A model generated the notes under the pieces. The model did not search any database and had not been told where the DNA came from. It saw nothing but the letters and a program-made list of their open reading frames with translations. Shown in pieces: positions 1 through 64,000 of a stretch of 64,000 nt of DNA; position 1 is the first letter of the stretch; every line of letters begins with the position of its first letter. The DNA comes from Halobaculum rubrum (lineage in GTDB: Archaea; Halobacteriota; Halobacteria; Halobacteriales; Haloferacaceae). The position numbers and the translations under genes were made by a program. The DNA is taken from positions 868,001 through 932,000 of the forward strand of contig NZ_CP082284.1 of NCBI RefSeq assembly GCF_019880225.1, written 5' to 3'.

Positions 1-174
1 GTCGTCGCCGACGCGGTCGCTGCTGTCGTCCTCGACCGGCGGTGCGAGCGTCGGGTAGCGACCTTCGACGACGCGCAACCCCTCCAGCCTCGCGGCGCCG
101 GCGAACGCGAACGAGTCGAGCAGCTCGCGCACCCGGGCGGGCTCCGTCAGCGTGCCGTACACGAACACGTCCAT
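1..174 (-). CDS. Gamma-glutamylcyclotransferase-like protein (N-terminal part)
   Basis: The gene reads leftward from an ATG at 174 and runs off the window, leaving 58 codons. The product opens with MDVFVYGTLTEP. A YGTL motif at the very N terminus followed by a short helix is the signature of the gamma-glutamylcyclotransferase/AIG2-like fold, where YGTL forms the substrate-binding loop. The catalytic Glu would lie in the missing part, so activity cannot be judged. It is divergent from the MATE gene at 309, so the 134 bp between them probably carry both promoters. The family call is firm for such a short piece; the substrate is unknown. Confidence 0.72.
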   Translation of the reverse strand, partial: MDVFVYGTLTEPARVRELLDSFAFAGAARLEGLRVVEGRYPTLAPPVEDDSSDRVGDD

Positions 175-308
175 GGGAGCCACAACCCGCCCGCGGGCTT
201 GGCTGTTGGGGCGGTCGGAGCCCGTGGGCCAACCGCGGCTTCCGGATCGAGCGTCCCGCGGCGTTCCGCTTCCGGAACCGCCAAACCGCGACCGTTCGAC
301 GGACCGAT

Positions 309-1712
309 ATGAATCGCGAGCGCCTGCTCGGCGTCTGGCGGCGCGTGCTCTCGCTCGCGTGGCCCGTGATGGCCGAGCAGACGTTCCGCACGGCCATGCG
401 GACGACCGACATCGTCGTCACCGCGCAGTTCTCCCCCGCGGCGGTCGTCGCCATCGGCCTCGCGGACCTGTACGCCCGGTTCCCGCTCCGCATCGGGCTC
501 GGCCTCGGCGGGGGCGCGATCGCGCTCTCCAGCCAGGACACCGGCGCCGCCGCCGACGCCAATCGCGACGAGGCGGTGACACAGGCGCTCCTGATGGGCC
601 TGCTCGCGGGCGTGCCGTTCGTGTTCGTCGGGCTGTTCCTCGGCGAGCCGATCATCGCACTCCTCGGGGCGGACGCGAACACCGCGGCGCTGGGGGGAAC
701 GTACCTCGCCATCGTGTTCGCCACCGCGCCCGCGCGCCACGTCGCGCTCATCGGCGCGCGGTCGCTGCAGGGCACCGGCGACACCCGCACCCCGATGTAC
801 GTGAACGTGCTCGCGAACGCGCTCAACATCGCTGGGTCGGTCGTCCTCGGGCTCGGCCTGCTCGGCGCGCCGCGGCTCGACATCGTCGGTGTCGGCATCG
901 CGACCGCCGCCGCGAACGTGCTCACCGCCGCGCTCCTGCTGGCGGCGATGGCGACCTCGTGGGCCGACGCGAGCCTCGTCCGCCCGCGCGACACGGTGAT
1001 CGCGAGACAGCTCCTCCGGGTGTCGACGCCGCGGGTGCTGGAGGGCTTCTCCGCGACGATCGCGGAGTTCCCATTCAACGCGCTGCTGCTCGGGTTCGGC
1101 ACGGAGGTCAACGCCGGGTTCCAGATCGGCCGGCGGATGTACCAGCAGGTGACCGGCCCGCTCTCGCGCGGCTACAACGTCGCCGCCAGCGTCGTCGTCG
1201 GGCAGTCGCTCGGCGACGGCGACGCCGACGGCGCCCGGTACAACGGCTACGCGGTGACGGGGCTCGGGCTCGCGACCGTCGGCGTCATCGGCGTCCTTCT
1301 CGTCGCGCTCGCGCCCGCGTTCGTCTCGGTGTTCACCGACGACGCCGGGACGGTTCCGCACGCGGTCGCGTTCGCCCGCGTGTACGGCGCGACCGCCGCG
1401 TTCCTCGTGGCCTTCACCGTCCTCTCGGGGGCGCTTCAGGGCGCCAGCGAGACGCGCGTTCCCCTCGTCGGACGGCTCGTCGGAACGTTCGGCTTCCTGC
1501 TGGGAACGACGTATCTCGTCGGCGAGGTGCTCGGTTTCGGCGCACGAGGGGCGTACCTCGCGGTCGGCCTCCAGTACGTCTGCATGACCGCGATCGTCGT
1601 CTGGGGGTTCCGCTACACGAACTGGGCGGATCGGGCGGCCGAGATGATGGCCGAACGCGGGAGCGCCGACGGCGACGAGGCCGAAGGCACGGGGGGCCCC
1701 GAGGGGGCGTGA
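309..1712 (+). CDS. MATE family multidrug/cation efflux transporter
   Basis: A 467-residue integral membrane protein of the MATE family, in the usual length range and with about twelve hydrophobic segments. These carriers export cationic drugs or metabolites across the cytoplasmic membrane in exchange for Na+ or H+. The early segment around MAEQTFRTAMRTTDIVVTAQ and the repeated QGTGDTRTP/QGASETRVP elements, one in each half, are typical of the internal two-fold repeat. I chose the ATG at 309 because translation from it starts just before the first hydrophobic helix; the upstream in-frame stretch is Arg-rich and not protein-like. A second MATE gene follows in the same direction after 62 bp. 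The substrate cannot be read from sequence. Confidence 0.9.
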   Translation: MNRERLLGVWRRVLSLAWPVMAEQTFRTAMRTTDIVVTAQFSPAAVVAIGLADLYARFPLRIGLGLGGGAIALSSQDTGAAADANRDEAVTQALLMGLLAGVPFVFVGLFLGEPIIALLGADANTAALGGTYLAIVFATAPARHVALIGARSLQGTGDTRTPMYVNVLANALNIAGSVVLGLGLLGAPRLDIVGVGIATAAANVLTAALLLAAMATSWADASLVRPRDTVIARQLLRVSTPRVLEGFSATIAEFPFNALLLGFGTEVNAGFQIGRRMYQQVTGPLSRGYNVAASVVVGQSLGDGDADGARYNGYAVTGLGLATVGVIGVLLVALAPAFVSVFTDDAGTVPHAVAFARVYGATAAFLVAFTVLSGALQGASETRVPLVGRLVGTFGFLLGTTYLVGEVLGFGARGAYLAVGLQYVCMTAIVVWGFRYTNWADRAAEMMAERGSADGDEAEGTGGPEGA

Positions 1713-1774
1713 TCCATCGTTACCGCGTGACAATGGGCCGATAGCTACAAGTTTGGATCCCTCGCCCGGCCGGC

Positions 1775-3274
1775 GTGTCCCTTCGTTCCCGCGTCGCCGC
1801 CGGACTCGACGGCGCGCTGCCGGCCGGGTGGTACCCGACGTGGCGGCGGGCCGTCGGGCTCGGCGCCCCCGTGACCGCCCGCAACGGCGTCGGCCAGTTG
1901 ATGCGGACGACCGATGTGGTCATCTCGGCGGCGCTGTCGCCGGCAGCGGTCGTCGGCCTCGGCATCGCCGACCTCTTCGCCTCGCTGCCGTTCCGCGCGA
2001 GCGGCGGCGTCGTCGGGGCATCCGCGACACTCACGAGCCAGGACACCGGCGCGGGCGCCGACGCCAACCGCGACGAGGCGTTCACTCAGGCGGCCCTGCT
2101 GGCGGCGCTCGTGACGCTCCCGTTCGCGCTCGTCGGGATCAGTCTCGGCGCGGAGGTGCTCCGGCTCGTCGGCGCCGACGCCGCGTCCGCCCGGGAGGGT
2201 GCGCGCTACCTCGCGCTCGTCTCCGTGCCGATGCCGCTCGGGGCGTTCGCGGCGGTATCGAGCGCGACCTTGGAGGCCACCGGCGATACCAAGACGCCAA
2301 CGTACGTGTCGGTGCCAGCTTCGGCGTTCAACGCCGGCGCCTCACTCGTGTTTGGCCTCGGCCTGCTCGGCGCGCCCCGGCTCGGTATCGTCGGCATCGG
2401 CGCCGCCTCGCTCGTCGCGATGACCGCCCGGTCGCTCGTGCTCGTCGCCTACGCCCACCTGCGGGGTCCGGTGAGGTTCGTCCGTCCGCGCGACCCGACG
2501 ATCGCGCGCCAGATCGTTCGCATCGGCGTCCCACAGAGCGCCGCGGGCGTCGTCACGGCCGTCGCGGTGTTCCCGTTCAACACGCTCGTGCTTCAGTTCG
2601 GAACGGCCGCGAACGCCGGCTACCAGCTCGCGTGGCGGGTGTACACGCAAGTGCTCGCGCCAGTCGGCAGCGGCGTCGGCCGCGGCGCGAGCATCGTCGT
2701 CGGTCAGCGTCTCGGCGAGCGCGCCGCCGCGAGCGCGGACGACACCGCCGACGGCGTGACCGACGACGATACGCCGGCGGCTCCGAGGGATGAGCCGGGG
2801 GTCCGAGGCGAGGCTGGGCTTCCCGTCGCGCGGGTCGCGACCGCGCTGGTCGTGCTCGGGGGCGGGATCGCGCTTGTACTCGGCGGCGGCGTCGCCCTCG
2901 CGGCCGGGTCGATCGCGCGACTGCTCGCCGAGGACCCGACGGTCGCCGCGGCCGCGACCCCGTTCGTCACGGTGCTCGGGCTCTCGGGGGTGCTCGGCAT
3001 CACCAACGTCGTCGCGTCGGCGTCGCTCGACGCCGCCGGGGAGACGCGCGTCCCGCTGGCCTCGCGGGTGATCGGGATGTTCGGCGGCTACGTCGGGGTG
3101 TCGTGGGGGCTGTACGAGCTGGCCGGCTGGGGCATCGAGGCGGCCTACGCCGGTCAGTTCGCCTGCTACGTCCTCATGCTCGCGGTGACGGCGTGGGGGC
3201 TCGTCCGGACTGACTGGGTGGGCCGGGCGACCGCCATGCTCGACGAGCGAGGGAGCGTCGGCTCGGACGGGTGA
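1775..3274 (+). CDS. MATE family efflux transporter, second tandem copy
   Basis: A 499-residue MATE-family transporter starting at a GTG. It is clearly paralogous to the upstream gene: both share the RTTDVVISAALSPAAVVGLG-like first repeat, SQDTGAGADANRDEA, and LEATGDTKTP/LDAAGETRVP in the two halves. It differs in a hydrophilic acidic insertion at about residues 315-350 (ERAAASADDTADGVTDDDTP) between the two six-helix bundles, which lengthens it by about 30 residues. Tandem arrangement and divergence suggest an old duplication with separate substrates rather than a recent copy. The substrate is unknown. The two genes may be cotranscribed. Confidence 0.9.
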   Translation: MSLRSRVAAGLDGALPAGWYPTWRRAVGLGAPVTARNGVGQLMRTTDVVISAALSPAAVVGLGIADLFASLPFRASGGVVGASATLTSQDTGAGADANRDEAFTQAALLAALVTLPFALVGISLGAEVLRLVGADAASAREGARYLALVSVPMPLGAFAAVSSATLEATGDTKTPTYVSVPASAFNAGASLVFGLGLLGAPRLGIVGIGAASLVAMTARSLVLVAYAHLRGPVRFVRPRDPTIARQIVRIGVPQSAAGVVTAVAVFPFNTLVLQFGTAANAGYQLAWRVYTQVLAPVGSGVGRGASIVVGQRLGERAAASADDTADGVTDDDTPAAPRDEPGVRGEAGLPVARVATALVVLGGGIALVLGGGVALAAGSIARLLAEDPTVAAAATPFVTVLGLSGVLGITNVVASASLDAAGETRVPLASRVIGMFGGYVGVSWGLYELAGWGIEAAYAGQFACYVLMLAVTAWGLVRTDWVGRATAMLDERGSVGSDG

Positions 3275-3342
3275 CGGAGCGAAAACGGACGACGAAACGC
3301 GGCGACGAGCCGGAAGCTGCGAGCGCGAGGTGGGTGTGGCGC

Positions 3343-3603
3343 CTACCGGCGCGCGTACCGGACGAGTTCGCGGCCGAGGAAGCCGACCGCGAGGCCGGCG
3401 CCGAACGCGCGGCCGAGTTCGGTGCGGCGGCGGGCCGCGTACTCCTCGGGGAAGTAGTCGGTCATGAGGTCGAACATGCGCTCGCCGACCTCGTGACGGA
3501 CGAGCCGTCCGCTCTCGCCGGCTCGATTTCGCGCCTCGCTCCGGACCTTCTCGGCGTACTCGCTGTAGTCGTCGCTTCGGGGACTTTTGATCTTTAGATC
3601 CAT
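3343..3603 (-). CDS. Small conserved-looking hypothetical protein
   Basis: An 86-residue protein starting with MDLKIKSPRSDD and ending GRELVRYARR. It has a charged N-terminal half and a C-terminal Gly/Ala-rich hydrophobic stretch (AFGAGLAVGFLG) that could be one membrane-associated helix. I recognise no family. The ATG at 3603 is preferred over one 57 bases upstream because composition becomes protein-like only from here. An overlapping plus-strand frame (3271-3597) is Arg/Ala-rich and looks like the shadow. It converges with the second MATE gene and is followed on the same strand by citrate synthase further right. The gene is probably real; its function is unknown. Confidence 0.6.
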   Translation of the reverse strand: MDLKIKSPRSDDYSEYAEKVRSEARNRAGESGRLVRHEVGERMFDLMTDYFPEEYAARRRTELGRAFGAGLAVGFLGRELVRYARR

Positions 3604-3711
3604 ACACACTATAGCCTCTCCATACGGATAACTGTTTCTCAGACGCGTGTGATCACGCATCTCGGATCGAGATTCCAGAAAAATCGATCGACCGTACTAC
3701 CAGGTTTCGAT

Positions 3712-4848
3712 CTACCGCTCGTCGATCGGCACCCACTCCGCGTCCGTCTCGCCCACGTAGCGAGCCCGCGGACGGATCAGCCGGTTGTCCTCGAACTGCT
3801 CCATCACGTGCGCGGCCCAGCCGCCGACGCGCGAGACGGCGAAGATGGGCGTGTAGACGTCGATCGGGATGCCCATCTGGTAGTACGTCGTCGCCGAGTA
3901 GAAGTCGACGTTCGGCGCGAGGCCCTTCTCCTCGGCCATGTACTCCTCAATGGCGACGCTCATCTCGTACCACTTCCGGTCGCCGGCGGCCTCGCCGAGT
4001 GCCTCCGAGCGGTCGCCGAGGATCGTCGCGCGCGGGTCCTTCACGTTGTAGACGCGGTGGCCGAAGCCGGCGACGCGGCGGCCCTCATCGAGCGCCCGCT
4101 TCACCCACTCGACGGGGTCCTCGTCGGCCTCGTCGACCTCCTGGAGCATCCGCATCACGTTGGCGTTGGCGCCGCCGTGGAGGCTTCCCGAGAGCGTGCC
4201 GACCGCGGAGGTGATCGCCGAGTGCATGTCCGCGAGCGTCGACGCCGTCACCGTCGCCGAGAAGGTGGAGGCGTTGAGGCCGTGGTCGGCGTGAAGCACG
4301 AGCGCCTGATCGAACACGTCGGCGGTGACCTCGTCGGGCACCTCGCCGTTGAGCATGTACAGGAAGTTCTCGGCGTGCCCCAGGTCCTCGCGCGGCTCGA
4401 CGGGCTCGTCGCCGTCGCGGACGCGCGCGAACGCCGCCAGCGCCGTCGGCAGTTTCGCCGTGATCCGGCGCGCCTTGCGAACGTTCGCCTCGGGGTCAGT
4501 CGGGTCGGCGTCGGCGTCGGGGTCGGCCGCCGACAGCGACGACGCCGCGGTGCGCAGCGCCGCCATCGGCTCCTCGTCGGCCGCCGCGAGGCGCGTGACC
4601 GTCTCGAGGGTGTCGTCGTCGAGGCCGCGCTCGGCGCTCATCGCGTCCGCGAACGCGGACAGCTCCGACTCCGTCGGGAGTTCGCCGTTCCACAGGAGGT
4701 ACAGCGTCTCCTCGTAGGAGGCGTGCTCGGCGAGGTCCTCGATGGTGTAGCCGCGGTAGACGAGTTTCCCCTCGTCACCGTCAATGAAGCTGAGGTCGGA
4801 CTCGGCGACGAGGACGCCCTCCAGTCCCCGCTTGAGTTCGTCGGACAT
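3712..4848 (-). CDS. citZ: Citrate synthase
   Basis: A 378-residue type II citrate synthase, which condenses acetyl-CoA with oxaloacetate at the entry of the TCA cycle in the cytosol. Length matches the short archaeal enzymes. The three catalytic regions are visible: HADHGLNAS (His189), SLHGGAN (His224) and GFGHRVY (His264), plus the catalytic Asp in PNVDFYSA (Asp315). A C-terminal Arg-rich stretch (RPRARYVG) matches the substrate-binding arginine region. The start MSDELKRGLEGV is typical of haloarchaeal enzymes; the longer upstream frame is not protein-like. It lies alone on the minus strand downstream of a thioesterase gene, with a 125 bp gap that can hold its own promoter. Confidence 0.97.
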   Translation of the reverse strand: MSDELKRGLEGVLVAESDLSFIDGDEGKLVYRGYTIEDLAEHASYEETLYLLWNGELPTESELSAFADAMSAERGLDDDTLETVTRLAAADEEPMAALRTAASSLSAADPDADADPTDPEANVRKARRITAKLPTALAAFARVRDGDEPVEPREDLGHAENFLYMLNGEVPDEVTADVFDQALVLHADHGLNASTFSATVTASTLADMHSAITSAVGTLSGSLHGGANANVMRMLQEVDEADEDPVEWVKRALDEGRRVAGFGHRVYNVKDPRATILGDRSEALGEAAGDRKWYEMSVAIEEYMAEEKGLAPNVDFYSATTYYQMGIPIDVYTPIFAVSRVGGWAAHVMEQFEDNRLIRPRARYVGETDAEWVPIDER

Positions 4849-4973
4849 ACCTCGGAGTTCCGAGGGGCGGCCGAAAAACGTTATCTTTCGGGAAGAACCC
4901 ACGCATCCCGCCGGGCGCGACGCCGTCGCGCCGATCGACCGCGACGCGGCTCCATCGATCCCGCCGCGCCGGG

Positions 4974-5414
4974 CTACTCCGCCAGCGAATCGTCGCCGGG
5001 CGTGACGCCCCAGGCGCCGCCGTCGCCGCCGCCGCCCGTCTTGAACGTTCCCCGCGCGTCGGCGACGTGGGTGCCGTCGACGTCCTCGATCGTCACCTCC
5101 GCCGTGGCGACGGTGCCGCCGTCGCGCACGACCTCCGCCTCCGCGCGCAGGTCGGTCGTCGCCGGCGCGAGGTAGTCCATCCGCATGTCCACCGTCGGCG
5201 TCGGCTTGTGATGTAGCGAGATGACCGCCGCCCCCGCGGCGGTGTCCGCCAGCGCGTACGTGACGCCGCCGTGGGCGATCTGCCGCCCCGGCACCGACGA
5301 CAGCTCCTCGCGCATGGGGAGTTCGACGACCGCGCGTCCCTCCGCGGCCTCCACCACCTCCATCCCGAGGTGGTCGGCGAACGGCATCCCGTTGAGCAGG
5401 TCGGCGACGCTCAT
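4974..5414 (-). CDS. PaaI-family hotdog-fold thioesterase
   Basis: A 146-residue single-domain hotdog protein. The stretch GRQIAHGGVTYALADTAAG is the PaaI/YbgC-like signature, with His-Gly-Gly ahead of the long central helix and an Asp on that helix acting as catalytic acid/base. Such enzymes hydrolyse acyl- or aryl-CoA thioesters. The start at 5414 (MSVADLLNG) is the only Met that leaves a normal hotdog N terminus. The last 25 residues are a Gly/Asp-rich tail typical of halophile proteins. Its neighbours, citrate synthase and UbaA on the same strand, are separated by over 100 bp each, so this is probably a single-gene transcript. The specific CoA substrate is unknown. Confidence 0.88.
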   Translation of the reverse strand: MSVADLLNGMPFADHLGMEVVEAAEGRAVVELPMREELSSVPGRQIAHGGVTYALADTAAGAAVISLHHKPTPTVDMRMDYLAPATTDLRAEAEVVRDGGTVATAEVTIEDVDGTHVADARGTFKTGGGGDGGAWGVTPGDDSLAE

Positions 5415-5541
5415 CGCTCCCTCCGCTCGGCGTGCGCTGCGAGGTCGTGCATACGCTCGCGGTCGACACCGGGAAGGAAAAACGGACCGAACCGGCGTCG
5501 CGGTGGTCGCCGTCCCCGCCCGCGCGTCCGCCGGATCGCGC

Positions 5542-6357
5542 TCAGTCGGCGGTGACGCCGCAGCCGTGCTCGTAGTCGATCCCCTCGATCGAGTCGATGG
5601 GGTCGTCGCCACACACCGGGCAGTCCGGGTTGCGGCGGTACGGCACCGTCTCGAACGTCATGTCCATCGCGTCGTAAAACAGGAGCCGACCGTCCAGCAC
5701 CTCGCCCGCATCGAGCAGGAGCTTCACGGCTTCGGTCGCCTGCACGCAGCCGACGGTTCCGGGGAGCACGCCCAGCACGCCCGTGCTCGCGCAGTCGGGG
5801 ATCTCGCCCGGCTCGGGCGCTTCGGGGAACAGACAGCGGTAGCAGGGCCCCTCGGGCACCAGCGTGGTCGCCTGCCCCTCGAACTTGTAGATGGAGCCGT
5901 GGGCGACCGGCGTCTCGGTCAGGCGCGCCACGTCGTTGACGAGATAGCGCGTGCCGAAGTTGTCCGAGGCGTCGACGACGACGTCGTAGCCGGCGATCAG
6001 CTCCTCGGCGTTGGCGGCGTGCAGCCGCGTCTCGTGGGGCTCCACGTCCACGTCGGGGTTGAGGTCGCGGACGTACTCGGCGGCCGACTCGGCCTTCGGG
6101 CGCCCCACGTCGGCGTCCGCGTGGACGATCTGTCGCTGGAGGTTCGACCGCTCCACCTCGTCGTCGTCGACGATGCCGATGCGGCCGACCCCGGCGGCCG
6201 CGAGGTACTGGACGACCGGCGAGCCGAGCCCGCCGGCGCCGACGACGAGCGCCGAGCCCGAAAGCAGCGCCTGTTGACCCGCCGGGCCGACCTCGTCGAG
6301 GATGATGTGCCGCGAGTAGCGGTCGAGTTGGGTGGAGTCGAGCGCGAGTCCGGTCAT
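5542..6357 (-). CDS. ubaA: UbaA, E1-like SAMP-activating enzyme (MoeB/ThiF family)
   Basis: A 271-residue E1-like enzyme that adenylates the C terminus of ubiquitin-like SAMP proteins. In haloarchaea UbaA serves protein sampylation, molybdopterin synthesis and tRNA 2-thiolation. The nucleotide-binding loop VVGAGGLGSP is at residues 38-47, the catalytic cysteine lies in PDCASTG (Cys189), and four zinc cysteines are present (CYRC 172/175 and CPVC 246/249). The start MTGLALDSTQLDRYSRHI fits the family; a Met nine codons upstream (6384) is possible. The end EHGCGVTAD is a short tail. Its pathway partner NcsA is encoded at 25.2 kb. Confidence in family and role is high. Confidence 0.95.
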   Translation of the reverse strand: MTGLALDSTQLDRYSRHIILDEVGPAGQQALLSGSALVVGAGGLGSPVVQYLAAAGVGRIGIVDDDEVERSNLQRQIVHADADVGRPKAESAAEYVRDLNPDVDVEPHETRLHAANAEELIAGYDVVVDASDNFGTRYLVNDVARLTETPVAHGSIYKFEGQATTLVPEGPCYRCLFPEAPEPGEIPDCASTGVLGVLPGTVGCVQATEAVKLLLDAGEVLDGRLLFYDAMDMTFETVPYRRNPDCPVCGDDPIDSIEGIDYEHGCGVTAD

Positions 6358-6472
6358 GTCCGTTCGTCGTTTCCGTGAGGCCATAAGCGCCCTGCCGGCG
6401 GCGAGGCGGCCGGTGAACTGTTCGGCTCCGGCCGTCGAGAGGGACGATTCGGGAGCCGCGTTCCGCCCGTCG

Positions 6473-7135
6473 CTATCGATCGTCGACGGCGCCCCGGACG
6501 AGCGTGGCCTCCGCCCGCCGGATGTGCTCGGCCGCCGTGCTCGGGGCACAGTCGAGGCGCTCGGCCACGTCCGCCACCGTCGCACCCCGCGGCTCCTCGT
6601 AGTAGCCGGCGTCGACTGCGGCGGCGACGACCTCGCGCTGGCGATCGGTGAGTCCCCCGCCGGGAGCGACCGCCGCGCCGGCGCCGCTGCGAACCCGACG
6701 GACCGACACGTCCACGCCGTCGGGGATTCGGTCGATCGCCCGTCCGAGCGCGTCGCCGGTGCCGACGACCGAGAAGCGCATCGAGCCGTCGGTGTCGTAG
6801 ACGACCGGCGGGACGACCACGACGTTCTCGTCGGCGAACGCCTCGACGAGTCCGCGGTCGCGCTCGGTGAGGCGTTCGCGGACGTACAGGTAGAAGCCGT
6901 CGACGGTGGACTCGGCGGACGGTTCGACGACCTCCGTCGTGTCGACGCCGTCCAGCGCGGGGAGGAACGGCTCGGGTGGCCCGTCGATGTGGAACAACAG
7001 GACGTTCGTCTCGCCGATCCGCGGGTTCCACTGGAGCAGTCGCGTCGGGCCGAACTCCGGATGGTCGGCGACGAACGCGTGCATCGGATGCGTCGACGCC
7101 TCGTCGGGGTCAAGCCGGAGGGCGAGCGTCTTCAC
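6473..7135 (-). CDS. Bat-type HTH-10 transcriptional regulator
   Basis: A 220-residue protein with an N-terminal haloarchaeal sensor-like domain of about 150 residues and a C-terminal HTH_10 domain (LTDRQREVVAAAVDAGYYEEP through DCAPSTAAEHIRRAE, about 165-212). This architecture is the Bat-like family of haloarchaeal regulators; the HTH sits where it does in bacterio-opsin activator. The start is a GTG at 7135 (VKTLALRLDPDEAST); upstream codons are not protein-like. It is divergent from nuoCD, with 139 bp between the starts, so regulating nuoCD or itself is a reasonable guess. The ligand is unknown. Confidence 0.88.
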   Translation of the reverse strand: MKTLALRLDPDEASTHPMHAFVADHPEFGPTRLLQWNPRIGETNVLLFHIDGPPEPFLPALDGVDTTEVVEPSAESTVDGFYLYVRERLTERDRGLVEAFADENVVVVPPVVYDTDGSMRFSVVGTGDALGRAIDRIPDGVDVSVRRVRSGAGAAVAPGGGLTDRQREVVAAAVDAGYYEEPRGATVADVAERLDCAPSTAAEHIRRAEATLVRGAVDDR

Positions 7136-7274
7136 GCCCGGACGGGTCGCGTGCCCGGCACATAAACGATCCCAGATATGCGGGAAAACGGTCAGCGTCC
7201 TGTGGGATCGACCACCGGACACGACCGGCGATCCGTCGCGTTCCTCGCGGCGGCCACCGGCTACCCCCGCATCC

Positions 7275-8945
7275 ATGAGCACACAGACGCCAGCGGAACG
7301 ACCCGACAGCGACGACCCGATCGCGCCACCCGACGAGCTCGCCGAGCTGCTGGGCGATCGCGTGATCGGTCGCGAGGAGCACCTGAACGCGCCCGGCTAC
7401 GTGATCCGCCCGGACGCAGTACAGGACGTGCTCTCCACGCTGAAGAACGAGGCGGGCTACGACCACCTCTCGTGTGTCACCGCACAGGAGTACGAGAACC
7501 GCTACGAGTCCATCTACCACCTGAAGGCGTATGACGATCCGACTCGTGAGGTTTCGGTGGTCGTTCCCGCGGACACCGATGCGCCCCGAAGCGAGTCGGC
7601 GGAGCCGGTGTTCCGGACGGCCGACTGGCACGAGCGCGAGGCGTACGACCTGATCGGTATCGAGTACGACGACCACCCCGACCTCCGCCGCATTCTCCTC
7701 CCCGAGACGTGGACGGGGCATCCGCTGTCGCTCGATTACGACCGGACCCGTCCGCAGATCGTTAGATACGACGAGAACGCCAATCCGCTGGAGTCGGACA
7801 CCCGCGCCGAGCGGGACACGGATACGATGATGCTCAACATCGGGCCACACCACCCCGCGACCCACGGGGTGATGCACCTGGAGGCGACACTGGACGGCGA
7901 GCAGGTCGTCGACGTGGAGCCGGACATCGGCTACATCCACCGCTGCGAGGAGCAGATGTGTCAGAACGGAACCTACCGCCACCAGATCATGCCGTACCCC
8001 GACCGCTGGGACTGGGGCGGCGCCGGCCTGCTCAACGAGTGGGCGTACGCCCGGGTCGCCGAAACGCTCGCGGACATCGGGGTGCCGGAGTACGCGCAGG
8101 TCGTTCGGACGATGAGCGCCGAGCTGTCGCGCATCCTCTCGCACCTGCTTGCGGTGGGCGCGTACGCGCTCGACGTCGCCGGCGACTTCACCGCGACGTT
8201 CATGTACGCGATCACCGAGCGCGAGACGGTTCAGAACATCCTTGAGGATCTGACGGGCCAGCGGCTCATGTTCAACTACTTCCGCCTCGGCGGGGTCGCG
8301 TGGGACCTCCCCGAACCCCGCGAGGAGTTCTTCGAGAAGACCCGCGACTTCCTCGAGGAGTTGCCCCGGCGGCTCGCGGAGTTCCACGACCTGCTCACGG
8401 GCAACGAGATCATCCAGATCCGAACCGTCGACACGGGCGTGCTGCCGCCGGAGGTCGCCAAGGACTACGGCTGTACGGGACCGGTCCTCCGCGGCTCCGG
8501 CGTCGACTACGACCTCCGCCGCGACGACCCCTACGGCTACTACGACGAACTGGACTGGAACGTCGTCACCCAGGAGTCCGGCGACAACTTCGCCCGACTG
8601 CAGGTCCGGCTTCGGGAGATGGAAGAGTCCGCGAAGATCATCGAGCAGTGTCTCGATCTCCTCGAAGGGTGGCCGGAAGCCGATCGCTCGGTGCAGGCGA
8701 ACGTCCCGAGAACGATCAAACCCGACGACGACACCGAAGTGTACACCGCCGTCGAGGCGGCGAAGGGCGAACTCGGCATCTACGTCCGTGCCGACGGGAC
8801 GGACGAGCCCGCGCGGTTCAAGATCCGCGGGCCGTCGTTCTCGAACCTTCAGGCGCTGCCCGAGATGGCCGAGGGCGAACACGTGCCCGATCTCATCGCG
8901 AGCCTCGGAAGCCTGGACACGATCATGGGCGAGGTCGACCGCTGA
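7275..8945 (+). CDS. nuoCD: NuoCD: fused C and D subunits of a complex I-like NADH dehydrogenase, orphan
   Basis: A 556-residue fusion. Residues about 20-160 match NuoC (ADWHEREAYDLIGIEYDDHPDLRRILLPETW then GHPLSLDY), and 185-556 match NuoD (NIGPHHPATHGVMH at 188-201, the quinone-site histidine loop). NuoD contributes to the quinone cavity between the peripheral arm and membrane arm of complex I. The quinone-loop His (193) and the later Tyr in NEWAYAR (258) are kept, but the intervening stretch reads RWDWGGAGLL, which differs from what I remember of nuo-operon copies. No other nuo gene is within the window, whereas haloarchaeal nuo genes normally form one operon. It is therefore either a paralog or an isolated true subunit. 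Start ATG at 7275. Confidence 0.93.
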   Translation: MSTQTPAERPDSDDPIAPPDELAELLGDRVIGREEHLNAPGYVIRPDAVQDVLSTLKNEAGYDHLSCVTAQEYENRYESIYHLKAYDDPTREVSVVVPADTDAPRSESAEPVFRTADWHEREAYDLIGIEYDDHPDLRRILLPETWTGHPLSLDYDRTRPQIVRYDENANPLESDTRAERDTDTMMLNIGPHHPATHGVMHLEATLDGEQVVDVEPDIGYIHRCEEQMCQNGTYRHQIMPYPDRWDWGGAGLLNEWAYARVAETLADIGVPEYAQVVRTMSAELSRILSHLLAVGAYALDVAGDFTATFMYAITERETVQNILEDLTGQRLMFNYFRLGGVAWDLPEPREEFFEKTRDFLEELPRRLAEFHDLLTGNEIIQIRTVDTGVLPPEVAKDYGCTGPVLRGSGVDYDLRRDDPYGYYDELDWNVVTQESGDNFARLQVRLREMEESAKIIEQCLDLLEGWPEADRSVQANVPRTIKPDDDTEVYTAVEAAKGELGIYVRADGTDEPARFKIRGPSFSNLQALPEMAEGEHVPDLIASLGSLDTIMGEVDR

Positions 8946-9083
8946 CGCGGATCGGCCGACCGCGACGTTCGACTGGCTGTCCGCTTGGCCGGGTCCCCTC
9001 GGTGACGGGCCGTGACCGGAAACCGCCGGCGCGTCGTGTCCCGTTCCCGAAGGGTTACGCGCCGGGCGCCCGTCGTACAGTCC

Positions 9084-10094
9084 ATGTCCGACAACAGACG
9101 CTTCCACCTCGCGAAGCGACCGGAGGGCGTACCGAGCACAGACACGTTCGACCTCCGCGAGGTCGACCGCCCCGACCCGGGTCCGGGCGAGGCGCTCGTG
9201 CGCGTGCTGTACCTCTCGGTCGACCCGTACATGCGCGACCGGATGCGCGCCGGCGAGTCGTACGCCGACCCGTGGGAGGTGGGTGACCCGCTTCGCGGCG
9301 GCGCCGTCTGCGAGGTCGTCGAGTCCAACGGCGCCGGGTTCGAGCCGGGCGACACGGTCGTCGGCAACCTCCCGTGGGCCGAGTACGCGACCGCCAGCGG
9401 GTCGGATCTCACGCCGGTCGACACCGGTGGCCTCCCCGTCTCGACGGCGCTGGGCGTGCTGGGAATGCCCGGCCGCACCGCCTACTTCGGCACCCGCGAG
9501 GTCGCCGAGCCGAAGGCCGACGACTGGATGGTCGTCTCCGGCGCCGCCGGCGCGGTCGGCTCCGTCGTCGGCCAACTCGGCGAACTGCAGGGCGCGAACG
9601 TGGTCGGGATCGCCGGCTCCGACGAGAAGTGCGAGTGGCTCACCGACGACCTGGGCTTCACCGCCGCGATGAACTACAAGGAGGAGGACGTCGGCGCTCG
9701 CCTCGACGAGGTCGCCGACGGCGTCGACGTGTACTACGACAACGTCGGCGGCCCCGTCACCGACGCGGTGTGGGGCCGGCTGAACGTCGACGCCCGCGTC
9801 GCGGTCTGCGGACAGATCGCCCTGTACAACGACGAGGAACTCCCCACCGGCCCGCGGAAGCTCGGCAAGCTCGTCGAGGCGCGCGCCCGCGTCGAGGGCC
9901 TGCTCGTGCGCGACTTCGCCCCGCGGTTCCGCGAGGCGACCGAGCACCTCGCCGGGCTGGTCGCCGCGGGCGACCTGCAGTACCGCGAGACGGTCACGGA
10001 GGGCATCGAGAACGCCCCCGACGCGTTCCTCGGGCTGTTCGAGGGCGAGAACGTCGGCAAGCAGGTGGTGAAGGTCGCCGAGACGGGCGAGTAG
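9084..10094 (+). CDS. NADP-dependent oxidoreductase, MDR family (prostaglandin reductase/CurA-like)
   Basis: A 336-residue zinc-independent medium-chain reductase. The N-terminal GroES-like domain has SVDPYMRDRMR, typical of the leukotriene B4 12-hydroxydehydrogenase/2-alkenal reductase group, and the Rossmann domain has SGAAGAVGSVVGQ (about residues 152-164). A YYDNVGG motif follows at about 217-223. These enzymes reduce activated carbon-carbon double bonds with NADPH. No zinc-ligand cysteines are present, as expected. The start at 9084 (MSDNRRFHLAKRPEG) matches the family. It converges with the F420-NADP reductase gene; the 49 bp between the stops leave room only for terminators. Substrate unknown. 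Confidence 0.93.
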   Translation: MSDNRRFHLAKRPEGVPSTDTFDLREVDRPDPGPGEALVRVLYLSVDPYMRDRMRAGESYADPWEVGDPLRGGAVCEVVESNGAGFEPGDTVVGNLPWAEYATASGSDLTPVDTGGLPVSTALGVLGMPGRTAYFGTREVAEPKADDWMVVSGAAGAVGSVVGQLGELQGANVVGIAGSDEKCEWLTDDLGFTAAMNYKEEDVGARLDEVADGVDVYYDNVGGPVTDAVWGRLNVDARVAVCGQIALYNDEELPTGPRKLGKLVEARARVEGLLVRDFAPRFREATEHLAGLVAAGDLQYRETVTEGIENAPDAFLGLFEGENVGKQVVKVAETGE

Positions 10095-10143
10095 CGCGGG
10101 AGCGTCCGATCCGCGGCGACAGCCGACTCGACCCGCGCGGTGG

Positions 10144-10812
10144 TCAGTCGAACCGGACGCCCAGGTCGTGCAGGTCCTCGTTGTTCGTCGCGACGTTGAT
10201 CAGCAGCGGCGTCAGCGACTCCACCTCCGCGGCGTTCGAGAGCCCGCCCGCCGACAGCGCGCGCAGTCCCTCGATCTCCTCGGCCAACCGCGAGACGGTG
10301 TCGGCGGCCGCGTCGTCGTCGGCGAGGACGAGCGTGTCGATGCCCAGGTTCTGCGAGAGATCCGAGAGCCGCCCGGCCGCGAGGTTGTGGAACGCGCCGA
10401 CGACCGGCACCTCGTCGGGGACGGCGTCGCGCACGAGCGCGGTCACGCTGCCCGCGCCCGGCGGGTGATAGTGGAAGCCGTCGTCCTCCCGTTTCATTCC
10501 CGCCGCGGGCGTGACGACGACGTCGTCGGCGTCGAGGTTGCCGGCGACCGCCTCGACCGTGTCGGCGACGTGGTACGGCGGCACCGCGAGCACGACCACG
10601 TCGGCGCGGTCGGCCGCCATCGCGTTGTCGAAGCCCTTGACAGTCGCGTCGCCGCCGGCCTCTGCGACCGTCGCGGCGTAGTCGTCGGCCGCGGCGCGGG
10701 CCTTCTCGGGGTCGCGGGAGCCGACGAGCAGTTCGTGATCCGTGTCGCGGCCCCAGCGCACGGCGAGCCCCTCGCCGATGTCGCCGGTGCCGCCGAGCAG
10801 CGCGATTCGCAT
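10144..10812 (-). CDS. npdG: F420H2:NADP+ oxidoreductase
   Basis: A 222-residue protein with an N-terminal Rossmann loop ALLGGTGDIGEG (4-15), followed by VGSRDPEKARAAA, where Ser/Arg select NADP over NAD. The C-terminal region (GAFHNLAAGRLSD; LTPLLINVATNNE) matches the F420-binding half of archaeal F420-dependent NADP reductase (NpdG/Fno). It passes hydride between F420 and NADP in the cytosol. Length equals the family norm. It lies opposite the MDR reductase and divergent from the 159-residue hypothetical protein at 10958. No operon partner is visible. Confidence 0.94.
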   Translation of the reverse strand: MRIALLGGTGDIGEGLAVRWGRDTDHELLVGSRDPEKARAAADDYAATVAEAGGDATVKGFDNAMAADRADVVVLAVPPYHVADTVEAVAGNLDADDVVVTPAAGMKREDDGFHYHPPGAGSVTALVRDAVPDEVPVVGAFHNLAAGRLSDLSQNLGIDTLVLADDDAAADTVSRLAEEIEGLRALSAGGLSNAAEVESLTPLLINVATNNEDLHDLGVRFD

Positions 10813-10957
10813 GGGCGGACGTGAGTGCGGGCCCGCGGTAAGCGTTGCGTGACCGGACAGGGCTGACGGTATCCCGCGGATCCCCTCCCGGCCGCCGTGT
10901 ACGCCTCGGGATCCGCGGCGCCGCCGGCTTCATACGATCCGACTCGAATCCGAACGC

Positions 10958-11437
10958 ATGGCCGTCCCCGACGCCGTCGACGTCCTCCTCCGTCCGACTC
11001 CCGACGAGCGCGCTCGCCCGGGGCGCGCGTTCCTCGGCGACGACGAACTCCTGCTGGCGACGACGCGTCACGGCCGCCTCACCCGGCTGCTCGCCGGGGC
11101 GGGGAACGGCCTCCTCGGCGACCTCCCGGAGTCGCTGGGGTGGTATGACCCGCACGCGGTCTCGCGAACCGAGGCGGTCCACGACCCCGAGACGCTGCGG
11201 ATCCGCTACGGCGACCTCACGGGGCTCGCGCCGATCGCGCGACCGACCGGCTTCTCGCTGTACCTCCGCGTCGACGGCCGGAGCGAGGAGGTTCGGCTGG
11301 CGTTCCGCTCCGACGACGAGCGCGCGGAGGCCGTGTCGCTCGCGCGGGCGCTCCGCGATCGGGCGCGCGCCGCCGGGGGCGACCCCTCGGTGTTCGACCC
11401 CGGGGGACGGACGCGCCTGCTGCCGCTCGACGAGTGA
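10958..11437 (+). CDS. Haloarchaeal hypothetical protein
   Basis: A 159-residue soluble protein beginning MAVPDAVDVLLRPTPDE and ending TRLLPLDE. It has alternating hydrophobic and charged stretches (FSLYLRVDGRSEEVRLAFRSDDERAEAVSLARAL) that read as beta strands followed by a helix, reminiscent of a PH-like or ferredoxin-like fold, but I recognise no family. No membrane segments, signal peptide or metal motif. It starts 145 bp from the divergent npdG and ends 25 bp before the convergent repeat-containing membrane protein. Codon use matches its neighbours, so it appears to be a resident gene. Function unknown. Confidence 0.75.
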   Translation: MAVPDAVDVLLRPTPDERARPGRAFLGDDELLLATTRHGRLTRLLAGAGNGLLGDLPESLGWYDPHAVSRTEAVHDPETLRIRYGDLTGLAPIARPTGFSLYLRVDGRSEEVRLAFRSDDERAEAVSLARALRDRARAAGGDPSVFDPGGRTRLLPLDE

Positions 11438-11462
11438 GCACGCAAGTCACGACTGTGGCGGA

Positions 11463-11804
11463 TCACCTCCCGACCGCACCGCCGCGCTTGTACACGAACC
11501 AGTACGCCAGCACCGGCGACACCACCAGCATCGGCCCGACCGTAAGCGCCAGCGTCAGGCGGTCCGGCGGGACGAACTGCGTCGCGAGCGCCAGCGCCAA
11601 CAGGTCGAGCATCGCCACGAAGGTGAGGAATCGAACGAGTCGCGCGATCCGGGTCCGTCGGTCGTCGCCCCGCCCGTTACCGTCCTGTCCGTCGTCGCCC
11701 CGCCCGTTACCGTCCTGTCCGTCGTCGCCCCGCCCGTTACCGTCCTGTCCGTCGTCGCCCCGCCCGTTACCGTCCTGTCCGTCGTCGCTGCCTCGCTCGC
11801 TCAC
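11463..11804 (-). CDS. Small two-helix membrane protein with Asp/Gly-rich tandem repeats
   Basis: A 113-residue protein. Residues about 7-46 are four exact copies of the decapeptide DDGQDGNGRG, a hydrophilic and presumably disordered N-terminal region. Then come a basic patch (RRTRIARLVR) and two hydrophobic helices (FVAMLDLLALALATQF and LALTVGPMLVVSPVLAYWFVY), and a short basic tail. The repeats correspond to an exact 30-bp DNA repeat, so their number probably varies between strains. The gene's start is only 7 bp from the stop of the upstream HAD phosphatase gene on the same strand, so the two are likely cotranscribed. Function unknown. Confidence 0.72.
   Translation of the reverse strand: MSERGSDDGQDGNGRGDDGQDGNGRGDDGQDGNGRGDDGQDGNGRGDDRRTRIARLVRFLTFVAMLDLLALALATQFVPPDRLTLALTVGPMLVVSPVLAYWFVYKRGGAVGR
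11661..11788. repeat. Four tandem exact 30-bp repeats inside a coding region
   Basis: Units 11661-11690, 11691-11720, 11721-11750 and 11751-11780 are identical, and a partial fifth copy (8 bases) follows. The period is a multiple of three, so copy-number change adds or removes ten residues without frameshift. It encodes the Asp/Gly/Asn repeats of the membrane protein at 11463-11804. There are no spacers, so it is not a CRISPR array. Confidence 0.97.
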
Positions 11805-11811
11805 GGGGCGG

Positions 11812-12678
11812 TCACTCCAGCAGGTCCGGCAGGTCGTTCACGCTCTCGACGACGGCGCCGGCGCCGGCGTCGGCGTACCTCGCTCGACCGTCGTCGCCGG
11901 TGAGTCCGCCCGTGAGGACGCCGATCCCGTAGTAGGCGGTCGAGTCGTCCGCGGCGTCGGCGTTGACCGCGGTGCGCACGTCGTCGAGGGTGTCGCCGAC
12001 GAACGCGACGGTGTCGGCGTCGGTTCGCTCGGCTAACGTCACGAGCGCCCGGGGATGAGGCTTGCCCTCCTCCCAGTCGTCCATCGTGAACCGGCGGTCC
12101 GCGGCCACGTCGAGGCCGACGCGGTCGAGGGCGATGTCCGCCTCCGCGGCGGGGCGGCCCGTGAGGACGCACACCGGGTAGCGGTCGGCGAGCGCCTCGA
12201 CGGTCGCTTCCGTCAGGATCACCGGCTCGTCGTGGATGAACCCCGGCGCCTCGAACGGCGGCTCCCCGCCCTCGATGTCGCGGTACAGTTCGGCCCCGAG
12301 GTACAGCGCCTGGAACGTCTCGCGCAGCGCGTCGGGGTCCCACTGGGCTTCGATCTCGTCGGCCGCGTCGTCGCCGAGAGCGTCGCGGATCGTCGCGCGG
12401 GCGCCCGCGAGGCCGGTTCCGTTGGCGGCGATCGCGGCGGTGAACCCCGCGACGTCGGCGTCGAGTCCGCGCTCGCGGGCGAGCACGTACAGCGCGACGG
12501 CGTCGCTCAGCTCCCAGTCGTTGTTGAAGCCGCCGGCGTCCTTGAACGGCTGGAGGTCCTCCCGGGGAAGGGTGTCGCCGTACAGCCGCTCGACGCTCTC
12601 GACGACCGCCCGACGGTACGAATCCGCCACGTCGACGAGCACGCCGTCCACGTCCAACACGACCGTGTCGACTCGCAT
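11812..12678 (-). CDS. HAD-superfamily phosphatase (haloarchaeal TIGR01548-type)
   Basis: A 288-residue HAD hydrolase. Motif I is [11 protein letters not shown] at residues 6-16 with both aspartates, motif II is the CVLTGRP region near residue 170, and motif III/IV is [12 protein letters not shown] near 238. The long helical cap (about 20-160) with [16 protein letters not shown] is characteristic of the archaeal TIGR01548 group. It should hydrolyse a small phosphorylated metabolite, using Mg2+, in the cytosol; the substrate is not known. The gene starts with ATG at 12678 and is followed 7 bp later by the repeat-containing membrane protein. UPF0146 lies upstream on the same strand with a gap of about 105 bp. 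Confidence 0.92.
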
Positions 12679-12783
12679 ACGAACGGGAGGGGGTGGGCGG
12701 CGTATGGGCGTTGCGACTCCGTGTGATGGGCTGCTCCGCCACGACGGCGGTCACCTCACTCGACGAGCACGGCGACAGGCGCC

Positions 12784-13209
12784 TCACTCGACGAGCACGT
12801 CGTCGGGGTCGCGAGCGACGTACAGCGTGTCGCCGCCGGGCAGCGCCAGCGGCGTCGCGTCGACCGCCGGCGGGTCGCCGCCGAGCGTCGTGAAACAGCA
12901 GGCGGCGTCGACCGCGTCGGCGACGCCGACGAGTGGGCGGTGCAGTTCCGGCGGGGAGTTGAGCGCGTACACGCAGTCGACGCGGTAGTGGGCACCCGGC
13001 TCTCGACAGTCCGCGGCGGCGACGATATCGTCGCGGACGAACGCGACTCCCTCGGGGGGATCCCGCTCGACCACGTCCGTCGCGGCCACCGCGCGGCCGT
13101 CGCTCGCGAGGCCCGCGGCCACCGCGTGGCGGGTGCCGACTCCGACCTCGCAGAGTCGGTCGAACCGACCGAGTTTCCGGCGGACTGCGGCGCGACGATC
13201 GTCTGACAC
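12784..13209 (-). CDS. UPF0146 family protein
   Basis: A 141-residue Rossmann-like protein (LCEVGVGTRHAVAAGLASDGRAVAATDVV, then VDCVYALNSPPELHRPL) matching the archaeal UPF0146 family. The fold resembles a small SAM-dependent methyltransferase, but no activity is established. I use the GTG at 13209 (VSDDRRAAVRRKLGRF) because it leaves 40 bp before the divergent archaemetzincin start. An ATG at 13236 would make the protein nine residues longer and leave only 13 bp between the two start codons. The choice is not certain. The gap holds AT-rich TTATG/CATAA elements that could serve both promoters. Confidence 0.85.
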   Translation of the reverse strand: MSDDRRAAVRRKLGRFDRLCEVGVGTRHAVAAGLASDGRAVAATDVVERDPPEGVAFVRDDIVAAADCREPGAHYRVDCVYALNSPPELHRPLVGVADAVDAACCFTTLGGDPPAVDATPLALPGGDTLYVARDPDDVLVE

Positions 13210-13249
13210 GGTCGGGTAACTTATGTTCGCACCCATCATAAGCACGTTC

Positions 13250-13771
13250 ATGCTTGTCGACATCGTGCCCATCGGGGACGTCTCCGCGCAGGTGAAGCGG
13301 GAGGCGTCGGCGGGTCTCCGCTCGGTGTACGACTGCGACGTGACGGTTCACGACGAGCAGTCGATCCCGGAGGGCGCGTACGACCGCAGCCGCAACCAGT
13401 ACCGCGCCGAGCAGTTCATCGAGCTCGTCTCGCGGACCGGCGGCGGCGAGAAGAACATCGGGATCACCCCGCAGGACCTGTACTACCGTCGACGGAACTA
13501 CGTCTTCGGGCTCGCGTACCTCAACGGCAACGGCTCGGTCGTCTCCACGTACCGTCTCCAGACCTCCTCGGACGGCGGCGTCACCTCCAAGCCTTCCAGC
13601 GAGGTGTTCTCCGATCGCGTCCGCAAGGAGATCGTCCACGAGATCGGCCACACCCTCGGCTTGGAGCACTGCGACAACAGCAAGTGCGTGATGTCCTTCT
13701 CCCCGACGGTGCGCGAGGTCGACGTGAAAGAGGAACACCTCTGTGGCACCTGCGCCCGCGAACACCTGTAG
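13250..13771 (+). CDS. amzA: Archaemetzincin, zinc metalloprotease
   Basis: A 173-residue archaemetzincin. The defining extended zinc motif is complete: HEIGHTLGLEHC at residues 130-141 (three His ligands and the catalytic Glu), then CVM (Cys146, Met148 for the Met-turn), and a CGTC pair at 165/168 that with Cys141 and Cys146 makes the second zinc site. The family consists of soluble peptidases with unusual inhibitor resistance; the natural substrate in archaea is unknown. I chose the ATG at 13250 (MLVDIVPIGDVSA) as in family members; an upstream Met (13223) would overlap the divergent UPF0146 promoter. No other proteolysis gene is adjacent. Confidence 0.96.
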   Translation: MLVDIVPIGDVSAQVKREASAGLRSVYDCDVTVHDEQSIPEGAYDRSRNQYRAEQFIELVSRTGGGEKNIGITPQDLYYRRRNYVFGLAYLNGNGSVVSTYRLQTSSDGGVTSKPSSEVFSDRVRKEIVHEIGHTLGLEHCDNSKCVMSFSPTVREVDVKEEHLCGTCAREHL

Positions 13772-13888
13772 CCCTCCGCACCGACCGTTTCGCGCGTTCG
13801 GGTCCCGTCGGTTCGTTCGATCTCTCGTTCCAACGTTCCCGCTCCGGCGGACAGCTATATTGCCGCGGGGCGACGACATCGAGTCGTC

Positions 13889-14341
13889 ATGTCCGAGAAA
13901 GTCATCGACCTGCTGCGCGAGGCGTACGGCGACGAGATGGAGACGGTAATGAACTACCAGACGAACGCGATCGTCCTCGACGGCGTGCGCGCCGAAGAGA
14001 TCAAAGAGAGCCTCCAGACGGACATCCAGGAGGAGCTGACCCACGCCGAACAGCTCGGGAACCGACTGAAGCAGCTCGACGCGCGGCCGCCGGGATCGGC
14101 GGAGTTCACCGCGAGCCAGGACTCGCTGCAGCCGCCGGAGGACTCGACGGACGTGCTGTCGGTTATCGAGGGCGTCATCGACGCCGAGGAGGGCGCCATC
14201 GCGTTGTACCGCGACCTCATCAAGGCGGCGGAGGCGGCGGACGACCCCGTCACCGAGGATCTCGCCGTGACGATCCTCTCCGACGAGGAGGCCCACCGCT
14301 CGGAGTTCAACGGGTACCGCAAGGAGTACAGGCGGGACTAG
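13889..14341 (+). CDS. Ferritin-like di-iron protein
   Basis: A 150-residue all-helical protein. EMETVMNYQTNAI (from about 15) and EELTHAEQLGNRL (near 49) give Glu and ExxH ligands. A second half has DAEEGAIALYRDLI and SDEEAHRSEFNGY, again Glu and ExxH. This is a ferritin/bacterioferritin-type four-helix bundle with a di-iron site. Haloarchaeal members of this type are annotated as ferritin-like or DPS-like and may store iron or detoxify peroxide. The gene stands alone with 117 bp upstream containing a TATA-like AGCTATATTG near 13852. It converges with the RLI gene. Confidence 0.88.
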   Translation: MSEKVIDLLREAYGDEMETVMNYQTNAIVLDGVRAEEIKESLQTDIQEELTHAEQLGNRLKQLDARPPGSAEFTASQDSLQPPEDSTDVLSVIEGVIDAEEGAIALYRDLIKAAEAADDPVTEDLAVTILSDEEAHRSEFNGYRKEYRRD

Positions 14342-14413
14342 GTCGGGTCGTCGCGGCGGAGTTCGTTCCGGAAGCGTGACCGGCGACGAATCGAGCGAGA
14401 GAACCGAACCGGC

Positions 14414-16243
14414 CTACCGGGAGTAGTAGTACTCCCCGTCGCTTTTCTGCTGGCGGTCGAGCTGCGAATCGGGCTTGTTGATCCGCGGGCGCCCCGTCCG
14501 CTCGTCGCGGCGGAACGTGATGTCCAGGTCGCCGAGGAAGTCGTTCATTCCCGAGCGCATCCCCTGGGGCCGGGTCGCGTGTCCGTGCACGGCGGGCTCG
14601 CCGTCGAACACCATCAGCCGGTCGGCCAGCAGGTCGATCATGTAGATGTCGTGGTCGATGACCATCACCGTCGCGTCGTGGTTCTCGGCGTACCGGCGGA
14701 TCGCGGTCGTCGCCTGCACGCGCTGTTCCACGTCGAGGTGCGCCGACGGCTCGTCCAGCAGGTACAGGTCGGCGTCCTCGGAGAGACACGCCGCGATGGC
14801 GACGCGCTGGCGCTCCCCGCCCGAGAGGTCGGTGAGGTTCTGCTCCATGATCGGGTTGAGCTGGAGCGGGCGGGCGATCTCGGTGTCCCAGTAGGAGGAG
14901 CCGAAGTCGTCGGCGATCGACGAGAGGAACGCGTCCACGCGGATCGGCTGGTCGATCTCGATGTACTGCGGCTTGTACGCGATGTCGAGCCGGACGTCGA
15001 GTTCGCCCTCGTCGGGCTCCAGCTTCCCGGCGAACAGCTTCGCCATCGTCGACTTCCCGATCCCGTTGGGGCCGACGATGCCCAGCACCTCGGACTCGTG
15101 GACGGCGCCGCCGTCGACCGAAAGCGAGAACTCCCCGTCGGCGTAGGACTTCTCGAGGTCGGGGTACTCGAACAGCACCTGCGAGCGCGTGATCTCGCGG
15201 GGCGCGTGCTCGTCGAAGGTGATCGAGTCCGGCCGGATCCGCATGTTCTCGTTGTCGAGATACCCCTTCAGGTACTCGTTGATGCCGTTTCGGGTGGACT
15301 TCGGGTCCGTGACGACGCCGTACGCGCCCGGCTCGCCGTAGGTGACGTGCAGCGTGTCCGCCAGCAGGTCGAGGATGGCGAGGTCGTGCTCGACGACCAT
15401 CATCGAGCGCTCGCCGTCGTCGGCGAGCTCGCGGATGAGCCGCGCGGCGGTCATCCGCTGGCCGATGTCCAGATACGGCGTGATCTCGTCGAGGAAGTAG
15501 AAGTCCGCGTCGCGCGCGAGCGTCGCCGCCAGCGCGACGCGCTGGAGCTCGCCGCCGGAGATGGAGTCGATGTCCTGGTCCATCACCGGACCGATCGAGA
15601 GCCGCTCCACGAGGGAATCGAGCACGCCGCGCTCGTCGGTCCGTTCGAGCAGCTCGCGGGTGTTGCCGTCGAACTGCTTGGGGATCTGGTCGACGTACTG
15701 CGGCTTGCGGGCGACCTCGACTTCGCCCTCGATGACGCGCTCGATGTAGTTCTGGAGCTCGGTTCCCTTGAAGCGCTCCAGGACCGCGTCCCAGGTCGCC
15801 TCGTCGGCGTGATCGCCGAGGTTCGGGATCAGCTCCCCCGAGAGCATCTTCACCGCGGTCGACTTCCCGATCCCGTTGGGACCGAGGATGCCCGTCACCG
15901 TCCCAGGTTCGGGCACGGGAAGGCCGTACAGTCCGAACGCGTTGTCGCCGTAGCGGTGAACCGGATCGTTCTCCAGTTCCGACGGGAGGTTGATGATCTC
16001 GATGGCGTCGAACGGGCACTTCTCGACGCAGATCCCGCACGTCTCGCCCAGACAGATCTCCTCGGATATCCACACCTGGTCGGGGCCGCCGTCGTACGGT
16101 TCGTCCTCCGCGTAGTGGTCGCCGCGCTCGACGATGCAGTCCTTCCCGGTGCGGTTGGGCGGACAGAAGTTCGCGCACTCGTAGTTACACCGATCGGGCT
16201 GACACCGGTCGAGGTCGACGACCGCGATGCTGTCGTCGGCCAT
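14414..16243 (-). CDS. rli: RLI/ABCE1 ribosome-recycling ATPase
   Basis: A 609-residue soluble twin-ABC ATPase. The N-terminal iron-sulfur region has two Cys clusters (CQPDRCNYECANFC and CLGETCGICVEKCPF). Two nucleotide-binding domains follow, each with Walker A (GPNGIGKST), signature (ISGGELQRVA and LSGGERQRVA) and Walker B. ABCE1 splits post-termination ribosomes into subunits and is essential in archaea and eukaryotes. The full length and both domains are intact. The ATG at 16243 directly abuts the stop codon of the upstream EMC6-like gene, so the two are translated from one mRNA. Confidence 0.98.
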   Translation of the reverse strand: MADDSIAVVDLDRCQPDRCNYECANFCPPNRTGKDCIVERGDHYAEDEPYDGGPDQVWISEEICLGETCGICVEKCPFDAIEIINLPSELENDPVHRYGDNAFGLYGLPVPEPGTVTGILGPNGIGKSTAVKMLSGELIPNLGDHADEATWDAVLERFKGTELQNYIERVIEGEVEVARKPQYVDQIPKQFDGNTRELLERTDERGVLDSLVERLSIGPVMDQDIDSISGGELQRVALAATLARDADFYFLDEITPYLDIGQRMTAARLIRELADDGERSMMVVEHDLAILDLLADTLHVTYGEPGAYGVVTDPKSTRNGINEYLKGYLDNENMRIRPDSITFDEHAPREITRSQVLFEYPDLEKSYADGEFSLSVDGGAVHESEVLGIVGPNGIGKSTMAKLFAGKLEPDEGELDVRLDIAYKPQYIEIDQPIRVDAFLSSIADDFGSSYWDTEIARPLQLNPIMEQNLTDLSGGERQRVAIAACLSEDADLYLLDEPSAHLDVEQRVQATTAIRRYAENHDATVMVIDHDIYMIDLLADRLMVFDGEPAVHGHATRPQGMRSGMNDFLGDLDITFRRDERTGRPRINKPDSQLDRQQKSDGEYYYSR

Positions 16244-16561
16244 CTATCGGAGGTTCGCCGAGAGGATGACGCCGTAGGAGATGAACCACAGCGTGAAGGT
16301 CATGAACGCCACGTACAGGTTGTCCTTGATACCGAAGTCCTCGATTTCAACCCCGAGGAGCTTCAACAGTGGGATCTGAACGAAGACCGCGACCGCGACC
16401 ACCAGAAGGGCGAGCCGGTTCGTCGCGGCGTCGACGCCGACCCCGAGAAACGGAAGGGAGGCGGAGACGAGCGCCGCGGCGATGCCCGCCAGACACGCGA
16501 CGGTGGTGACGGTCACCCCGCGCAGGTGGTCGGAGAGCCCCGAAGCTGTTTCCGTAGCCAT
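16244..16561 (-). CDS. EMC6-like membrane protein
   Basis: A 105-residue protein with three hydrophobic helices (TTVACLAGIAAALVSASLPF; LALLVVAVAVFVQIPLLKL; NLYVAFMTFTLWFISYGVI). The third helix pattern with an upstream D-NLYVAFMTF matches archaeal EMC6-like proteins, homologs of a eukaryotic ER membrane insertase subunit; the archaeal role is inferred, not shown. Its stop codon touches the RLI start without a gap, a tight operon. The promoter must lie between 16562 and 16676, shared with the divergent HTH gene. The start at 16561 (MATETASG) removes a non-hydrophobic upstream extension. Confidence 0.85.
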   Translation of the reverse strand: MATETASGLSDHLRGVTVTTVACLAGIAAALVSASLPFLGVGVDAATNRLALLVVAVAVFVQIPLLKLLGVEIEDFGIKDNLYVAFMTFTLWFISYGVILSANLR

Positions 16562-16617
16562 GGGCGTAGGTCCGCCAGCCGGCGACAAAAGGGGTTCGCT
16601 TGGCCGATGCCCGAACA

Positions 16618-16658
16618 CGGACACCGAATAATGTTCGGTGTACCTTTATCAGTGTCCG
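16618..16658. promoter_or_regulatory. Nested inverted repeats in the divergent EMC6-RLI / wHTH promoter
   Basis: ACACCGAA (16621-16628) and TTCGGTGT (16634-16641) form a perfect 8-bp inverted repeat with a 5-base spacer. A second pair, CGGACAC (16618-16624) and GTGTCCG (16652-16658), brackets it. A TATA-like CCTTTATC lies at 16643-16650, between the arms and about 27 bases upstream of the wHTH start codon. Dyads overlapping a TATA box are a common archaeal repressor arrangement, and autoregulation by the adjacent wHTH is a reasonable inference. Confidence 0.6.
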
Positions 16659-16676
16659 GTGTTTCGATTCGTAACG

Positions 16677-16955
16677 ATGGCCGGAACCGACGAGGAGTCA
16701 CTCGACGATCTCCCTCCCAGCGCGAAGCTCGTGTTCAAAGTACTGGAGTACAACGGACCGTTGACGCAGAAAGGCATCGTCGAGGAGTCGATGCTGTCCG
16801 CCCGGACCGTCCGGTACGCGCTCGAACGACTCGAAAACATCGGTATCGTCGACGAGGACGTCTACTTCGCCGACGCCCGACAGAACCTCTATCAGATCGA
16901 CGCACCCCAGAAGGCGGAAGCCGACGGCGGCCAGGAAGCGACCTGCGCCGAGTGA
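16677..16955 (+). CDS. MarR/TrmB-type winged-helix DNA-binding protein
   Basis: A 92-residue protein, essentially one winged helix: AKLVFKVLEYNGPLTQKGIVEESMLSARTVRYALERLENIGIV followed by a wing ending in NLYQI. This is the MarR/ArsR/TrmB-like fold seen in many small haloarchaeal regulators. The C-terminal tail (EADGGQEATCAE) has a single Cys. I chose the ATG at 16677 since it lies just downstream of the TATA-like element and the dyads. It is divergent from the EMC6-RLI operon and may control it, itself, or both. Ligand unknown. Confidence 0.85.
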   Translation: MAGTDEESLDDLPPSAKLVFKVLEYNGPLTQKGIVEESMLSARTVRYALERLENIGIVDEDVYFADARQNLYQIDAPQKAEADGGQEATCAE

Positions 16956-17192
16956 GCCGGTAGCCCCGCGACCGACGCGCGTCCACACGATTTCGGTGTT
17001 CTCGACCGGGTTGCGAGGGGGGAGCCACAGCCACGAGGATTCAAGTCGGAAGCCGGGACCACGCCGTTCCGTGCGGTGACGCCGACCGCGCGCCGTCCCG
17101 CGAAACCCCGGGACTCGACGGCGTGCGATCCCGACGGGTCCCGGTGTCAGCCCCACGGAACCCTACCCGACGCACGAGCGACCGCGTCGGCG

Positions 17193-19079
17193 TCAGGCCG
17201 GCACGACGGTGATCGTCCGCTTGCGATCGATGGCGTCCTCCAGCTCCTCGGCGATGGCGCTCCCCCGCGAGACCTGGATGTCGCCGCCGCGGCCGACCGT
17301 CGCCGTGAACAGGTACTCGTCGTCGGCGCGGACCTCGACCGTCTCCCCGACGTGTTCGTCCATCCGGATCACGACGTGGCGGCTCGTGATCTCCGGCTGG
17401 ACGACCTCCCCCTGCGGCTTCGGCGTCGACGCGGGATCGCCCGCGCCCGAGGCGCCGGCGGCCCCCCCCGAGTCGCCGGGACGGTCGGCGTGGGTTCGCA
17501 CGTCGATGTCGATGCCGAGGCGGTTCTCGATGTCGGTGATCCGGCCGCCGCCCTTGCCGATCACGTAGCTGATGTCGTCCTCCTCGACGTAGACGACGGC
17601 GTCGTTCTGGCCCTGCAGCTCCACGTCGACGTGGCCGCGCGCGACCGATCGGATCTCGCGTTCGATCTCCTGTCTGGCGAGGCGGTCGACGCCCGTCTCG
17701 CCGCCCCCGCCGTCGGCGCCGTCGAGCGGCACCGTGACGACCTGGTTGTTGAACGTGTAGATCTCGTACTCCGGAACGCCGGTCTCGAAGTCGACGACCT
17801 GGATCACGGGACGCGAGAGGTCCTCGGCGGTCAATCCCTCGGGCACCTTCACCTGGGTCGTCACGTCGTAGACGGTGTCGACGGCGCCGGCCTCGATGAA
17901 CACGACGGTGTCGACGACCTGCGGGATCATCCCCAACTCGACGCGGCCGACGAGCCGCTGGAGCGCGTCGATGGCGCGCGTCGCGTGCGTGACGCCGACC
18001 ATCCCGACGCCCGCGAGGCGCATGTCCGCGAACACCTCGAAGTCGTGGGTCTTGCGCACCTCGTCGTAGATGGTGTAGTCCGGCCGGACGAGCAGCAGCG
18101 AGTCGGCCGTGTTGGCCATGTCGCCGCCGAGCGCGGTGTACTGGGTGATCTCCTCGGAGACCTGCAGGTCGCGCGGCTTCTCCATCGTCTTCACCGCGTA
18201 GTCGCTGTCGTTGAGGAACTCCGCGACCGCCTGCGCGAACGTCGACTTCCCGGCGCCGGGCGCGCCCGCGATGAGGACGCCGCGCTGGCGCTCGGTGAAG
18301 CGGTCTCGCAGTTCGTCCGCGAACTCGTAGTCGTCGAGCGTCGTCTTCGCGATCGGCCGGACCGCCGTGATCTCGACGGCGTCCGAGAACGGCGGGCGAG
18401 CGACCGCGATCCGGTAGTTGCGGTACTGGACGATCGTCATCCCCGGCTCCGACAGCTCGATGAACCCCTGGTTCGACGCGCGGGCGGTTGCCTCGATCTC
18501 GTCGGCCCACACGGCCATCTGCTCCTCGTCGCTGAGGTCGCCCTCCTCGTCGATGTGGACGTAGTGGAGGTCGGTGATGTCGCCGCGTTTCGCCTTCGGA
18601 CGGGTTCCCGTCTTGAGGTGGACGGACATCGTGTCGTCGGTGAAGAACCGCTCGACGTCGAGGCCGTCGTCCTCCGTGACGCCGCGGGGCACCGCCTCGA
18701 CGTACTCCACGTCGAGACCGGTCGCCTTCCCCGCCTCCGCCTGCACGAAGTCGGAGGTGAGGAGGACTGCCTCGTGTTCGACCGCCAGCTCCCGGATCAA
18801 CGCGTCGATGTCGCCCTCGCCGGCACCCTCCTGCTCGGCGACGGTCGGACGACGACCGACGAACTCGGCGGTGATCGTCCCCTCGTCGGCGAGCTCGGCG
18901 ATGCGCTGGAGTTCGGCGAGGCCGTCCCAGCCGGTGTCGTGGCCGGCGTTGGCCTGCGCCTCCAACTCGCCGACGACGGCCTCTGGGACGAACACCGTCG
19001 CCCCCTCGTAGTCCCCGTCCGCGACCCGCTCCGACACGCGGCCGTCGATGACCGCGCTCGTGTCCGGCACGACGTTCAT
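17193..19079 (-). CDS. PIN domain - PilT/VirB11-like ATPase - KH domain protein
   Basis: A 628-residue archaeal protein. Residues 1-130 form a PIN nuclease domain with acidic residues in VPDTSAV (Asp6), GELE (about 38-40), GDID (Asp90) and TSDF (Asp110). A RecA/VirB11-like ATPase follows with Walker A GAPGAGKS (272-279) and a Walker B-like IYDEVRK. Next is a KH RNA-binding domain with the GxxG loop IGKGGGRI (about 507-514), then a C-terminal domain. The combination implies RNA binding, ATP-driven action and possible cleavage, but the biological role is unknown. The gene is monocistronic. To its left, 16956-17192 holds no gene I can support. Confidence 0.93.
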   Translation of the reverse strand: MNVVPDTSAVIDGRVSERVADGDYEGATVFVPEAVVGELEAQANAGHDTGWDGLAELQRIAELADEGTITAEFVGRRPTVAEQEGAGEGDIDALIRELAVEHEAVLLTSDFVQAEAGKATGLDVEYVEAVPRGVTEDDGLDVERFFTDDTMSVHLKTGTRPKAKRGDITDLHYVHIDEEGDLSDEEQMAVWADEIEATARASNQGFIELSEPGMTIVQYRNYRIAVARPPFSDAVEITAVRPIAKTTLDDYEFADELRDRFTERQRGVLIAGAPGAGKSTFAQAVAEFLNDSDYAVKTMEKPRDLQVSEEITQYTALGGDMANTADSLLLVRPDYTIYDEVRKTHDFEVFADMRLAGVGMVGVTHATRAIDALQRLVGRVELGMIPQVVDTVVFIEAGAVDTVYDVTTQVKVPEGLTAEDLSRPVIQVVDFETGVPEYEIYTFNNQVVTVPLDGADGGGGETGVDRLARQEIEREIRSVARGHVDVELQGQNDAVVYVEEDDISYVIGKGGGRITDIENRLGIDIDVRTHADRPGDSGGAAGASGAGDPASTPKPQGEVVQPEITSRHVVIRMDEHVGETVEVRADDEYLFTATVGRGGDIQVSRGSAIAEELEDAIDRKRTITVVPA

Positions 19080-19182
19080 ATCGGATGTGGGGTCGGGAGC
19101 GGTTTAAGACTGCTTGCACGCGGTCGGTCGGCCGGAACGCGGCGACGCCGGAGTTATGCTCGCGCCGACCGCCCGGACGGGT

Positions 19183-20340
19183 ATGAGCGACGACGACGCG
19201 AGCGGTGGCCTCGACGAGGAGACGAACGCCACGGATCCCGACGGCCTCCGCGCGCTCACACGCGAACTGGTGTCGATCCCGAGCCACGACGACCCGACCG
19301 CCGCCGGCGACGCCATCGAGTCGTGGCTCCGCGCGGAGACCGACGCCACCGTCGACCGCGACGAGCACGGCAACGTGTTCGCCCGCACGGGCGACCCCGA
19401 CGCGCCGACCGTCGCGCTCGTCGGCCACCACGACGTGGTGCCGCCGGCGAAGTCGCAGACGACCGTCGGCGACGACGGCGAGGAGCGGTACGTGCTCGAC
19501 GAACGCGACGGCCGGCTGTACGGCCGCGGGAGCGCCGACATGAAGGGCGCCGTCGCCGCCGCGATGTGCGCCCTCAGGGACGCCGACCCCGACGGGGTGG
19601 AGCTGTGTTTCGCCTCGTTCGTCGGCGAGGAGCTGGGCGGCGTCGGCGCCCGCGCGGCCATCGAGGACGGCTTCACGCCGGAGTTCGCCGTCGTCGGCGA
19701 GGGGTCGACGAACTACTCCGGCGAGGGCGTCACCGACGTGGTCGTCGCGCACAAGGGGCGGCGCGCGAGCACGCTCGTCGCCTCGGGCGAGAGCACGCAC
19801 GCGAGCATCCCGGAGAAGGGCGTCAACGCCGTTTACAGCGCGTGCGACGCCGTCGACGTGGTCCGCGAACTCGACTTCCCCGAGACGACCGTCATGGGCG
19901 AGCGTGTGCGCGGGAGCGTCGCGGTCACCGAGATCGACGGCGGGACGGCGTGGAACGTGGTGCCGGATCGCTGCGAGGTGACCGTCGACGAGCGGACGGT
20001 ACCGGGAGCGCGCGCGCCGTTGGAGCGCGCCGAGTCGATCGACGGCGTCGAGTGGAGGGTCGAGCAGGACCTCCCGCCGATGGCCTGCTCGGACGACGCG
20101 TTCGCGGACGCGGCGCTGACGGTTGCCCGCGACGTGCAGTCGGGCACCCCCGAACACGTCGTGAAGCCGCACGCGACCGACGCCGGGTGGCTCGCGGAGG
20201 CGGGCACCGCCTGCGTGATCTGCGGCGCCGCCGAGACCGGCGAGGCACACACCGACACCGAGAGCGTATCCTACGAGGTGCTCGACCGCTGTTACCGGAT
20301 CTACCGCAGCATGGCCGAGGACGCAGAAGCGTTCGCGTGA
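19183..20340 (+). CDS. M20 family metallopeptidase (DapE/ArgE-like deacylase)
   Basis: A 385-residue M20 peptidase or deacylase. Zinc-site signatures are visible: GHHDVVPP (from 81; first His/Asp), GRGSADMKG (about 115-122; bridging Asp119), FVGEELGG (general base Glu149 and ligand Glu150), and the C-terminal His near EAHTDTES. A dimerisation domain lies between about 185 and 290. Members hydrolyse N-acyl amino acids; succinyl-diaminopimelate desuccinylase or acetylornithine deacetylase are the usual annotations, but haloarchaea lack a clear need for the former. The start at 19183 (MSDDDASGG) follows an acidic linker. Divergent from the PIN-ATPase gene. Confidence 0.92.
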   Translation: MSDDDASGGLDEETNATDPDGLRALTRELVSIPSHDDPTAAGDAIESWLRAETDATVDRDEHGNVFARTGDPDAPTVALVGHHDVVPPAKSQTTVGDDGEERYVLDERDGRLYGRGSADMKGAVAAAMCALRDADPDGVELCFASFVGEELGGVGARAAIEDGFTPEFAVVGEGSTNYSGEGVTDVVVAHKGRRASTLVASGESTHASIPEKGVNAVYSACDAVDVVRELDFPETTVMGERVRGSVAVTEIDGGTAWNVVPDRCEVTVDERTVPGARAPLERAESIDGVEWRVEQDLPPMACSDDAFADAALTVARDVQSGTPEHVVKPHATDAGWLAEAGTACVICGAAETGEAHTDTESVSYEVLDRCYRIYRSMAEDAEAFA

Positions 20341-20433
20341 GCCGTTCACGTGAGTCGTGACGCTCGCTTGCGCGAGCGTGAGCGCGGTCGCGTAACGGTT
20401 GGTTGAAGGCGGGTCGGCGGCAAGGTTTGCGTG

Positions 20434-21963
20434 ATGGCTACCGACGCACATGGGAGCGGGGCCGAGACGGCCGACGCGTATACGGAACTAGTGGAGCGAT
20501 TCGAACGCATCAACGGCGTGCAGGGCGCCGCGGGCGTCCTCGGATGGGACCAGCAGGTGATGATGCCCGAGGGCGGCACGCCCGCCCGCTCACAGCAGCT
20601 GTCGGTGCTCTCGTCGCTGAGCCACGAGCTGCTCACCGACGACCGCACCGCGGAGCTGCTCGACGAGGTCGAGTCGATGGACCTGGACGAGGAGGGGGAG
20701 GCGCTCGTGCGCGAGGCCCGTCGCGAGTTCGAGCGCGCCGACGCGGTGCCGACCGAGCTGGTCGAGGAGATCTCCGAGACCTCCACGGAGGCGCTGGGCG
20801 CGTGGGAGCAGGCCCGAGCCGAGGACGACTTCGAGCAGTTCGCGCCGTACCTCGAGACGCTCGTCGACCTGAATCGACAGTACGCCGAGCACATCGATCC
20901 CGACCGCGACGCCTACGAGGTGCTGTTCGAGGACTACGAGCCGTGTCTCCCGCTCTCGCAGGCCGAGGACATCCTCGAGACGCTGAAGGAGACGCTCGTC
21001 CCGATGATCGACGAGATCCGCGAGTCCGACGCGGACGTGACCACCGACGCCTTCGACGGCGAGTTCCCCGCCGACGCACAGGAGGACCTCTCGCGGGACG
21101 TGCTCTCGACGCTCGGGTACGACTGGGACCGCGGGCGTCTCGACGTCTCCTCACATCCGTTCACCTCCGGCAACGTGTACGACTGCCGCGTCACGACTCG
21201 CTACGACGAGTCGGACCCGCTCGGCGGCCTGATGGCCACCGTCCACGAGTTCGGCCACGCGTTCTACAACCTCGGCCTGCCCGAGGAGCAGTTCGGCACG
21301 CCGCTGGGCGAGTCGCGCGACCTCTCGGTCCACGAGAGCCAGTCGCGCCTCTGGGAGAACCACGTCGGCCGCTCGCCGGCGTTCTGGGAGCTGGTGACCC
21401 CGAAGTTCGCGGAGCGCTTCGACACCGACGCGACGGCGCGGGAGGCGTACGAGTCGGCCAACCAGGTGTACGAGGACAACCTCATCCGCGTCGAGGCCGA
21501 CGAGCTCACCTACCACCTCCACATCGTCATCCGCTTCGAGATCGAGAAGGCCCTCATCTCGGGCGAGCTGGACGTGGAGGACGTGCCGGAGGTCTGGAAC
21601 GACAAGTACGAGGAGTATCTCGGGATCCGCCCCGAGACGGACACGAACGGCTGCCTGCAGGACATCCACTGGAGCCACGGCAACTTCGGCTACTTCCCGA
21701 CGTACTCGCTGGGCTCGGTGCTGGCGAGCCAGCTGTTCAACGCCGCCGAGGACGACATCGGGAACATCTACGGGGCGGTCCGCGAGGGCGACTTCGAGAC
21801 GCTGCAGGAGTGGCTCCGCGAGAACATCCACGAGCACGGGAGCCGCTACGAGACGAACGACCTGGTCCGCGAGGCTACCGGCGAGGACTTCACCGCCGAC
21901 TACTTCGTCGACTACGTGACGACGAAGTACGGCGACCTGTACGACCTCGAGGAGTCGGTCTGA
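20434..21963 (+). CDS. Thermostable carboxypeptidase, M32 (Taq) family
   Basis: A 509-residue all-helical zinc carboxypeptidase. The zinc motif HEFGH lies at about residues 272-276, followed by HESQSRLWENHVGRS (the HES-Q and third ligand region), a family signature. Other family motifs are GWDQQVMMPEGG near residue 38 and IHWSHGNFGYFPTYSLG near 413-430. It removes C-terminal amino acids from peptides in the cytosol, normally as a dimer. Start: both GTG 20431 and ATG 20434 are in frame and adjacent; I used the ATG. It follows the M20 gene by 93 bp in the same direction, so peptide and acyl-amino-acid salvage may be loosely clustered here. Confidence 0.96.
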   Translation: MATDAHGSGAETADAYTELVERFERINGVQGAAGVLGWDQQVMMPEGGTPARSQQLSVLSSLSHELLTDDRTAELLDEVESMDLDEEGEALVREARREFERADAVPTELVEEISETSTEALGAWEQARAEDDFEQFAPYLETLVDLNRQYAEHIDPDRDAYEVLFEDYEPCLPLSQAEDILETLKETLVPMIDEIRESDADVTTDAFDGEFPADAQEDLSRDVLSTLGYDWDRGRLDVSSHPFTSGNVYDCRVTTRYDESDPLGGLMATVHEFGHAFYNLGLPEEQFGTPLGESRDLSVHESQSRLWENHVGRSPAFWELVTPKFAERFDTDATAREAYESANQVYEDNLIRVEADELTYHLHIVIRFEIEKALISGELDVEDVPEVWNDKYEEYLGIRPETDTNGCLQDIHWSHGNFGYFPTYSLGSVLASQLFNAAEDDIGNIYGAVREGDFETLQEWLRENIHEHGSRYETNDLVREATGEDFTADYFVDYVTTKYGDLYDLEESV

Positions 21964-22031
21964 GCGGCACTCGCTAGTGGACTGACGAACGACTGTTCTC
22001 CCGACTCGCGGCCGTCCCGATCCTCGCGCGG

Positions 22032-22889
22032 TTACGATCGCTGCTGAGCGGCGACCTCTAGCAATTCCTTCAGGTCGTCGTACGGGATGCCGCCGGCCAT
22101 CGACTCGTAGGTCCCCTCCTCGCGGAGTTCGGCGGCGACCTCGCCGAGCAGCCCGAGCGTCGCGCGCATCGGACCGGAGCCGACCGAAACCCGCGCGACC
22201 CCCGCCTCCGCCAGCGCGTCGACAGACGGCGCCCCCGGCCCGCCGAGGACGTTCAGCGGGGCGTCGAGACGGTCGACGAGCGCCCGGATCGTCTCGATGT
22301 CGGAGACGCCGGGCACGAACAGACAGTCGCTCCCGGCGTCGACGTAGGCGTTCGCGCGGTCGACCGCGCGGTCGAGGCGGTCGCCCTCCTCGCCGACGCC
22401 GAGCCAGAACACGTCCGTGCGGCCGTTGACGACGACCGGGACGCCCGCGTCCTCGGCGGCGTCGCGGGCGGCCCGGATCGCCGCGACGTGGTCGTCGACG
22501 GGGACGAGCGGATCGTCGGGGTCGCCGGTACCGTCCTCGAGGTTGACCCCGACGGCGCCGGCGTCGATGGCGGCCGAGACGGTGTCGTACACCGCGTCCG
22601 GCGTGTCGCCGTAGCCGGCCTCGATGTCGGCGGAGACCGGATGCGCGACGGCGTCGGCGATCCGCTCGACGACCGCGAGCATCTCCGCACGCGAGAGGAC
22701 TTCGCCGTCAGGCACGCCCCGAGAGACGGCGATGCCGGCGCTCGTGGTTCCGATCGCGTCGAAGCCGGCGTCGGCGAAGACGATCGCGCTGGCGGCGTCC
22801 CACGCGTTCGGGAGGACGAGCGGCCCGTCGTCGGCGTGATGGAGCGCGCGAAGCGCCTCGCCCCGCTCGCGCTGTGTCTCGTAGTCCAT
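22032..22889 (-). CDS. Isocitrate lyase/PEP mutase family protein
   Basis: A 285-residue TIM-barrel protein. LPNAWDAASAIVFADAGFDAIGTTSAGIA near the N terminus, SADIEAGYGD (metal-binding Asp/Glu), GVNLEDGTGD and VNGRTDVFW match the phosphoenolpyruvate mutase/oxaloacetate decarboxylase branch. The catalytic cysteine loop of isocitrate lyase (KKCGH) is absent, so it is not a glyoxylate-cycle enzyme. Candidates are PEP mutase-like, 2-methylisocitrate lyase-like or oxaloacetate hydrolase; sequence alone does not decide. Start ATG at 22889; a longer frame is possible but not protein-like. Divergent from the methyltransferase gene with 100 bp between. Confidence 0.9.
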   Translation of the reverse strand: MDYETQRERGEALRALHHADDGPLVLPNAWDAASAIVFADAGFDAIGTTSAGIAVSRGVPDGEVLSRAEMLAVVERIADAVAHPVSADIEAGYGDTPDAVYDTVSAAIDAGAVGVNLEDGTGDPDDPLVPVDDHVAAIRAARDAAEDAGVPVVVNGRTDVFWLGVGEEGDRLDRAVDRANAYVDAGSDCLFVPGVSDIETIRALVDRLDAPLNVLGGPGAPSVDALAEAGVARVSVGSGPMRATLGLLGEVAAELREEGTYESMAGGIPYDDLKELLEVAAQQRS

Positions 22890-22989
22890 TGGCGACAGTA
22901 CGCGCGCGGCCGGCATGAATCCCGCCGGCGACCGCGGGAGCGATCCCCCGACTTATCACCGCCGGCCCGTCAGCAACGGACAACAGACG

Positions 22990-23925
22990 ATGCGTCGCTT
23001 CACTGCGGACTATCTCGAACGTACGCGCCGCGGGATGTGGGCGTCGCGCGAGGCGCTCGCGCCGCTCGATCTCGACGGTCGCCGCCGGGTCCTCGATGTG
23101 GGGTGTGGGACGGGCGAACTCACCCGCGTGCTGGCCGAGGAGGCGCCCGAGGCCGCGGTCGTCGGCGTCGACGCGGACACGGACCTGCTCGCGGCCGCCC
23201 GCGACGTGGGTGGCGAGGCGATCCCCGGCGACCGCGACGACCACAGCGATCCGGAACACGATCGAGAGGACAACCCGGCCAGCCACGACATCGACTACTG
23301 CGCCGGCGACGCGACCCGCCTTCCGTTCCCTGACGACGCGTTCGACCTCGTCGTCTGTCAGGCCCTCCTGATCAACCTCCCCGAGCCCGCGGCGGCGGTG
23401 CGGGAGTTCGCGCGCGTCTCCTCGGAGTTGGTCGCCGCCGTCGAGCCCGACAACGCCGACGTGGAGGTGACCTCGACCGTCGACACCGAGGCGTCGCTGG
23501 AGGCCCGCGTCCGCGAGGCGTACATCGCGGGCGTCGAGACGGACGTGGCGATGGGCGATCGCGTGCGTGAAGTGTTCGCCGAGGTCGGCCTCTCCCCCAT
23601 CGAGTCGCGGCGCTACCGCCACGAGAAGCGCGTCGAGCCGCCGTACTCGGAGACGGACCTCACGGATATCACCAGAAAGGCCAGCGGCGCCGGCCTCGCG
23701 GACCACGAGACGGAGCTCCGCCGAGCGCTCGACGGCGACGGCGAGAACGGGACCGGTTGTGGGAACGTGGACGGGGGTGGGGACGGAGACGGTGGGGGGG
23801 ACGGCTACGACGAACTCAGGCGCGAGTGGCGCGAGATGGGTCGGGAGGCCGCACGGCAGGCACAAGCGCGGGAGTACGAGCGCATCGAGACGGTCCCGTT
23901 CGACGTGACGGTCGGTCGGATCTGA
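22990..23925 (+). CDS. Class I SAM-dependent methyltransferase
   Basis: A 311-residue methyltransferase. Motif I VLDVGCGTGELTRVLAEE (about 34-51) binds SAM, VVGVDADTDLL (about 58-68) supplies the acidic ribose ligand, and CAGDATRLPFPDDAFDLVVC gives motifs II/III. A disordered acidic insert lies at about 78-97 (GDRDDHSDPEHDREDN), and a Gly/Asp run at about 250-275, both typical of halophile linkers. The substrate is unknown; the C-terminal helix resembles small-molecule methyltransferases. Start ATG at 22990 (MRRFTADYLERTRRGMW). Divergent from the PEP-mutase-like gene. Confidence 0.9.
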   Translation: MRRFTADYLERTRRGMWASREALAPLDLDGRRRVLDVGCGTGELTRVLAEEAPEAAVVGVDADTDLLAAARDVGGEAIPGDRDDHSDPEHDREDNPASHDIDYCAGDATRLPFPDDAFDLVVCQALLINLPEPAAAVREFARVSSELVAAVEPDNADVEVTSTVDTEASLEARVREAYIAGVETDVAMGDRVREVFAEVGLSPIESRRYRHEKRVEPPYSETDLTDITRKASGAGLADHETELRRALDGDGENGTGCGNVDGGGDGDGGGDGYDELRREWREMGREAARQAQAREYERIETVPFDVTVGRI

Positions 23926-23965
23926 GGCGACGCGTCACGTGTCGCCCGGGTCGGCGATGTCCGTC

Positions 23966-24613
23966 CTACACCACGTCGCCGCGGACGGTCGTACCCTCCT
24001 GCCGCTCGCGATACGCCGTCATCGCCTCGGCGATCTCGGTCGCCTCGCCCTCGTCGACCCCGAGCATCTCCAGCGCGCCCGACAGCGTCGGGAACGGGAG
24101 TTCGCCGTTCCGGAGTTTCGCCGTCGTCTCGGTCGCCCGCTGCCCCTCGCCGTACAACTGCACGCCACGAGGGTCGAGCACCTGCTCGTGGGCGCCGCGG
24201 TCGAGCGCGCTCTGCAGGCGTTGTCTGACGTTCCGGTCGAACGGCGCGTTACACACCTCCAGGTGGATCGGCTCGTCCTCGGGCAGGAGGTGCGCGGCGA
24301 GGCATTTCTCGGGCGCGGCGTAGCCGTTGTCGTTGGCACGGATCTGCTCGGGGTACTCGCGTGCCCACTCGGCGGAGACGGACTTCCCGACGCCCTTCAC
24401 CCCGTGGGATCGCTCGAACTCCGCGGCGGCGTCGGGGTCGTCGCCGCGCATCAGGAGGTCCTTCGTCACGTACACGTCCAGCCGGTCGATCGGGTCGAGA
24501 CCGAGCGCCACGTCGCCGTACACCCACACCTCGCGGACGGGGACGGGCATCGGCCCCTCGTCGACGGCGTCGATGATCGCCTCCACCCGGTCGAGGGCCG
24601 CCTCGCGCTCCAT
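23966..24613 (-). CDS. Conserved haloarchaeal protein (DUF7095-like)
   Basis: A 215-residue soluble protein starting MEREAALDRVEAIIDAVDEG. It contains VREVWVYGDVALGLDPIDRLDVYVTKDLLMRG, which resembles the strand-turn of nucleotidyltransferase-type folds, but the metal Asp pair is not convincing. A central AAPEKCLAAHLLPEDEPIHLEVCNAPFDRNVRQRL block looks conserved in haloarchaea (I recall it as DUF7095). No known activity. A GTCTTAC word, the same one that clusters at the cdrS/cdrL locus, sits 30 bp upstream of the start codon. Confidence 0.82.
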   Translation of the reverse strand: MEREAALDRVEAIIDAVDEGPMPVPVREVWVYGDVALGLDPIDRLDVYVTKDLLMRGDDPDAAAEFERSHGVKGVGKSVSAEWAREYPEQIRANDNGYAAPEKCLAAHLLPEDEPIHLEVCNAPFDRNVRQRLQSALDRGAHEQVLDPRGVQLYGEGQRATETTAKLRNGELPFPTLSGALEMLGVDEGEATEIAEAMTAYRERQEGTTVRGDVV

Positions 24614-24642
24614 GCCCTCGCTTCGGCACGCGCCGGTGAAGC

Positions 24643-24649
24643 GTCTTAC
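24643..24649. promoter_or_regulatory. Isolated GTCTTAC word upstream of the DUF7095-like gene
   Basis: The 9-mer CGTCTTACG spans 24642-24650 in the gap between the genes at 23966-24613 (minus) and 24746-25129 (plus). It matches the seven copies around cdrS and cdrL. It may be a further target of the same regulator, or chance. Confidence 0.35.
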
Positions 24650-24745
24650 GCGTCGCGTCCGGCGTCGGACGGGGACCGATCCGCCGTCCGCTCCGACGCC
24701 CGCGCCGCCCGAGCGCTGAAGTGAACCGTCCGCGAGGCGGCGACC

Positions 24746-25129
24746 GTGTTCGAACCCCTGTTCCCCAACTGGTCCTCGCCGGCCGCGGTCGCCGGGCTCG
24801 TCGCGCTCCTCGCCCTCTCGAACGCCACGCTCGTCGCCCTCGTCGCCACCGCCTCGTGGGGCGACCGACGCCGAACGGCGCTGGCGACGGCCGTCGCGGT
24901 CGGCTCCGTCGCCGCCGCGGTGTCGGTGCTTCGCGTCGGCGGCCTCGGCAACGCTGGCGGCAACGTCGAACTCCTCGCGCGATTCATGCTGATCCTCGTC
25001 GCCGGCCGCGCGGTCGTCTCCCGGCCGACGGCCGTCCGCCTCGTTGTCGGCGCAGTCGCGGTCGTCGGCGCGCTGGTCCTACTCCTGGTGACCGTGCCGC
25101 TGTACGGCGAGGCGACGGTCGCGCCCTGA
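24746..25129 (+). CDS. Small haloarchaeal membrane protein
   Basis: A 127-residue hydrophobic protein from a GTG start (VFEPLFPNWSS). It has four likely helices: AAVAGLVALLALSNATLVALVAT, ALATAVAVGSVAAAVSVLRV, VELLARFMLILVAGRAVV and VRLVVGAVAVVGALVLLLVTV. Short charged loops separate them. No family is recognised and no partner is obvious; NcsA follows in the same direction after about 100 bp. The competing minus-strand frame over the same DNA is Arg/Thr-rich and is rejected. Function unknown. Confidence 0.72.
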   Translation: MFEPLFPNWSSPAAVAGLVALLALSNATLVALVATASWGDRRRTALATAVAVGSVAAAVSVLRVGGLGNAGGNVELLARFMLILVAGRAVVSRPTAVRLVVGAVAVVGALVLLLVTVPLYGEATVAP

Positions 25130-25227
25130 ACCGACGGACGCTCCGGCCCCATTCCGCCGGATGACGACCGGGCCTCGACGCCGCCCGTGCGAAACGGGTA
25201 TGCCCGCGCCGCCGCAACTCGCCGCTA

Positions 25228-26199
25228 ATGGACTGCGACAGGTGCGGCGCCGACGCGGTGATGCACGCCGCCTACTCGGGAGCACACCTCTGTGAGTCGC
25301 ACTTCCGGGAGTCGGTCGAGCGGCGCGTCCGCCGTCGCGTCCGCGAGGACGACCTACTCCCCGACGACGCGACGCCCGAGGACCCCGAGCGCTGGGTTAT
25401 CGGCCTCTCGGGGGGGAAAGACAGCGTCGTGCTCGCGACGGTCCTCGACGAGACGTTCGCCGAGGACCCGCGGATCGAGCTGGTCGCGCTCTCCATCCAC
25501 GAGGGGATCGAGGGGTACCGCGACGAGTCGCTCGTCGCCTGCGAGGAGCTGACGGCCGATCTGGAGATGCGCCACGAAGTCGTGAGCTACGAGGAGGAGC
25601 TCGGCGTCCGCATGGACGACGTGGTCGAGGACGACCCCGAGAACATGGCCGCCTGCGCCTACTGCGGCGTGTTCCGCCGCGACCTGCTGGAAACGTACGC
25701 CGAGGACTTGGGCGCCGACAAACTCCTCACCGGCCACAACCTCGACGACGAGGCACAGACGGCGCTGATGAACTTCCTCGAGGGCGACGTGGCCCAGATG
25801 GCCAAGCACTTCGACGCATCGATCGGTCCGTTCCCCGAGCGGCGCGAGAGCGACCACTTCGTCCCCCGCGCGAAGCCCCTGCGCGACGTGCCCGAGAAGG
25901 AGGTCGCGCTGTACTGCCACCTCCGCGATCTCCCGTCGCACATGGCCGAGTGCCCGCACGCCAGCGAGGCGTACCGCGGGGAGATCCAGGAGCTCCTGCT
26001 CGATATGGAGGAGCGCCACCCGGGCGTCCGCCACTCGATCATGGCCGGCTACGAGGAGCTGTCGGGCGTACTCGCTGACGAGTACCGCGACGACGACGGC
26101 GAGGGCCCGGACCTGTCGCCGTGCGAACGCTGCGGGTCGGAGACCGCCCGCGACGTGTGCAGGAAGTGCGAGTTGGTCGACGCCATCGAGGCGGCGTGA
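25228..26199 (+). CDS. ncsA: NcsA, tRNA 2-thiolation ATP pyrophosphatase
   Basis: A 323-residue member of the TtcA/TtuA/Ncs6 group. The N-terminal zinc finger (MDCDRCG...HLCESHF) and the C-terminal one (CERCG...CRKCE) flank the PP-loop SGGKDSVVLA (about residues 60-69). CAYCGVFRR (cysteines about 142 and 145) and the second Cys in CPHASEAYRG supply the residues for sulfur handling or an iron-sulfur cluster. In Haloferax, NcsA adenylates U34 of tRNA-Lys, and sulfur comes from thiocarboxylated SAMP2 made by UbaA. UbaA is also encoded in this window at 5.5 kb. Start ATG at 25228. Confidence 0.95.
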   Translation: MDCDRCGADAVMHAAYSGAHLCESHFRESVERRVRRRVREDDLLPDDATPEDPERWVIGLSGGKDSVVLATVLDETFAEDPRIELVALSIHEGIEGYRDESLVACEELTADLEMRHEVVSYEEELGVRMDDVVEDDPENMAACAYCGVFRRDLLETYAEDLGADKLLTGHNLDDEAQTALMNFLEGDVAQMAKHFDASIGPFPERRESDHFVPRAKPLRDVPEKEVALYCHLRDLPSHMAECPHASEAYRGEIQELLLDMEERHPGVRHSIMAGYEELSGVLADEYRDDDGEGPDLSPCERCGSETARDVCRKCELVDAIEAA

Positions 26200-26397
26200 A
26201 CGGTCGCGACGGCCGTCTCGGTCGCGTAAACGGAGGAACCTGTGGCGAGTCGATGGCGGTCGCTGTCACGCGTGGAAAGCGATAGAGAGTCGAGATTGAT
26301 CCGGAAAACGGCCGTTACCGGCCGGATCGGTTCGCCGTCCCGTCGATCGCGTCTCGTTGCCGCCGCCGGCTCCCACCCGGAGGCGTCGGCGTCGCCG

Positions 26398-27600
26398 TCA
26401 GCGGATGACGTCGAGGCCGTTGCTCCGCTCGGTGGACTCCTCGCGGCCGCCGTCGGACTGCCAGGCGGCCTCCTGGCCGTTACCGCTCTCGGCGTTGGCC
26501 TTCGCGTCGAAGTCGAGTTCCGAGGCCTCCCCGCCCTCGATGCTCTGCCGTGACTTGTCGGCCTGCTTTTGCGTGCTCGGGCCGAGCACCTGCGCGCTCT
26601 GGACGCCGGTCATGATGGCCATGACGCGGACCTTCCCCTTGTACTCCTCCTGGATGCGGGCGCCCCAGATCACGTTCGCGCTCGCCTCGAGGCGCTCGGT
26701 GATGTTGTCGGCGATGCCCTCGGCCTCCTTCAGCGTGAGGTCCGGGCCGCCGGTGATGTGGACGAGGCCGCCCGACGCGCCGCGGTAGTCCACGTCCAGC
26801 AGCGGGTGGTTCATCGCGTCGTTGACCACCTCCTGGGTCTTGTTCTTGTCCTGGGTCTCGCCGACGAGCATCACCGCGACGCCGCCCTGGTTCATGATCG
26901 TGGACATGTCCGCGTAGTCCAGATTGATCAGGGACGGCTGGGTGATGGTCTCGGAGATCCCCTTCACGGTCTCGGCGATGATCTGGTCCATCACCGAGAA
27001 CGCCTTCCCGATCGGCAGGTTGGGGACGTAATCGAGGAGGCGGTTGTTGTCGAGCACGATGATCGAGTCGGCCTCGTTGCGGAGCTCCTCGAGCCCCTCC
27101 TCGGCCTTCACCGTGCGGGCGCGCTCGACGTTGAACGGCGTCGACACCATGCCGACGACGATGGCGCCCTGCTCTTTGGCGATCTTCGAGATGACCGGCG
27201 CCGCGCCGGTGCCGGTCCCGCCGCCCATGCCGGCGGTGACGAACACGAGGTCCGCGTCGCCGAGCACCTCCTTGATCGTTCCCTGGGCCATCTCGGTGGC
27301 GCGCTCGCCCATCGAGGGGTCGCCGCCCGCGCCGAGCCCGTTTGTCAGGGACTTGCCGACGAGGATCTTCGTGTCGGCCTCGATCATCTTCAGGTGCTGC
27401 TTGTCGGTGTTGATCGCGACCGTCTCGGCGCCGTCGACGCCGATGTTGTACAGTCGGTTGATCGTGTTGTTGCCCGCGCCGCCCGCGCCGACGATGACGA
27501 TCCGGGGCTCCCCGAACTCGTCGTCGTCGTCGCCGACCGCCTCCATGTCGCGCTGCTCGGCTTCCGCGTTCGCCAGCGCGTCCTGAACGATGTCCTGCAT
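26398..27600 (-). CDS. ftsZ2: FtsZ2, tubulin-like cell division GTPase
   Basis: A 400-residue FtsZ of the FtsZ2 type (N terminus [15 protein letters not shown] with an acidic linker). The GTP signature GGGTGTG is at residues 126-132, GAGGAGNN at about 38-45, and the T7 catalytic loop NLDYADM near 235. The C-terminal tail after about 340 is acidic and disordered. In haloarchaea FtsZ1 and FtsZ2 work together: FtsZ2 drives ring constriction. It begins 2 bp after the stop of cdrS, so the two form a tight operon. Regulation would come from the promoter upstream of cdrS. The 198 bp downstream (26200-26397) shows no gene. Confidence 0.97.
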
Positions 27601-27602
27601 CG

Positions 27603-27794
27603 TTACACCTTGGCCCAGCTGCGCTTACTGCGCTCGCCGCGCGTGCGCTCGCCGGACGTGTCGGCCTGCTCGTTGAGCATGTCGCGGACGGCGGACCGAA
27701 TCGCCTCGCTGCGATTCGGGAACTCCCCCGTTTCGACCATCTGTTCGACCTCCTCGATCTGCTGTTTCGGGATTCGTAGTGTCACACGCTCCAT
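27603..27794 (-). CDS. cdrS: CdrS, short ribbon-helix-helix cell division regulator
   Basis: A 63-residue ribbon-helix-helix protein: [20 protein letters not shown] (the DNA-contacting beta strand, then helix A), then [14 protein letters not shown] (helix B). CdrS is reported in haloarchaea as the regulator cotranscribed with ftsZ2 that controls division, and this gene sits in the same place with a 2-bp gap. The C-terminal tail ([12 protein letters not shown]) is basic, unlike the rest of the proteome, fitting a DNA-binder. Upstream lie a TATA box and a perfect inverted repeat of GTCTTAC. RHH dimers bind such dyads, so autoregulation is plausible. Confidence 0.93.
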
Positions 27795-27877
27795 TGTTGT
27801 ATTCCCCCGGTAAGACGACGACACGCACATGCGTGGCCTCACATCGACGGCCGGAGTTTCCCCGCCCCGACACCCAT

Positions 27878-27896
27878 GTAAGACAGGCCGTCTTAC
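27878..27896. promoter_or_regulatory. Perfect inverted repeat GTAAGAC-N5-GTCTTAC, candidate operator of cdrS-ftsZ2
   Basis: Arms at 27878-27884 and 27890-27896 are exact reverse complements with a 5-base spacer (AGGCC). The dyad begins about 25 bases downstream of the TATA box at 27921-27928 on the minus strand, so it should cover the transcription start of cdrS-ftsZ2. Single copies of the same word lie at 27810-27816 (16 bp before the cdrS ATG), 27964-27970, 28004-28010, 28818-28824 and 28892-28898. This layout is what a repressor site looks like; the binding protein is not known, with CdrS or CdrL as prime candidates. Confidence 0.65.
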
Positions 27897-27920
27897 GCAC
27901 CAGTACCAATATACCGTTTG

Positions 27921-27928
27921 TATATAAA
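27921..27928 (-). promoter_or_regulatory. Predicted TATA box of the cdrS-ftsZ2 operon
   Basis: TTTATATA reading leftward, in the most AT-rich stretch of the local intergenic region. With the usual archaeal spacing of about 25 bases, transcription would begin near 27897 and give a leader of roughly 100 nt ahead of cdrS, containing the GTAAGAC words. Confidence 0.55.
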
Positions 27929-28006
27929 GATGTCGGCGGTTGTATGACCGATACCGTCAATATGTCTTACGCCGGCCGTCGGGGACGGCCGAGCCGACAG
28001 GTCGTC

Positions 28007-28750
28007 TTACGGCGCGTCGAGCACGTCGGCGGCCGGCGTCCGACGACCGCATCCCGGGCAAAAGCCCCAGTCGGAACGGATCTCGTCGCCACACTCACAG
28101 AACAGGCGTCGCGTCGCCTTCTCGCCGCAGTTGGGGCAGAAGACGTGATCGTCGGACAGGTCCTCGCCGCACTGCGCGCAGCTTCGTTCGCCTGCGTCCG
28201 ACGCGGCGTCCGCCGAGCGTGGTCCCTCGGTCGCGGGCCCCTCCTCCGACGCGGCGTCCGCCGAGCGTGGTCCCTCGGTCGCGGGCCCCTCCTCCGTCGC
28301 GGTCGCCGCGGGTTCCGCGTCCGCGGATGCGGGCTGTGAGACGCCCGCGGACGGGTCGACCGCGGCGCCCGCGCCGTCGACGTTTACCGTGAGGTTCACC
28401 GACGGAACGCGATCGCCGGCCCCGCCCGGAACGCCGAACGGACGCGCTCCGCCGACGGCCGCGTCGGTGGCGCGGCGGCGGGTTCCGAACTCCTCGTCGA
28501 GCCGGGCCGTCACCAGCTCGTCGACGCGGGCCGCGAGCGCGTCGTCGAGGGACCCGGCAGTGTCGACGGCAGCCCCCGACGGACTGCGCGTACCTGTGTC
28601 GGAAGCGTCGGCCGCGTCGGCGGCGTGCTGCTCCTCCGCGGCGTCGAGGTGCTCGCGGAGCGCCTCCCGCATGACCTCGCTTTTCGACCCCTCGAGCCTC
28701 TCGAGGCGGTCGACGAGGTCCGCGTCCGCGCGGAAGGTTATCTTGCTCAT
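28007..28750 (-). CDS. cdrL: CdrL, long ribbon-helix-helix protein with zinc ribbons
   Basis: A 247-residue protein with an N-terminal ribbon-helix-helix (MSKITFRADADLVDRLERLE then SKSEVMREALREHL, residues 1-36) and a long disordered Ala/Asp/Glu-rich middle. Two C-terminal zinc-ribbon pairs follow: CAQCGE...FCPNCGE and FCECGD...FCPGCGR (about 195-238). Its position upstream of cdrS-ftsZ2 and its domain plan fit CdrL, the long partner regulator described in haloarchaea. The middle carries a tandem duplication of a 16-residue unit. The TAA stop overlaps a GTCTTAC word at 28004-28010, and two more copies lie upstream of the start. Regulation of cdrS-ftsZ2 is inferred. Confidence 0.88.
   Translation of the reverse strand: MSKITFRADADLVDRLERLEGSKSEVMREALREHLDAAEEQHAADAADASDTGTRSPSGAAVDTAGSLDDALAARVDELVTARLDEEFGTRRRATDAAVGGARPFGVPGGAGDRVPSVNLTVNVDGAGAAVDPSAGVSQPASADAEPAATATEEGPATEGPRSADAASEEGPATEGPRSADAASDAGERSCAQCGEDLSDDHVFCPNCGEKATRRLFCECGDEIRSDWGFCPGCGRRTPAADVLDAP
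28200..28295. repeat. Exact 48-bp tandem duplication inside cdrL
   Basis: Units 28200-28247 and 28248-28295 are identical and encode two copies of EEGPATEGPRSADAAS in the disordered linker between the RHH and zinc-ribbon domains. Third positions are also identical, so the duplication is recent. Confidence 0.95.
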
Positions 28751-28817
28751 ACGAACCGTATTTCGATAGGATACATATCAATCTATCCCACGGATCCGTC
28801 CGGATCCCCTCACACGC

Positions 28818-28898
28818 GTAAGACGGGCGCACGACTCCGCGTGTGGCCCTCGTGTCGTCGTCACCACGAGAGTCGCGGCGCGATCCCATCCGTCTTAC
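28818..28898. promoter_or_regulatory. Pair of GTAAGAC/GTCTTAC words upstream of cdrL
   Basis: GTAAGAC at 28818-28824 (within CGTAAGACG) and GTCTTAC at 28892-28898, oppositely oriented with 67 bases between them, 68-148 bp upstream of the cdrL start codon. They are the same word as the cdrS dyad and may let the regulator act on its own gene or on the cdrL promoter. Confidence 0.45.
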
Positions 28899-28921
28899 AC
28901 GTCGCCGGCGTGCGTCCGCGC

Positions 28922-29219
28922 ATGCGACATCGCGAACACGGCGACGTGGGAGCGGTGACCGAGATCGGACTGGGCACGTGGAACATCGGCAGCGACTGGG
29001 GCGACGTGTCCGACGAGGCGGGTCGGGAGGCGATCCGGGCGGCCCTCGACGCCGTCTCGACGGTTATCGCCGGCCCCGCCTCCCCGGCGCACATCGGGAG
29101 CAACGTCGCCGCCGCGGATCTCGGTCCGGTCTCACCGGCTCCACGACGCCGTTCGCGACGTATACGAGGAGTACATGGCGAAGCACGTCCACGATCGCTG
29201 GTTAATTAGATTAGTCTAA
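28922..29219 (+). pseudogene. Aldo/keto reductase, internally deleted and frameshifted remnant
   Basis: Translation gives a normal aldo/keto reductase N terminus (TEIGLGTWNIGSDWGDVSDE, then EAIRAALDA) followed at once by the C-terminal segment of the same family (VSTVIAGPASPAHIGSNVAAADLG). The final helix LHDAVRDVYEEYMAKHVHDRW appears in a different frame. A complete enzyme is about 320 residues; the entire barrel core of roughly 200 residues, including the catalytic Asp/Tyr/Lys/His, is missing. The join lies near 29055 and the frameshift near 29135. The product cannot be an active reductase. The 171 bp upstream also contain the cdrL promoter. Confidence 0.85.
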
Positions 29220-29222
29220 TCT
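29208..29222. promoter_or_regulatory. Perfect palindrome AGATTAG-T-CTAATCT, predicted metal-regulator operator
   Basis: Seven-base arms with one central base, immediately after the AT-rich TTAATTA (29202-29208), which could be the TATA box of the metal ABC importer starting at 29275. TTAG/CTAA half-sites resemble archaeal DtxR/MntR/SirR-family operators. A T-rich run (TTTTCTTTT, 29222-29230) follows. Overlap of operator and core promoter predicts repression by metal-loaded regulator; this is inference. Confidence 0.6.
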
Positions 29223-29274
29223 TTTCTTTTGGTCGTAACGACTATACAGTTCAGTCGCACTCATACAGGTGAGC

Positions 29275-30333
29275 ATGACCGACACACGCGACCCGGCGAG
29301 TTCGCCGGGAACGACCAGACGGCGGTTCCTCGCGGGGGGCAGCGGCCTCGCCGCGGCGGGGCTCGCCGGCTGTCTGGGCGACGCGGCGGGACGCGGCGGG
29401 AGCGACGACGGTCCGACGGTCGTCGCCTCCTTCTTCAGCTTCTACGATTTCGCGCGGAAGGTGGCGGCGGACACGCCGATCACGGTTCGGAACCTCGTTC
29501 CCACCGGGCTGCACGGCCACGGCTGGGATCCGGACGCGAGCGTCACCCGCGACATCGTCGACGCCGACGCGTTCGTTCACGTCGGCGAGGACTTCCAGCC
29601 GTGGGCCGATCGCGCCATTCAGACGCTGCGGGACGACGACGTGAACACGCAGCTCGTCAACGCTCGCGAGGGGATCGAGCTCGTCCCGCTGGCCGAGAGC
29701 CTGGACCGGGACGAGGAGGGCGTCGGCGAGGGCCGCGGGAACGACCCCCACTTCTGGCTCGACCCACGGCGCGCGAAGACGGCCGTCGACAACATCGCCG
29801 AAGGGCTCGTCGAGCTGGCGCCCGAGCACGAGGACAGTCTCCGCGACAACGCCGAGACGTACAAGACGGCGGTTCTGGACCGGATCGACGCCGACTACGA
29901 GGCGATCTTCGACGCCGCCGACCGCGACGTGGTCCAGCTGGCCGCCCACAACGCGTTCCAGTATATTGCCGACCGCTACGGCGTGCAGATGCGCCCGCTC
30001 GTGGTCAACCTCGCCGCCAGCGGCGACGTGAAGCCGTCCGACATCATCGAGGCCAAGCGCGTCATCGACGAGAACGACATCCGCTACATCGGCGCGGGCG
30101 TCTTCGAGACGCGCCGCCCCGCGAAGCAGCTGCTCGCGGAGACCTCGGTGGAGGCGTACTACCCGGTGACCCCGTACGCCGGCGTGCGTGAGGACTGGGT
30201 CGAGAACGACTGGGGGTACGAGGAGATCGCGGACAAGGTCAACATGCCAACCTTCGAGGTCGTCCTCGGGAACACGCCGCCCGAGGAAGCCGGCTACGAC
30301 GGGTGGAACGAGGAGTGGAGGAACTTCGAATGA
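29275..30333 (+). CDS. Zn/Mn ABC transporter substrate-binding lipoprotein (ZnuA/TroA type)
   Basis: A 352-residue extracytoplasmic binding protein. The N terminus has a Tat motif TTRRRFLAGG and a lipobox LAGC (about residues 30-33), so it is exported folded and lipid-anchored, as is common in haloarchaea. Metal-site elements are GLHGHGWDPDAS, NDPHFWLDP and AAHNAFQYIADRYG. These match the cluster-9 (A-I) binding proteins for Zn2+ or Mn2+; the His-rich loop of dedicated Zn proteins is absent. A GTG two codons upstream (29269) is an alternative start. Its stop overlaps the ATPase start by four bases. Control is probably through the palindrome at 29208. Confidence 0.93.
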   Translation: MTDTRDPASSPGTTRRRFLAGGSGLAAAGLAGCLGDAAGRGGSDDGPTVVASFFSFYDFARKVAADTPITVRNLVPTGLHGHGWDPDASVTRDIVDADAFVHVGEDFQPWADRAIQTLRDDDVNTQLVNAREGIELVPLAESLDRDEEGVGEGRGNDPHFWLDPRRAKTAVDNIAEGLVELAPEHEDSLRDNAETYKTAVLDRIDADYEAIFDAADRDVVQLAAHNAFQYIADRYGVQMRPLVVNLAASGDVKPSDIIEAKRVIDENDIRYIGAGVFETRRPAKQLLAETSVEAYYPVTPYAGVREDWVENDWGYEEIADKVNMPTFEVVLGNTPPEEAGYDGWNEEWRNFE

Positions 30334-31133
30334 GTCACCCAGACGCCGGCGTCGCCGAGCGCAACGGGCAGGGGATATCGGACGCAGATGGCGAGAGCGA
30401 CACGGCGATCGAGGTGTCCGACGTGACGTTCGGCTACACCGCCGCGCCGGTGGTCGAGGACGTCGATCTGGCGATCGAGGCGGGCGAGTACGTCGCCGTC
30501 GTCGGCCCGAACGGGTCGGGGAAGTCGACGCTGATGAAGCTCATGCTCGGTCTCCTCCGTCCGGACGAGGGCGAGGCCCGACTGTTCGGCGAGCCGGCCC
30601 ACGCCTTCGACGACGGCGAGCGCGTCGGCTACGTCTCCCAGCACGCCAGCGCCGCCAAGGAGATGCCGATCACCGTCCGCGAGGTGGTGAAGATGGGACG
30701 GTTCGCGCACGTCGGCTTCGGACGGCTCTCGGCCGACGACTGGGCCATCGTCGACGAGGCGCTGGCGACGGTCGGCATGAGCGCGTTCGCGGACCGCCGG
30801 ATCACGAAGCTCTCGGGCGGGCAGCGCCAACGGGCGTTCATCGCCCGAGCACTGGCGGGCGAAGCCGACCTGCTCGTGCTCGACGAGCCGACCGTCGGCG
30901 TCGATGCCGAGTCGGTGGAGGCGTTCTACGACCTGCTCGAAGCGCTCAACGACGACGGCATCACCGTCCTGCTCATCGAGCACGACCTCGGTGCCGTCGT
31001 CGACCACGCCGACCGCGTCGTCTGTCTCAACCGCGAGGTGTACTTCGACGGCCCGACCGACGAGTTCGTCGAGAGCGACGCCCTCGCGCGGGCGTTCGGT
31101 GCCGCCGCCGGCGTCGTTGGGGGCGACCGATGA
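30330..31133 (+). CDS. Zn/Mn ABC transporter ATP-binding protein
   Basis: A 267-residue ABC ATPase: Walker A GPNGSGKST (about 61-69), Q-loop in YVSQHASA, signature LSGGQRQRAFIARAL, Walker B LLVLDEPTVGVD, and the switch His in LLIEHDLG. It powers metal uptake with the neighbouring permease. The ATG overlaps the stop of the lipoprotein gene (ATGA), and its own stop overlaps the permease start, so the three are translationally coupled. About the first 30 residues are an acidic halophile extension. Confidence 0.95.
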   Translation: MSHPDAGVAERNGQGISDADGESDTAIEVSDVTFGYTAAPVVEDVDLAIEAGEYVAVVGPNGSGKSTLMKLMLGLLRPDEGEARLFGEPAHAFDDGERVGYVSQHASAAKEMPITVREVVKMGRFAHVGFGRLSADDWAIVDEALATVGMSAFADRRITKLSGGQRQRAFIARALAGEADLLVLDEPTVGVDAESVEAFYDLLEALNDDGITVLLIEHDLGAVVDHADRVVCLNREVYFDGPTDEFVESDALARAFGAAAGVVGGDR

Positions 31134-32167
31134 CGCTTCCGACCGGGGCCGCCGACGCGTTCGCGGGCCACTGGCCGAGTCCGCTCCAGTCGGGAGGGAG
31201 CGCGCTCGACCCGCTCCTCGCACCGATCTACTACCTGCTCGACCTGTGGTCGCTGTTGCTGGGCGCGCTGGGGAACGCGACCGGGCTGGAGCTACTCCAG
31301 TACGGCTTCATGCACCGCGCGATCCTCGTCGGCATCTGTATCGGCGTGATGGCGCCGCTCATCGGGACGTTCCTCGTCCACCGACAGCTGGCCCTCATCG
31401 GCGACGCGCTCGCACACACCGCGTTCGCGGGCGTCGCCGTCGGGCTGTTTCTCAACGGCGTTCTCAGTCTCGGCGTCTCGCCGTACCTCACCGCCGTCGT
31501 GGTCGCCGTTCTCGCCGCCCTGTTGATCGAGGTGATCTCGGAGGTGACCGACGCCTACAACGACGTGTCGATGGCGATCGTGCTCTCGACCGGATTCGCG
31601 CTCGGAACGGTGCTCATCAGCCTCAACGCCGGCGGACTCGCGGTCGGGATCAACCAGTACCTGTTCGGCAACCTCTCGACGGTGTCGGCGGAGAACGCCG
31701 CGATCCTCCTCGTGCTGTTCGCGGTCATCGTCGCCACCGTCGCGCTCACGCGAAACCAACTGTTGTACGTCACCTTCGACGAGACGGCCGCCGAGGTGTC
31801 GGGGATCCCCGTGAACTGGTACAACCGCGTGATGGTGATGCTCACGGCGCTGGTGGTCGTCGGCGCGATGCAGATCATGGGCGTCATCCTCGTCGCCGCG
31901 ATGCTCGTCGTCCCCGTCGCGGGCGCGACGCAGGTGTCCCGCAGCTTCACCGGATCGCTGCTCACGTCGGTCGTTCTCGCCGAACTGGCCGTCCTGCTCG
32001 GCATCGGGGTCTCCTACTATGGCGAGGCGACCGCCGGCGGCGTCATCGTCCTCGTCGCCGTCGCGATCTACGTCGTCGCCGTCGCGATCGGGAAGCTCCG
32101 CGAGGCTCGCGGCGACGAGGACGCGCCCGAACTCGGCGGCATCGACGCCGACGACGGGGTCGCGTGA
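31130..32167 (+). CDS. Zn/Mn ABC transporter permease (ZnuB/MntB type)
   Basis: A 345-residue ABC-3 family permease with eight to nine helices. The family block LVHRQLALIGDALAHTAFAGVAVG (about 78-101) and the AMQIMGVILVAAMLVVPVAGAT segment are diagnostic. The C-terminal tail is acidic (DEDAPELGGIDADD). It starts with an ATGA overlap on the ATPase gene, completing a three-gene importer operon. Downstream, a T-rich TTTATTTT at 32220-32227 may act as terminator. The metal, Zn or Mn, is not decided by sequence. Confidence 0.94.
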   Translation: MTLPTGAADAFAGHWPSPLQSGGSALDPLLAPIYYLLDLWSLLLGALGNATGLELLQYGFMHRAILVGICIGVMAPLIGTFLVHRQLALIGDALAHTAFAGVAVGLFLNGVLSLGVSPYLTAVVVAVLAALLIEVISEVTDAYNDVSMAIVLSTGFALGTVLISLNAGGLAVGINQYLFGNLSTVSAENAAILLVLFAVIVATVALTRNQLLYVTFDETAAEVSGIPVNWYNRVMVMLTALVVVGAMQIMGVILVAAMLVVPVAGATQVSRSFTGSLLTSVVLAELAVLLGIGVSYYGEATAGGVIVLVAVAIYVVAVAIGKLREARGDEDAPELGGIDADDGVA

Positions 32168-32301
32168 TCGACGCGACGCGCGCAACAGCGGACACGGCGA
32201 TTTCGTATAGCAGCAACTAGTTTATTTTCGGGATCGATCGACGCAGCAGCACCCGGCGCCGCTTCCCCGAGGCTTATCCCGCGAGCGGCGAAGCCGCTGC
32301 C

Positions 32302-33486
32302 ATGGCGACGAAGCTCCCCGAATCGGAGTTCGACGCGCGGCTCGCAGAGGTTCGCGGGCGGCTCGCGGACACCGACGCGGACGCGGCGACGTTCCTAGGC
32401 GCGACGAGTATCGAGTACCTCTCGGGCTTTCATCACATCCAGACCGAGCGGCCGGTCGTCCTCGCGGTGACGGAGGACCGCATGGAGATCACGGTCCCGC
32501 GCCTGGAAGTCGAGCGCGTGGAGCCGAACCCCCGGATCGACGCCGTGCATCACTACTTCGACTACCCGCAGGGGAAGCCGATCGAGACGGCGGCGGCGAT
32601 GCTGGAGGGGATGGGCGTCGACTCGGTCGTCTCCGACGCCGACGGCGCGCCCGGGGTGATGGGCTACGAGGGCCCCTCGCTCTCGGAGTTCGTCGAGGTG
32701 GACTCGCAGTCGTGGGTCGACCGGATGCGCTGGGAGAAGACCGACGCGGAGGTCGACCTCGTGCGCGAGTCGGCGAAGTGGGCGAACCTCGCGCACCGCC
32801 ACCTCGCGGACTACACCGAGGTCGGCGCGCACCCGGTGACGGTGAGCCAGCGGGCCACGACCGAGGCCTCGCGCGCGATGCTCGACACGCTGGGCGATCG
32901 GTACGCGGTGCGGACCCGGGGAAGCGGCCCAGTCCACGCGGGCTACATCTCCGGCTCGGAGACCGCCCTTCCGCACGGCCACACTCCGAACGAACGGCTC
33001 TCCGAGGGGGACGTGTTGATCACGGGCGCGTCGGCCAACGTCGACGGGTACCACTCGGAGCTGGAGCGCACCATGTTCGTCGGCGAGCCGAGCGACGAGC
33101 AGGTCCACTACTTCGAGCTGATGCTGGAGGCGCAGGACATCGCGATCGACGCGCTCGGCCCCGGGCAGTCGATCGCCGGCGTCGACGAGGCCGTCCACGA
33201 CTACTTCCTCGAACAGGGGATCGAGGACACCGCCCAGCACCACGTCGGCCACAACATCGGCCTCGGGGGCCACGAGCCGCCGTACCTCGACCGAGGCTGG
33301 GACGAGTACGACCACGTCGGCGAGAGCGACGCCCAGATGGCGCCGGGGCAGATCTACACCATCGAACCCGGGATCTACACCGACGAGTACGGCTACCGCC
33401 ACTCGGACACCATCGCGATCACCGAGAGCGGGATCGAGTGGCTCACGTACTTCCCGCGCGATCTGGAGTCGAACGTCATCCGGTAG
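32302..33486 (+). CDS. M24-fold protein (creatinase/prolidase-like) with degenerate metal site
   Basis: A 394-residue pita-bread-fold protein. The N-terminal creatinase domain (FLGATSIEYLSGFHHIQTERPVVLAV) and the C-terminal M24 domain are both present. Of the five metal ligands expected in aminopeptidases, the His in HHVGHNIGLGGHEPP and the Glu in TIEPGIY are kept. The first Asp is replaced (VLITGA), the second Asp is Glu (GYHSELERT), and the last Glu is not obvious (GYRHSDTIAIT). This pattern fits the creatinase-like branch, which acts without a dinuclear metal centre. The substrate is unknown. Start ATG at 32302 after an AT-rich gap. Confidence 0.88.
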   Translation: MATKLPESEFDARLAEVRGRLADTDADAATFLGATSIEYLSGFHHIQTERPVVLAVTEDRMEITVPRLEVERVEPNPRIDAVHHYFDYPQGKPIETAAAMLEGMGVDSVVSDADGAPGVMGYEGPSLSEFVEVDSQSWVDRMRWEKTDAEVDLVRESAKWANLAHRHLADYTEVGAHPVTVSQRATTEASRAMLDTLGDRYAVRTRGSGPVHAGYISGSETALPHGHTPNERLSEGDVLITGASANVDGYHSELERTMFVGEPSDEQVHYFELMLEAQDIAIDALGPGQSIAGVDEAVHDYFLEQGIEDTAQHHVGHNIGLGGHEPPYLDRGWDEYDHVGESDAQMAPGQIYTIEPGIYTDEYGYRHSDTIAITESGIEWLTYFPRDLESNVIR

Positions 33487-33651
33487 CGAGAGACCCCGAA
33501 AACCACTGAAACGCCGTTTTCCCGCGCCGTCGCGACAGTCCCGAACCACAGAGCGCCGGGCGGGTCGCTCGGTTATACACCGGTATCCGCGATATCGAAT
33601 CGCCGAACCGGCCTCGATAGATTCATACCGACGCCGCGGACACCGCCGTGC

Positions 33652-34260
33652 GTGAGCGCCGTCTCCTTCGCCCTCTTCGACACACTGGTCGACGCGGACC
33701 TCCCCGACGACCCCGCCGCGGCCGTCGGCGACGAACTCCGGGGTCGCGGCGTCGACGTGCCCGACGACTGGGCGGACGCCTATCGCGAGACCCGCATCGA
33801 TCCACCCGCCGGTGCGGAGGTACCGCTGCCGGCACACGTGAGCCGGGCGCTCGCATCTCGCGGCGTCGACGCCCCGGGCAACGCCGCCCGCCGGGCCGTC
33901 GTCGCCGCGTTCGACCCGTCGGTTCGCACCCGCGACGGAGCGGTCGACGCGGTCGCCCGTGCACGAGAGGACGGCCCGGTCGGCCTGCTCGCGAACTGTG
34001 CGGTGCCGGAACTCGTCGGGCGCGTCCTCGTGCGCTCGGAGCTGTCGCGCGACGACTTCGACGCCGTCGTGACGAGCGTCGCCTGCGGATGGCGCAAGCC
34101 GGACCCGCGGGCGTTCGAGCGCGTCGCCGACTCGCTCGGGGTCGATTCCGCGGGTCTCACACACGTCGGCGTCGACCCGACCGTCGAGGGCGGCGTCACG
34201 GCGGTCGACGGTCGGTTCGTCCGCGCCGACGCGAACGGGCCGGTGCCCCGAATCGGGTGA
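33652..34260 (+). CDS. HAD-superfamily hydrolase-like protein
   Basis: A 202-residue HAD-like protein from a GTG start (VSAVSFALFDTLVDAD). Motif I is FDTL, in which the second Asp of the usual DxD is not present; motif II LLANCA lacks the usual Thr/Ser, while WRKPDPRAFE and HVGVDPTVEGG match motifs III and IV. The enzyme may still act as a phosphatase, since the nucleophile Asp is kept, but weakened motifs make that uncertain. It may be a regulatory or cofactor-pathway member. It converges with the DUF2070 gene (30 bp between stops). Confidence 0.83.
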   Translation: MSAVSFALFDTLVDADLPDDPAAAVGDELRGRGVDVPDDWADAYRETRIDPPAGAEVPLPAHVSRALASRGVDAPGNAARRAVVAAFDPSVRTRDGAVDAVARAREDGPVGLLANCAVPELVGRVLVRSELSRDDFDAVVTSVACGWRKPDPRAFERVADSLGVDSAGLTHVGVDPTVEGGVTAVDGRFVRADANGPVPRIG

Positions 34261-34290
34261 CCGGCGGCCCGAAGGCGTCGAGTCCGCCGA

Positions 34291-36222
34291 TCACGCACCG
34301 GTAACGAAGAACAGCAGCATCGAGATGGCCAGCGACGCGAGGATGACCGCCGCCGCCAGCGCGCCGCCCATCGAGACGGCGGCGTTGGCGTGGCTCGCGA
34401 GCGACTCGGTCCGGTCGTTGCCGAACACCGTCACCTCGGCGTGCTCGGTGGCCATCCCCGCCTCGACGGGGTCGACGTCCGCGACGGCCCGGGTGGCCAC
34501 GTCCACGACCACGTCGGTGAGTTCGTCCCGGTCGATGGCGGCGCCGACCTGGTTGTCGGCCTCGACGGTGTTGACGATGTGCGTGTCGGTCGTCATCACC
34601 TCCGCCTCGTCGGCGTCGACCGCGTCGACGACGGCGTCGATCAGATGACCCCGGAGACCGGGCTCCATGTTGTTGCCGTCGACGAGCACGTAGGCGGTGG
34701 TCTGCGCGCCGCCGTCGCCGTCCGCGTCGACGTCGGTCACCATCGCGCGGATCCCGAGCGGGCCGATCCCCTCCTGGGGAGTCCACTCGGTTCGCTCCCA
34801 GGCGACCCCGGCCGAGAGGTCGCCACGCGGCGCGACCGCGAGACGCTCGGCGGCACGGCGCGCCGCCTGGATCATGTCGAACGACCGCGTCGATCCCGGC
34901 GTCACGTGGCCTAGGTCGGGGCCCTCGAGGCCGTTGTTGGAGTTGTGGGCGTCCGCGAGCAGCACGTCGTCGAGCCCCTCGGTGCGCGCCTCCGCGGCCG
35001 TCGAGAGCCCGACGGCGTAGTCCACGTCGTCCGCGAAGCCGGGCGCGAACGTCGAGACGAGCAGGGCGTCGTCGTCGAACGCCTGCCCGAGAATCGACGC
35101 CTCGCCGGCGGTCGTGCGGACGCTCTCGCTCGCCTCCGGGGAGTACGTGAGCCGCTCGTGGGCACGGTCGACCGCCTCGAGGACGGTGTCGACCTCGCGC
35201 TCGGTGACGAGATTGAAGTCGTGCCCGGCGGTCGCGTGCGGCGGAAACGCGAGCCCGTCGGTCGCGGCCGCGACGCGAACCGGGAGGTTGCCGCCGCCGA
35301 TCTCTCCCATCGGACCGGGGTGGATCATCGGCAACACCCAGCGAGCCTTCTCGTCGCCGTCGGGCGTGCGGAACGCGAGGACGGTGACCGGGACGACCGC
35401 CTCCTCGCCCAACTGCTCGAAGAAGTCCTCCAGCTCCCGGCTTCCCTCGGCGACGTGCCCGATGAACCCCTGGAGGAAATCGAGCACGGAGACGCCGAGC
35501 GTGTTTCGCCACGGCCGGTCCACGACGTAGAGGAACGTCCACACCGCCGCCGCATACAGCGCACACGTCAGCCCGAGCACGAGGAAGTGGTCCGGGCTGA
35601 TCGCCGACAGCTCGGGCGGCGCCTCTTCGGGCCGGGCGAGGTACGGCATGAGGAACGTGTCGAGCAGGGGACCACCCACTTCGAGCAGGCGGAGCGTGCC
35701 GCTGTAGACGAACAGCAGCACCGCCGCGACGACGGTCTGGATGCTCGCGGGCACCGCCGCCACGGGGAGCGACGACCGCGAGACGGCCATGATCACGAGC
35801 AGGCGGACCGCGAACACCGACGCCAGCGCGACGACGAGCACGTCGAAGACGAACCGCTGGGACAGCGGGGTCAGGTACGCGGCGAGTCCGCCCACCGCGA
35901 GGAAGGCGACGATGACGACCTCACACACCAGCGCGAGCAACGACGATCGGTTCGGCGTGAGTTTCCCCCCGACGAGCCGGTCGACCCAGGCGGTGGCGAG
36001 CCCGGCGACGACCGTCGGGATCCCGATGAAGAACACTCCTTCCCAGGCGTCGCGCCCGACAAACAGCACGCCGCGCCACACGACCGACGTCTCCGGACGC
36101 TCGAACGCCCCGACGCCGGCGACGGCCGCCAGCAGGAGGGCGAACGCGACCGACGTGTACCACGACGGCGCGCGGAAGATGAACCGCGAGAGGCCGGCGA
36201 GGTTACTTTGGGTCGCAGTCAT
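34291..36222 (-). CDS. DUF2070 family membrane protein
   Basis: A 643-residue archaeal DUF2070 protein. The N-terminal 230 residues have six or seven hydrophobic helices; a large extracytoplasmic or cytoplasmic domain follows with strongly conserved blocks WVLPMIHPGPMGEIGGGNLP and LLADAHNSNNGLEGPDLG, then VLVDGNNMEPG and TTDTHIVN, and a final C-terminal helix (AAAVILASLAISMLLFFVT). The His/Asp/Asn-rich blocks look like a metal or nucleotide site; the function of the family is unknown. It is near-universal in archaea. Start ATG at 36222; the GMP synthase subunit gene follows on the same strand further right. Confidence 0.93.
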   Translation of the reverse strand: MTATQSNLAGLSRFIFRAPSWYTSVAFALLLAAVAGVGAFERPETSVVWRGVLFVGRDAWEGVFFIGIPTVVAGLATAWVDRLVGGKLTPNRSSLLALVCEVVIVAFLAVGGLAAYLTPLSQRFVFDVLVVALASVFAVRLLVIMAVSRSSLPVAAVPASIQTVVAAVLLFVYSGTLRLLEVGGPLLDTFLMPYLARPEEAPPELSAISPDHFLVLGLTCALYAAAVWTFLYVVDRPWRNTLGVSVLDFLQGFIGHVAEGSRELEDFFEQLGEEAVVPVTVLAFRTPDGDEKARWVLPMIHPGPMGEIGGGNLPVRVAAATDGLAFPPHATAGHDFNLVTEREVDTVLEAVDRAHERLTYSPEASESVRTTAGEASILGQAFDDDALLVSTFAPGFADDVDYAVGLSTAAEARTEGLDDVLLADAHNSNNGLEGPDLGHVTPGSTRSFDMIQAARRAAERLAVAPRGDLSAGVAWERTEWTPQEGIGPLGIRAMVTDVDADGDGGAQTTAYVLVDGNNMEPGLRGHLIDAVVDAVDADEAEVMTTDTHIVNTVEADNQVGAAIDRDELTDVVVDVATRAVADVDPVEAGMATEHAEVTVFGNDRTESLASHANAAVSMGGALAAAVILASLAISMLLFFVTGA

Positions 36223-36331
36223 ACGCGTTGACGGTGGCGAACGCGTGCGGGACCTAAAAATGAGGCGTACTCGGCGCGCGGGACGGTGGTACGTGACAGG
36301 AACTGTGGAGGCTGTCCGATGGGTGGGGCGA

Positions 36332-36886
36332 CTACCGGCAGATCTCGACGAAGTTCTCGAAGACCTCCTGCCCGCGCTCGGTGTGGCTCACCTCGGGGTG
36401 CCACTGGACGCCATAGAGATCGCGGTCGGTTTCGGACATCGCCTCGACGCCGCAGACGTCGCTGTCGGCGGTGACCGTGAACCCCTCCGGCGCCTCGACG
36501 ACCTCGTCGGCGTGGCTGGCCCAGGTTCGTGTTCCCGGCGCGAGCGACCCGACCAGCGGGTCCTCGTCGTCCAGGATCCGCACGTCGACGTCGGCGTAGC
36601 CGCCGTAGTCGCCCGACTCGACGCGGCCGCCGAGTTCCTCGGCGATGAACTGCAGCCCCAGGCAGATGCCCAACACGGGCACGTCCAGATCGAGGTACTC
36701 GGCACAGCGGCCGACGCGGTCCATGCTCGGCCCCCCGGAGAGGACGAGTCCGTCGGCGTCGATGTCGGCGGGGTCGGTGTCGTTGTCGAGGATCTCCGTG
36801 TCGACCCCCACGTCGCGAAGCGCCCGGCCTTCCAGGTGCGTGAACTGTCCGTGGTTGTCGATGACCACGATGCGCGGCTCGCTCAT
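36332..36886 (-). CDS. guaAA: GMP synthase, glutamine amidotransferase subunit
   Basis: A 184-residue class I amidotransferase. It releases ammonia from glutamine for the separate ATP-pyrophosphatase subunit that converts XMP to GMP; in archaea the two are different polypeptides. The triad is visible: Cys75 in GICLGLQ, and His163 and Glu165 in QWHPEVSHT. Start ATG at 36886 (MSEPRIVVIDNHGQF) matches the family length of about 185. Neither guaAB nor other purine genes are nearby. It lies between DUF2070 and an HNH-like protein on the same strand, with gaps of about 100 bp. Confidence 0.95.
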   Translation of the reverse strand: MSEPRIVVIDNHGQFTHLEGRALRDVGVDTEILDNDTDPADIDADGLVLSGGPSMDRVGRCAEYLDLDVPVLGICLGLQFIAEELGGRVESGDYGGYADVDVRILDDEDPLVGSLAPGTRTWASHADEVVEAPEGFTVTADSDVCGVEAMSETDRDLYGVQWHPEVSHTERGQEVFENFVEICR

Positions 36887-36978
36887 ACGGGGGATTGCGC
36901 GGACGTGGTGAAAAACCGCCCGCTTCGCACCGAGAGATGCACGGACGTGTGTATCCGTCCCGTCGTCGCCCGAGCCCT

Positions 36979-37545
36979 TCAGCCGTCGTCGCCGTAGCGT
37001 TCGCTGGCGGCCGAGAACCCCAGTTCGCCGAGTTCGTCGCTTCGGCGGCTCTCCCGTTCGGCGACCGCTTCCGGGTCGGGGCTCGCGTCGTCGTCGACGC
37101 GGGCGAACGACCGGTGGACCTTGGTGTGACACCACCGGCACAGGCCCACCGTGATCTCGTGAGACGGGCTTCGATCCGCGTCGCCGTCTTCGGAGTTTCG
37201 GGCGCCGCCGGCGTCACCCGCTCCCTCGCCGTACGAGAGGTGGTGTTCCTCCACGAGCGGCCGGCGCTCGTCGTGGGCGATGCGGACCTCCGCCAACCCA
37301 CACCGCGCGCACTCCTTGGCGTCGGTCGTCGACCGGTAGTGCGGACAGTCACGCCAGTCCGCGTCCTCGTCGGCGGCGACGCAGTCGTAGTCGGCGCGGC
37401 GACGGTCCGCGGCGAACTCGGGGTCGTCGCCCGCGCGGTCGAGCGCGAACCGACAGCGCCCGTCGCCGGTGAGGTGATCGCAGCGGCCGGCGAACTCGTA
37501 GGGGTCGTCGACACCGACCGACGTGCCGTCCGGCGTCCGCTCCAT
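36979..37545 (-). CDS. HNH-like zinc-binding protein (DUF7097-like)
   Basis: A 188-residue protein with two Cys/His regions. The first half has CDHLTGDGRCRFAL and DCPHYRSTTDAKECARCG. The second half has LVEEHHLSY and, after an acidic insert, GLCRWCHTKVHRSF. A CxxC ... EEHH ... CxxCHxxVH arrangement is the HNH/beta-beta-alpha-metal pattern, so a nuclease-like fold is likely, although the substrate is unknown and no toxin or defence partner is near. Haloarchaeal members are catalogued as DUF7097, as I recall. Start ATG at 37545. Confidence 0.8.
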   Translation of the reverse strand: MERTPDGTSVGVDDPYEFAGRCDHLTGDGRCRFALDRAGDDPEFAADRRRADYDCVAADEDADWRDCPHYRSTTDAKECARCGLAEVRIAHDERRPLVEEHHLSYGEGAGDAGGARNSEDGDADRSPSHEITVGLCRWCHTKVHRSFARVDDDASPDPEAVAERESRRSDELGELGFSAASERYGDDG

Positions 37546-37578
37546 GGGTCGTCTCGTGTCGGGTCGGATAAAAAACGC

Positions 37579-37722
37579 TCACTCCCGCGGGACGCTGATG
37601 TCCTGCAGGTCGCCGCCGCATTCGGAACAGGTTCCCGGACTGTGCTCCGCCTCGGTACGCGCCGAGCACTCCCGGCACTCGAAGACGCGCACCGTTCCGG
37701 TGTGGTAGGGGTCTGGGCGCAT
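37579..37722 (-). CDS. Rubrerythrin-like small zinc/rubredoxin-type protein
   Basis: A 47-residue protein: MRPDPYHTGTVRVFECRECSARTEAEHSPGTCSECGGDLQDI. Two CxxC pairs (about 16-19 and 32-35) form a rubredoxin-like knuckle that binds iron or zinc, the domain normally found at the end of rubrerythrin. Many such mini-proteins occur in haloarchaea with no assigned role. The ATG at 37722 is preferred because upstream codons read as non-protein sequence. It precedes the HNH-like gene by 33 bp and may be cotranscribed with it. Confidence 0.82.
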   Translation of the reverse strand: MRPDPYHTGTVRVFECRECSARTEAEHSPGTCSECGGDLQDISVPRE

Positions 37723-37879
37723 CGTTGTATGGTAACGTACCACACAGTAATAAGCGACGCGGTGGGTTCCCTCTCGACCGCATCGTTTCACCGCACAGTC
37801 GTTCGATCTCGTCGCGTAGGCATGGATCGGGACCGACGAAACGGATACGTTCATACCGACGGGCCGTCCACCACGCCCC

Positions 37880-38260
37880 GTGCGAGTGATTCACCGGTCC
37901 GGGGCCATCGACGCCGAGGACGAGTCGCCGTCGGCGCCGCGCGAGCACGTCCTCGCGACGGACGTCGACGTGGCTGACTCGTTCTGGTCGCAGGCGCGGG
38001 GGCTGATGTTCCGTCGGTCGGTCCCCGACGAGTACGCGCTCGTGTTTCGGTTCGACGAGCCCGACTCGCGGAGTCTCCACATGGCGTTCGTCCCATTCCC
38101 CATCGACGCAGTCTGGCTCGTCGACGGCGAGGTGTCGACGGTGAAACGCCTCCGCCCGTGGGTCGGGCTCGGGTGGGGAACCGCGGACACGATCGTCGAA
38201 TTGCCGGCCGGCGCCGCCGACGGCGTGGAGTCCGGCGACACCGTCGAGGTCGTCGAGTAG
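37880..38260 (+). CDS. DUF192 family protein
   Basis: A 126-residue protein of the DUF192 family. The core FWSQARGLMFRRSVPDEYALVFRF and HMAFVPFPIDAVWLVDGEV is typical, ending in a hydrophobic ELPAGAADGVESGDTVEV tail. A prokaryotic DUF192 structure shows a small beta barrel; the biochemical role is unknown. It starts at GTG 37880. No signal peptide is present, while many bacterial homologs are exported. Divergent from the rubrerythrin-like gene. Confidence 0.9.
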   Translation: MRVIHRSGAIDAEDESPSAPREHVLATDVDVADSFWSQARGLMFRRSVPDEYALVFRFDEPDSRSLHMAFVPFPIDAVWLVDGEVSTVKRLRPWVGLGWGTADTIVELPAGAADGVESGDTVEVVE

Positions 38261-38347
38261 CGGTCGCGAACGGGGCGACGATACCGGCGGTGTCCGCGTC
38301 TCACTGCCTCGGGAGGGCTTATATCGGTTCACAACATTGTTGCGGCC

Positions 38348-38686
38348 ATGCGTCGAGCGACACTGGCGGGGGCGCTGCTCGTCGGGAAGGGGCTCGACGC
38401 CGTCTCGACGGTGGTCGTGCTCCGACACTCCGACTCCGTGCGCGAGTCGGTACCGCTGTCGCGGGCGCTGATGGCGTGGCTCGGACCGGCGGGGGGAATG
38501 GCGGTGCTCACCCTGATCACGATGATCGCGGTCGGGCTGCTTGCGGAGTCCGGCGTCCTCATCGACCGCCACCTCGACGGCGAGACGCCGGAGCGGTACG
38601 TACCGAGGCTGCGCGCGACGGTGTATCTCGGCTGTGCGGCGTGGTTCGGATCGGTCGGCCTGTGGAACTTCTCGCATCTGCTGTGA
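38348..38686 (+). CDS. Small membrane protein with three helices
   Basis: A 112-residue protein starting at ATG 38348. Hydrophobic segments at about 5-30 (ALLVGKGLDAVSTVVVL), 45-68 (WLGPAGGMAVLTLITMIAVGLLA) and 92-110 (VYLGCAAWFGSVGLWNF) suggest three transmembrane helices. The layout resembles small haloarchaeal proteins of the DUF5658 type, but I cannot confirm it. A TATA-like GCTTATATCG lies just upstream near 38315-38325. Function unknown. Confidence 0.78.
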   Translation: MRRATLAGALLVGKGLDAVSTVVVLRHSDSVRESVPLSRALMAWLGPAGGMAVLTLITMIAVGLLAESGVLIDRHLDGETPERYVPRLRATVYLGCAAWFGSVGLWNFSHLL

Positions 38687-38777
38687 CCGCGGCGGGGAGG
38701 TCGGCGTCGACGACGCCGGCGTGGTCGGTGCGTCGGATCTCCGGGAGTATTTATCCGATGCGGCCGAACCGCCCCGC

Positions 38778-39107
38778 GTGAGCTACGTCGTGGAGGTGAA
38801 GCCGTCCGCACGCAAAGCGAACGCGGCCGTCGGCCACGCCGTGCTGTACGGGGGTGCCCGCCGCGAGTTCGGCGACCGCGGCGCCGCGGAGGCGTGGGCC
38901 GAGGGGCTCTCGACGGGCGCCGACCGCCCGGTGTGGATCCACGCGGCCCACCCTGCCGACTGTAGCGACGTGGACGCGTACCTCGTCTCGCGCCAGCGGC
39001 AACTGCTCGACCTCGACGGCGCGTACGACAAACGACGGCGACGCCTCCGCGGCGACGACGGCGGCGATCCGGGGACCCTCGACGCGTACGCCGACGGCGG
39101 AGAGTGA
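38778..39107 (+). CDS. Haloarchaeal hypothetical protein
   Basis: A 109-residue soluble protein from a GTG start (VSYVVEVKPSARKANAAVG). It has an alternating charged/aliphatic pattern and ends in an Arg/Asp-rich helix (YDKRRRRLRGDDGGD). No recognised domain; no metal-binding or membrane features. The upstream in-frame sequence is not protein-like, so the GTG is taken as start. It lies 73 bp before the peroxiredoxin gene in the same direction. Function unknown. Confidence 0.7.
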   Translation: MSYVVEVKPSARKANAAVGHAVLYGGARREFGDRGAAEAWAEGLSTGADRPVWIHAAHPADCSDVDAYLVSRQRQLLDLDGAYDKRRRRLRGDDGGDPGTLDAYADGGE

Positions 39108-39180
39108 CGGGGCGAGCGGAAGCCCGGAAATGCACAACCGGAGTGGATTTAGTAGTCGGGCGACCGTACGGCTCGTCGAC

Positions 39181-39654
39181 ATGGTATCCGAAGGCGACGC
39201 CGCGCCGACGTTCACCGCGACGTACAAGGGCAGCGACCACGAGACGTTCGACCTCGCCGACCACCTCGGCGACGGGCCGGTCGTGCTCGCGTTCTTCCCG
39301 GGCGCGTTCACGCCCCCGTGTTCCAACGAGATGGTGGCGCTGCAGGGGCACCACGACGACTTCGCGGCCGCCGGCGCGACGCTGTTCGGCGTCAGCGCCG
39401 ACTCGGCGTTCTCGCTGGGCGCGTTCGCCGACGAGTACGACCTCGCGTTCGATCTCGTCAGCGACATGCCCGGCGACGCCATCGAGGCGTACGGCCTCTC
39501 GCTCGACATTCCGGACCTCGGCCTGTACGGCGTCGCCAACCGTGCGGTGTACGTCATCGACGACGCGGGCGACGTGACGTACGTCTGGGAGACGGACGAT
39601 CCGACGAACGAGCCCGACTACGGGGAGCTGCTGGCGGCCGTCGAGGACGCCTGA
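39181..39654 (+). CDS. Peroxiredoxin (AhpC/TSA family)
   Basis: A 157-residue peroxiredoxin. The peroxidatic Cys47 lies in PGAFTPPCSNE with the catalytic Thr44 and Pro40. The core arginine that activates this cysteine is less obvious in the C-terminal part than in classical enzymes. No second Cys occurs in the usual resolving position, so the protein is probably 1-Cys, or the resolving thiol comes from a partner. It reduces peroxides using thiol donors in the cytosol. Start ATG at 39181. The gene stands alone. Confidence 0.92.
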   Translation: MVSEGDAAPTFTATYKGSDHETFDLADHLGDGPVVLAFFPGAFTPPCSNEMVALQGHHDDFAAAGATLFGVSADSAFSLGAFADEYDLAFDLVSDMPGDAIEAYGLSLDIPDLGLYGVANRAVYVIDDAGDVTYVWETDDPTNEPDYGELLAAVEDA

Positions 39655-39694
39655 GGCGGCACGAGCCGGCTCCCGACCGGGTGACCGGCCCGTC

Positions 39695-39874
39695 TCACTT
39701 GTGATGGTGTATCCACTCGCTGGCCGGCACGAACTCCGATCCCCCACAGGCGCCACACGACTCCGGCGGTTCGAAGCTGTGCTCGCCGCCGTCGAGGTGG
39801 ATCGGCGTGCCGGCGTGCGTCACGCTGCAGTGAACACAGACGTACTTCTTGAGGCTCTCCGGGACGTGTGCCAT
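39695..39874 (-). CDS. Small zinc-ribbon protein
   Basis: A 59-residue protein with VCVHCSVTH and SCGACGGSEF, two CxxC pairs about 25 residues apart, the standard zinc ribbon of haloarchaeal mini-proteins. The C terminus reads SEWIHHHK. Start ATG at 39874 (MAHVPESLKKY). It may interact with DNA, RNA or proteins; nothing assigns a role. It converges with the peroxiredoxin gene. Confidence 0.8.
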   Translation of the reverse strand: MAHVPESLKKYVCVHCSVTHAGTPIHLDGGEHSFEPPESCGACGGSEFVPASEWIHHHK

Positions 39875-40026
39875 ACTGAGAACGTCACGCTCAGCAAGCA
39901 TAGTCGTTCGGCGGCACGGCTCCTCGCGACTCGCTCCGCTCCCTGCGCACCTCCCTCCAGGTAGTCGTTTCGCGCTCACGGGTGCGAGCGCCACAGCGGG
40001 CGCTCGCAGAGAGGTTCGCGCGAAAA

Positions 40027-40048
40027 GCGCCGAGGGGGAGAGTTGAAC
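40027..40048. repeat. Copy 1 of the tRNA-Ser 3' end
   Basis: GCGCCGAGGGGGAGA followed by a T-loop-like GTTGAAC; it matches the 3' end of the intact tRNA-Ser (as read on the plus strand) with one mismatch over about 21 bases, and lacks the rest of the tRNA. Confidence 0.7.
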
Positions 40049-40168
40049 CACGCCCGGACGTGCTCGCTTCGCTGCGCGCCCGGTCTACTTCAAATCGTCC
40101 CGCACAGCCGACACCGGCGACACGGTCGCGAGCACACGAGGTGCTCGCGCTGTGGTGTCGCCGGAGAA

Positions 40169-40190
40169 CGCCGAGGGGGAGATTCGAACT
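40169..40190. repeat. Copy 2 of the tRNA-Ser 3' end
   Basis: CGCCGAGGGGGAGATTCGAACT; it matches the 3' end of the intact tRNA-Ser with one mismatch and then diverges. The spacing to copy 1 is about 142 bp and to the tRNA about 214 bp. Confidence 0.72.
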
Positions 40191-40382
40191 TCTGAAGACG
40201 GTCGCCTCGCTTCGCTCACGGCTCGCTTCACTCCCCGTTCGCAGTCGCGGTCTCACTTCGTTCGACCGCGCACCGCTCGGCGCTGCGACTTCCGTGTTCA
40301 AATCTCACCACGAGTTGTTCGACGCTCGCGAGGGCGGCTCGCACACGCCTCGCGGTGCTCGCCGTGTTGCTCGCGTCAGAAG

Positions 40383-40467
40383 CGCCGAGGGGGAGATTTG
40401 AACTCCCGAGTCCGAATGGACAGCAGATTTCGAATCTGCCGCCTTGGCCAGGCTAGGCTACCTCGGC
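40383..40467 (-). tRNA. tRNA-Ser(CGA)
   Basis: An 85-nt type II tRNA. Read leftward, the acceptor arms GCCGAGG and CCTCGGC pair fully and the discriminator is G. The D-arm is present; the anticodon stem GCAGA/TCTGC encloses the loop TTCGAAA, giving anticodon CGA, which reads UCG. A long variable arm (stem GTCC/GGAC) and a T-arm GGGAG TTCAAAT CTCCC follow. The long variable arm and discriminator G both fit serine identity. No CCA is encoded. The gene's 3' half is copied downstream (to the left), a usual sign of integration at a tRNA gene. Confidence 0.95.
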
Positions 40468-40576
40468 TCACCTTCACGTCCGGCGGTCAGCCTGTAAACG
40501 GTTTCGGTTCGATCGACGGTGTGTCACCGCTCCCCGAAGCCCGAGGCTTCTTGCCGGTCGAACGCCCCAACCGGGT

Positions 40577-41551
40577 ATGGACGTTCCCGACGCGAGCGCG
40601 GCCTGTACGGACGTGCTCGACACCCTCCGCGCCGCCATCGTCGCCGAGGACGCCTTCTTCGAGGACATCCTCCTCGGCCTGCTCTCCCGCGGACACGTGC
40701 TCATCGAGGACGTGCCCGGCACGGGCAAGACGCTCACCGCGCGGTCGATGGCGACCGCGCTGGGGCTGTCGTTCTCGCGCGTGCAGTTCACCCCGGACCT
40801 GCTCCCCTCGGACGTGACCGGCACGACCGTCTACGACGAGGGGACCGGCGAGTTCGAGTTCAGCGAGGGCCCGATCTTCGCGAACGTCGTCCTCGCCGAC
40901 GAGATCAACCGCGCGCCGCCGAAGACGCAGGCGGCGCTGTTGGAGGCGATGGAGGAGGAACAGGTGACCGTCGACGGCACCACCTACCCCCTCCCGGAGC
41001 CGTTCTTCCTCATCGCGACACAGAACCCGGTCGAACAGGCCGGCAACTTCCCGCTCCCGGAGGCGCAGCTCGACCGCTTCACGGTGAAGACGTCGATGGG
41101 CTATCCCGATCTCGACGGGGAGATCGAGCTCCTGCGCCGGCGCGCCGGCCGCGGCGAACAGGACCCGAGCGTCGAGCCGGTGCTCGACGAAGAGCGGGTG
41201 CTCGGCGCCCGGGCTGCGCCCGAGTCCGTCCGCATCCACGACGACCTGCTGGAGTACATGGCGGCCGTCACGCGCGCCACCCGACAGGACCGCCGCGTCG
41301 CGGTCGGGGTGTCGCCGCGGGGCACCCAGCGACTCTTCGAGGCGAGCCGCGCGGCGGCGACGCTCGACGGCCGAGCGTTCGTCACGCCCGACGACGTGAA
41401 GCGCGTCGCGACCCCGGTGCTCGCACATCGGCTGGTGCTCACGCCGGACGCGAGCGTCGACGACGTGGCGAAAGTGGACGTGCTCCGGGCGGTGCTCGAC
41501 CGCGTCGAGGTGCCGACCGTCAGCGACGCCGAGACCGAGGCGGCGGAGTAG
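40577..41551 (+). CDS. MoxR family AAA+ ATPase
   Basis: A 324-residue MoxR ATPase. Walker A is EDVPGTGKT (about 44-52), Walker B VVLADEINRAPPKTQ, sensor 1 ATQNPVEQAGNFPLPEAQLDRF, and the helical C-terminal lid has the usual GVSPRGTQRL. MoxR proteins act as chaperones that load metals or fold von Willebrand-type partners; DUF58 proteins are their common partners. Here the DUF58 operon lies on the opposite strand and converges, 30 bp between stops, instead of being cotranscribed. Start ATG at 40577; an AT-rich promoter is not obvious in the 110 bp upstream next to the tRNA. Confidence 0.95.
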   Translation: MDVPDASAACTDVLDTLRAAIVAEDAFFEDILLGLLSRGHVLIEDVPGTGKTLTARSMATALGLSFSRVQFTPDLLPSDVTGTTVYDEGTGEFEFSEGPIFANVVLADEINRAPPKTQAALLEAMEEEQVTVDGTTYPLPEPFFLIATQNPVEQAGNFPLPEAQLDRFTVKTSMGYPDLDGEIELLRRRAGRGEQDPSVEPVLDEERVLGARAAPESVRIHDDLLEYMAAVTRATRQDRRVAVGVSPRGTQRLFEASRAAATLDGRAFVTPDDVKRVATPVLAHRLVLTPDASVDDVAKVDVLRAVLDRVEVPTVSDAETEAAE

Positions 41552-41581
41552 TCGGGGCACCCCCGAGCGCACCGCACGCGC

Positions 41582-42076
41582 TCACCGAACCGCGCTCACC
41601 AACGCGATCGCCCCGACCAGCAGGAACACCAGCGCGACGACCGGCTGGCCGCCCGCGGCGGCGACGTAGACGCCGAACGACACCGCCGCGGCGACGGCGC
41701 CGACCGCGACGGAGCCGGCGGCGTGGGTCGCGACGTTTCTGGTCGCGTCCGTCTCGCGGCCGAGCTGCTCGCCGAGACCGACCGCGTGCTCGCCCAGATC
41801 CCACGACAGCGACGCCGCGACCCCGCCGACCAGAAGCGGTCCCGGTCCGGCGCCCGAGAGCCCGCCGGCCAACAGAACCCCCGCGACCAGCGCCGTCGCG
41901 CCCGCCCCGATCACGCGGCGAGAGCCGACCCGCGTGCCGATCGTGACGAGCAGGACGCCCACGCCCGCGACGCCGCCGCCGGGTGGGGAAACCAGCCCGA
42001 GCGCGGCCGCGCCCACGGCGGCCGCCAGTGCTGCCAGCGCGATCCCGAGCCGGGGCGGCTTCCGCGTGACCGTCAC
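41582..42076 (-). CDS. DUF7519-like multi-helix membrane protein
   Basis: A 164-residue protein, nearly all hydrophobic: about five helices (LGIALAALAAAVGAAALGLV, GGVAGVGVLLVTIG, VIGAGATALVAGVLLAGGL, SVAVGAVAAAVSFGVYVAAAG, VVALVFLLVGAIALVSAV) with a short hydrophilic loop containing GEQLGRETDATRNVATHA. GTG start at 42076 overlaps the TGA of the DUF58 gene (GTGA). Last gene of the four-gene operon. This family is placed next to MoxR/DUF58 in many haloarchaea; the name is from memory, the function is unknown. Confidence 0.85.
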   Translation of the reverse strand: MTVTRKPPRLGIALAALAAAVGAAALGLVSPPGGGVAGVGVLLVTIGTRVGSRRVIGAGATALVAGVLLAGGLSGAGPGPLLVGGVAASLSWDLGEHAVGLGEQLGRETDATRNVATHAAGSVAVGAVAAAVSFGVYVAAAGGQPVVALVFLLVGAIALVSAVR

Positions 42077-43434
42077 CGCGACCACCGCGCGCCCACGCGC
42101 TCCAGTTCGGTCGCCAGCGACGCCTCGCCCCAGTCGAGCACGCGGATGCCGGCCGATCGGAGCCGCGAGACGCGGTTCGCCCGTTCGACGCCGGCGAGGC
42201 GGTGGCCCGGCGTGTCGTCGGTCGTCGGGTCCGGGGAGATCACCGTCACCGCGTGGCCGTACGCGTCGAGCCGTCGGGCGACCGTCGCGGCGTAGTCGTC
42301 GGGCAGCGGCGTGCAGAACAGCACCTGCGCGTCCGCGGGGAGCCACCGCCGGAAGCGACGCACCCACGTGGTCGGGAGGAAGCGCTCGTCGCTCGGCGTC
42401 GGCGCCAGCGACGGGTGCGTCGCCAGCAGCTCGCGGGCGCGGGCGGCGTGGTCGTCGCCGACGCCGGGGTCGAGCCGGCAGTCCCCGGGGGCGAACGCCG
42501 CGACGCCGACCCGGTCGCCGCTGTCCAGCAGGGCGGGCACCGCCTGCGCGGCCGCCTCGACGCTCCGCTCGACGGCGTTGGGCGACTCCGGGTTCGGCGC
42601 GAGGTACGCCTCCTCTCGCGCGTCGATGCAGACGACGACCGTCGCCGCACGCTCCTCGCGGAACTCGAGCGTCGACAGCTCGCCCGTTCGTGCGTACCGC
42701 GCCCAGTTCACGCGCTTGGCGGGGTCGCCGTGGCGGTACTCCCGCGTCGAGTGGAACTCGATCCCGGCGCCGCCGACGTCCGTGGGGACCCGCCCCGAGT
42801 AGACGGTCGTGAGCCCCCGCAGGGGGAGCGACGCCGTCGCCTCCAGTTCCGGCGCACACCGCAGCGTCGTCGCGCCCTCGGCGTCGATCCGGGCGTCACG
42901 CTCCCTGGATCCGCTGGGGTTGCGCGCGAGCACGTGGACAGGATCCCACTCGTGGGCGCCGCGGATCGCCGTCACGCGGTAGCTGAACGTCGCCGTCCGT
43001 CCCGGTCGGAGCGCGGTTCCGAGCCGCGCGGGGTCGTCCGTCGCCAGCGCGGCGGGGACGCCGTCGACCGCCCGGAGGTCCGGCAGCACGCCGTCGCCCT
43101 CGTTGCGGATCCGCAGCGTGACCGTCACCTCGTCGCCGGGATCGGGGGTCGGATCCGAGAGTTCGCGTTCGATCGTCACGTCGAGGTCGGGCGCGGCGTC
43201 GCCGCGGGCGTACGCCGCGAACGCGACCCCCAGCGCGCCCACCAACACGAGCGGCGGGTGGCGCAGCAGGACGCCGAGTCCGACCGGAACGAGCGCCAGC
43301 GCGGCCATTCCCGTCCATCGCCCCGTGGGCACGACGCCCTTCGGGCGGATCTGTCCGAGCGGGTCGACGTTGCGGCCGTTGGCGCCGGTCGACCCGTCGG
43401 CCTGCTCCCGACCGCCGGCGGCGCCGCCCGTCAC
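42073..43434 (-). CDS. DUF58 domain protein (MoxR-associated)
   Basis: A 453-residue protein with two N-terminal hydrophobic helices (MAALALVPVGLGVLL and PPLVLVGALGVAFAAY), a beta-sandwich repeat region (about 90-190) and the DUF58 core: GIEFHSTREYRHGDPAKRVNWARYARTGEL. A vWA-like domain follows, with VVCIDARE (MIDAS-like Asp) and DRVGVAAF. This is the conventional partner of MoxR ATPases in a membrane-bound complex. The GTG start overlaps the stop of the upstream gene by four bases, and the stop overlaps the start of the next: the four genes are translationally coupled. Confidence 0.93.
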   Translation of the reverse strand: MTGGAAGGREQADGSTGANGRNVDPLGQIRPKGVVPTGRWTGMAALALVPVGLGVLLRHPPLVLVGALGVAFAAYARGDAAPDLDVTIERELSDPTPDPGDEVTVTLRIRNEGDGVLPDLRAVDGVPAALATDDPARLGTALRPGRTATFSYRVTAIRGAHEWDPVHVLARNPSGSRERDARIDAEGATTLRCAPELEATASLPLRGLTTVYSGRVPTDVGGAGIEFHSTREYRHGDPAKRVNWARYARTGELSTLEFREERAATVVVCIDAREEAYLAPNPESPNAVERSVEAAAQAVPALLDSGDRVGVAAFAPGDCRLDPGVGDDHAARARELLATHPSLAPTPSDERFLPTTWVRRFRRWLPADAQVLFCTPLPDDYAATVARRLDAYGHAVTVISPDPTTDDTPGHRLAGVERANRVSRLRSAGIRVLDWGEASLATELERVGARWSR

Positions 43435-44132
43435 CGGCGCACCTCCGCGAACGCGTCGCGGGCGGCGTCGACTCGGCGTCGACCCGCCCGGCGGACGCCG
43501 GCGAGGACGTACCCGGGGACGCTTCGGGCGCGTTCGTCCCCCGTCGCGCCCGGGACGGCGCCGTCGGCGTCGCCGACCGCGAGGCCGTCGGCGTCCGCTC
43601 TGGCGGCCGAAAGCGCGTCGACGGCGTGGACGACCCCGTAGCGGAACTCCGCGTCCGCGCCCAGCAGCCGCCGCAGGCGCGCCCCGGGCGGCGGCGGTAC
43701 GTCCGAGCCGAGGAACCACGCGGCGACGGGGTCGTCCGTCCAGCCGCCGCCGTCGACGGCGGCCGAGACCTCGCCGTCGGCGTAGTCGCCGCGGGCGCGT
43801 AACGTCTCCTCGGCGACCCGGCGGAGGTGCCGGTGGAACTCCCGACGGCGCTTGATACTGGCGCGAGAGAAGCCTCCTCGGGTGAGCAGTTCGTCGTCGG
43901 CGTCGCCGGGAACGGGGACCTCGTACCGCTCCTCGGGGTCGCCCGTCTCGATCGCGCGGTGGTCTGCCGTCCGCGCGTCGTTGGCGTATCGGATCCCCTG
44001 GACGAGCGCGAGCACGCCGGCACCGGTGACGAACACGTACGTCAGGTCGAACAGCCCCGCGAGCCCCCGCTGGGCGACGACCACGAAGCCGAACGCGACC
44101 GCCGCGACGCCGACCGCGGCGACGGCTCTCAT
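43431..44132 (-). CDS. DUF7269-like membrane protein
   Basis: A 233-residue protein starting MRAVAAVGVAAVAFGFVVVAQRG with two N-terminal transmembrane helices (1-22 and about 28-50), then a soluble, Arg/Asp-rich region (about 60-233) with GGFSRASIKRRREFHRHLRR. It is the third gene of the coupled operon and belongs to the haloarchaeal family placed there (DUF7269, recalled). Start ATG at 44132 overlaps the stop of the DUF4129 gene. Function unknown beyond likely assembly with DUF58. Confidence 0.83.
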   Translation of the reverse strand: MRAVAAVGVAAVAFGFVVVAQRGLAGLFDLTYVFVTGAGVLALVQGIRYANDARTADHRAIETGDPEERYEVPVPGDADDELLTRGGFSRASIKRRREFHRHLRRVAEETLRARGDYADGEVSAAVDGGGWTDDPVAAWFLGSDVPPPPGARLRRLLGADAEFRYGVVHAVDALSAARADADGLAVGDADGAVPGATGDERARSVPGYVLAGVRRAGRRRVDAARDAFAEVRR

Positions 44133-45145
44133 TCGCCGTCACCTCCGCGGGCACGGTCGTCAGTGGGGTCGGCGTCGGGTGACTCCGCTTCGTCTGGCAG
44201 GTCCTCGCCGGCGTACGCCTCCTCGATCCGCCGGAGCGCGGCGACGGCCTCGCGCTCGCGCTCGGCGGTCGCCGGCTCGTCGCCGTATCGGACCGCCTCG
44301 AAGGCCTCGGTGAGCGTGGTCACGTCCTCGCGGGCCATCCCGGCGTCGACGGCGGCGGCCGCGAACTCCGCGGGCGTCGTCGACCGGGGGTTGTCGACCG
44401 CCAGCGCGCCCGTCATCTCGCGCCACGCACGGTACACCTCGTTCTCCAGGTCGGCGTCCGACTCCAGCCTGTCGGCGGCCTCCCCCGCCCGGGCGCCGAC
44501 CGCCTGCCGGCGCTCGGGGGCGGGCGGCTCCGGCGCCTCGTCGGCGAGCTCGTCCTCGTCGTCGCCGGTGGAGACGAACAACAGGAGGACGCTCCCGAGG
44601 ATCGCGACGACCAGCAGTAGTCCGACGAGGGCCGTCGGCGCCGAAAGCGCCTCGCCGGCGGCGTTGGCACCCGAGGACCCCCCGCCCGACGGGAGCAGCG
44701 AGGTGTTCTCGACGGCCGACTCGGTGGCGCCGATGGCGACCGCCGTCGGGTTCGATCCACACGAGATGAGCGCCAGGTACAACACCCCGAACGGGAACAG
44801 CGCCGCCGCGACGAACAGGCCGCTGATGAACCACGATCTCGTCGTGCGGTACATCGACGCGAGGAACAGCCCGACCCCGCCGAGGAGGGCGAGCTGTACC
44901 CCCGGCCGGGTGAGGAGCTCGACGCAGACGCTCAGCTGCAGCCGAGCCTCGCCGGACGGCTCGTCGCCGCCGAGGTCGATCGATCCGTCGCCGTCCGCGC
45001 CGATGCCCGCGTCGTCCGGGGCGGTGCCGGCCCCGACGCCGCCGGCGGCGCTCGTCGTTGCGGAGTCCAGCGTCGCGGCGGCGACGCCGAGCGCGAGCAC
45101 CGCGAGGAGGGCCAACGCCGCGGTGACCAGCGTCCGTCTGTCCAC
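44129..45145 (-). CDS. DUF4129 domain membrane protein
   Basis: A 338-residue protein and the first gene of the operon. The N terminus has a signal-like helix (TLVTAALALLAVLALGVAAAT), then a Gly/Asp-rich linker, two or three further helices around 78-125 and 160-190, and a C-terminal soluble DUF4129 region (EVYRAWREMTGAL, STTPAEFAAAAVDAG, LTEAFEAVRYGDEPAT). DUF4129 is often fused or adjacent to transglutaminase and DUF58 proteins in archaea and actinobacteria. GTG start at 45145; the promoter should lie in the 109 bp up to the dehydrogenase gene. Function unknown. Confidence 0.9.
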   Translation of the reverse strand: MDRRTLVTAALALLAVLALGVAAATLDSATTSAAGGVGAGTAPDDAGIGADGDGSIDLGGDEPSGEARLQLSVCVELLTRPGVQLALLGGVGLFLASMYRTTRSWFISGLFVAAALFPFGVLYLALISCGSNPTAVAIGATESAVENTSLLPSGGGSSGANAAGEALSAPTALVGLLLVVAILGSVLLLFVSTGDDEDELADEAPEPPAPERRQAVGARAGEAADRLESDADLENEVYRAWREMTGALAVDNPRSTTPAEFAAAAVDAGMAREDVTTLTEAFEAVRYGDEPATAEREREAVAALRRIEEAYAGEDLPDEAESPDADPTDDRARGGDGE

Positions 45146-45254
45146 GATGTGGTCCGGTAGCGCGTGCCCCGATTAAGGGATTTCGACGCCAGCGGGCGAA
45201 CCCGGTTTCGATCGCCGCCGGCTGCATGGCGACCCCGTCACGGAACCGGTCTGG

Positions 45255-46364
45255 TCAGTACGTCAACAGTACCTGGAGCGCCTCCGCCGGCCGACGGTCG
45301 AGGAGGTCGTACGCGTCGGGCGCCTCGGCGACCGGGAGCCGATGAGTGACGAGGCGGTCGGTGTCGATCTCGCGCAGGCGACGCCACGCCGTCGCGAGGC
45401 GGCGTCCCACCGTCCAGCGTCCGCGACGCTCGGGCGCGAGCGTGCTCACCTGACTGGCGCGGATGTCGATCCTGCTGCGGTGAAATCGGCCGTCCAGCGA
45501 CAGTTCCGTCGGCTTGGTGCCGTACCACGACCCGACGACGACACGGCCGTCATAGCCGGTCGCGTCGACGGCGTCGTCGAGCGCCGCGGGGTTGCCCGAC
45601 AGCTCGTAGGTCAGATCGGCGCGGCCGGGTATCCGCGACTCGTCGCGGTCGTCGGCCCCCGTCTGCGGCGTCGCCGTCGCCGAACCCGATGGCTGGGTTG
45701 CGGACGGGCCGCCTCCTCCGTCGCTCGCCGGACCGTCCGCGAACAGGGACGCGGGATCGACGGCGTCCGGATCGACACTTCGATCGGCGCCCATCGCCTC
45801 GGAGCGGTCGCGTCGGCTCGCGAGCGGATCGACCGTCACCAGCTCCGTGAGAGGGAACGACGACAACAGCGCCGTCGTGAGCAGTCCGATGACTCCCTGC
45901 CCGAACACGACCGCGCGCTCGCCGATCGCGGGTTCGCCGTCGAGCGACAACGTCACCGCCGTCTCGACGTTCGGGAGGAACACGGCCCGCTCGGGCGGGA
46001 CTCCGTCGGGCACGCGACTGACCGTGTCGACGCCGACGACGAACCGACTGGCGTGCGGGTGAAACGCGAGCACCGTCTCGCCGCGCCACGCCGGGTCCAC
46101 CTCCGGGCCGACCGCGGTCACGGTGCCGACGGTGGCGTAGCCGTACGGGAACGGGTACGAGAACGATCCCGACAGCGACGGGAGGGTCTCGTCGACGGCG
46201 GTCTCCGGGTTCATCTCGCCCCGATACAACAACAGCTCCGTTCCGGGACTGATCGCCGACACCGTGGCTTCGACGACGAGTTCGCCGGGTCCCGGGTCGG
46301 ACACGTTCGTCTCTTGTACCGCCACTTCTCCGGGGCCGGTGAAGTATACCGTCCGTCCCGTCAC
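45255..46364 (-). CDS. Zinc-type alcohol dehydrogenase-like MDR protein
   Basis: A 369-residue medium-chain dehydrogenase-like protein (GTG start). The N-terminal GroES-like domain has SAISPGTELLLYRGE where the zinc-binding Cys would be, so the catalytic zinc ligand is missing, as in the BchC/SDR-like branch of the family. The nucleotide-binding domain has FGQGVIGLLTTALL. A Gly/Ser/Thr/Asp insertion (about 205-245) is a disordered halophile loop. Probably an oxidoreductase for a small-molecule substrate, but the absent Cys makes the zinc-dependent reaction unlikely. It sits alone. Confidence 0.85.
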   Translation of the reverse strand: MTGRTVYFTGPGEVAVQETNVSDPGPGELVVEATVSAISPGTELLLYRGEMNPETAVDETLPSLSGSFSYPFPYGYATVGTVTAVGPEVDPAWRGETVLAFHPHASRFVVGVDTVSRVPDGVPPERAVFLPNVETAVTLSLDGEPAIGERAVVFGQGVIGLLTTALLSSFPLTELVTVDPLASRRDRSEAMGADRSVDPDAVDPASLFADGPASDGGGGPSATQPSGSATATPQTGADDRDESRIPGRADLTYELSGNPAALDDAVDATGYDGRVVVGSWYGTKPTELSLDGRFHRSRIDIRASQVSTLAPERRGRWTVGRRLATAWRRLREIDTDRLVTHRLPVAEAPDAYDLLDRRPAEALQVLLTY

Positions 46365-46528
46365 GGATCACCACGCCCCCGATGTGGCGAGGGTAGTGCG
46401 GGCGAGACCGACAGACGCGCTCGGCGGAGCGCGTCCCGTGCTGTGTCCTGCGCTGTCATCTTCCGTACCAGGAACCTCATCCGTATAATTGCTCGGACAG
46501 ATCGCCGGACAGACCCGCGATGGCGTCG

Positions 46529-46960
46529 TCAGTCCTCGTCCTCGCGGTGACGAACCGTGAGTACCGGAACGTCCGAGAGGCGGACGAGCTTCTCTGTGAC
46601 GCTGCCGAGCAGGTAGCGACCCACTCCCGTGCGCCCGTGCGTTCCCATGACGACGAGGTCGATCCCCTCGTCCTCGACGTACTCGAGGATCTCGCGGTGG
46701 GGAACGCCGGTCCGCACCGCGGTGATCGTCGTCACGTCCGCCGCCTCGGCGCGTTCGGCGACCTCGTCGGTCGACTCCTGTGCGCCCTGCTCGAGGGTGT
46801 CGTACACCGATCCGAGCCCCTCGTTGACGGTGTAGATGGGCTCGACGACCGCGAGCGCGTGCAGCGTCGCGCCGTACGTCTCGGCGAGACCGATCGCTCG
46901 ATCGATCGCCCCGTCGACGGCCGTACTCCCGTCGGTGGGAACCAGAATGCGTTCGTACAT
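46529..46960 (-). CDS. Universal stress protein (UspA family)
   Basis: A 143-residue UspA-type protein. The start MYERILVPTDGSTAVDGAIDRAI, the ATP-binding loop VMGTHGRTGVGRYLLGSVTEKLVRLSDVPVLTV (G-2x-G-9x-G(S/T)) and length are standard. Archaeal members bind ATP or other nucleotides and are general stress proteins. Upstream (46961-47026) is a short AT-poor gap before the exchanger remnant. It is a stand-alone gene; no regulatory motif is obvious. Confidence 0.94.
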   Translation of the reverse strand: MYERILVPTDGSTAVDGAIDRAIGLAETYGATLHALAVVEPIYTVNEGLGSVYDTLEQGAQESTDEVAERAEAADVTTITAVRTGVPHREILEYVEDEGIDLVVMGTHGRTGVGRYLLGSVTEKLVRLSDVPVLTVRHREDED

Positions 46961-47026
46961 GTGAACAGTGAGGCGAGCGAACATGTTAGATCCGATGGAT
47001 GGTTCCCGGAACGTGGGGACAGGCGG

Positions 47027-47441
47027 CTATGTGACCGTGCCGAGATTCACGAGGAACGCCGCGTACAACACCAACAGCACGACCCCCTTCCCGGACGGTG
47101 GGTTCACCGTCTTGCGTGATGAAGTAGTACGGCAGCGTGGCGAGCAGCATCGCCGGGAGGGCGTACCTTCGGACACTTTCGGGGACCGCGACGGGTGCGA
47201 TCAGACTCGGGACGCCCATCACGGCGAAGGTGTTGAAGACGTTCGACCCGAGGACGTTGCCGACGGCGATATCGAGGGCACCGCGACGGACTGCGGCGGC
47301 GCTGACGGCGATCTCCGGCAGCGACGTACCGATCACCGCCGTGACGGCGACGAGCTCCGCGCCGACGAGGAACGGCGAGGCCCCGGCCGCGAGGCTCACA
47401 CGCTCGGCCGTCGAGGCGAACGCGTCGGACGCGATCAACAA
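47027..47441 (-). pseudogene. Na+/Ca2+ exchanger family, 5'-truncated and frameshifted
   Basis: The frame from 47441 gives SLPEIAVSAAAVRRGALDIA, then VGNVLGSNVFNTFAVMGVPSL: the second alpha-repeat of a CaCA exchanger. The first repeat (about 150-170 residues) is absent; upstream sequence is not exchanger-like. Near the 3' end the frame shifts after FITQD: the normal hydrophobic last helix (LLVLYAAFLVNLGTVT, stop at 47027) reads in another frame. So it is both truncated and frameshifted and should not work as a transporter. It sits between UspA and the HalX regulator genes. Confidence 0.8.
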
Positions 47442-47550
47442 CGCCGCCGGCGCGACGACGGGTCCGGAGGGGACTATCGATCATGCGGTCGACAAGTCGT
47501 GAAACGGCTGCGGGGCGGTCGTCGAACGCTTCGACCCGACCGGGGAGCTC

Positions 47551-48090
47551 TCACGCGACGTCGCTGAAGGCCGCCTCCGCGCCGACGGCGTCTAGATGGT
47601 TGTCGAGATCCGCTCGGACCGACTCGAGATCGTCACACAGCGTCTCGTACGCGGCGGTCGAGGTCTCGCCCGCGATCTCCAGCGCCGCCTTCTTCGACGC
47701 GAGCGCGAAGAACTCCCGGCTGCGTTCGTCGTAGGAGGCGCGCTCGATCAACACCTCGACCAGCCCGACCAGTTCGGCCTCGTCGACCGGCTTGATACGG
47801 TAGTCGTCGAAGGGCATGTCGACGATGTCGGCCGTCGGCTCGACCGCGGTGAGCATCGCGACGCGACAGTCTGTCTCGGCCGCACGCAGTTCCCGGAGTA
47901 CGTCGTCGCCGTCCATCCCCGGCATCCGTCGGTCGATCAGCGCCACGTCGACCGAGTCGTCGGCGACCGACAGCGCCTCCTCCCCGTCGGTCGCCGTCCT
48001 GACCTCGTATCGGTCCTCGAGGTACGCGCTGTACAACGAGACCAGTTCCGACTCGTCGTCGACGAGGAGGACCGTCGCGTCGTCGTTCAC
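47551..48090 (-). CDS. Response regulator with HalX domain
   Basis: A 179-residue protein: receiver domain 1-115 with Asp11/Asp12 (VDDE), the phospho-acceptor Asp53 in LIDRRMPGMDG, and IKPVD (Lys about 99), then a C-terminal HalX domain (about 115-175; REFFALASKKAALEIAGE). HalX is found almost only in haloarchaea, always after a receiver domain; its output is unknown. GTG start at 48090. The nearest histidine kinases, at 55.5 and 57 kb, are not adjacent, so the partner is unknown. The 224 bp upstream (48091-48314) holds no gene. Confidence 0.92.
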   Translation of the reverse strand: MNDDATVLLVDDESELVSLYSAYLEDRYEVRTATDGEEALSVADDSVDVALIDRRMPGMDGDDVLRELRAAETDCRVAMLTAVEPTADIVDMPFDDYRIKPVDEAELVGLVEVLIERASYDERSREFFALASKKAALEIAGETSTAAYETLCDDLESVRADLDNHLDAVGAEAAFSDVA

Positions 48091-48314
48091 GGCTCCCCCG
48101 ACCTCCGTCGCGTCGGATCGATCGTCCGAGGTCCCATACGGTACCTGTCCCGTCGCCCCAACAAATAGCCACTCATCGAGGTATCATATCCGATACTCCT
48201 CGGACTGTGTGCGGGGGGCCGGAAGTCCCACAGACGGGCGCGACGGGAGGACACCGGATCGGCGAGAGACGGCGTCGGAGAGCCCGAGCCGTCACCCTCA
48301 TCGCGATCGAGCGA

Positions 48315-49010
48315 TCACGCTCCGGCCAGCGTTTCCTCCAGCAGTTTGCGTTGTGCCGCCGCGAGGTGCTCGGCGAACGTCGAGGGCGCGATGTCGAGCG
48401 CCTCGGCGACCGCGCTCGCGTTGGCTTCGCGGGGGCGCTCGAAGTAGCCCATCCGGTATGCGATCCCCAACACCTCACACTGGCGGTCGGTGAGCCGCCC
48501 GCGGTCGACGAGAGTCCGATCCGGCGCCGCGTCGCCGCTCGCCGCGCCGTGGACGAGGTAGCGGACCTCGACGCGCTCGGCGATTCCGTCGAGCGCCGAG
48601 ACCACGTCGCGGAGGCGTTCGAGGTCGGGCAGATGGAGCGTTACGACCAGAACGCCGTCCTCCGCGCGCGCGTCGGCGATCGGACAGTCGAGCTCCTCGA
48701 TGATCCGGCAGGGGCACTCCCCGTCGCGCGGGCGGTCGTACCGGTACACCCGCTCGTCGCCGAGCTCGACGACGGACGCCGCCGCCGGGACCGCGTCCGT
48801 CCGGTCGACCGCGTCCGGGTCACGGGCCCGGAACTCCTCGGTGTGTGTGTCTTCCACATGCGTCCAGTTGATGCCCGTGAGCGGGCCGTCGTGCGCGATC
48901 GACGCCGCGACGACCGGACAGTTCCCCGCGCCGTGGATCGCGACGCCCGCGCGGACCCCGGCGGGCGTGTCTCCCGCACAGTCGTCGGCCGGCCTCCCTC
49001 CGGTTCCCAT
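48315..49010 (-). CDS. Bat-type HTH-10 transcriptional regulator
   Basis: A 231-residue protein with an N-terminal sensor region that has GNCPVVAASIAHDGPLTGINW and RPRDGECPCRIIEELDCP (several Cys, perhaps a metal or redox site), and a C-terminal HTH_10 (LTDRQCEVLGIAYRMGYFERP to APSTFAEHLAAAQRKL). Such regulators in haloarchaea often sit beside the respiratory genes they control; DmsR-like proteins have Cys clusters of this kind. It is divergent from the membrane protein at 49139 and upstream of the formate-dehydrogenase-like gene, which it may control. Start ATG at 49010. Confidence 0.87.
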   Translation of the reverse strand: MGTGGRPADDCAGDTPAGVRAGVAIHGAGNCPVVAASIAHDGPLTGINWTHVEDTHTEEFRARDPDAVDRTDAVPAAASVVELGDERVYRYDRPRDGECPCRIIEELDCPIADARAEDGVLVVTLHLPDLERLRDVVSALDGIAERVEVRYLVHGAASGDAAPDRTLVDRGRLTDRQCEVLGIAYRMGYFERPREANASAVAEALDIAPSTFAEHLAAAQRKLLEETLAGA

Positions 49011-49085
49011 CGGATCGTGGAAGGGACGACGGACACAAAGGCATGATCCCGGACGAGTGAGCCGCTCGGCGGGTCCTCCGAGAAC

Positions 49086-49103
49086 ACCCACAATACTGTG
49101 GGT
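49086..49103. promoter_or_regulatory. Perfect inverted repeat ACCCACA-N4-TGTGGGT in the divergent promoter
   Basis: Arms at 49086-49092 and 49097-49103, spacer ATAC. It lies between the Bat-type regulator start (49010, minus) and the membrane-protein start (49139, plus), 36 bases ahead of the latter. A good candidate for the binding site of the adjacent regulator. Confidence 0.55.
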
Positions 49104-49138
49104 CGGTCGGTATCGGTTCGGGTCTCGGAGCCGGGCCC

Positions 49139-50146
49139 GTGCAACGGACGATCCACGCGGTCGGAGCGCTCGCCCTGGTCGGCTCTGGAGGCGGGATGAG
49201 CGTCGCGGCGGCCGTCGGACTGGCGGCCGGGGGCGACGCCCACTTGTGGGCCGGGGCGGGGATCGATACGGAGCTGCTGACCGGCGCTGTCGCCCTCGCC
49301 GTCGTCGCGACGAGCCTCGGCTACACCGCCGTCAAGGAGGCCCGATGGGCGCTGCGGGCGGACGGGTTCCACGTCACGCGAACCGATCTCGGAAACGCGG
49401 TCGCCGTCGCCGTCGCGGCGCCGGTCACCTACGCGCTCTCCGTTCAGGTTGGCGTCGGGCCGGTCGTGGCGTCCGCGCTCGTCGGACTCTGCGCGTTCCT
49501 CCTGACGGAGACGTACGGCGCTCCCGCGTACTGCGGCTCGTTCGTCGGGATGGCGACCCCGGCGGCCGACGCCGATCTCGGGGCGGTGACCGCCGCTGGC
49601 CTCGTCGCCGCCGGCGTCTTCGTCGCGGCCAAGCGCGCGTTCAACGGGTTCGGCGGGAAGCTCGGGACGACCGCGTTCGTCGGCTGTCTGTCGGTGGCGG
49701 GGCTCGGCGGCCTCACCCCCGGAACAGGATCGGTCCCGAGCCCGGCCGTCGCGGTGGGGCTCGTCCTCGCGGCGGCCGTCGCCGCTCCCGTCACCTTCGT
49801 CGTGAGCGTCCGGCTCGACCACGGCCCGGTCGTCGGCTCCGCGATCGTCGGAATCGTCGCCGGGATCGTCTGTCCCCCGCTGTTCGCGGCCGGCGAGGCG
49901 GTCGCGACGGTCGCCTTCTGCGCGTCGTTCGCCGGGATGGCCACGCCGGAGCGGGTTCCCGGTCCCGCCGCGATGCTGCTGGCCGGCGGGACCGCGGGCG
50001 CCGTGTACGTCGGCGCGGCGCCGTACTTCGTCGGGTTCGGCGGGAAGCTCGGCACGATCGCGTTCGCCGCCTGCCTCGTCACCGCCGGGGTCCTCTCGCT
50101 CGGTCACGTCCTCCCCTCGGTCGACGGCGACGCTGTAACGAGGTGA
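49139..50146 (+). CDS. Multi-helix membrane protein with internal duplication
   Basis: A 335-residue hydrophobic protein (GTG start) with about ten helices. Two halves share near-identical motifs: YCGSFVGMATP at about 130 with NGFGGKLGTTAFVGCL at about 173, and FCASFAGMATP at about 260 with VGFGGKLGTIAFAACL at about 298. So it arose by duplication of a unit containing a Cys-GMATP element and an FGGKLGT loop, which could form a pore or binding site. No family is recognised. It lies between the Bat regulator and the formate-dehydrogenase-like gene in a divergent/collinear layout; perhaps a channel or electron-carrier-linked membrane protein. Function unknown. Confidence 0.78.
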   Translation: MQRTIHAVGALALVGSGGGMSVAAAVGLAAGGDAHLWAGAGIDTELLTGAVALAVVATSLGYTAVKEARWALRADGFHVTRTDLGNAVAVAVAAPVTYALSVQVGVGPVVASALVGLCAFLLTETYGAPAYCGSFVGMATPAADADLGAVTAAGLVAAGVFVAAKRAFNGFGGKLGTTAFVGCLSVAGLGGLTPGTGSVPSPAVAVGLVLAAAVAAPVTFVVSVRLDHGPVVGSAIVGIVAGIVCPPLFAAGEAVATVAFCASFAGMATPERVPGPAAMLLAGGTAGAVYVGAAPYFVGFGGKLGTIAFAACLVTAGVLSLGHVLPSVDGDAVTR

Positions 50147-50191
50147 CGGTGGACGTGGCCGACGGATGACGGTCGCTGGCGATACGAGCGA

Positions 50192-50219
50192 TACTTAAAA
50201 CACCACGCTACGCTGGTGT
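50192..50219. promoter_or_regulatory. TATA-like element and dyad before the formate-dehydrogenase-like gene
   Basis: TACTTAAAA (50192-50200) is the TATA candidate; ACACCA (50200-50205) and TGGTGT (50214-50219) are perfect inverted arms with an 8-base spacer, ending 35 bases ahead of the ATG at 50255. The dyad overlaps the expected transcription start and may be an operator. Confidence 0.5.
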
Positions 50220-50254
50220 CATCGGGAGGACCGTGGAACCGCTACCGCGGCGTG

Positions 50255-52339
50255 ATGACCGAGCCGACCGAGACGCCCGAGCGGAGCTTCGAGTCGAACC
50301 CCACCGTCTGTCCCTTTTGCGGCGTGGGCTGCAGCGTCGAGTACGCCGGCAACGGAAGCGCGACCGGCGTCGAGGGACCGGTGAACGCCCGCGGAGAGAT
50401 CTGTCCGAAGGGCGCGGCCGCGTTCGATGTGGTCGACCACGAGGACCGCCTGACGGAGCCGCTCGTCGAGCACAACGGCCGCCTCGTGACGGCGCCGTGG
50501 GAGGAGGCTCTCGACCGCGTCACCGACGGGATCGAGCGGGTGGTCGACGAACACGGCGCGGACGCCGTGCAGTTCTTCGCCTCCTCGAACTGTACGAACG
50601 AGGAGAACTACGTTCTCCAGAAGCTCGCCCGAGTTCTCGGAACGAACAACGTGGACAACTGCGCGCGGCTCTGTCACGCCTCGACGGTCGCCGCGATGAA
50701 CGAGCGGCTCGGCGCCGGTGCGATGACGAACACTCTCGATGACCTGCGGGAGGCGGACTGCCTGTTCGTTAACGGCGCGAACCCGGCGGAGCAACACCCG
50801 GTGGCGTTCCGTTCGTACCTTCTTCCGGCGATCCGCGACGGCGCGACGCTGATCCACGTGGACCCGCGGGCGACCGACACGACCGAGACGGCAGACGTCC
50901 ACCTCCCGCTGCGCCCCGGGACCGACATCGAAGTGGCGAACGCGATCGCGGCGGTGCTCGTCGAGGAGGGTCTCGTCGACGAGGCGTTCCTCGCGGAGCG
51001 GACGGCCGGGTTCGACCGGCTGCGCGAGTACCTCGCCGACGTCGATGTCGCGGCGAACGCCCGAACGGCCGGCGTCGACCCGAAGACGCTTCGGGAGGCG
51101 GCGCGGGCGTACGGCGAGGCAAACCGCGCCGCGATCGTGACCGGGATGGGGACGAGCCAGCACCGCTGCGGCACCGATAACGTCCATGCCCTGCTCAACC
51201 TCGCACTGTTGACCGGCAATATCGGCCGGCCCGGAACCGGTGTGAACCCCCTGCGGGGCCAGAACAACGTGCAGGGAACCAGCGACGTCGGCGGGCTCCC
51301 GGGTGTTCTCCCGGGCTACGAGCCCGTGACGGATCCGGACGCCCGCGAACGCGTCGCCGCGGAGTGGGGCGTCGAGCCGTCCCCCGAACCCGGCCTCACC
51401 GAGGTCGAGGCGACACACCGGTTCGGCGACGAGGTGCGGGCTGCTGTCGTCTTCGGCGAGAACCCGGCGGTCACCGAGCCGAACGCGACCGCGGTCGCGT
51501 CGGCGTTCGAGGCGCTCGACTTCTGCGTCGTCATCGACCTGTTCGAGACGGCGACCACGGCCCACGCGGACGTGGTGCTTCCGGGGAGCGCGTGGGCCGA
51601 GAAGGCCGGCACCGTGACGAACACGGACCGCCGAGTGATGCGGATGCGGTCGAACGCCGACCGTCCGGGGAACGCCCGGCGCGACCTCGAGATCCTGAGT
51701 ACGCTCGGGCGTCGGTTGACCGACCGGCCCGACGCGTTCGCGTACGACGGGCCGGCGGCGGTGTTCGAAGAGTTAACGCGCGTCTCGCCGATCTACGGGG
51801 GGATGAACTACGAGGAGATCGGCGATGGCTACCAGCGTTGGCCCCGCTCAGCGACGGACGACGCAGGGACGAACGTGTTGCACGAGGAGACGTTCGCGAC
51901 GGGCGAACGGACCGCGCCCCTCAGGGTCGTCGACCCGGTCCCGCCCGCGGACGACCTCGAGACGGGCGAGCTGACCCTGACGACCGGGCGCGTGCTTCAG
52001 CACTTCAACAGCGGAGCGCTCACCCGCCGCTCGCGCCGACTGATGGCGATGTGCGGCGAGGACGTGCTCCAGATCCACCCGGCGGACGCGGCCGATCGCG
52101 GGATCGACGACGGCGACCGGGTCGTCGTCTCGAACGAGCGCGGGACCGTCGAGACGACGGCCGAGGTCACGCCGGCGGTTCGCGAGGGAGTGGTGTTCTG
52201 CACGTTCCACCACGCGGAGCCGCTCGTGAACGCCCTGACGGGGGACGCGCTCGATCCGGATGCGGGGATCCCCGAGTTCAAGCACTCGGCGGTCGCCGTC
52301 GATTCGGCCGCCGAGGTCGACGCGGTCGAATCCGACTGA
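50255..52339 (+). CDS. Formate dehydrogenase-like molybdopterin oxidoreductase, catalytic subunit, orphan
   Basis: A 694-residue molybdopterin enzyme. The N-terminal [4Fe-4S] site is Cys19, Cys22, Cys26 and Cys50 (CPFCGVGC then ICPKG), with Lys52 between cluster and pterin. The Mo ligand is Cys140 followed by His141 (ARLCHAST), the same spacing as Sec140-His141 in the E. coli enzyme. The remaining domains (GPVNARGE early; QNNVQGTSDVGGLPG; RVLQHFNSGALTRRSR for the C-terminal domain) fit formate dehydrogenase alpha rather than nitrate reductase. No beta, gamma or FdhD gene is present here. GTG 50252 is an alternative start. The electron acceptor is therefore unknown. Confidence 0.92.
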   Translation: MTEPTETPERSFESNPTVCPFCGVGCSVEYAGNGSATGVEGPVNARGEICPKGAAAFDVVDHEDRLTEPLVEHNGRLVTAPWEEALDRVTDGIERVVDEHGADAVQFFASSNCTNEENYVLQKLARVLGTNNVDNCARLCHASTVAAMNERLGAGAMTNTLDDLREADCLFVNGANPAEQHPVAFRSYLLPAIRDGATLIHVDPRATDTTETADVHLPLRPGTDIEVANAIAAVLVEEGLVDEAFLAERTAGFDRLREYLADVDVAANARTAGVDPKTLREAARAYGEANRAAIVTGMGTSQHRCGTDNVHALLNLALLTGNIGRPGTGVNPLRGQNNVQGTSDVGGLPGVLPGYEPVTDPDARERVAAEWGVEPSPEPGLTEVEATHRFGDEVRAAVVFGENPAVTEPNATAVASAFEALDFCVVIDLFETATTAHADVVLPGSAWAEKAGTVTNTDRRVMRMRSNADRPGNARRDLEILSTLGRRLTDRPDAFAYDGPAAVFEELTRVSPIYGGMNYEEIGDGYQRWPRSATDDAGTNVLHEETFATGERTAPLRVVDPVPPADDLETGELTLTTGRVLQHFNSGALTRRSRRLMAMCGEDVLQIHPADAADRGIDDGDRVVVSNERGTVETTAEVTPAVREGVVFCTFHHAEPLVNALTGDALDPDAGIPEFKHSAVAVDSAAEVDAVESD

Positions 52340-52465
52340 GGGGGCGGCCAGAGACGTCGAGCGTATTGGCCTCGGCCTGGCGGGGACGGTTTCGTATCCC
52401 AGTTGACAGTGTACGGCTGCTGTTGGAGTGGTCGAACCATGGAACCGCTGGGCGGGTGTACTAAC

Positions 52466-52867
52466 CTAGAACGGCGCGTCCGGACCCGCACCGCCGGTCG
52501 AATCGGTCTCGACCGCATCCGCGTCGACGTTGAGCGTCTCCGCGAGCTCGCCCCGCTCCTCCAGTTCCGCGAGGATGTCGCTGCCGCCGACGAACTCGCC
52601 GTCGACGAACGTCTGCGGGATCGTCTCCCAACCGCTCTCGGCCTCGAGGGCCTCGCGGAAGGCGTCGAGGTTCTCGAGCGTGTCCACCGTCGCCACGTCG
52701 TCGCGGTACTGGCTGATCAGCCCGATCGCGCGCTTCGAGTAGCCGCACTGGGGCATCCGGGCGGTTCCCTTCATGAACAACACCACCTCGTTGTCGGCGA
52801 TCGCGTCGGCCGTGCGATCGTGTGCCGCCTCGGCGTCGATCCCTTGATCCGTTGGGTCGAAAGTCAC
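52466..52867 (-). CDS. Monothiol glutaredoxin (Grx4/CGFS-type, CGYS variant)
   Basis: A 133-residue thioredoxin-fold protein: FMKGTARMPQCGYSKRA with active-site Cys41 in a CGYS setting (CGFS in most family members), then IPQTFVDGEFVGGSDIL with the cis-Pro and glutathione-binding GGSD. A single active-site cysteine and no second Cys in the motif mark the monothiol class that transfers iron-sulfur clusters. The N terminus has a halophile extension and the C terminus a Gly/Asp tail. GTG start at 52867. Stand-alone gene. Confidence 0.94.
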   Translation of the reverse strand: MTFDPTDQGIDAEAAHDRTADAIADNEVVLFMKGTARMPQCGYSKRAIGLISQYRDDVATVDTLENLDAFREALEAESGWETIPQTFVDGEFVGGSDILAELEERGELAETLNVDADAVETDSTGGAGPDAPF

Positions 52868-52894
52868 AGTATCTCTCGTATCGGAGCGACCGTG

Positions 52895-53326
52895 TTAGGA
52901 GTTGTGCCGAGGTCGATCGTCGTCGCGGGACTCGCCAGTGTCGTCAGAGGCGTCCCGATCGGGACCGTCGGCGCCATCGTCACGGCCGTCGGCGCCGTCG
53001 GCGGACCCGTCCGTATCGTACAGCGAGACGTCCCGATTGCCGTCGAGGTCGCCGCCGGCGCGGACGACGGCCCGAGCGGCGACGGCGCTGACGAGGACGA
53101 CGCCGGCGATCAGCGCGGCGTGGAAGCCGAGCAGCGGATCCGAGTCGAGGTCGCCGGGGGCGAGCATCCCGAACCCGACGACGAACGCGACGAGCATCGC
53201 GACGGGGACCGCGTTCACCGTCAGGTCCGAGAGCGTCCGTCCGGAGATCACGCTCCCGGCTGTTTCGGGCCGGGAATCGTCGGTCCCGTCCGCGGTGCCA
53301 GGGTCGGAATCAGAGTCGAGCGCCAC
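52895..53326 (-). CDS. Small haloarchaeal membrane protein (DUF6684-like)
   Basis: A 143-residue protein with two central helices (NAVPVAMLVAFVVGFGML and HAALIAGVVLVSAVAARAVV) flanked by acidic, disordered N- and C-terminal tails (Asp/Gly-rich). This is the plan of a family that I recall as DUF6684 in haloarchaea, sometimes next to cytochrome oxidase genes, though none is near. Start ATG at 53326. Function unknown. Confidence 0.78.
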   Translation of the reverse strand: MALDSDSDPGTADGTDDSRPETAGSVISGRTLSDLTVNAVPVAMLVAFVVGFGMLAPGDLDSDPLLGFHAALIAGVVLVSAVAARAVVRAGGDLDGNRDVSLYDTDGSADGADGRDDGADGPDRDASDDTGESRDDDRPRHNS

Positions 53327-53373
53327 GAGTTACCGTTAGTGAGTAACCGAGTGCGCCTGAACGTTGCGCCGGG

Positions 53374-54225
53374 TCAGTAGTCGCCGAGCACGCCGAGGCG
53401 ACGCGCCCGCCGGGTCGCGAACTGGAAGACGACGTAGCCCCCCGCGAGGTAGCCCGCGGCGACGGCGACCAACAACGCGAGATCCGCGAGCGGGAACTCC
53501 CACAGACGGACGCCGTCGACCATCGCCCGCTGGAGCATCGCGCTCCCGTGCGCCAGCGGCAGCGCCCGCAGCCAGGGCTGGTCGAGCACCGGCGCGGAGA
53601 CGAGCACGACGAAGCCGAACTGGAGGAGGTTCAACCAGTTGCCGACGCGCTTGTACAGGACGGTGACGCCGCCGGCGGCGAAGCCCAGCCCGAGCACGGA
53701 GACGATCGCCAGCCCCGCGACGACGACGACCGTGAGCGGCGCGATCTGCAGCGTCGTCCCCGTCGTGACGAGCATCACCGCCAGCACGACCGCGGAGGTG
53801 AGGAACGTCCGGATCACCTTGGCGACACCCTTCAGCAGCGCGACGGGGGCGAAGCCGAACGGCGTGGTGACGTGCCGCTCCAAGGTCCCCCACTGCACCT
53901 CGCTGGCGATGTCGTTGGACACCGACGAGTACGCGCCGACCGCGAGCGTCCACAGGAAGTAGCCGACGACGATCCCCGACAGCGAGTCGGCGAGCGCCCG
54001 CCCCGCCAGCAGCCGGCCGCCGAAGAACAACAGCCCGAAGAACACAAGCGAGATGACGATCCCGCCGACCGCGTTCGCCGGATACCGGACGAAGATCAGG
54101 AACTCCCGGTAGAGGACCGCCCGAGCGAGGTCGCGATACGTCGCCGGACGCGGGTCGTCGCGGGCGGCGGCGCCGTCGTCGCCGGCGGCGACGTCGTCGT
54201 CGATATCCGTGTTCGCGGCGGTCAC
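53374..54225 (-). CDS. ABC-2 type transporter permease
   Basis: A 283-residue permease with six helices: YREFLIFVRYPANAVGGIVISLVFFGLLFFGG near the start, ALADSLSGIVVGYFLWTLAVGAY, EVQWGTLERHVTTPFGF (typical coupling helix of the ABC-2 family), and three later helices. It exports a small molecule, drug or lipid in complex with the ATPase encoded next to it. GTG start at 54225 overlaps the ATPase stop by four bases. Substrate unknown. Confidence 0.93.
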   Translation of the reverse strand: MTAANTDIDDDVAAGDDGAAARDDPRPATYRDLARAVLYREFLIFVRYPANAVGGIVISLVFFGLLFFGGRLLAGRALADSLSGIVVGYFLWTLAVGAYSSVSNDIASEVQWGTLERHVTTPFGFAPVALLKGVAKVIRTFLTSAVVLAVMLVTTGTTLQIAPLTVVVVAGLAIVSVLGLGFAAGGVTVLYKRVGNWLNLLQFGFVVLVSAPVLDQPWLRALPLAHGSAMLQRAMVDGVRLWEFPLADLALLVAVAAGYLAGGYVVFQFATRRARRLGVLGDY

Positions 54226-55301
54226 TGTGCGCCTCCCTCGTCACCGATCGCGGCGGCGGGCCGGTTCGTCGCCCCTCCGGCTTCCCGTCCCACCGTGGAC
54301 CGAGCCGGTTCCGTCGCGCCACGGTCGCCGGTCAAGCGGACGAACACGTCCTCGAGGCTCGGCTCGACCGTCTCGACGCGGTCGAGCGTCACGCCGGCCG
54401 CACGCAGCGCGTCGAACAGGTCGTACACCGCGTCGCCGTCGGTGACGACCTCCAGGGACGGCGGGTCCCCGTTCGCGTCCGCGTCGGCAACGTCGAACCG
54501 CCCCTGGAGGTCGTCGATCGTCGTCCGCGAGAGGTCGTCGCTCGCGACGCGCACGCGGTAGTCGTCGACCGTGCCGAGCAGTCGCTCGACCGCGTCGTCG
54601 GCGACGATCGACCCCTCCGACACGACGATCACGCGGTCGCAGACGTCCTCGATCACCCGCATGTCGTGGCTACTCACGACGACCGTGAGGTCTTCCTCCT
54701 CGGCGAGCCGGCGGATCTCTCGCCGGAGCGTCCGCGACCCCTCCACGTCGAGCCCCAGGGTCGGCTCGTCGAGGAACACCAGCTCCGCCCCGCCCGCGAG
54801 CACGCTCGCCAGCGACACCTTCTGTTTCATTCCCCGAGACAGCTCGCGAACGGGCGTGTCGGCCCTATCGGCCAGGTCGAGCCGGTCGAGCAGGCGGTCG
54901 TGGCGGTCGGCGACCGAGTCGGGGGCGACCCCGCCGATCGTCGCGAAGTAGCGGAGGTTCTCCCGAACCGTCAGCCGCCAGTAATCGTTGCGCGCGCCCT
55001 CCAGCATCGCGTCGACGTTGGCGTAGGCGGCGCGCCGCCCGTCGGTCGTGTCCCGGCCGAGGACGCGGACCGTCCCCTCGTCCGGGATGACGGTTCCGAG
55101 GATCGACTTGATCAGCGTCGTCTTGCCCGCGCCGTTGGGACCGAGCAGGCCGACGACCGACCCGCGCTCGATCGCGAACGAGACGTCGTCGACCGCGGTG
55201 ACCGCGTCGTCGCCGGAGCCGAACCGCTTGGAGAGCCCCTGAACGGCCAACGCGGGCGTCCCCTCGGGGTCGGGGACGCGGCCGTCCGGTGTCGGTGTCA
55301 T
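54222..55301 (-). CDS. ABC transporter ATP-binding protein (ABC-2 exporter)
   Basis: A 359-residue ATPase with a full nucleotide-binding domain: Walker A GPNGAGKTT, signature LSRGMKQKVSLASVL, Walker B LVFLDEPTLGLD and switch His in VVSSHDMRV, followed by a C-terminal DUF4162-like domain (about 245-330). The C-terminal acidic tail is halophile-type. It is the first gene of a two-gene operon with the permease, a drug- or lipid-export architecture. Start ATG at 55301. Confidence 0.95.
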   Translation of the reverse strand: MTPTPDGRVPDPEGTPALAVQGLSKRFGSGDDAVTAVDDVSFAIERGSVVGLLGPNGAGKTTLIKSILGTVIPDEGTVRVLGRDTTDGRRAAYANVDAMLEGARNDYWRLTVRENLRYFATIGGVAPDSVADRHDRLLDRLDLADRADTPVRELSRGMKQKVSLASVLAGGAELVFLDEPTLGLDVEGSRTLRREIRRLAEEEDLTVVVSSHDMRVIEDVCDRVIVVSEGSIVADDAVERLLGTVDDYRVRVASDDLSRTTIDDLQGRFDVADADANGDPPSLEVVTDGDAVYDLFDALRAAGVTLDRVETVEPSLEDVFVRLTGDRGATEPARSTVGREAGGATNRPAAAIGDEGGAQ

Positions 55302-55494
55302 TGACAGGAGTAGTCGTGCGTGGCGGATAAGCGGTAGGGCGACGGTAGCAGCGACGGCGATCGCCCATCGGGACGTGTGCGGGACGTCCGCCCCCCTGTT
55401 CGACGATCGGCGTATCGGCACAGGGAAACAACGGGCATCGATATCGGAGATCTCACAGCCAACGTTATACTTCCTGTAGCGCTGATCGGACACA

Positions 55495-56637
55495 ATGAAC
55501 GGGGCATCCGACCGGGAGGATATCTCGGATCTGGGCGCGATCCGGCGGATGTACCGCATCACCGCCGACTACGAGCGGTCCTTCGAGACGAAGGTGTCGG
55601 ACCTGTTGGAGCTCGGCCGGGCGTATCTCGGGGTGCAAGCCGGGTTCCTCACGGAGATCGACGACGACGAACAGCTCATCGTCAACGCCAGCGGCGACCA
55701 CCCGCTGTTACAGCCGGGGGAGTCGTGTCCCCTCGAGAAGAGCTACTGCCGGCGGACGCTCTCACACGACGGCTCGCTCACCGTCCAACACGCCGAGGTG
55801 GAGGGGTGGGAGGACGACTCCGCGTACGAGCAGTTCGGACTGGAGTCGTACATCGGGGCCGAGGTGCTCGTCGACGGCGACACCTACGGGACGTTCTGTT
55901 TTGCCGACACCGAGCCGCGGGAGGACCCCTTCAGCGAGCCGGAGTCGACGTTCGTTGAGCTGATGGCCGAGTGGGTGAGCTACGAGCTCTTCCAGAAACG
56001 GGCGACCGAGCGCATCGAGCGACAACGTGACCAGTTGGAGGAGTTCGCCCGGGTCGTCTCACACGACCTCCGGAACCCGCTCAGCGTGGTACAGGGGTAT
56101 CTGGACCTCGCAGAGCAGACCGGGGAGCCGGAGCATTACCACCGGTGCCGGAACGCGCTCGACCGAATGGAGTCGCTGATCGAGGACCTGCTGGTGTTGG
56201 CTCGGGAGGGCGAGCCGATCGCCGAGACGGAGTCCGTCGACGTGAGCGAGGTGGCGGGCGACTGTTGGTCGTTCGTCGAGACCGAGGGGGCGACGCTGAC
56301 CGTGGAGATCGACCGCCGGATCACCGCCGACGGGAGCCGGCTCCAGCAGCTGTTCGAGAACCTCTTTCGGAACGCGATCGAACACGGCGGCGGCGACGTC
56401 GCCATCCGCGTCGGCGAGTTGCCCGACGGGTCGGGGTTCTTCGTCGAGGACGACGGTCCGGGGATCCCGGAGGCCGAGCGAGGGCGGGTCCTCGATCACG
56501 GCTACTCCACGGCGGAGGACGGAACGGGATTCGGGCTCACGATCGTCACGCAGATCGCGGACGCCCACGGCTGGGACGTGACGGTGGCCGAGAGCGACGA
56601 CGGCGGAGCGCGGTTCGAGATATCGGGCGTCGAGTGA
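55495..56637 (+). CDS. GAF-domain sensor histidine kinase
   Basis: A 380-residue soluble kinase. A GAF domain covers about 25-168 with several Cys (CPLEKSYCRRTLSHDGSL) that may bind a ligand. The HisKA H-box is VVSHDLRNPLSVVQGYLDLAEQ with His190, and the ATPase domain has NLFRNAIEHGG (N-box), VEDDGPGIP (G1) and GTGFGLTI (G2). It has no transmembrane segment, so it senses an internal signal. No response regulator is adjacent; the HalX regulator at 47.5 kb is possible. Start ATG at 55495. Confidence 0.94.
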   Translation: MNGASDREDISDLGAIRRMYRITADYERSFETKVSDLLELGRAYLGVQAGFLTEIDDDEQLIVNASGDHPLLQPGESCPLEKSYCRRTLSHDGSLTVQHAEVEGWEDDSAYEQFGLESYIGAEVLVDGDTYGTFCFADTEPREDPFSEPESTFVELMAEWVSYELFQKRATERIERQRDQLEEFARVVSHDLRNPLSVVQGYLDLAEQTGEPEHYHRCRNALDRMESLIEDLLVLAREGEPIAETESVDVSEVAGDCWSFVETEGATLTVEIDRRITADGSRLQQLFENLFRNAIEHGGGDVAIRVGELPDGSGFFVEDDGPGIPEAERGRVLDHGYSTAEDGTGFGLTIVTQIADAHGWDVTVAESDDGGARFEISGVE

Positions 56638-56710
56638 CCGGCACCGCCGTCGATACCCGACACGAAGGCGATCGCCGAGAGTCGGTCACACGTGCTCGCC
56701 GGACTCGACG

Positions 56711-56790
56711 ACGGCGACGAACGAGGCCGTGCTGGAGGAGGTTGCGCTGGAGACCCTCCGCGAGTTCGCGGTCGACTGGGACGACCGACG
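56711..56790 (+). pseudogene. Remnant of a DUF2237 gene (C-terminal piece)
   Basis: The plus-strand frame reads TNEAVLEEVALETLREFAVD, nearly the same as the last 20 residues (TNEAVLEEVSLETLREHAVD) of the intact DUF2237 protein at 62623-63033. DNA identity is about 80 percent, allowing for third-position changes. The upstream frame is not DUF2237-like and the stop is missing, so this is the 3' scrap of a former copy. The rest of the gap between the two kinase genes (56638-56958) shows no other gene. Confidence 0.7.
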
Positions 56791-56958
56791 GGGACGCCGA
56801 TGCCACGGCGCGCCGGCGGCGGTCGCGACAGCGGTCGGCCGACCCGCTACCTGGGAGCGTCAACCACGCGATCACGTGGGCATCGGGACCGCCGGCGTCG
56901 ACCTGGATCACTTCGGATACACCAACCCTCAAGTGCGGTCGAAACCTCGGTGAACCGG

Positions 56959-59646
56959 ATGAGGAACCGATCCCGTACTGCGGCGTCCCCCGTCACTCCG
57001 TACTACGGGGACGGGTTCGAGGACCGACGGGACGAACTCGAGGCGACAGTTGACCGCCTCTCGACGGACGCCGGCGTCCCGCTCGACGCCCTCCGCGTGC
57101 TCGACGAGCTCGGCGCCGGCGCGGCCGGGAGGCCCGACGCGCCCGCCGTGGTCTTCGCGACCGAGGCCGATCCGATCCCGGCGGGCGTCGACCGACCGGT
57201 CGTCTGGGTGACGCCGAAGCCGGGGGTCGCCGGGGCGGCAATCGACGCGGGCGCCACGGACGCGATCGTCTGGGAACCGGGCGAGGACATCGACCTGCTC
57301 GCGGCGAAGCTCGAGCGGCTCTCGACGTCCGGCGAGCCGGCGGAAGACCCCGACGGCGAGCCGCCGGTGGTGCTCGAACGAGATCCGGCGGCTGACGGGA
57401 CCGCGACGCTCGTCGACGGCGAGCACGACGACGCGCTCTACGAGTACCTCGTCAAGACCGTCGGCGACGCGGTGTACGTCCTCGACGACGAGGGACGGTT
57501 CACGTTCGTCAACGACGCGCTGTGCGAGATGACGGGGTACGACCGGGAGGAGCTGCTGGGGTCGTCCGTGCACCGGATCAAGGACGACGAGACGGTCGAG
57601 GAGGCGGAGGAGGCCCTCCGGGACCTGCTCAGGGACTACGGCCAGCGCGAGGGCGGCGAGCTGTCGATCGCGAAGCTCGACGTCGAACTCGTCAGAAAGG
57701 ACGGTCGGCGTGTTCCCTGCACGGACCGGATGACGCTCAGACCCCACGAGGGCGGCTCGTTCTCCGGCACGGTCGGGACCCTCCGCGACGTGAGCCGCCA
57801 GCGTCGGCGGGAACGTATCCTGAACAACCTCCTGCGGGCGACCCAGGGGATGGTCGGGGAGGCGACGGCCGCCGGCGTCGCCGAGCGCGTCGTCGACGTC
57901 GCGATGAACACGATCGACGCAGAGAGCGCCGTCGTCCGGGAGCACGACCCCGAGACCGACGAGCTCGTGCCGATCGCGGTCCCCGACGCCGTCCGCGAGC
58001 GGATGGGGGATCGCCCGCGGTACGGTTCCGACGAGGGTCCCGTCGGGACGGCGTTCACGGAGAACCGCATCGTCAGGGTCGACGACCTCGACCACGTGGA
58101 CGCAGATCTCGACGAGACGGCCACGTACCTGCCGATCGGCGACACGCGCACCCTGAGCGTCGGTCATCGCAGCGACGGGTCGTTCTCGAGCGAGGGACGG
58201 CAGTTCCTCGAGCTGTTGGCGGCGACCGCGGCGTCGGTCTTCGAGCGGGTCGACCGCGACAGGGAGCGCCGCCGGTACCGGGCCGCCGTGGAGGCCGCCG
58301 ACGACATGCTGTTCACGCTGGACAACGAGGGCGAGTTCACGCTCGTCACCGACTCGCTCGCGGCGATGCTCGGGACGACTCCGGCGGATCTCGTCGGGAC
58401 GCACGTCGCCGACGTGCTCTCGGGGGGCGCGGTCGCGGACGGATTCCTCGATCCGCCGATCCGCCCCGGGTCGACGGCGACTGAGACCGAACTGGTCTCC
58501 CGGGACGGCGAGGCGATCCCCGCCCGGATAGTCGTCTCCTCGATCGACGGCGTCGGTGCCGACGGCGTCGTCGGGACGGTGCAGGACATCCGCGAGCTCC
58601 GGACGGCGAAGGCGGAGGCCTCGCGACAGCGCCGCCGGTTCACCGAGCTGTTCGAGACCCTCACCGATCCTCTGGTGGAACTGAGCTTCGAGGGGGACGA
58701 GGCGACGATCCGCGCGGTCAACGACCGCTTCGTCGGCCTGACCGACGCCGGCGCCTCGACCCTCCGGGACGCGCCGCTGTCCGCGGCCCGAGCGTCGATC
58801 CCCGGGCCGATCGTCGACGCCCTCGTGGAACTCGGCGGCGCCGAGGGGACGGTCGAGCGGGAGGTCGACGTGCAGACGCCCTACGGCCGCCGATCGTATC
58901 TGTTGCGGAACGTTCCCTACCGCGACGACGGCGTCGCGCGGGCGTTCGTCGTGCTGACCGACGTCACGGAGGTCAAACAGCAGGAGACCCACCTGCGGGT
59001 GCTCCACCGACTGTTGCGCCACAACCTCCGAAACCAGACGAACGTGATCCTCGGTCGAGCGGAGCTGGTCCGGGCGGCGGACGACCTCGAGGACGCGGCG
59101 AACCACGCCGGGAAGATCGAGGAGGCGAGCAGCTCGCTCATCGAGACGAGCGAGACGGCCCAGGCGATCCAGCGGACGCTCCACGACAGCGACGGCGAGG
59201 TCGGGGGCGAGCCGGTGCCGGCGGCGGCGATCGAGGAACGGCTCGGTCGGCTCGCCGGGTCGATCGCGCCGGGGACGGACGTTCGGATCGACGTCGACGT
59301 CGCCGGTCCCGTTCCGTACGACGGCACCGTCCACCGGGCAGTCACGGAGCTGCTCGATAACGCCGTCGAGTTCGGCACGCCGGAGCCGGGGTCGACGGTC
59401 GAGATCCGAGTGACGGATCTGGACGCGGAGACGGTCCGGATCACGGTCGCCGACGACGGGCCGGGGATCCCGGACGCGGAGTGGTCGGTCGTCGCCGGCG
59501 ATCGAGACATAACGCAGCTCCAACACGCGTCCGGGTTGGGGCTGTGGCTGGTGAAGTGGGTCTCCGACATGCACGGCGGCAACCTGCGGCTGGTGTCGGC
59601 CGACGAGGGCGGGACGACGATCGCGCTCGATCTGCCGACCGCGTGA
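56959..59646 (+). CDS. PAS-GAF-PAS sensor histidine kinase
   Basis: An 895-residue soluble kinase. After an N-terminal variable region, PAS about 155-270 (DAVYVLDDEGRFTFVNDALCEMTGYDREELLG), GAF about 285-440, a second PAS about 445-560 (DDMLFTLDNEGEFTLVTDSLAAMLG), and a further PAS-like region 560-680. The H-box is HRLLRHNLRNQ with His688, then N-box LLDNAVEFG, G1 VADDGPGIPD and G2 GLGLWLVKW. The HNLRNQ form of H-box is common in haloarchaeal kinases. No transmembrane helix is present. It follows the other kinase directly; no regulator is adjacent. Start ATG at 56959. Confidence 0.93.
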   Translation: MRNRSRTAASPVTPYYGDGFEDRRDELEATVDRLSTDAGVPLDALRVLDELGAGAAGRPDAPAVVFATEADPIPAGVDRPVVWVTPKPGVAGAAIDAGATDAIVWEPGEDIDLLAAKLERLSTSGEPAEDPDGEPPVVLERDPAADGTATLVDGEHDDALYEYLVKTVGDAVYVLDDEGRFTFVNDALCEMTGYDREELLGSSVHRIKDDETVEEAEEALRDLLRDYGQREGGELSIAKLDVELVRKDGRRVPCTDRMTLRPHEGGSFSGTVGTLRDVSRQRRRERILNNLLRATQGMVGEATAAGVAERVVDVAMNTIDAESAVVREHDPETDELVPIAVPDAVRERMGDRPRYGSDEGPVGTAFTENRIVRVDDLDHVDADLDETATYLPIGDTRTLSVGHRSDGSFSSEGRQFLELLAATAASVFERVDRDRERRRYRAAVEAADDMLFTLDNEGEFTLVTDSLAAMLGTTPADLVGTHVADVLSGGAVADGFLDPPIRPGSTATETELVSRDGEAIPARIVVSSIDGVGADGVVGTVQDIRELRTAKAEASRQRRRFTELFETLTDPLVELSFEGDEATIRAVNDRFVGLTDAGASTLRDAPLSAARASIPGPIVDALVELGGAEGTVEREVDVQTPYGRRSYLLRNVPYRDDGVARAFVVLTDVTEVKQQETHLRVLHRLLRHNLRNQTNVILGRAELVRAADDLEDAANHAGKIEEASSSLIETSETAQAIQRTLHDSDGEVGGEPVPAAAIEERLGRLAGSIAPGTDVRIDVDVAGPVPYDGTVHRAVTELLDNAVEFGTPEPGSTVEIRVTDLDAETVRITVADDGPGIPDAEWSVVAGDRDITQLQHASGLGLWLVKWVSDMHGGNLRLVSADEGGTTIALDLPTA

Positions 59647-59772
59647 GCCGGGGCGATCCGCTCGCGTGCGCTGCCGGCGACTGATCCGCGATCCGCTCGC
59701 GTACGCCGGCAGCGACCGGTCCTCGGAACCGACACGAACAATTATGTCAATCCTGACCAATTATCGTGTGGT

Positions 59773-60834
59773 ATGCGAGCAGCAGTCCTGCGCGAACACG
59801 GGGAACCGCTCGACGTAACCGAGGTCGACGACCCGGAGCCGGAGCCGACGGGCGTGGTCGTCGAGGTCGAGGCGTGCGGGATCTGTCGGTCGGACTGGCA
59901 CGGCTGGCAGGGCGACTGGGACTGGCTGGGCATCCAGCCGCAGCCGGGACAGATCCTGGGTCACGAGCCGGCCGGCCACGTAACCGCCGTCGGCGAGGAC
60001 GTGACGAACTTCGCCGAGGGCGACCACGTCGCAGTCCCGTTCAACCTCGGCGACGGCACCTGTATGCAGTGTCGAACCGGTCACGGGAACACCTGCGAGA
60101 ACCCGATGCCGCTGGGGTTCGTCGAGCCGGTCCCCGGCGCCTTCGCCGAACTGGTTCACGTCCCGGCGGCCGATCACAACCTCGTCCACCTGCCGGACGG
60201 CGTGGGCTCCGTCGACATGGCGGGGCTGGGCTGTCGGTTCATGACGGCCTTCCACGGCTTGGCCCACCGAGCGCCCGTCGAGGCGGGCGACTGGGTCGCC
60301 GTCCACGGCTGCGGGGGGGTCGGCCTCTCGGCGGTCCACGTCGCCGACGCCCTCGGCGCGAACGTCGTCGCCGTCGACCTCGACGACAACAAGCTCTCGA
60401 CGGCCGAGGAGCTCGGCGCCGCCGAGACCGTCAACGCCGGCGACGCCGACGACGTGCCGGGGGCGGTGCAGGCACTCGCGGGCGGCGGCTGTCACGTCTC
60501 CGTCGACGCGCTCGGCATCGCCGAGACGTGTCGTAACTCGGTACTCAGCCTCGGCACGCGGGGAACGCACGTCCAGATCGGCCTCACCACCTCCGAGGAC
60601 GAGGGGATGGTGAGCCTCCCGACGGACGCGATGGTGATGAAGGAGATCGAGTTCGTCGGCTCGCTGGGACTGCCGCCGACGCGGTACGACGAGATCTTCC
60701 GGATGGTCGCCCGCGACAAACTCGACCCCAGCGCCGTCATCAGCGAGACGGTGTCGCTGGACGACGTGAACGACAAGCTCTCGGCGATGACCGACTTCGG
60801 CACCGAGGGGATCCCGGTGATCGACGAGTTCTGA
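59773..60834 (+). CDS. Zinc-dependent alcohol dehydrogenase
   Basis: A 353-residue medium-chain dehydrogenase. The catalytic zinc site is present: Cys36 in GICRSDW and His63-Glu64 in LGHEPAGHV. The structural zinc site has three cysteines (GTCMQCRTGHGNTC); the first of the usual four is replaced by Asp in LGDGTC, so it may bind zinc with Asp or not at all. The cofactor loop HGCGGVGLSAVHVA (about 177-190) and the acidic VAVDLDDNK suggest NAD. The substrate is unknown; haloarchaeal members take short-chain alcohols. AT-rich CAATTAT repeats lie just upstream. Start ATG at 59773. Confidence 0.94.
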   Translation: MRAAVLREHGEPLDVTEVDDPEPEPTGVVVEVEACGICRSDWHGWQGDWDWLGIQPQPGQILGHEPAGHVTAVGEDVTNFAEGDHVAVPFNLGDGTCMQCRTGHGNTCENPMPLGFVEPVPGAFAELVHVPAADHNLVHLPDGVGSVDMAGLGCRFMTAFHGLAHRAPVEAGDWVAVHGCGGVGLSAVHVADALGANVVAVDLDDNKLSTAEELGAAETVNAGDADDVPGAVQALAGGGCHVSVDALGIAETCRNSVLSLGTRGTHVQIGLTTSEDEGMVSLPTDAMVMKEIEFVGSLGLPPTRYDEIFRMVARDKLDPSAVISETVSLDDVNDKLSAMTDFGTEGIPVIDEF

Positions 60835-60904
60835 GGGGGAGAAGCCGGGCAGTCGGTCTCCCCGGCCACAGGTGGTTTACTGTCGGCCCCGTGAAGTCGG
60901 ACCG

Positions 60905-61840
60905 ATGCACGCCGACGAGATCGATCCGCAGGCCCGGGCGGCGGTCAAGCGACAGGACCGGTTCCCTCTCCCGCATAGCCGGTACGGGCTGAAGCTCCTC
61001 CGACTCCTCATGCGACCCGTCACCTGGGTACAGAACCGGAACCCCCCGAGCGTCGGCGCCGTCGTCGACCGATCGATCCCCGGTCCCGCCGGGGACCTCG
61101 ACGCCCGCCTCTACCTCCCCGACGGCGACGGGCCGTATCCGACGGTCGTGTTCTTTCACGGCGGCGGGTTCGTCCTCGGGAGCATCGAGACGCACGACTG
61201 GCTGTGTCGCCACCTCACGAGGGAGAGCGGCTGTGCGGTCTGTTCGGTCGACTACCGCCTCGCTCCCGAACACCCCTTCCCCGCGGCCGTCGAGGACGCG
61301 TCCGCCGCCGTCGAGTGGGCCGCCGCGAACCCGGACGCCGTCCGGGGGACCGGAACCGTCGCGGTCGCGGGCGACTCCGCCGGCGGGACCCTCGCGGCCG
61401 CCGTCGCCCTCATGGCCGCCGAACGCGACGGGCCCGAGATCGCCCACCAGACGCTTCTGTATCCCAGCGTCGGCGTCGACCCGGACCGGCCCTCGATGCG
61501 CGACCACGCGGGGATCGTGCTCGACGAGGCCGACATCGAGTGGTTCGGCGACTGCTACTACGGGAGCGACGTCCACCGGCGCAACCCGTACGCCGACCCG
61601 GCGAACGCGGGCGACGTCTCCGGCGTCGCCCCCGCGACCGTCGTCACCGCGGGGTTCGACCCCCTTCGCGACGGCGGCCGGGCGTACGCCGAACAGCTCG
61701 TCCGCGACGGCGTCGCCACGCGGTACGTGAACTACGAGGACATGGTTCACGGCTTCATGACGATGCGGGGCGTCGATCGAACCCACGAGGCGATCGCGGC
61801 GGTCGCCGACGAGATCGCGGACGCGCTCGCCGACGAGTGA
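60905..61840 (+). CDS. Alpha/beta hydrolase, HSL-type esterase
   Basis: A 311-residue esterase of the hormone-sensitive lipase group. The oxyanion motif HGGGFVLGS lies at about residues 85-93, the nucleophile in GDSAGGTLA (Ser about 160), and the later Asp/His in GFDPLRDGG and MVHGF. The N-terminal cap has LMRPVTWVQNRNPPS. It hydrolyses acyl esters of small molecules. Start ATG at 60905 (MHADEIDPQARAAVK). Follows the alcohol dehydrogenase by about 70 bp in the same direction; they may be cotranscribed, suggesting alcohol/ester metabolism. Confidence 0.93.
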   Translation: MHADEIDPQARAAVKRQDRFPLPHSRYGLKLLRLLMRPVTWVQNRNPPSVGAVVDRSIPGPAGDLDARLYLPDGDGPYPTVVFFHGGGFVLGSIETHDWLCRHLTRESGCAVCSVDYRLAPEHPFPAAVEDASAAVEWAAANPDAVRGTGTVAVAGDSAGGTLAAAVALMAAERDGPEIAHQTLLYPSVGVDPDRPSMRDHAGIVLDEADIEWFGDCYYGSDVHRRNPYADPANAGDVSGVAPATVVTAGFDPLRDGGRAYAEQLVRDGVATRYVNYEDMVHGFMTMRGVDRTHEAIAAVADEIADALADE

Positions 61841-61879
61841 GGCTCCGTACAGCCGACGTGCCGGCGCCGTGCGGTCAGG

Positions 61880-62521
61880 TCAGCAGGCGCCGCCGCCCGC
61901 GCCCGCCGCCGCCGCGCCGGCGCCCGCACAGCTGGCGGCGCTCGCGCTCGCGGCCGCCGCGGCGGCCGTCCCGCCGACCACGACCGCGGCGTCGTCGCTC
62001 CGGCTGTAATCGACCGGCTTGCCCCACGCGACGGGGGCGACCTCGTCGTCGATGTCGTCGGCCGCCTCGACGGCGGCGCGGAGGTCCGCGACCGAGTAGC
62101 CCGCGTCGGTCGCGAAGCGGTCGACGAGATCCGTGGTGAGCAGCACCCGTCGACACTCCTCAGCCTCGAACAGCTCGTCCCCATCGAACGTGAACTGCAC
62201 GTCGTAGTGGCGGACGAACACGTCCTCGAACGGCTCGTGGATCGCGGCGGCGGCCTCGCCGACGAGGTCCCACACGAGGTCGCGGTCCGGTTGCTCGACG
62301 TGCTCGCCGAGCGAGAACCGTGCGACCGGGACGACGACCGGTTCGCCGTCGGGACCCTCGTTGACGACCGCGACGGCGGTGATCCCGCAGTCCTCGACCG
62401 GATAGCCGGCGCGGTCGACGGCGTCCCGAAGCGCCTCATCGGCGGTCTCCTGACGCGATTCGATGTCGACCTGTTCGTCGGGCGTGTCGGCTCCGAGCAG
62501 TCGCTCCAGCAGGGAGGGCAT
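61880..62521 (-). CDS. Haloarchaeal hypothetical protein with Ala/Gly/Cys-rich tail
   Basis: A 213-residue acidic protein starting MPSLLERLLGADTPDEQVD. The central region has alternating strands and helices (DCGITAVAVVNEGPDGEPVVVPVARF; FVRHYDVQFTFDGDELFE) without a known family. The last 35 residues are Ala/Gly-rich with two Cys and end GGGAC. Such low-complexity Cys-ending tails recall membrane-anchoring or processed signals, but no transmembrane-length hydrophobic core is present. No evident partner; DUF2237 is divergent with about 100 bp between. Function unknown. Confidence 0.75.
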   Translation of the reverse strand: MPSLLERLLGADTPDEQVDIESRQETADEALRDAVDRAGYPVEDCGITAVAVVNEGPDGEPVVVPVARFSLGEHVEQPDRDLVWDLVGEAAAAIHEPFEDVFVRHYDVQFTFDGDELFEAEECRRVLLTTDLVDRFATDAGYSVADLRAAVEAADDIDDEVAPVAWGKPVDYSRSDDAAVVVGGTAAAAAASASAASCAGAGAAAAGAGGGAC

Positions 62522-62622
62522 CGAACGAGGTATCGGGGGACTGGGACTTCGGTGTTCCGGCCGCGGTCGCCGCCGCCGTCCGGCGCGGCCTTTTCATCGT
62601 CGCGTCCGTTCGTCCGTCCGGG

Positions 62623-63033
62623 ATGACCGAACCACGGACGGACGACGACGGCGCCGACGCGGAGGAACCGGAGCGGAACGTCCTCGGCGAACCGCTCCGA
62701 GAGTGCAGCGCCGACCCCGAGACCGGCTTTCTTCGTGACGGCCGCTGTCGTCACCTCGCCCGGGACCCGGGACGCCACGAGGTGTGTGCGGTCGTCACCG
62801 ACGAGTTCCTCCGTTACTCGCGCGACCGCGGCAACGATCTGGTCACGCCGCGGCCGGACCTGGGGTTCCCGGGCCTGTCCGACGGCGACCGGTGGTGTCT
62901 CTGTCTGCCGCGTTGGGAGGAGGCGCGAGCTGCCGGCGTCGCGCCGCCGGTCGTGCTCGCGGCGACGAACGAGGCGGTACTGGAGGAGGTCTCACTGGAG
63001 ACACTCCGCGAGCACGCCGTCGACGACGAGTGA
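62623..63033 (+). CDS. DUF2237 family protein
   Basis: A 136-residue protein of the DUF2237 family: NVLGEPLRECSADPETGFLRDGRC, HEVCAVVTDEFLRYSRDRGNDL and WCLCLPRWEEARAAGVAPPVVLAATNEAVLEEV are the family blocks, with four or five conserved cysteines suggesting a metal or redox site. Function is not established. A scrap of a second copy lies at 56711. Start ATG at 62623; the N-terminal 18 residues are an acidic extension. Stop at 63033, followed by a convergent zinc-ribbon gene. Confidence 0.92.
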   Translation: MTEPRTDDDGADAEEPERNVLGEPLRECSADPETGFLRDGRCRHLARDPGRHEVCAVVTDEFLRYSRDRGNDLVTPRPDLGFPGLSDGDRWCLCLPRWEEARAAGVAPPVVLAATNEAVLEEVSLETLREHAVDDE

Positions 63034-63058
63034 TACCACCGGCGGGCGACACTGCCGG

Positions 63059-63241
63059 TCAGCCGCCGTCGGTCATCGATCCGGCGAAGTACGCCGCGTC
63101 GGCGGCGAGTGAGTCCCGCCCGGAATCGGCGACGACCGTGGTAAAATCGTCGCCGTCGCAACGCGCACAGCGCGCCGGCTCGTCGAGGTCGGCGTGGACG
63201 AGCCCGCACCGGTCACAGGAGACGTACCGTAGTCCGAGCAC
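63059..63241 (-). CDS. Small zinc-ribbon protein
   Basis: A 60-residue zinc ribbon: RYVSCDRCGLVHADLDEPARCARCDGDDF with two CxxC pairs about 13 residues apart, then an acidic helix (RDSLAADAAYFAGS). The GTG at 63241 (VLGLRYVSCDRC) gives a standard mini zinc ribbon; an ATG at 63286 would add 15 residues of hydrophobic and Cys-rich sequence. It ends 25 bp after the DUF2237 stop on the opposite strand. Function unknown. Confidence 0.7.
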   Translation of the reverse strand: MLGLRYVSCDRCGLVHADLDEPARCARCDGDDFTTVVADSGRDSLAADAAYFAGSMTDGG

Positions 63242-63438
63242 GGCCGTCAGGAGGCACCGGCACCACAAAACGCCGCCGGCGATCACGGTCGGTGGTTACA
63301 GTCAGCTGTCCCCGAGTCCCGGGAAACGGGTCAGGGGCGTCCCTCCGGGACCCGCGTTCGCGCTCGGACCGCGGTCGTTGAGACCCGCTGTCGATGTCGA
63401 AACCCACCGACAAACCGTTACGGAAGTACGAGGAGAAA
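63242..63438. other. Intergenic DNA, no gene seen
   Basis: About 200 bp between the zinc-ribbon start and the structured element. It contains a short GC dyad (GTCCCCGAGTCCCGGGAAACG region) and no supportable frame. The promoter for the zinc-ribbon gene should be here. Confidence 0.6.
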
Positions 63439-63795
63439 GTCCCGTGCTTTAGCGCGGGTATGAATCCGACACCTCTCCGCAAACACCGTCCGAACTACCC
63501 AAACCGATGGTTTAACTAACTCATCACCCTACTAACAGCCAACCGAGGCGGCCTGCCCGCCCGCTTAATCGGACAGTATCGGGATTCCCTGATTCCACGC
63601 AGAAGGCACCCCCTTCTGCCCGGAACACGGGGTGCAGTCACCAAAAGTATCTCCGAATCCCACGCCGGGATAGGAGTACCGGCTGGGTGGCACAGCCAGT
63701 AGCTGTCCGTCGGGGTGGCTACAAATCGTAACCATCCCAACCCAGCGGTGCGGTACCGTGGGAATCCTCGCCCTTTCAGCGCGGAGAGGATGTCA
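63439..63795 (+). ncRNA. Structured RNA-like element resembling an IS1341/TnpB right end (omegaRNA-like)
   Basis: About 360 bp without a gene. From left to right: a hairpin CCCGTGC/GCGCGGG (63441-63447/63452-63458); a perfect hairpin GCAGAAGG/CCTTCTGC (63599-63606/63612-63619); then a long-range stem, GTACCG plus GCTGGGT (63676-63688) with ACCCAGC plus CGGTAC (63740-63756). That stem encloses two hairpins (ACAGC/GCTGT at 63692-63706; 63712-63718/63732-63738). A final hairpin TCCTC...GAGGA (63765-63790) ends in GAGGATGTCA. This terminal word is what I recall from right ends of haloarchaeal IS1341 elements, where the 3' end of the TnpB guide RNA lies. No tnpB is adjacent. Right boundary 63795 coincides with the stop codon of the neighbouring methyltransferase. 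Left boundary uncertain. Confidence 0.5.
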
Positions 63796-64000
63796 ATCCT
63801 CCCGGATCGCGAAGACGAACTCGGTGCCGCTCCCGAGGGGGTCGTCGGCGGTGACGGTCCGGTCGACCCGGAACTCCGCGTCTTCCAACTGTGCGAGCGT
63901 CGCCTCCCGACCGGGCGTCGAGAAGAACATGTCCCCGTCCATCCAACCCCGGCGGACCGTCTCGTAGCGCCCGCCCGGCAGGGTCATCAGGAGGCGGCCG
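63793..64000 (-). CDS. SAM-dependent methyltransferase-like protein (C-terminal part)
   Basis: The gene enters from the right edge and ends at the TGA of 63793-63795, giving the last 68 residues: GRLLMTLPGG, then RRGWMDGDMFFSTPGREATL, ending EFVFAIRED. GGRLLMTLPGG followed by a strand and FxxFAIRE fits the last strands of a class I methyltransferase domain. The SAM-binding motifs are outside the window. Its stop codon lies within the terminal word of the RNA-like element, so the element was inserted at, or now forms, the end of this gene. Confidence 0.72.
   Translation of the reverse strand, partial: GRLLMTLPGGRYETVRRGWMDGDMFFSTPGREATLAQLEDAEFRVDRTVTADDPLGSGTEFVFAIRED

Follow-up and report, generated by a model that had tools for sequence, protein, structure and literature searches.

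How archaea switch on their FtsZ division genes is poorly known. The closest described system is the CdrL-cdrS-ftsZ2 locus of Halobacterium salinarum (PMC7439475), which has the same gene order and the same regulator as the locus analyzed here. ChIP-seq of CdrL-FLAG gave a single reproducible site there, upstream of cdrS; CdrL is described as restricted to Halobacteria and as encoded by all sequenced members of the class. The terms we searched for in its main text brought up no motif, nor the repeated word, its conservation or its retention in genomes lacking CdrL, and a literature text search for GTCTTAC together with archaea returned nothing relevant among the titles listed. In Haloferax volcanii, ChIP-seq of CdrS gave 18 sites, including ftsZ1 and dacZ and none at cdrS; the tagged CdrS came from a plasmid-borne construct whose name, NFlag, suggests that the tag lies beside the DNA-reading ribbon (PMC8406309). 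A further point of comparison is NikR, a ribbon-helix-helix (RHH) protein whose operator, GTATGA-N16-TCATAC (PMC7055735), has a half-site nearly identical to the GTAAGAC considered here, but a spacing of 16 bases and control by nickel.

The cdrS-ftsZ2 promoter of Halobaculum rubrum

The window, i.e. the whole stretch of 64,000 nucleotides that was analyzed, carries the three genes on the minus strand. The first gene of the operon, cdrS (27603-27794), encodes an RHH_1 (CopG-type) regulator with the ribbon MERVTLRIP, identified by Pfam (E=2.2e-8) and by comparison with 80 relatives, and is followed by ftsZ2 (26398-27600; Pfam Tubulin and FtsZ_C matches). Upstream, cdrL (28007-28750) encodes an N-terminal RHH_1 domain and a C-terminal double zinc ribbon, both by Pfam, with the ribbon MSKITFRA, which is conserved among the CdrL proteins listed. 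The assignment of both regulators to the RHH class was thus confirmed. NikR is among the solved structural relatives of both proteins, and Pfam reported no NikR metal domain in either.

The original prediction described seven copies of the word GTCTTAC/GTAAGAC around these genes (27810-28898) and took them for the operator set of a cell-division regulon. All seven lie where they were said to lie, in non-coding sequence near cdrS and cdrL, save for the copy at 28004-28010, which overlaps the cdrL stop codon (28007-28009). Read on the cdrS strand from the ATG (27794), GTAAGAC occurs at -216 (28004-28010; this copy is also present in the Halobaculum relatives L122-L127) and at -176 (27964-27970). 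These are followed by a variant, GTCATAC, at -154 (27942-27948), the TATA box TTTATATA (27921-27928, minus strand), the palindrome GTAAGAC-N5-GTCTTAC at -102 to -84 (27878-27896), a leader half-site GTCTTAC at -22 to -16 (27810-27816), GGGGGAAT and the ATG. The variant lies within the same array as the exact copies and differs from them by one base; it reads GTATGAC on the opposite strand, in agreement with the NikR half-site GTATGA (PMC7055735), and GTCATAC is found upstream of the TATA box in other genomes as well.

The palindrome is a perfect inverted repeat with the 5-base spacer that had been claimed for it, and its distance of 25 bases from the TATA box was also given correctly. The order of the arms had been given as GTCTTAC-N5-GTAAGAC and needs reversal, the plus strand reading GTAAGAC-AGGCC-GTCTTAC. 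Because the palindrome starts ~25 bp past the TATA box, it should cover the transcription start of cdrS, as placed by that distance, and we regard it as the candidate core operator.

The word is not enriched genome-wide, with 44 copies in 3,058,052 bases (3.06 Mb) against 56 for the same word read backwards, in keeping with the expectation that it would not be a common one. Seven of the 44 fall within 1,089 bp, where 0.016 would be expected (Poisson P ~5e-17), so that the clustering is not due to chance; dinucleotide shuffles of the 64-kb window, which yield 2.43 copies against the eight observed, likewise rule this out. Among 20 other copies in the genome, most overlap likely coding frames, by a rough coding test, and none clusters, which does not support a wide GTCTTAC regulon. 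Two other pairs in the genome, near-identical copies in inverse orientation, have the look of a repeated element, and six further occurrences are explained by a duplicated region whose copies lie 36 kb apart. The palindrome itself, searched for as GTAAGAC-N3-8-GTCTTAC, occurs once in this genome, at 27878-27896.

Conservation of the array across haloarchaea

A search with CdrS of a species-level genome collection provided 80 named cdrS loci from many haloarchaeal genera. The word is present at fixed places in every one of these promoters, as had been anticipated for other haloarchaea. All 80 have the palindrome, with a spacer of 4 bases in 65, 5 in 14 and 6 in one, and all have three to five half-sites. 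GTCTTAC lies within 40 bases of the cdrS ATG in 79 loci and GTAAGAC within 70 bases in 63, at least one half-site is found upstream of the palindrome in 67, and in most a TATA-like word precedes the start of the palindrome by 32-33 bp. Measured from the palindrome center, the commonest distance of the flanking half-sites is 57.5 bp on the upstream side and ~58-62 bp on the downstream side. Within the 240-bp promoters GTAAGAC is the commonest 7-mer, and the word is 92 times denser there than in the remainder of the same loci. When 18 cdrS promoters were aligned, the invariant columns were almost all half-site positions, the TATA region being less conserved.

The palindrome with spacers of 3 to 7 bases was found in 365 of 392 Halobacteriales species genomes, including 334 of the 345 of high quality, and in a single copy in every carrier except G370, which has two. 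The 11 high-quality genomes without it comprise six from family f14, with perfect arms and a 2-base spacer, three with one-base arm changes, G060, where the second arm is degraded, and G253, where no cdrS could be detected. Throughout family f14 (L082-L089) the spacer is 2 bases, or 3 in G050, in all the members read. In families f2, f13 and f15, represented by incomplete genomes, the palindrome has decayed and single half-sites persist; CdrL was not found in them.

Judged by these sequence comparisons, the array is real, old and strongly selected. The predicted operator set therefore stands as a conserved, operator-like array at cdrS-ftsZ2, but not as an operator common to a wide regulon: there is about one palindrome in each genome, and the word at the published Haloferax CdrS targets ftsZ1 and dacZ is GTCAGAC instead of GTAAGAC. 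The fixed positions of the word in nearly all of the haloarchaea examined mark a candidate landing site for a division regulator, and a nearly invariant candidate operator, present about once per genome, gives mutation, binding and reporter tests a precise target.

Candidate readers of the array

Two traits of RHH operators of the MetJ/Arc/NikR type are present at this locus: short half-sites repeated in inverted or direct orientation, and RHH_1 proteins, CdrS and CdrL, encoded beside them. The best explanation, to which we give a probability of roughly 0.58, is that the array is an RHH operator of cdrS-ftsZ2, with CdrL as the main reader and, most likely, CdrS as the second. Each GTAAGAC would be the half-site for one RHH dimer. 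Two half-sites would stand opposite each other at the transcription start, with single half-sites about 58-62 bp away on either side, and a protein on the central palindrome would prevent or modulate initiation, presumably as repression. Reading by CdrS would be a remnant of an older self-control loop, which in relatives outside Halobacteriales is based on GTCAGAC. The spacer counts against this explanation, because 2 to 6 bases are a loose fit for dimers that bind as pairs.

Published ChIP data had been named as a point of comparison for both regulators, and they place CdrL, but not CdrS, at the cdrS promoter. A single CdrL site fits an operator that occurs once per genome, and CdrL is most likely the main reader wherever it is present. 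Our CdrL profile matched 365 of the 392 Halobacteriales genomes. Among those of high quality, 12 gave no match, of which one has no cdrS locus and the other 11 retain the perfect palindrome (G003, G012, G026, G038, G039, G101, G104, G191, G227, G286 and G390). The failure to find CdrL in these eleven goes against the published claim of its presence in every sequenced member of the Halobacteria. For G191, G227, G286 and G390 the absence follows by elimination from the list of profile matches; for G003, G012, G026, G038, G039 and G101 all candidates were scored and no CdrL was found, nor was one found with an RHH-only profile, whose weak matches, where read, were antitoxin-like or NikR-like proteins. 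In nine of the eleven genomes the region upstream of cdrS contains no cdrL match. G155, a congener of G101, has both CdrL and the identical four half-sites.

If CdrL were the sole reader, these genomes would have to keep the array either because they lost CdrL only lately or because their CdrL is too divergent to have been detected, and we consider this unlikely. Such exclusive reading would suit the agreement between one ChIP site and one palindrome per genome, as well as the position of cdrL next to the array. It would also suit the ribbons: nearly all listed CdrL proteins have K-(I/V)-T-(F/V)-R and CdrS begins with MERVTLRIP in 80 of 80 loci (outside the group, the matching position reads R-(I/V)-T-(I/L)-R), so that residue 3 is K in CdrL and R in CdrS, a difference that parallels the one at base 3 of the half-site; that the first causes the second is a guess. 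The CdrL-less genomes with a perfect palindrome, however, include two species each of g32, g43, g50 and g82, the independence of the losses being judged from genus and family labels, and the RHH-only profile turned up no substitute in the subset to which it was applied. This retention lowers CdrL as the sole reader, not as one of the readers. Selection on the array seems to come from something besides CdrL, and the survival of the array where CdrL is absent points to a second reader.

CdrS, the natural candidate, is probably that reader. Its word, GTCAGAC, is one that we infer from the ftsZ1 and dacZ promoters: the former have GTC(A/G)GAC-N4-GTCTGAC directly upstream of the TATA region in Haloferax, and the latter have GTCAGAC in Haloferax and Natrinema. 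The motif is symmetric (PMC8406309), and its N4 spacing at ftsZ1 is that of most cdrS palindromes, but its half-sites have C at base 3 where the cdrS array has A, and it lies upstream of the TATA box at its targets rather than over the predicted start. The ratio of GTAAGAC to GTCAGAC is 375:12 in haloarchaeal cdrS promoters, whose usual half-site is therefore not the one inferred for Haloferax CdrS, 0:11 in haloarchaeal ftsZ1 promoters, and 1:34 in the cdrS promoters of 20 genomes outside Halobacteriales, where GTCAGAC/GTCTGAC arrays are often placed downstream of the TATA box and within the leader. We regard it as quite unlikely that CdrS is the only reader, controlling itself and lending CdrL its ChIP signal through partnership. 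CdrS is present wherever the array sits at its locus, and the equivalent array in the outside relatives is written in the CdrS-type word, but the promoters of CdrS targets use a different word and Haloferax CdrS gave no ChIP site at cdrS. When cdrS was overexpressed in Hfx. volcanii, FtsZ2 fell only to ~0.7-fold, a result that is weak support at best for CdrS as second reader and, together with the missing ChIP site, speaks against the operator explanation with CdrS among its readers. There is a slim chance that a third regulator, common to all haloarchaea, reads the array. This would account at once for the gap in the CdrS ChIP data and for the retention in CdrL-less genomes, but it has no candidate, and the published CdrL ChIP already puts an RHH protein at the cdrS promoter. 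A role for the words at the RNA level, with the cdrS message forming a 5' hairpin, is extremely unlikely. The perfect inverted repeat, with its loop of 4-5 bases near the predicted 5' end, would suit a hairpin, but half-sites also lie before the TATA box and in front of cdrL, and the loop is reduced to 2 bases in f14. Arm changes in G251, G296 and G030 are uncompensated, the leader has a folding z-score of -0.74 and Rfam gave no relevant match; on these three grounds a cis-acting RNA element is disfavored.

Returning to CdrL and CdrS as joint readers, we propose, from the distribution of the two words, that the array began as an ancestral CdrS self-control array and acquired its present word at the base of the haloarchaea. 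Its reader today would be CdrL, probably with CdrS still taking part. More tentatively, GTCAGAC may have become GTAAGAC in each half-site as CdrL arose, which would have separated the control of cdrS-ftsZ2 from that of the CdrS targets, and about one palindrome per genome would have been kept since then despite repeated loss of CdrL. The one-base difference per half-site between cdrS and CdrS-target promoters, at the same spacing, offers a clean test of how sister regulators diverged in site recognition.

Sites and features outside the cdrS promoter

Two of the seven copies lie upstream of cdrL on the minus strand, GTCTTAC at 28818-28824, ~70 bp from the gene, and GTAAGAC at 28892-28898, ~140 bp from it. 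Most Halobaculum-clade genomes have a half-site in this interval, 70-140 bp upstream of cdrL, and none was seen in the other genera compared. An eighth copy, proposed as a further target, is present as claimed at 24643-24649, reading GTAAGAC on the minus strand, and the DUF7095 gene (23966-24613) starts ~30 bp downstream of it. Its context, CGTAAGACGC, is shared by six of the six relatives in which the gene was located (L123-L128) and recurs in L003-L006, with the site kept while the flanks diverge. The site is thus conserved, although, as tested, only in Halobaculum and close relatives. Both this site and those upstream of cdrL may represent additional targets specific to the clade.

Several further observations concern the same neighborhood. 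GTAAGAC recurs at about -437 from cdrS in L007-L080, in many genera; this copy was left out of the array because it is inside the cdrL coding region, where it can be read as Lys-Thr codons. The chromosome record CP132292.1 has two cdrS loci near its opposite ends (L027 and L035), which may reflect an assembly overlap, and at one of them the cdrL match is split over two frames. In G104 (L128), a genome in which no cdrL was found upstream of cdrS, that position holds a frame of 328 aa whose start is similar to that of an aldo/keto reductase-like frame in our window; the latter (EIGLGTWNIGSDWGDVSDEAGREA...) is decayed and lies upstream of cdrL at ~28922-29170 on the plus strand. Finally, a 48-bp unit is tandemly duplicated inside cdrL (28200-28295), so that EEGPATEGPRSADAAS appears twice in the linker.
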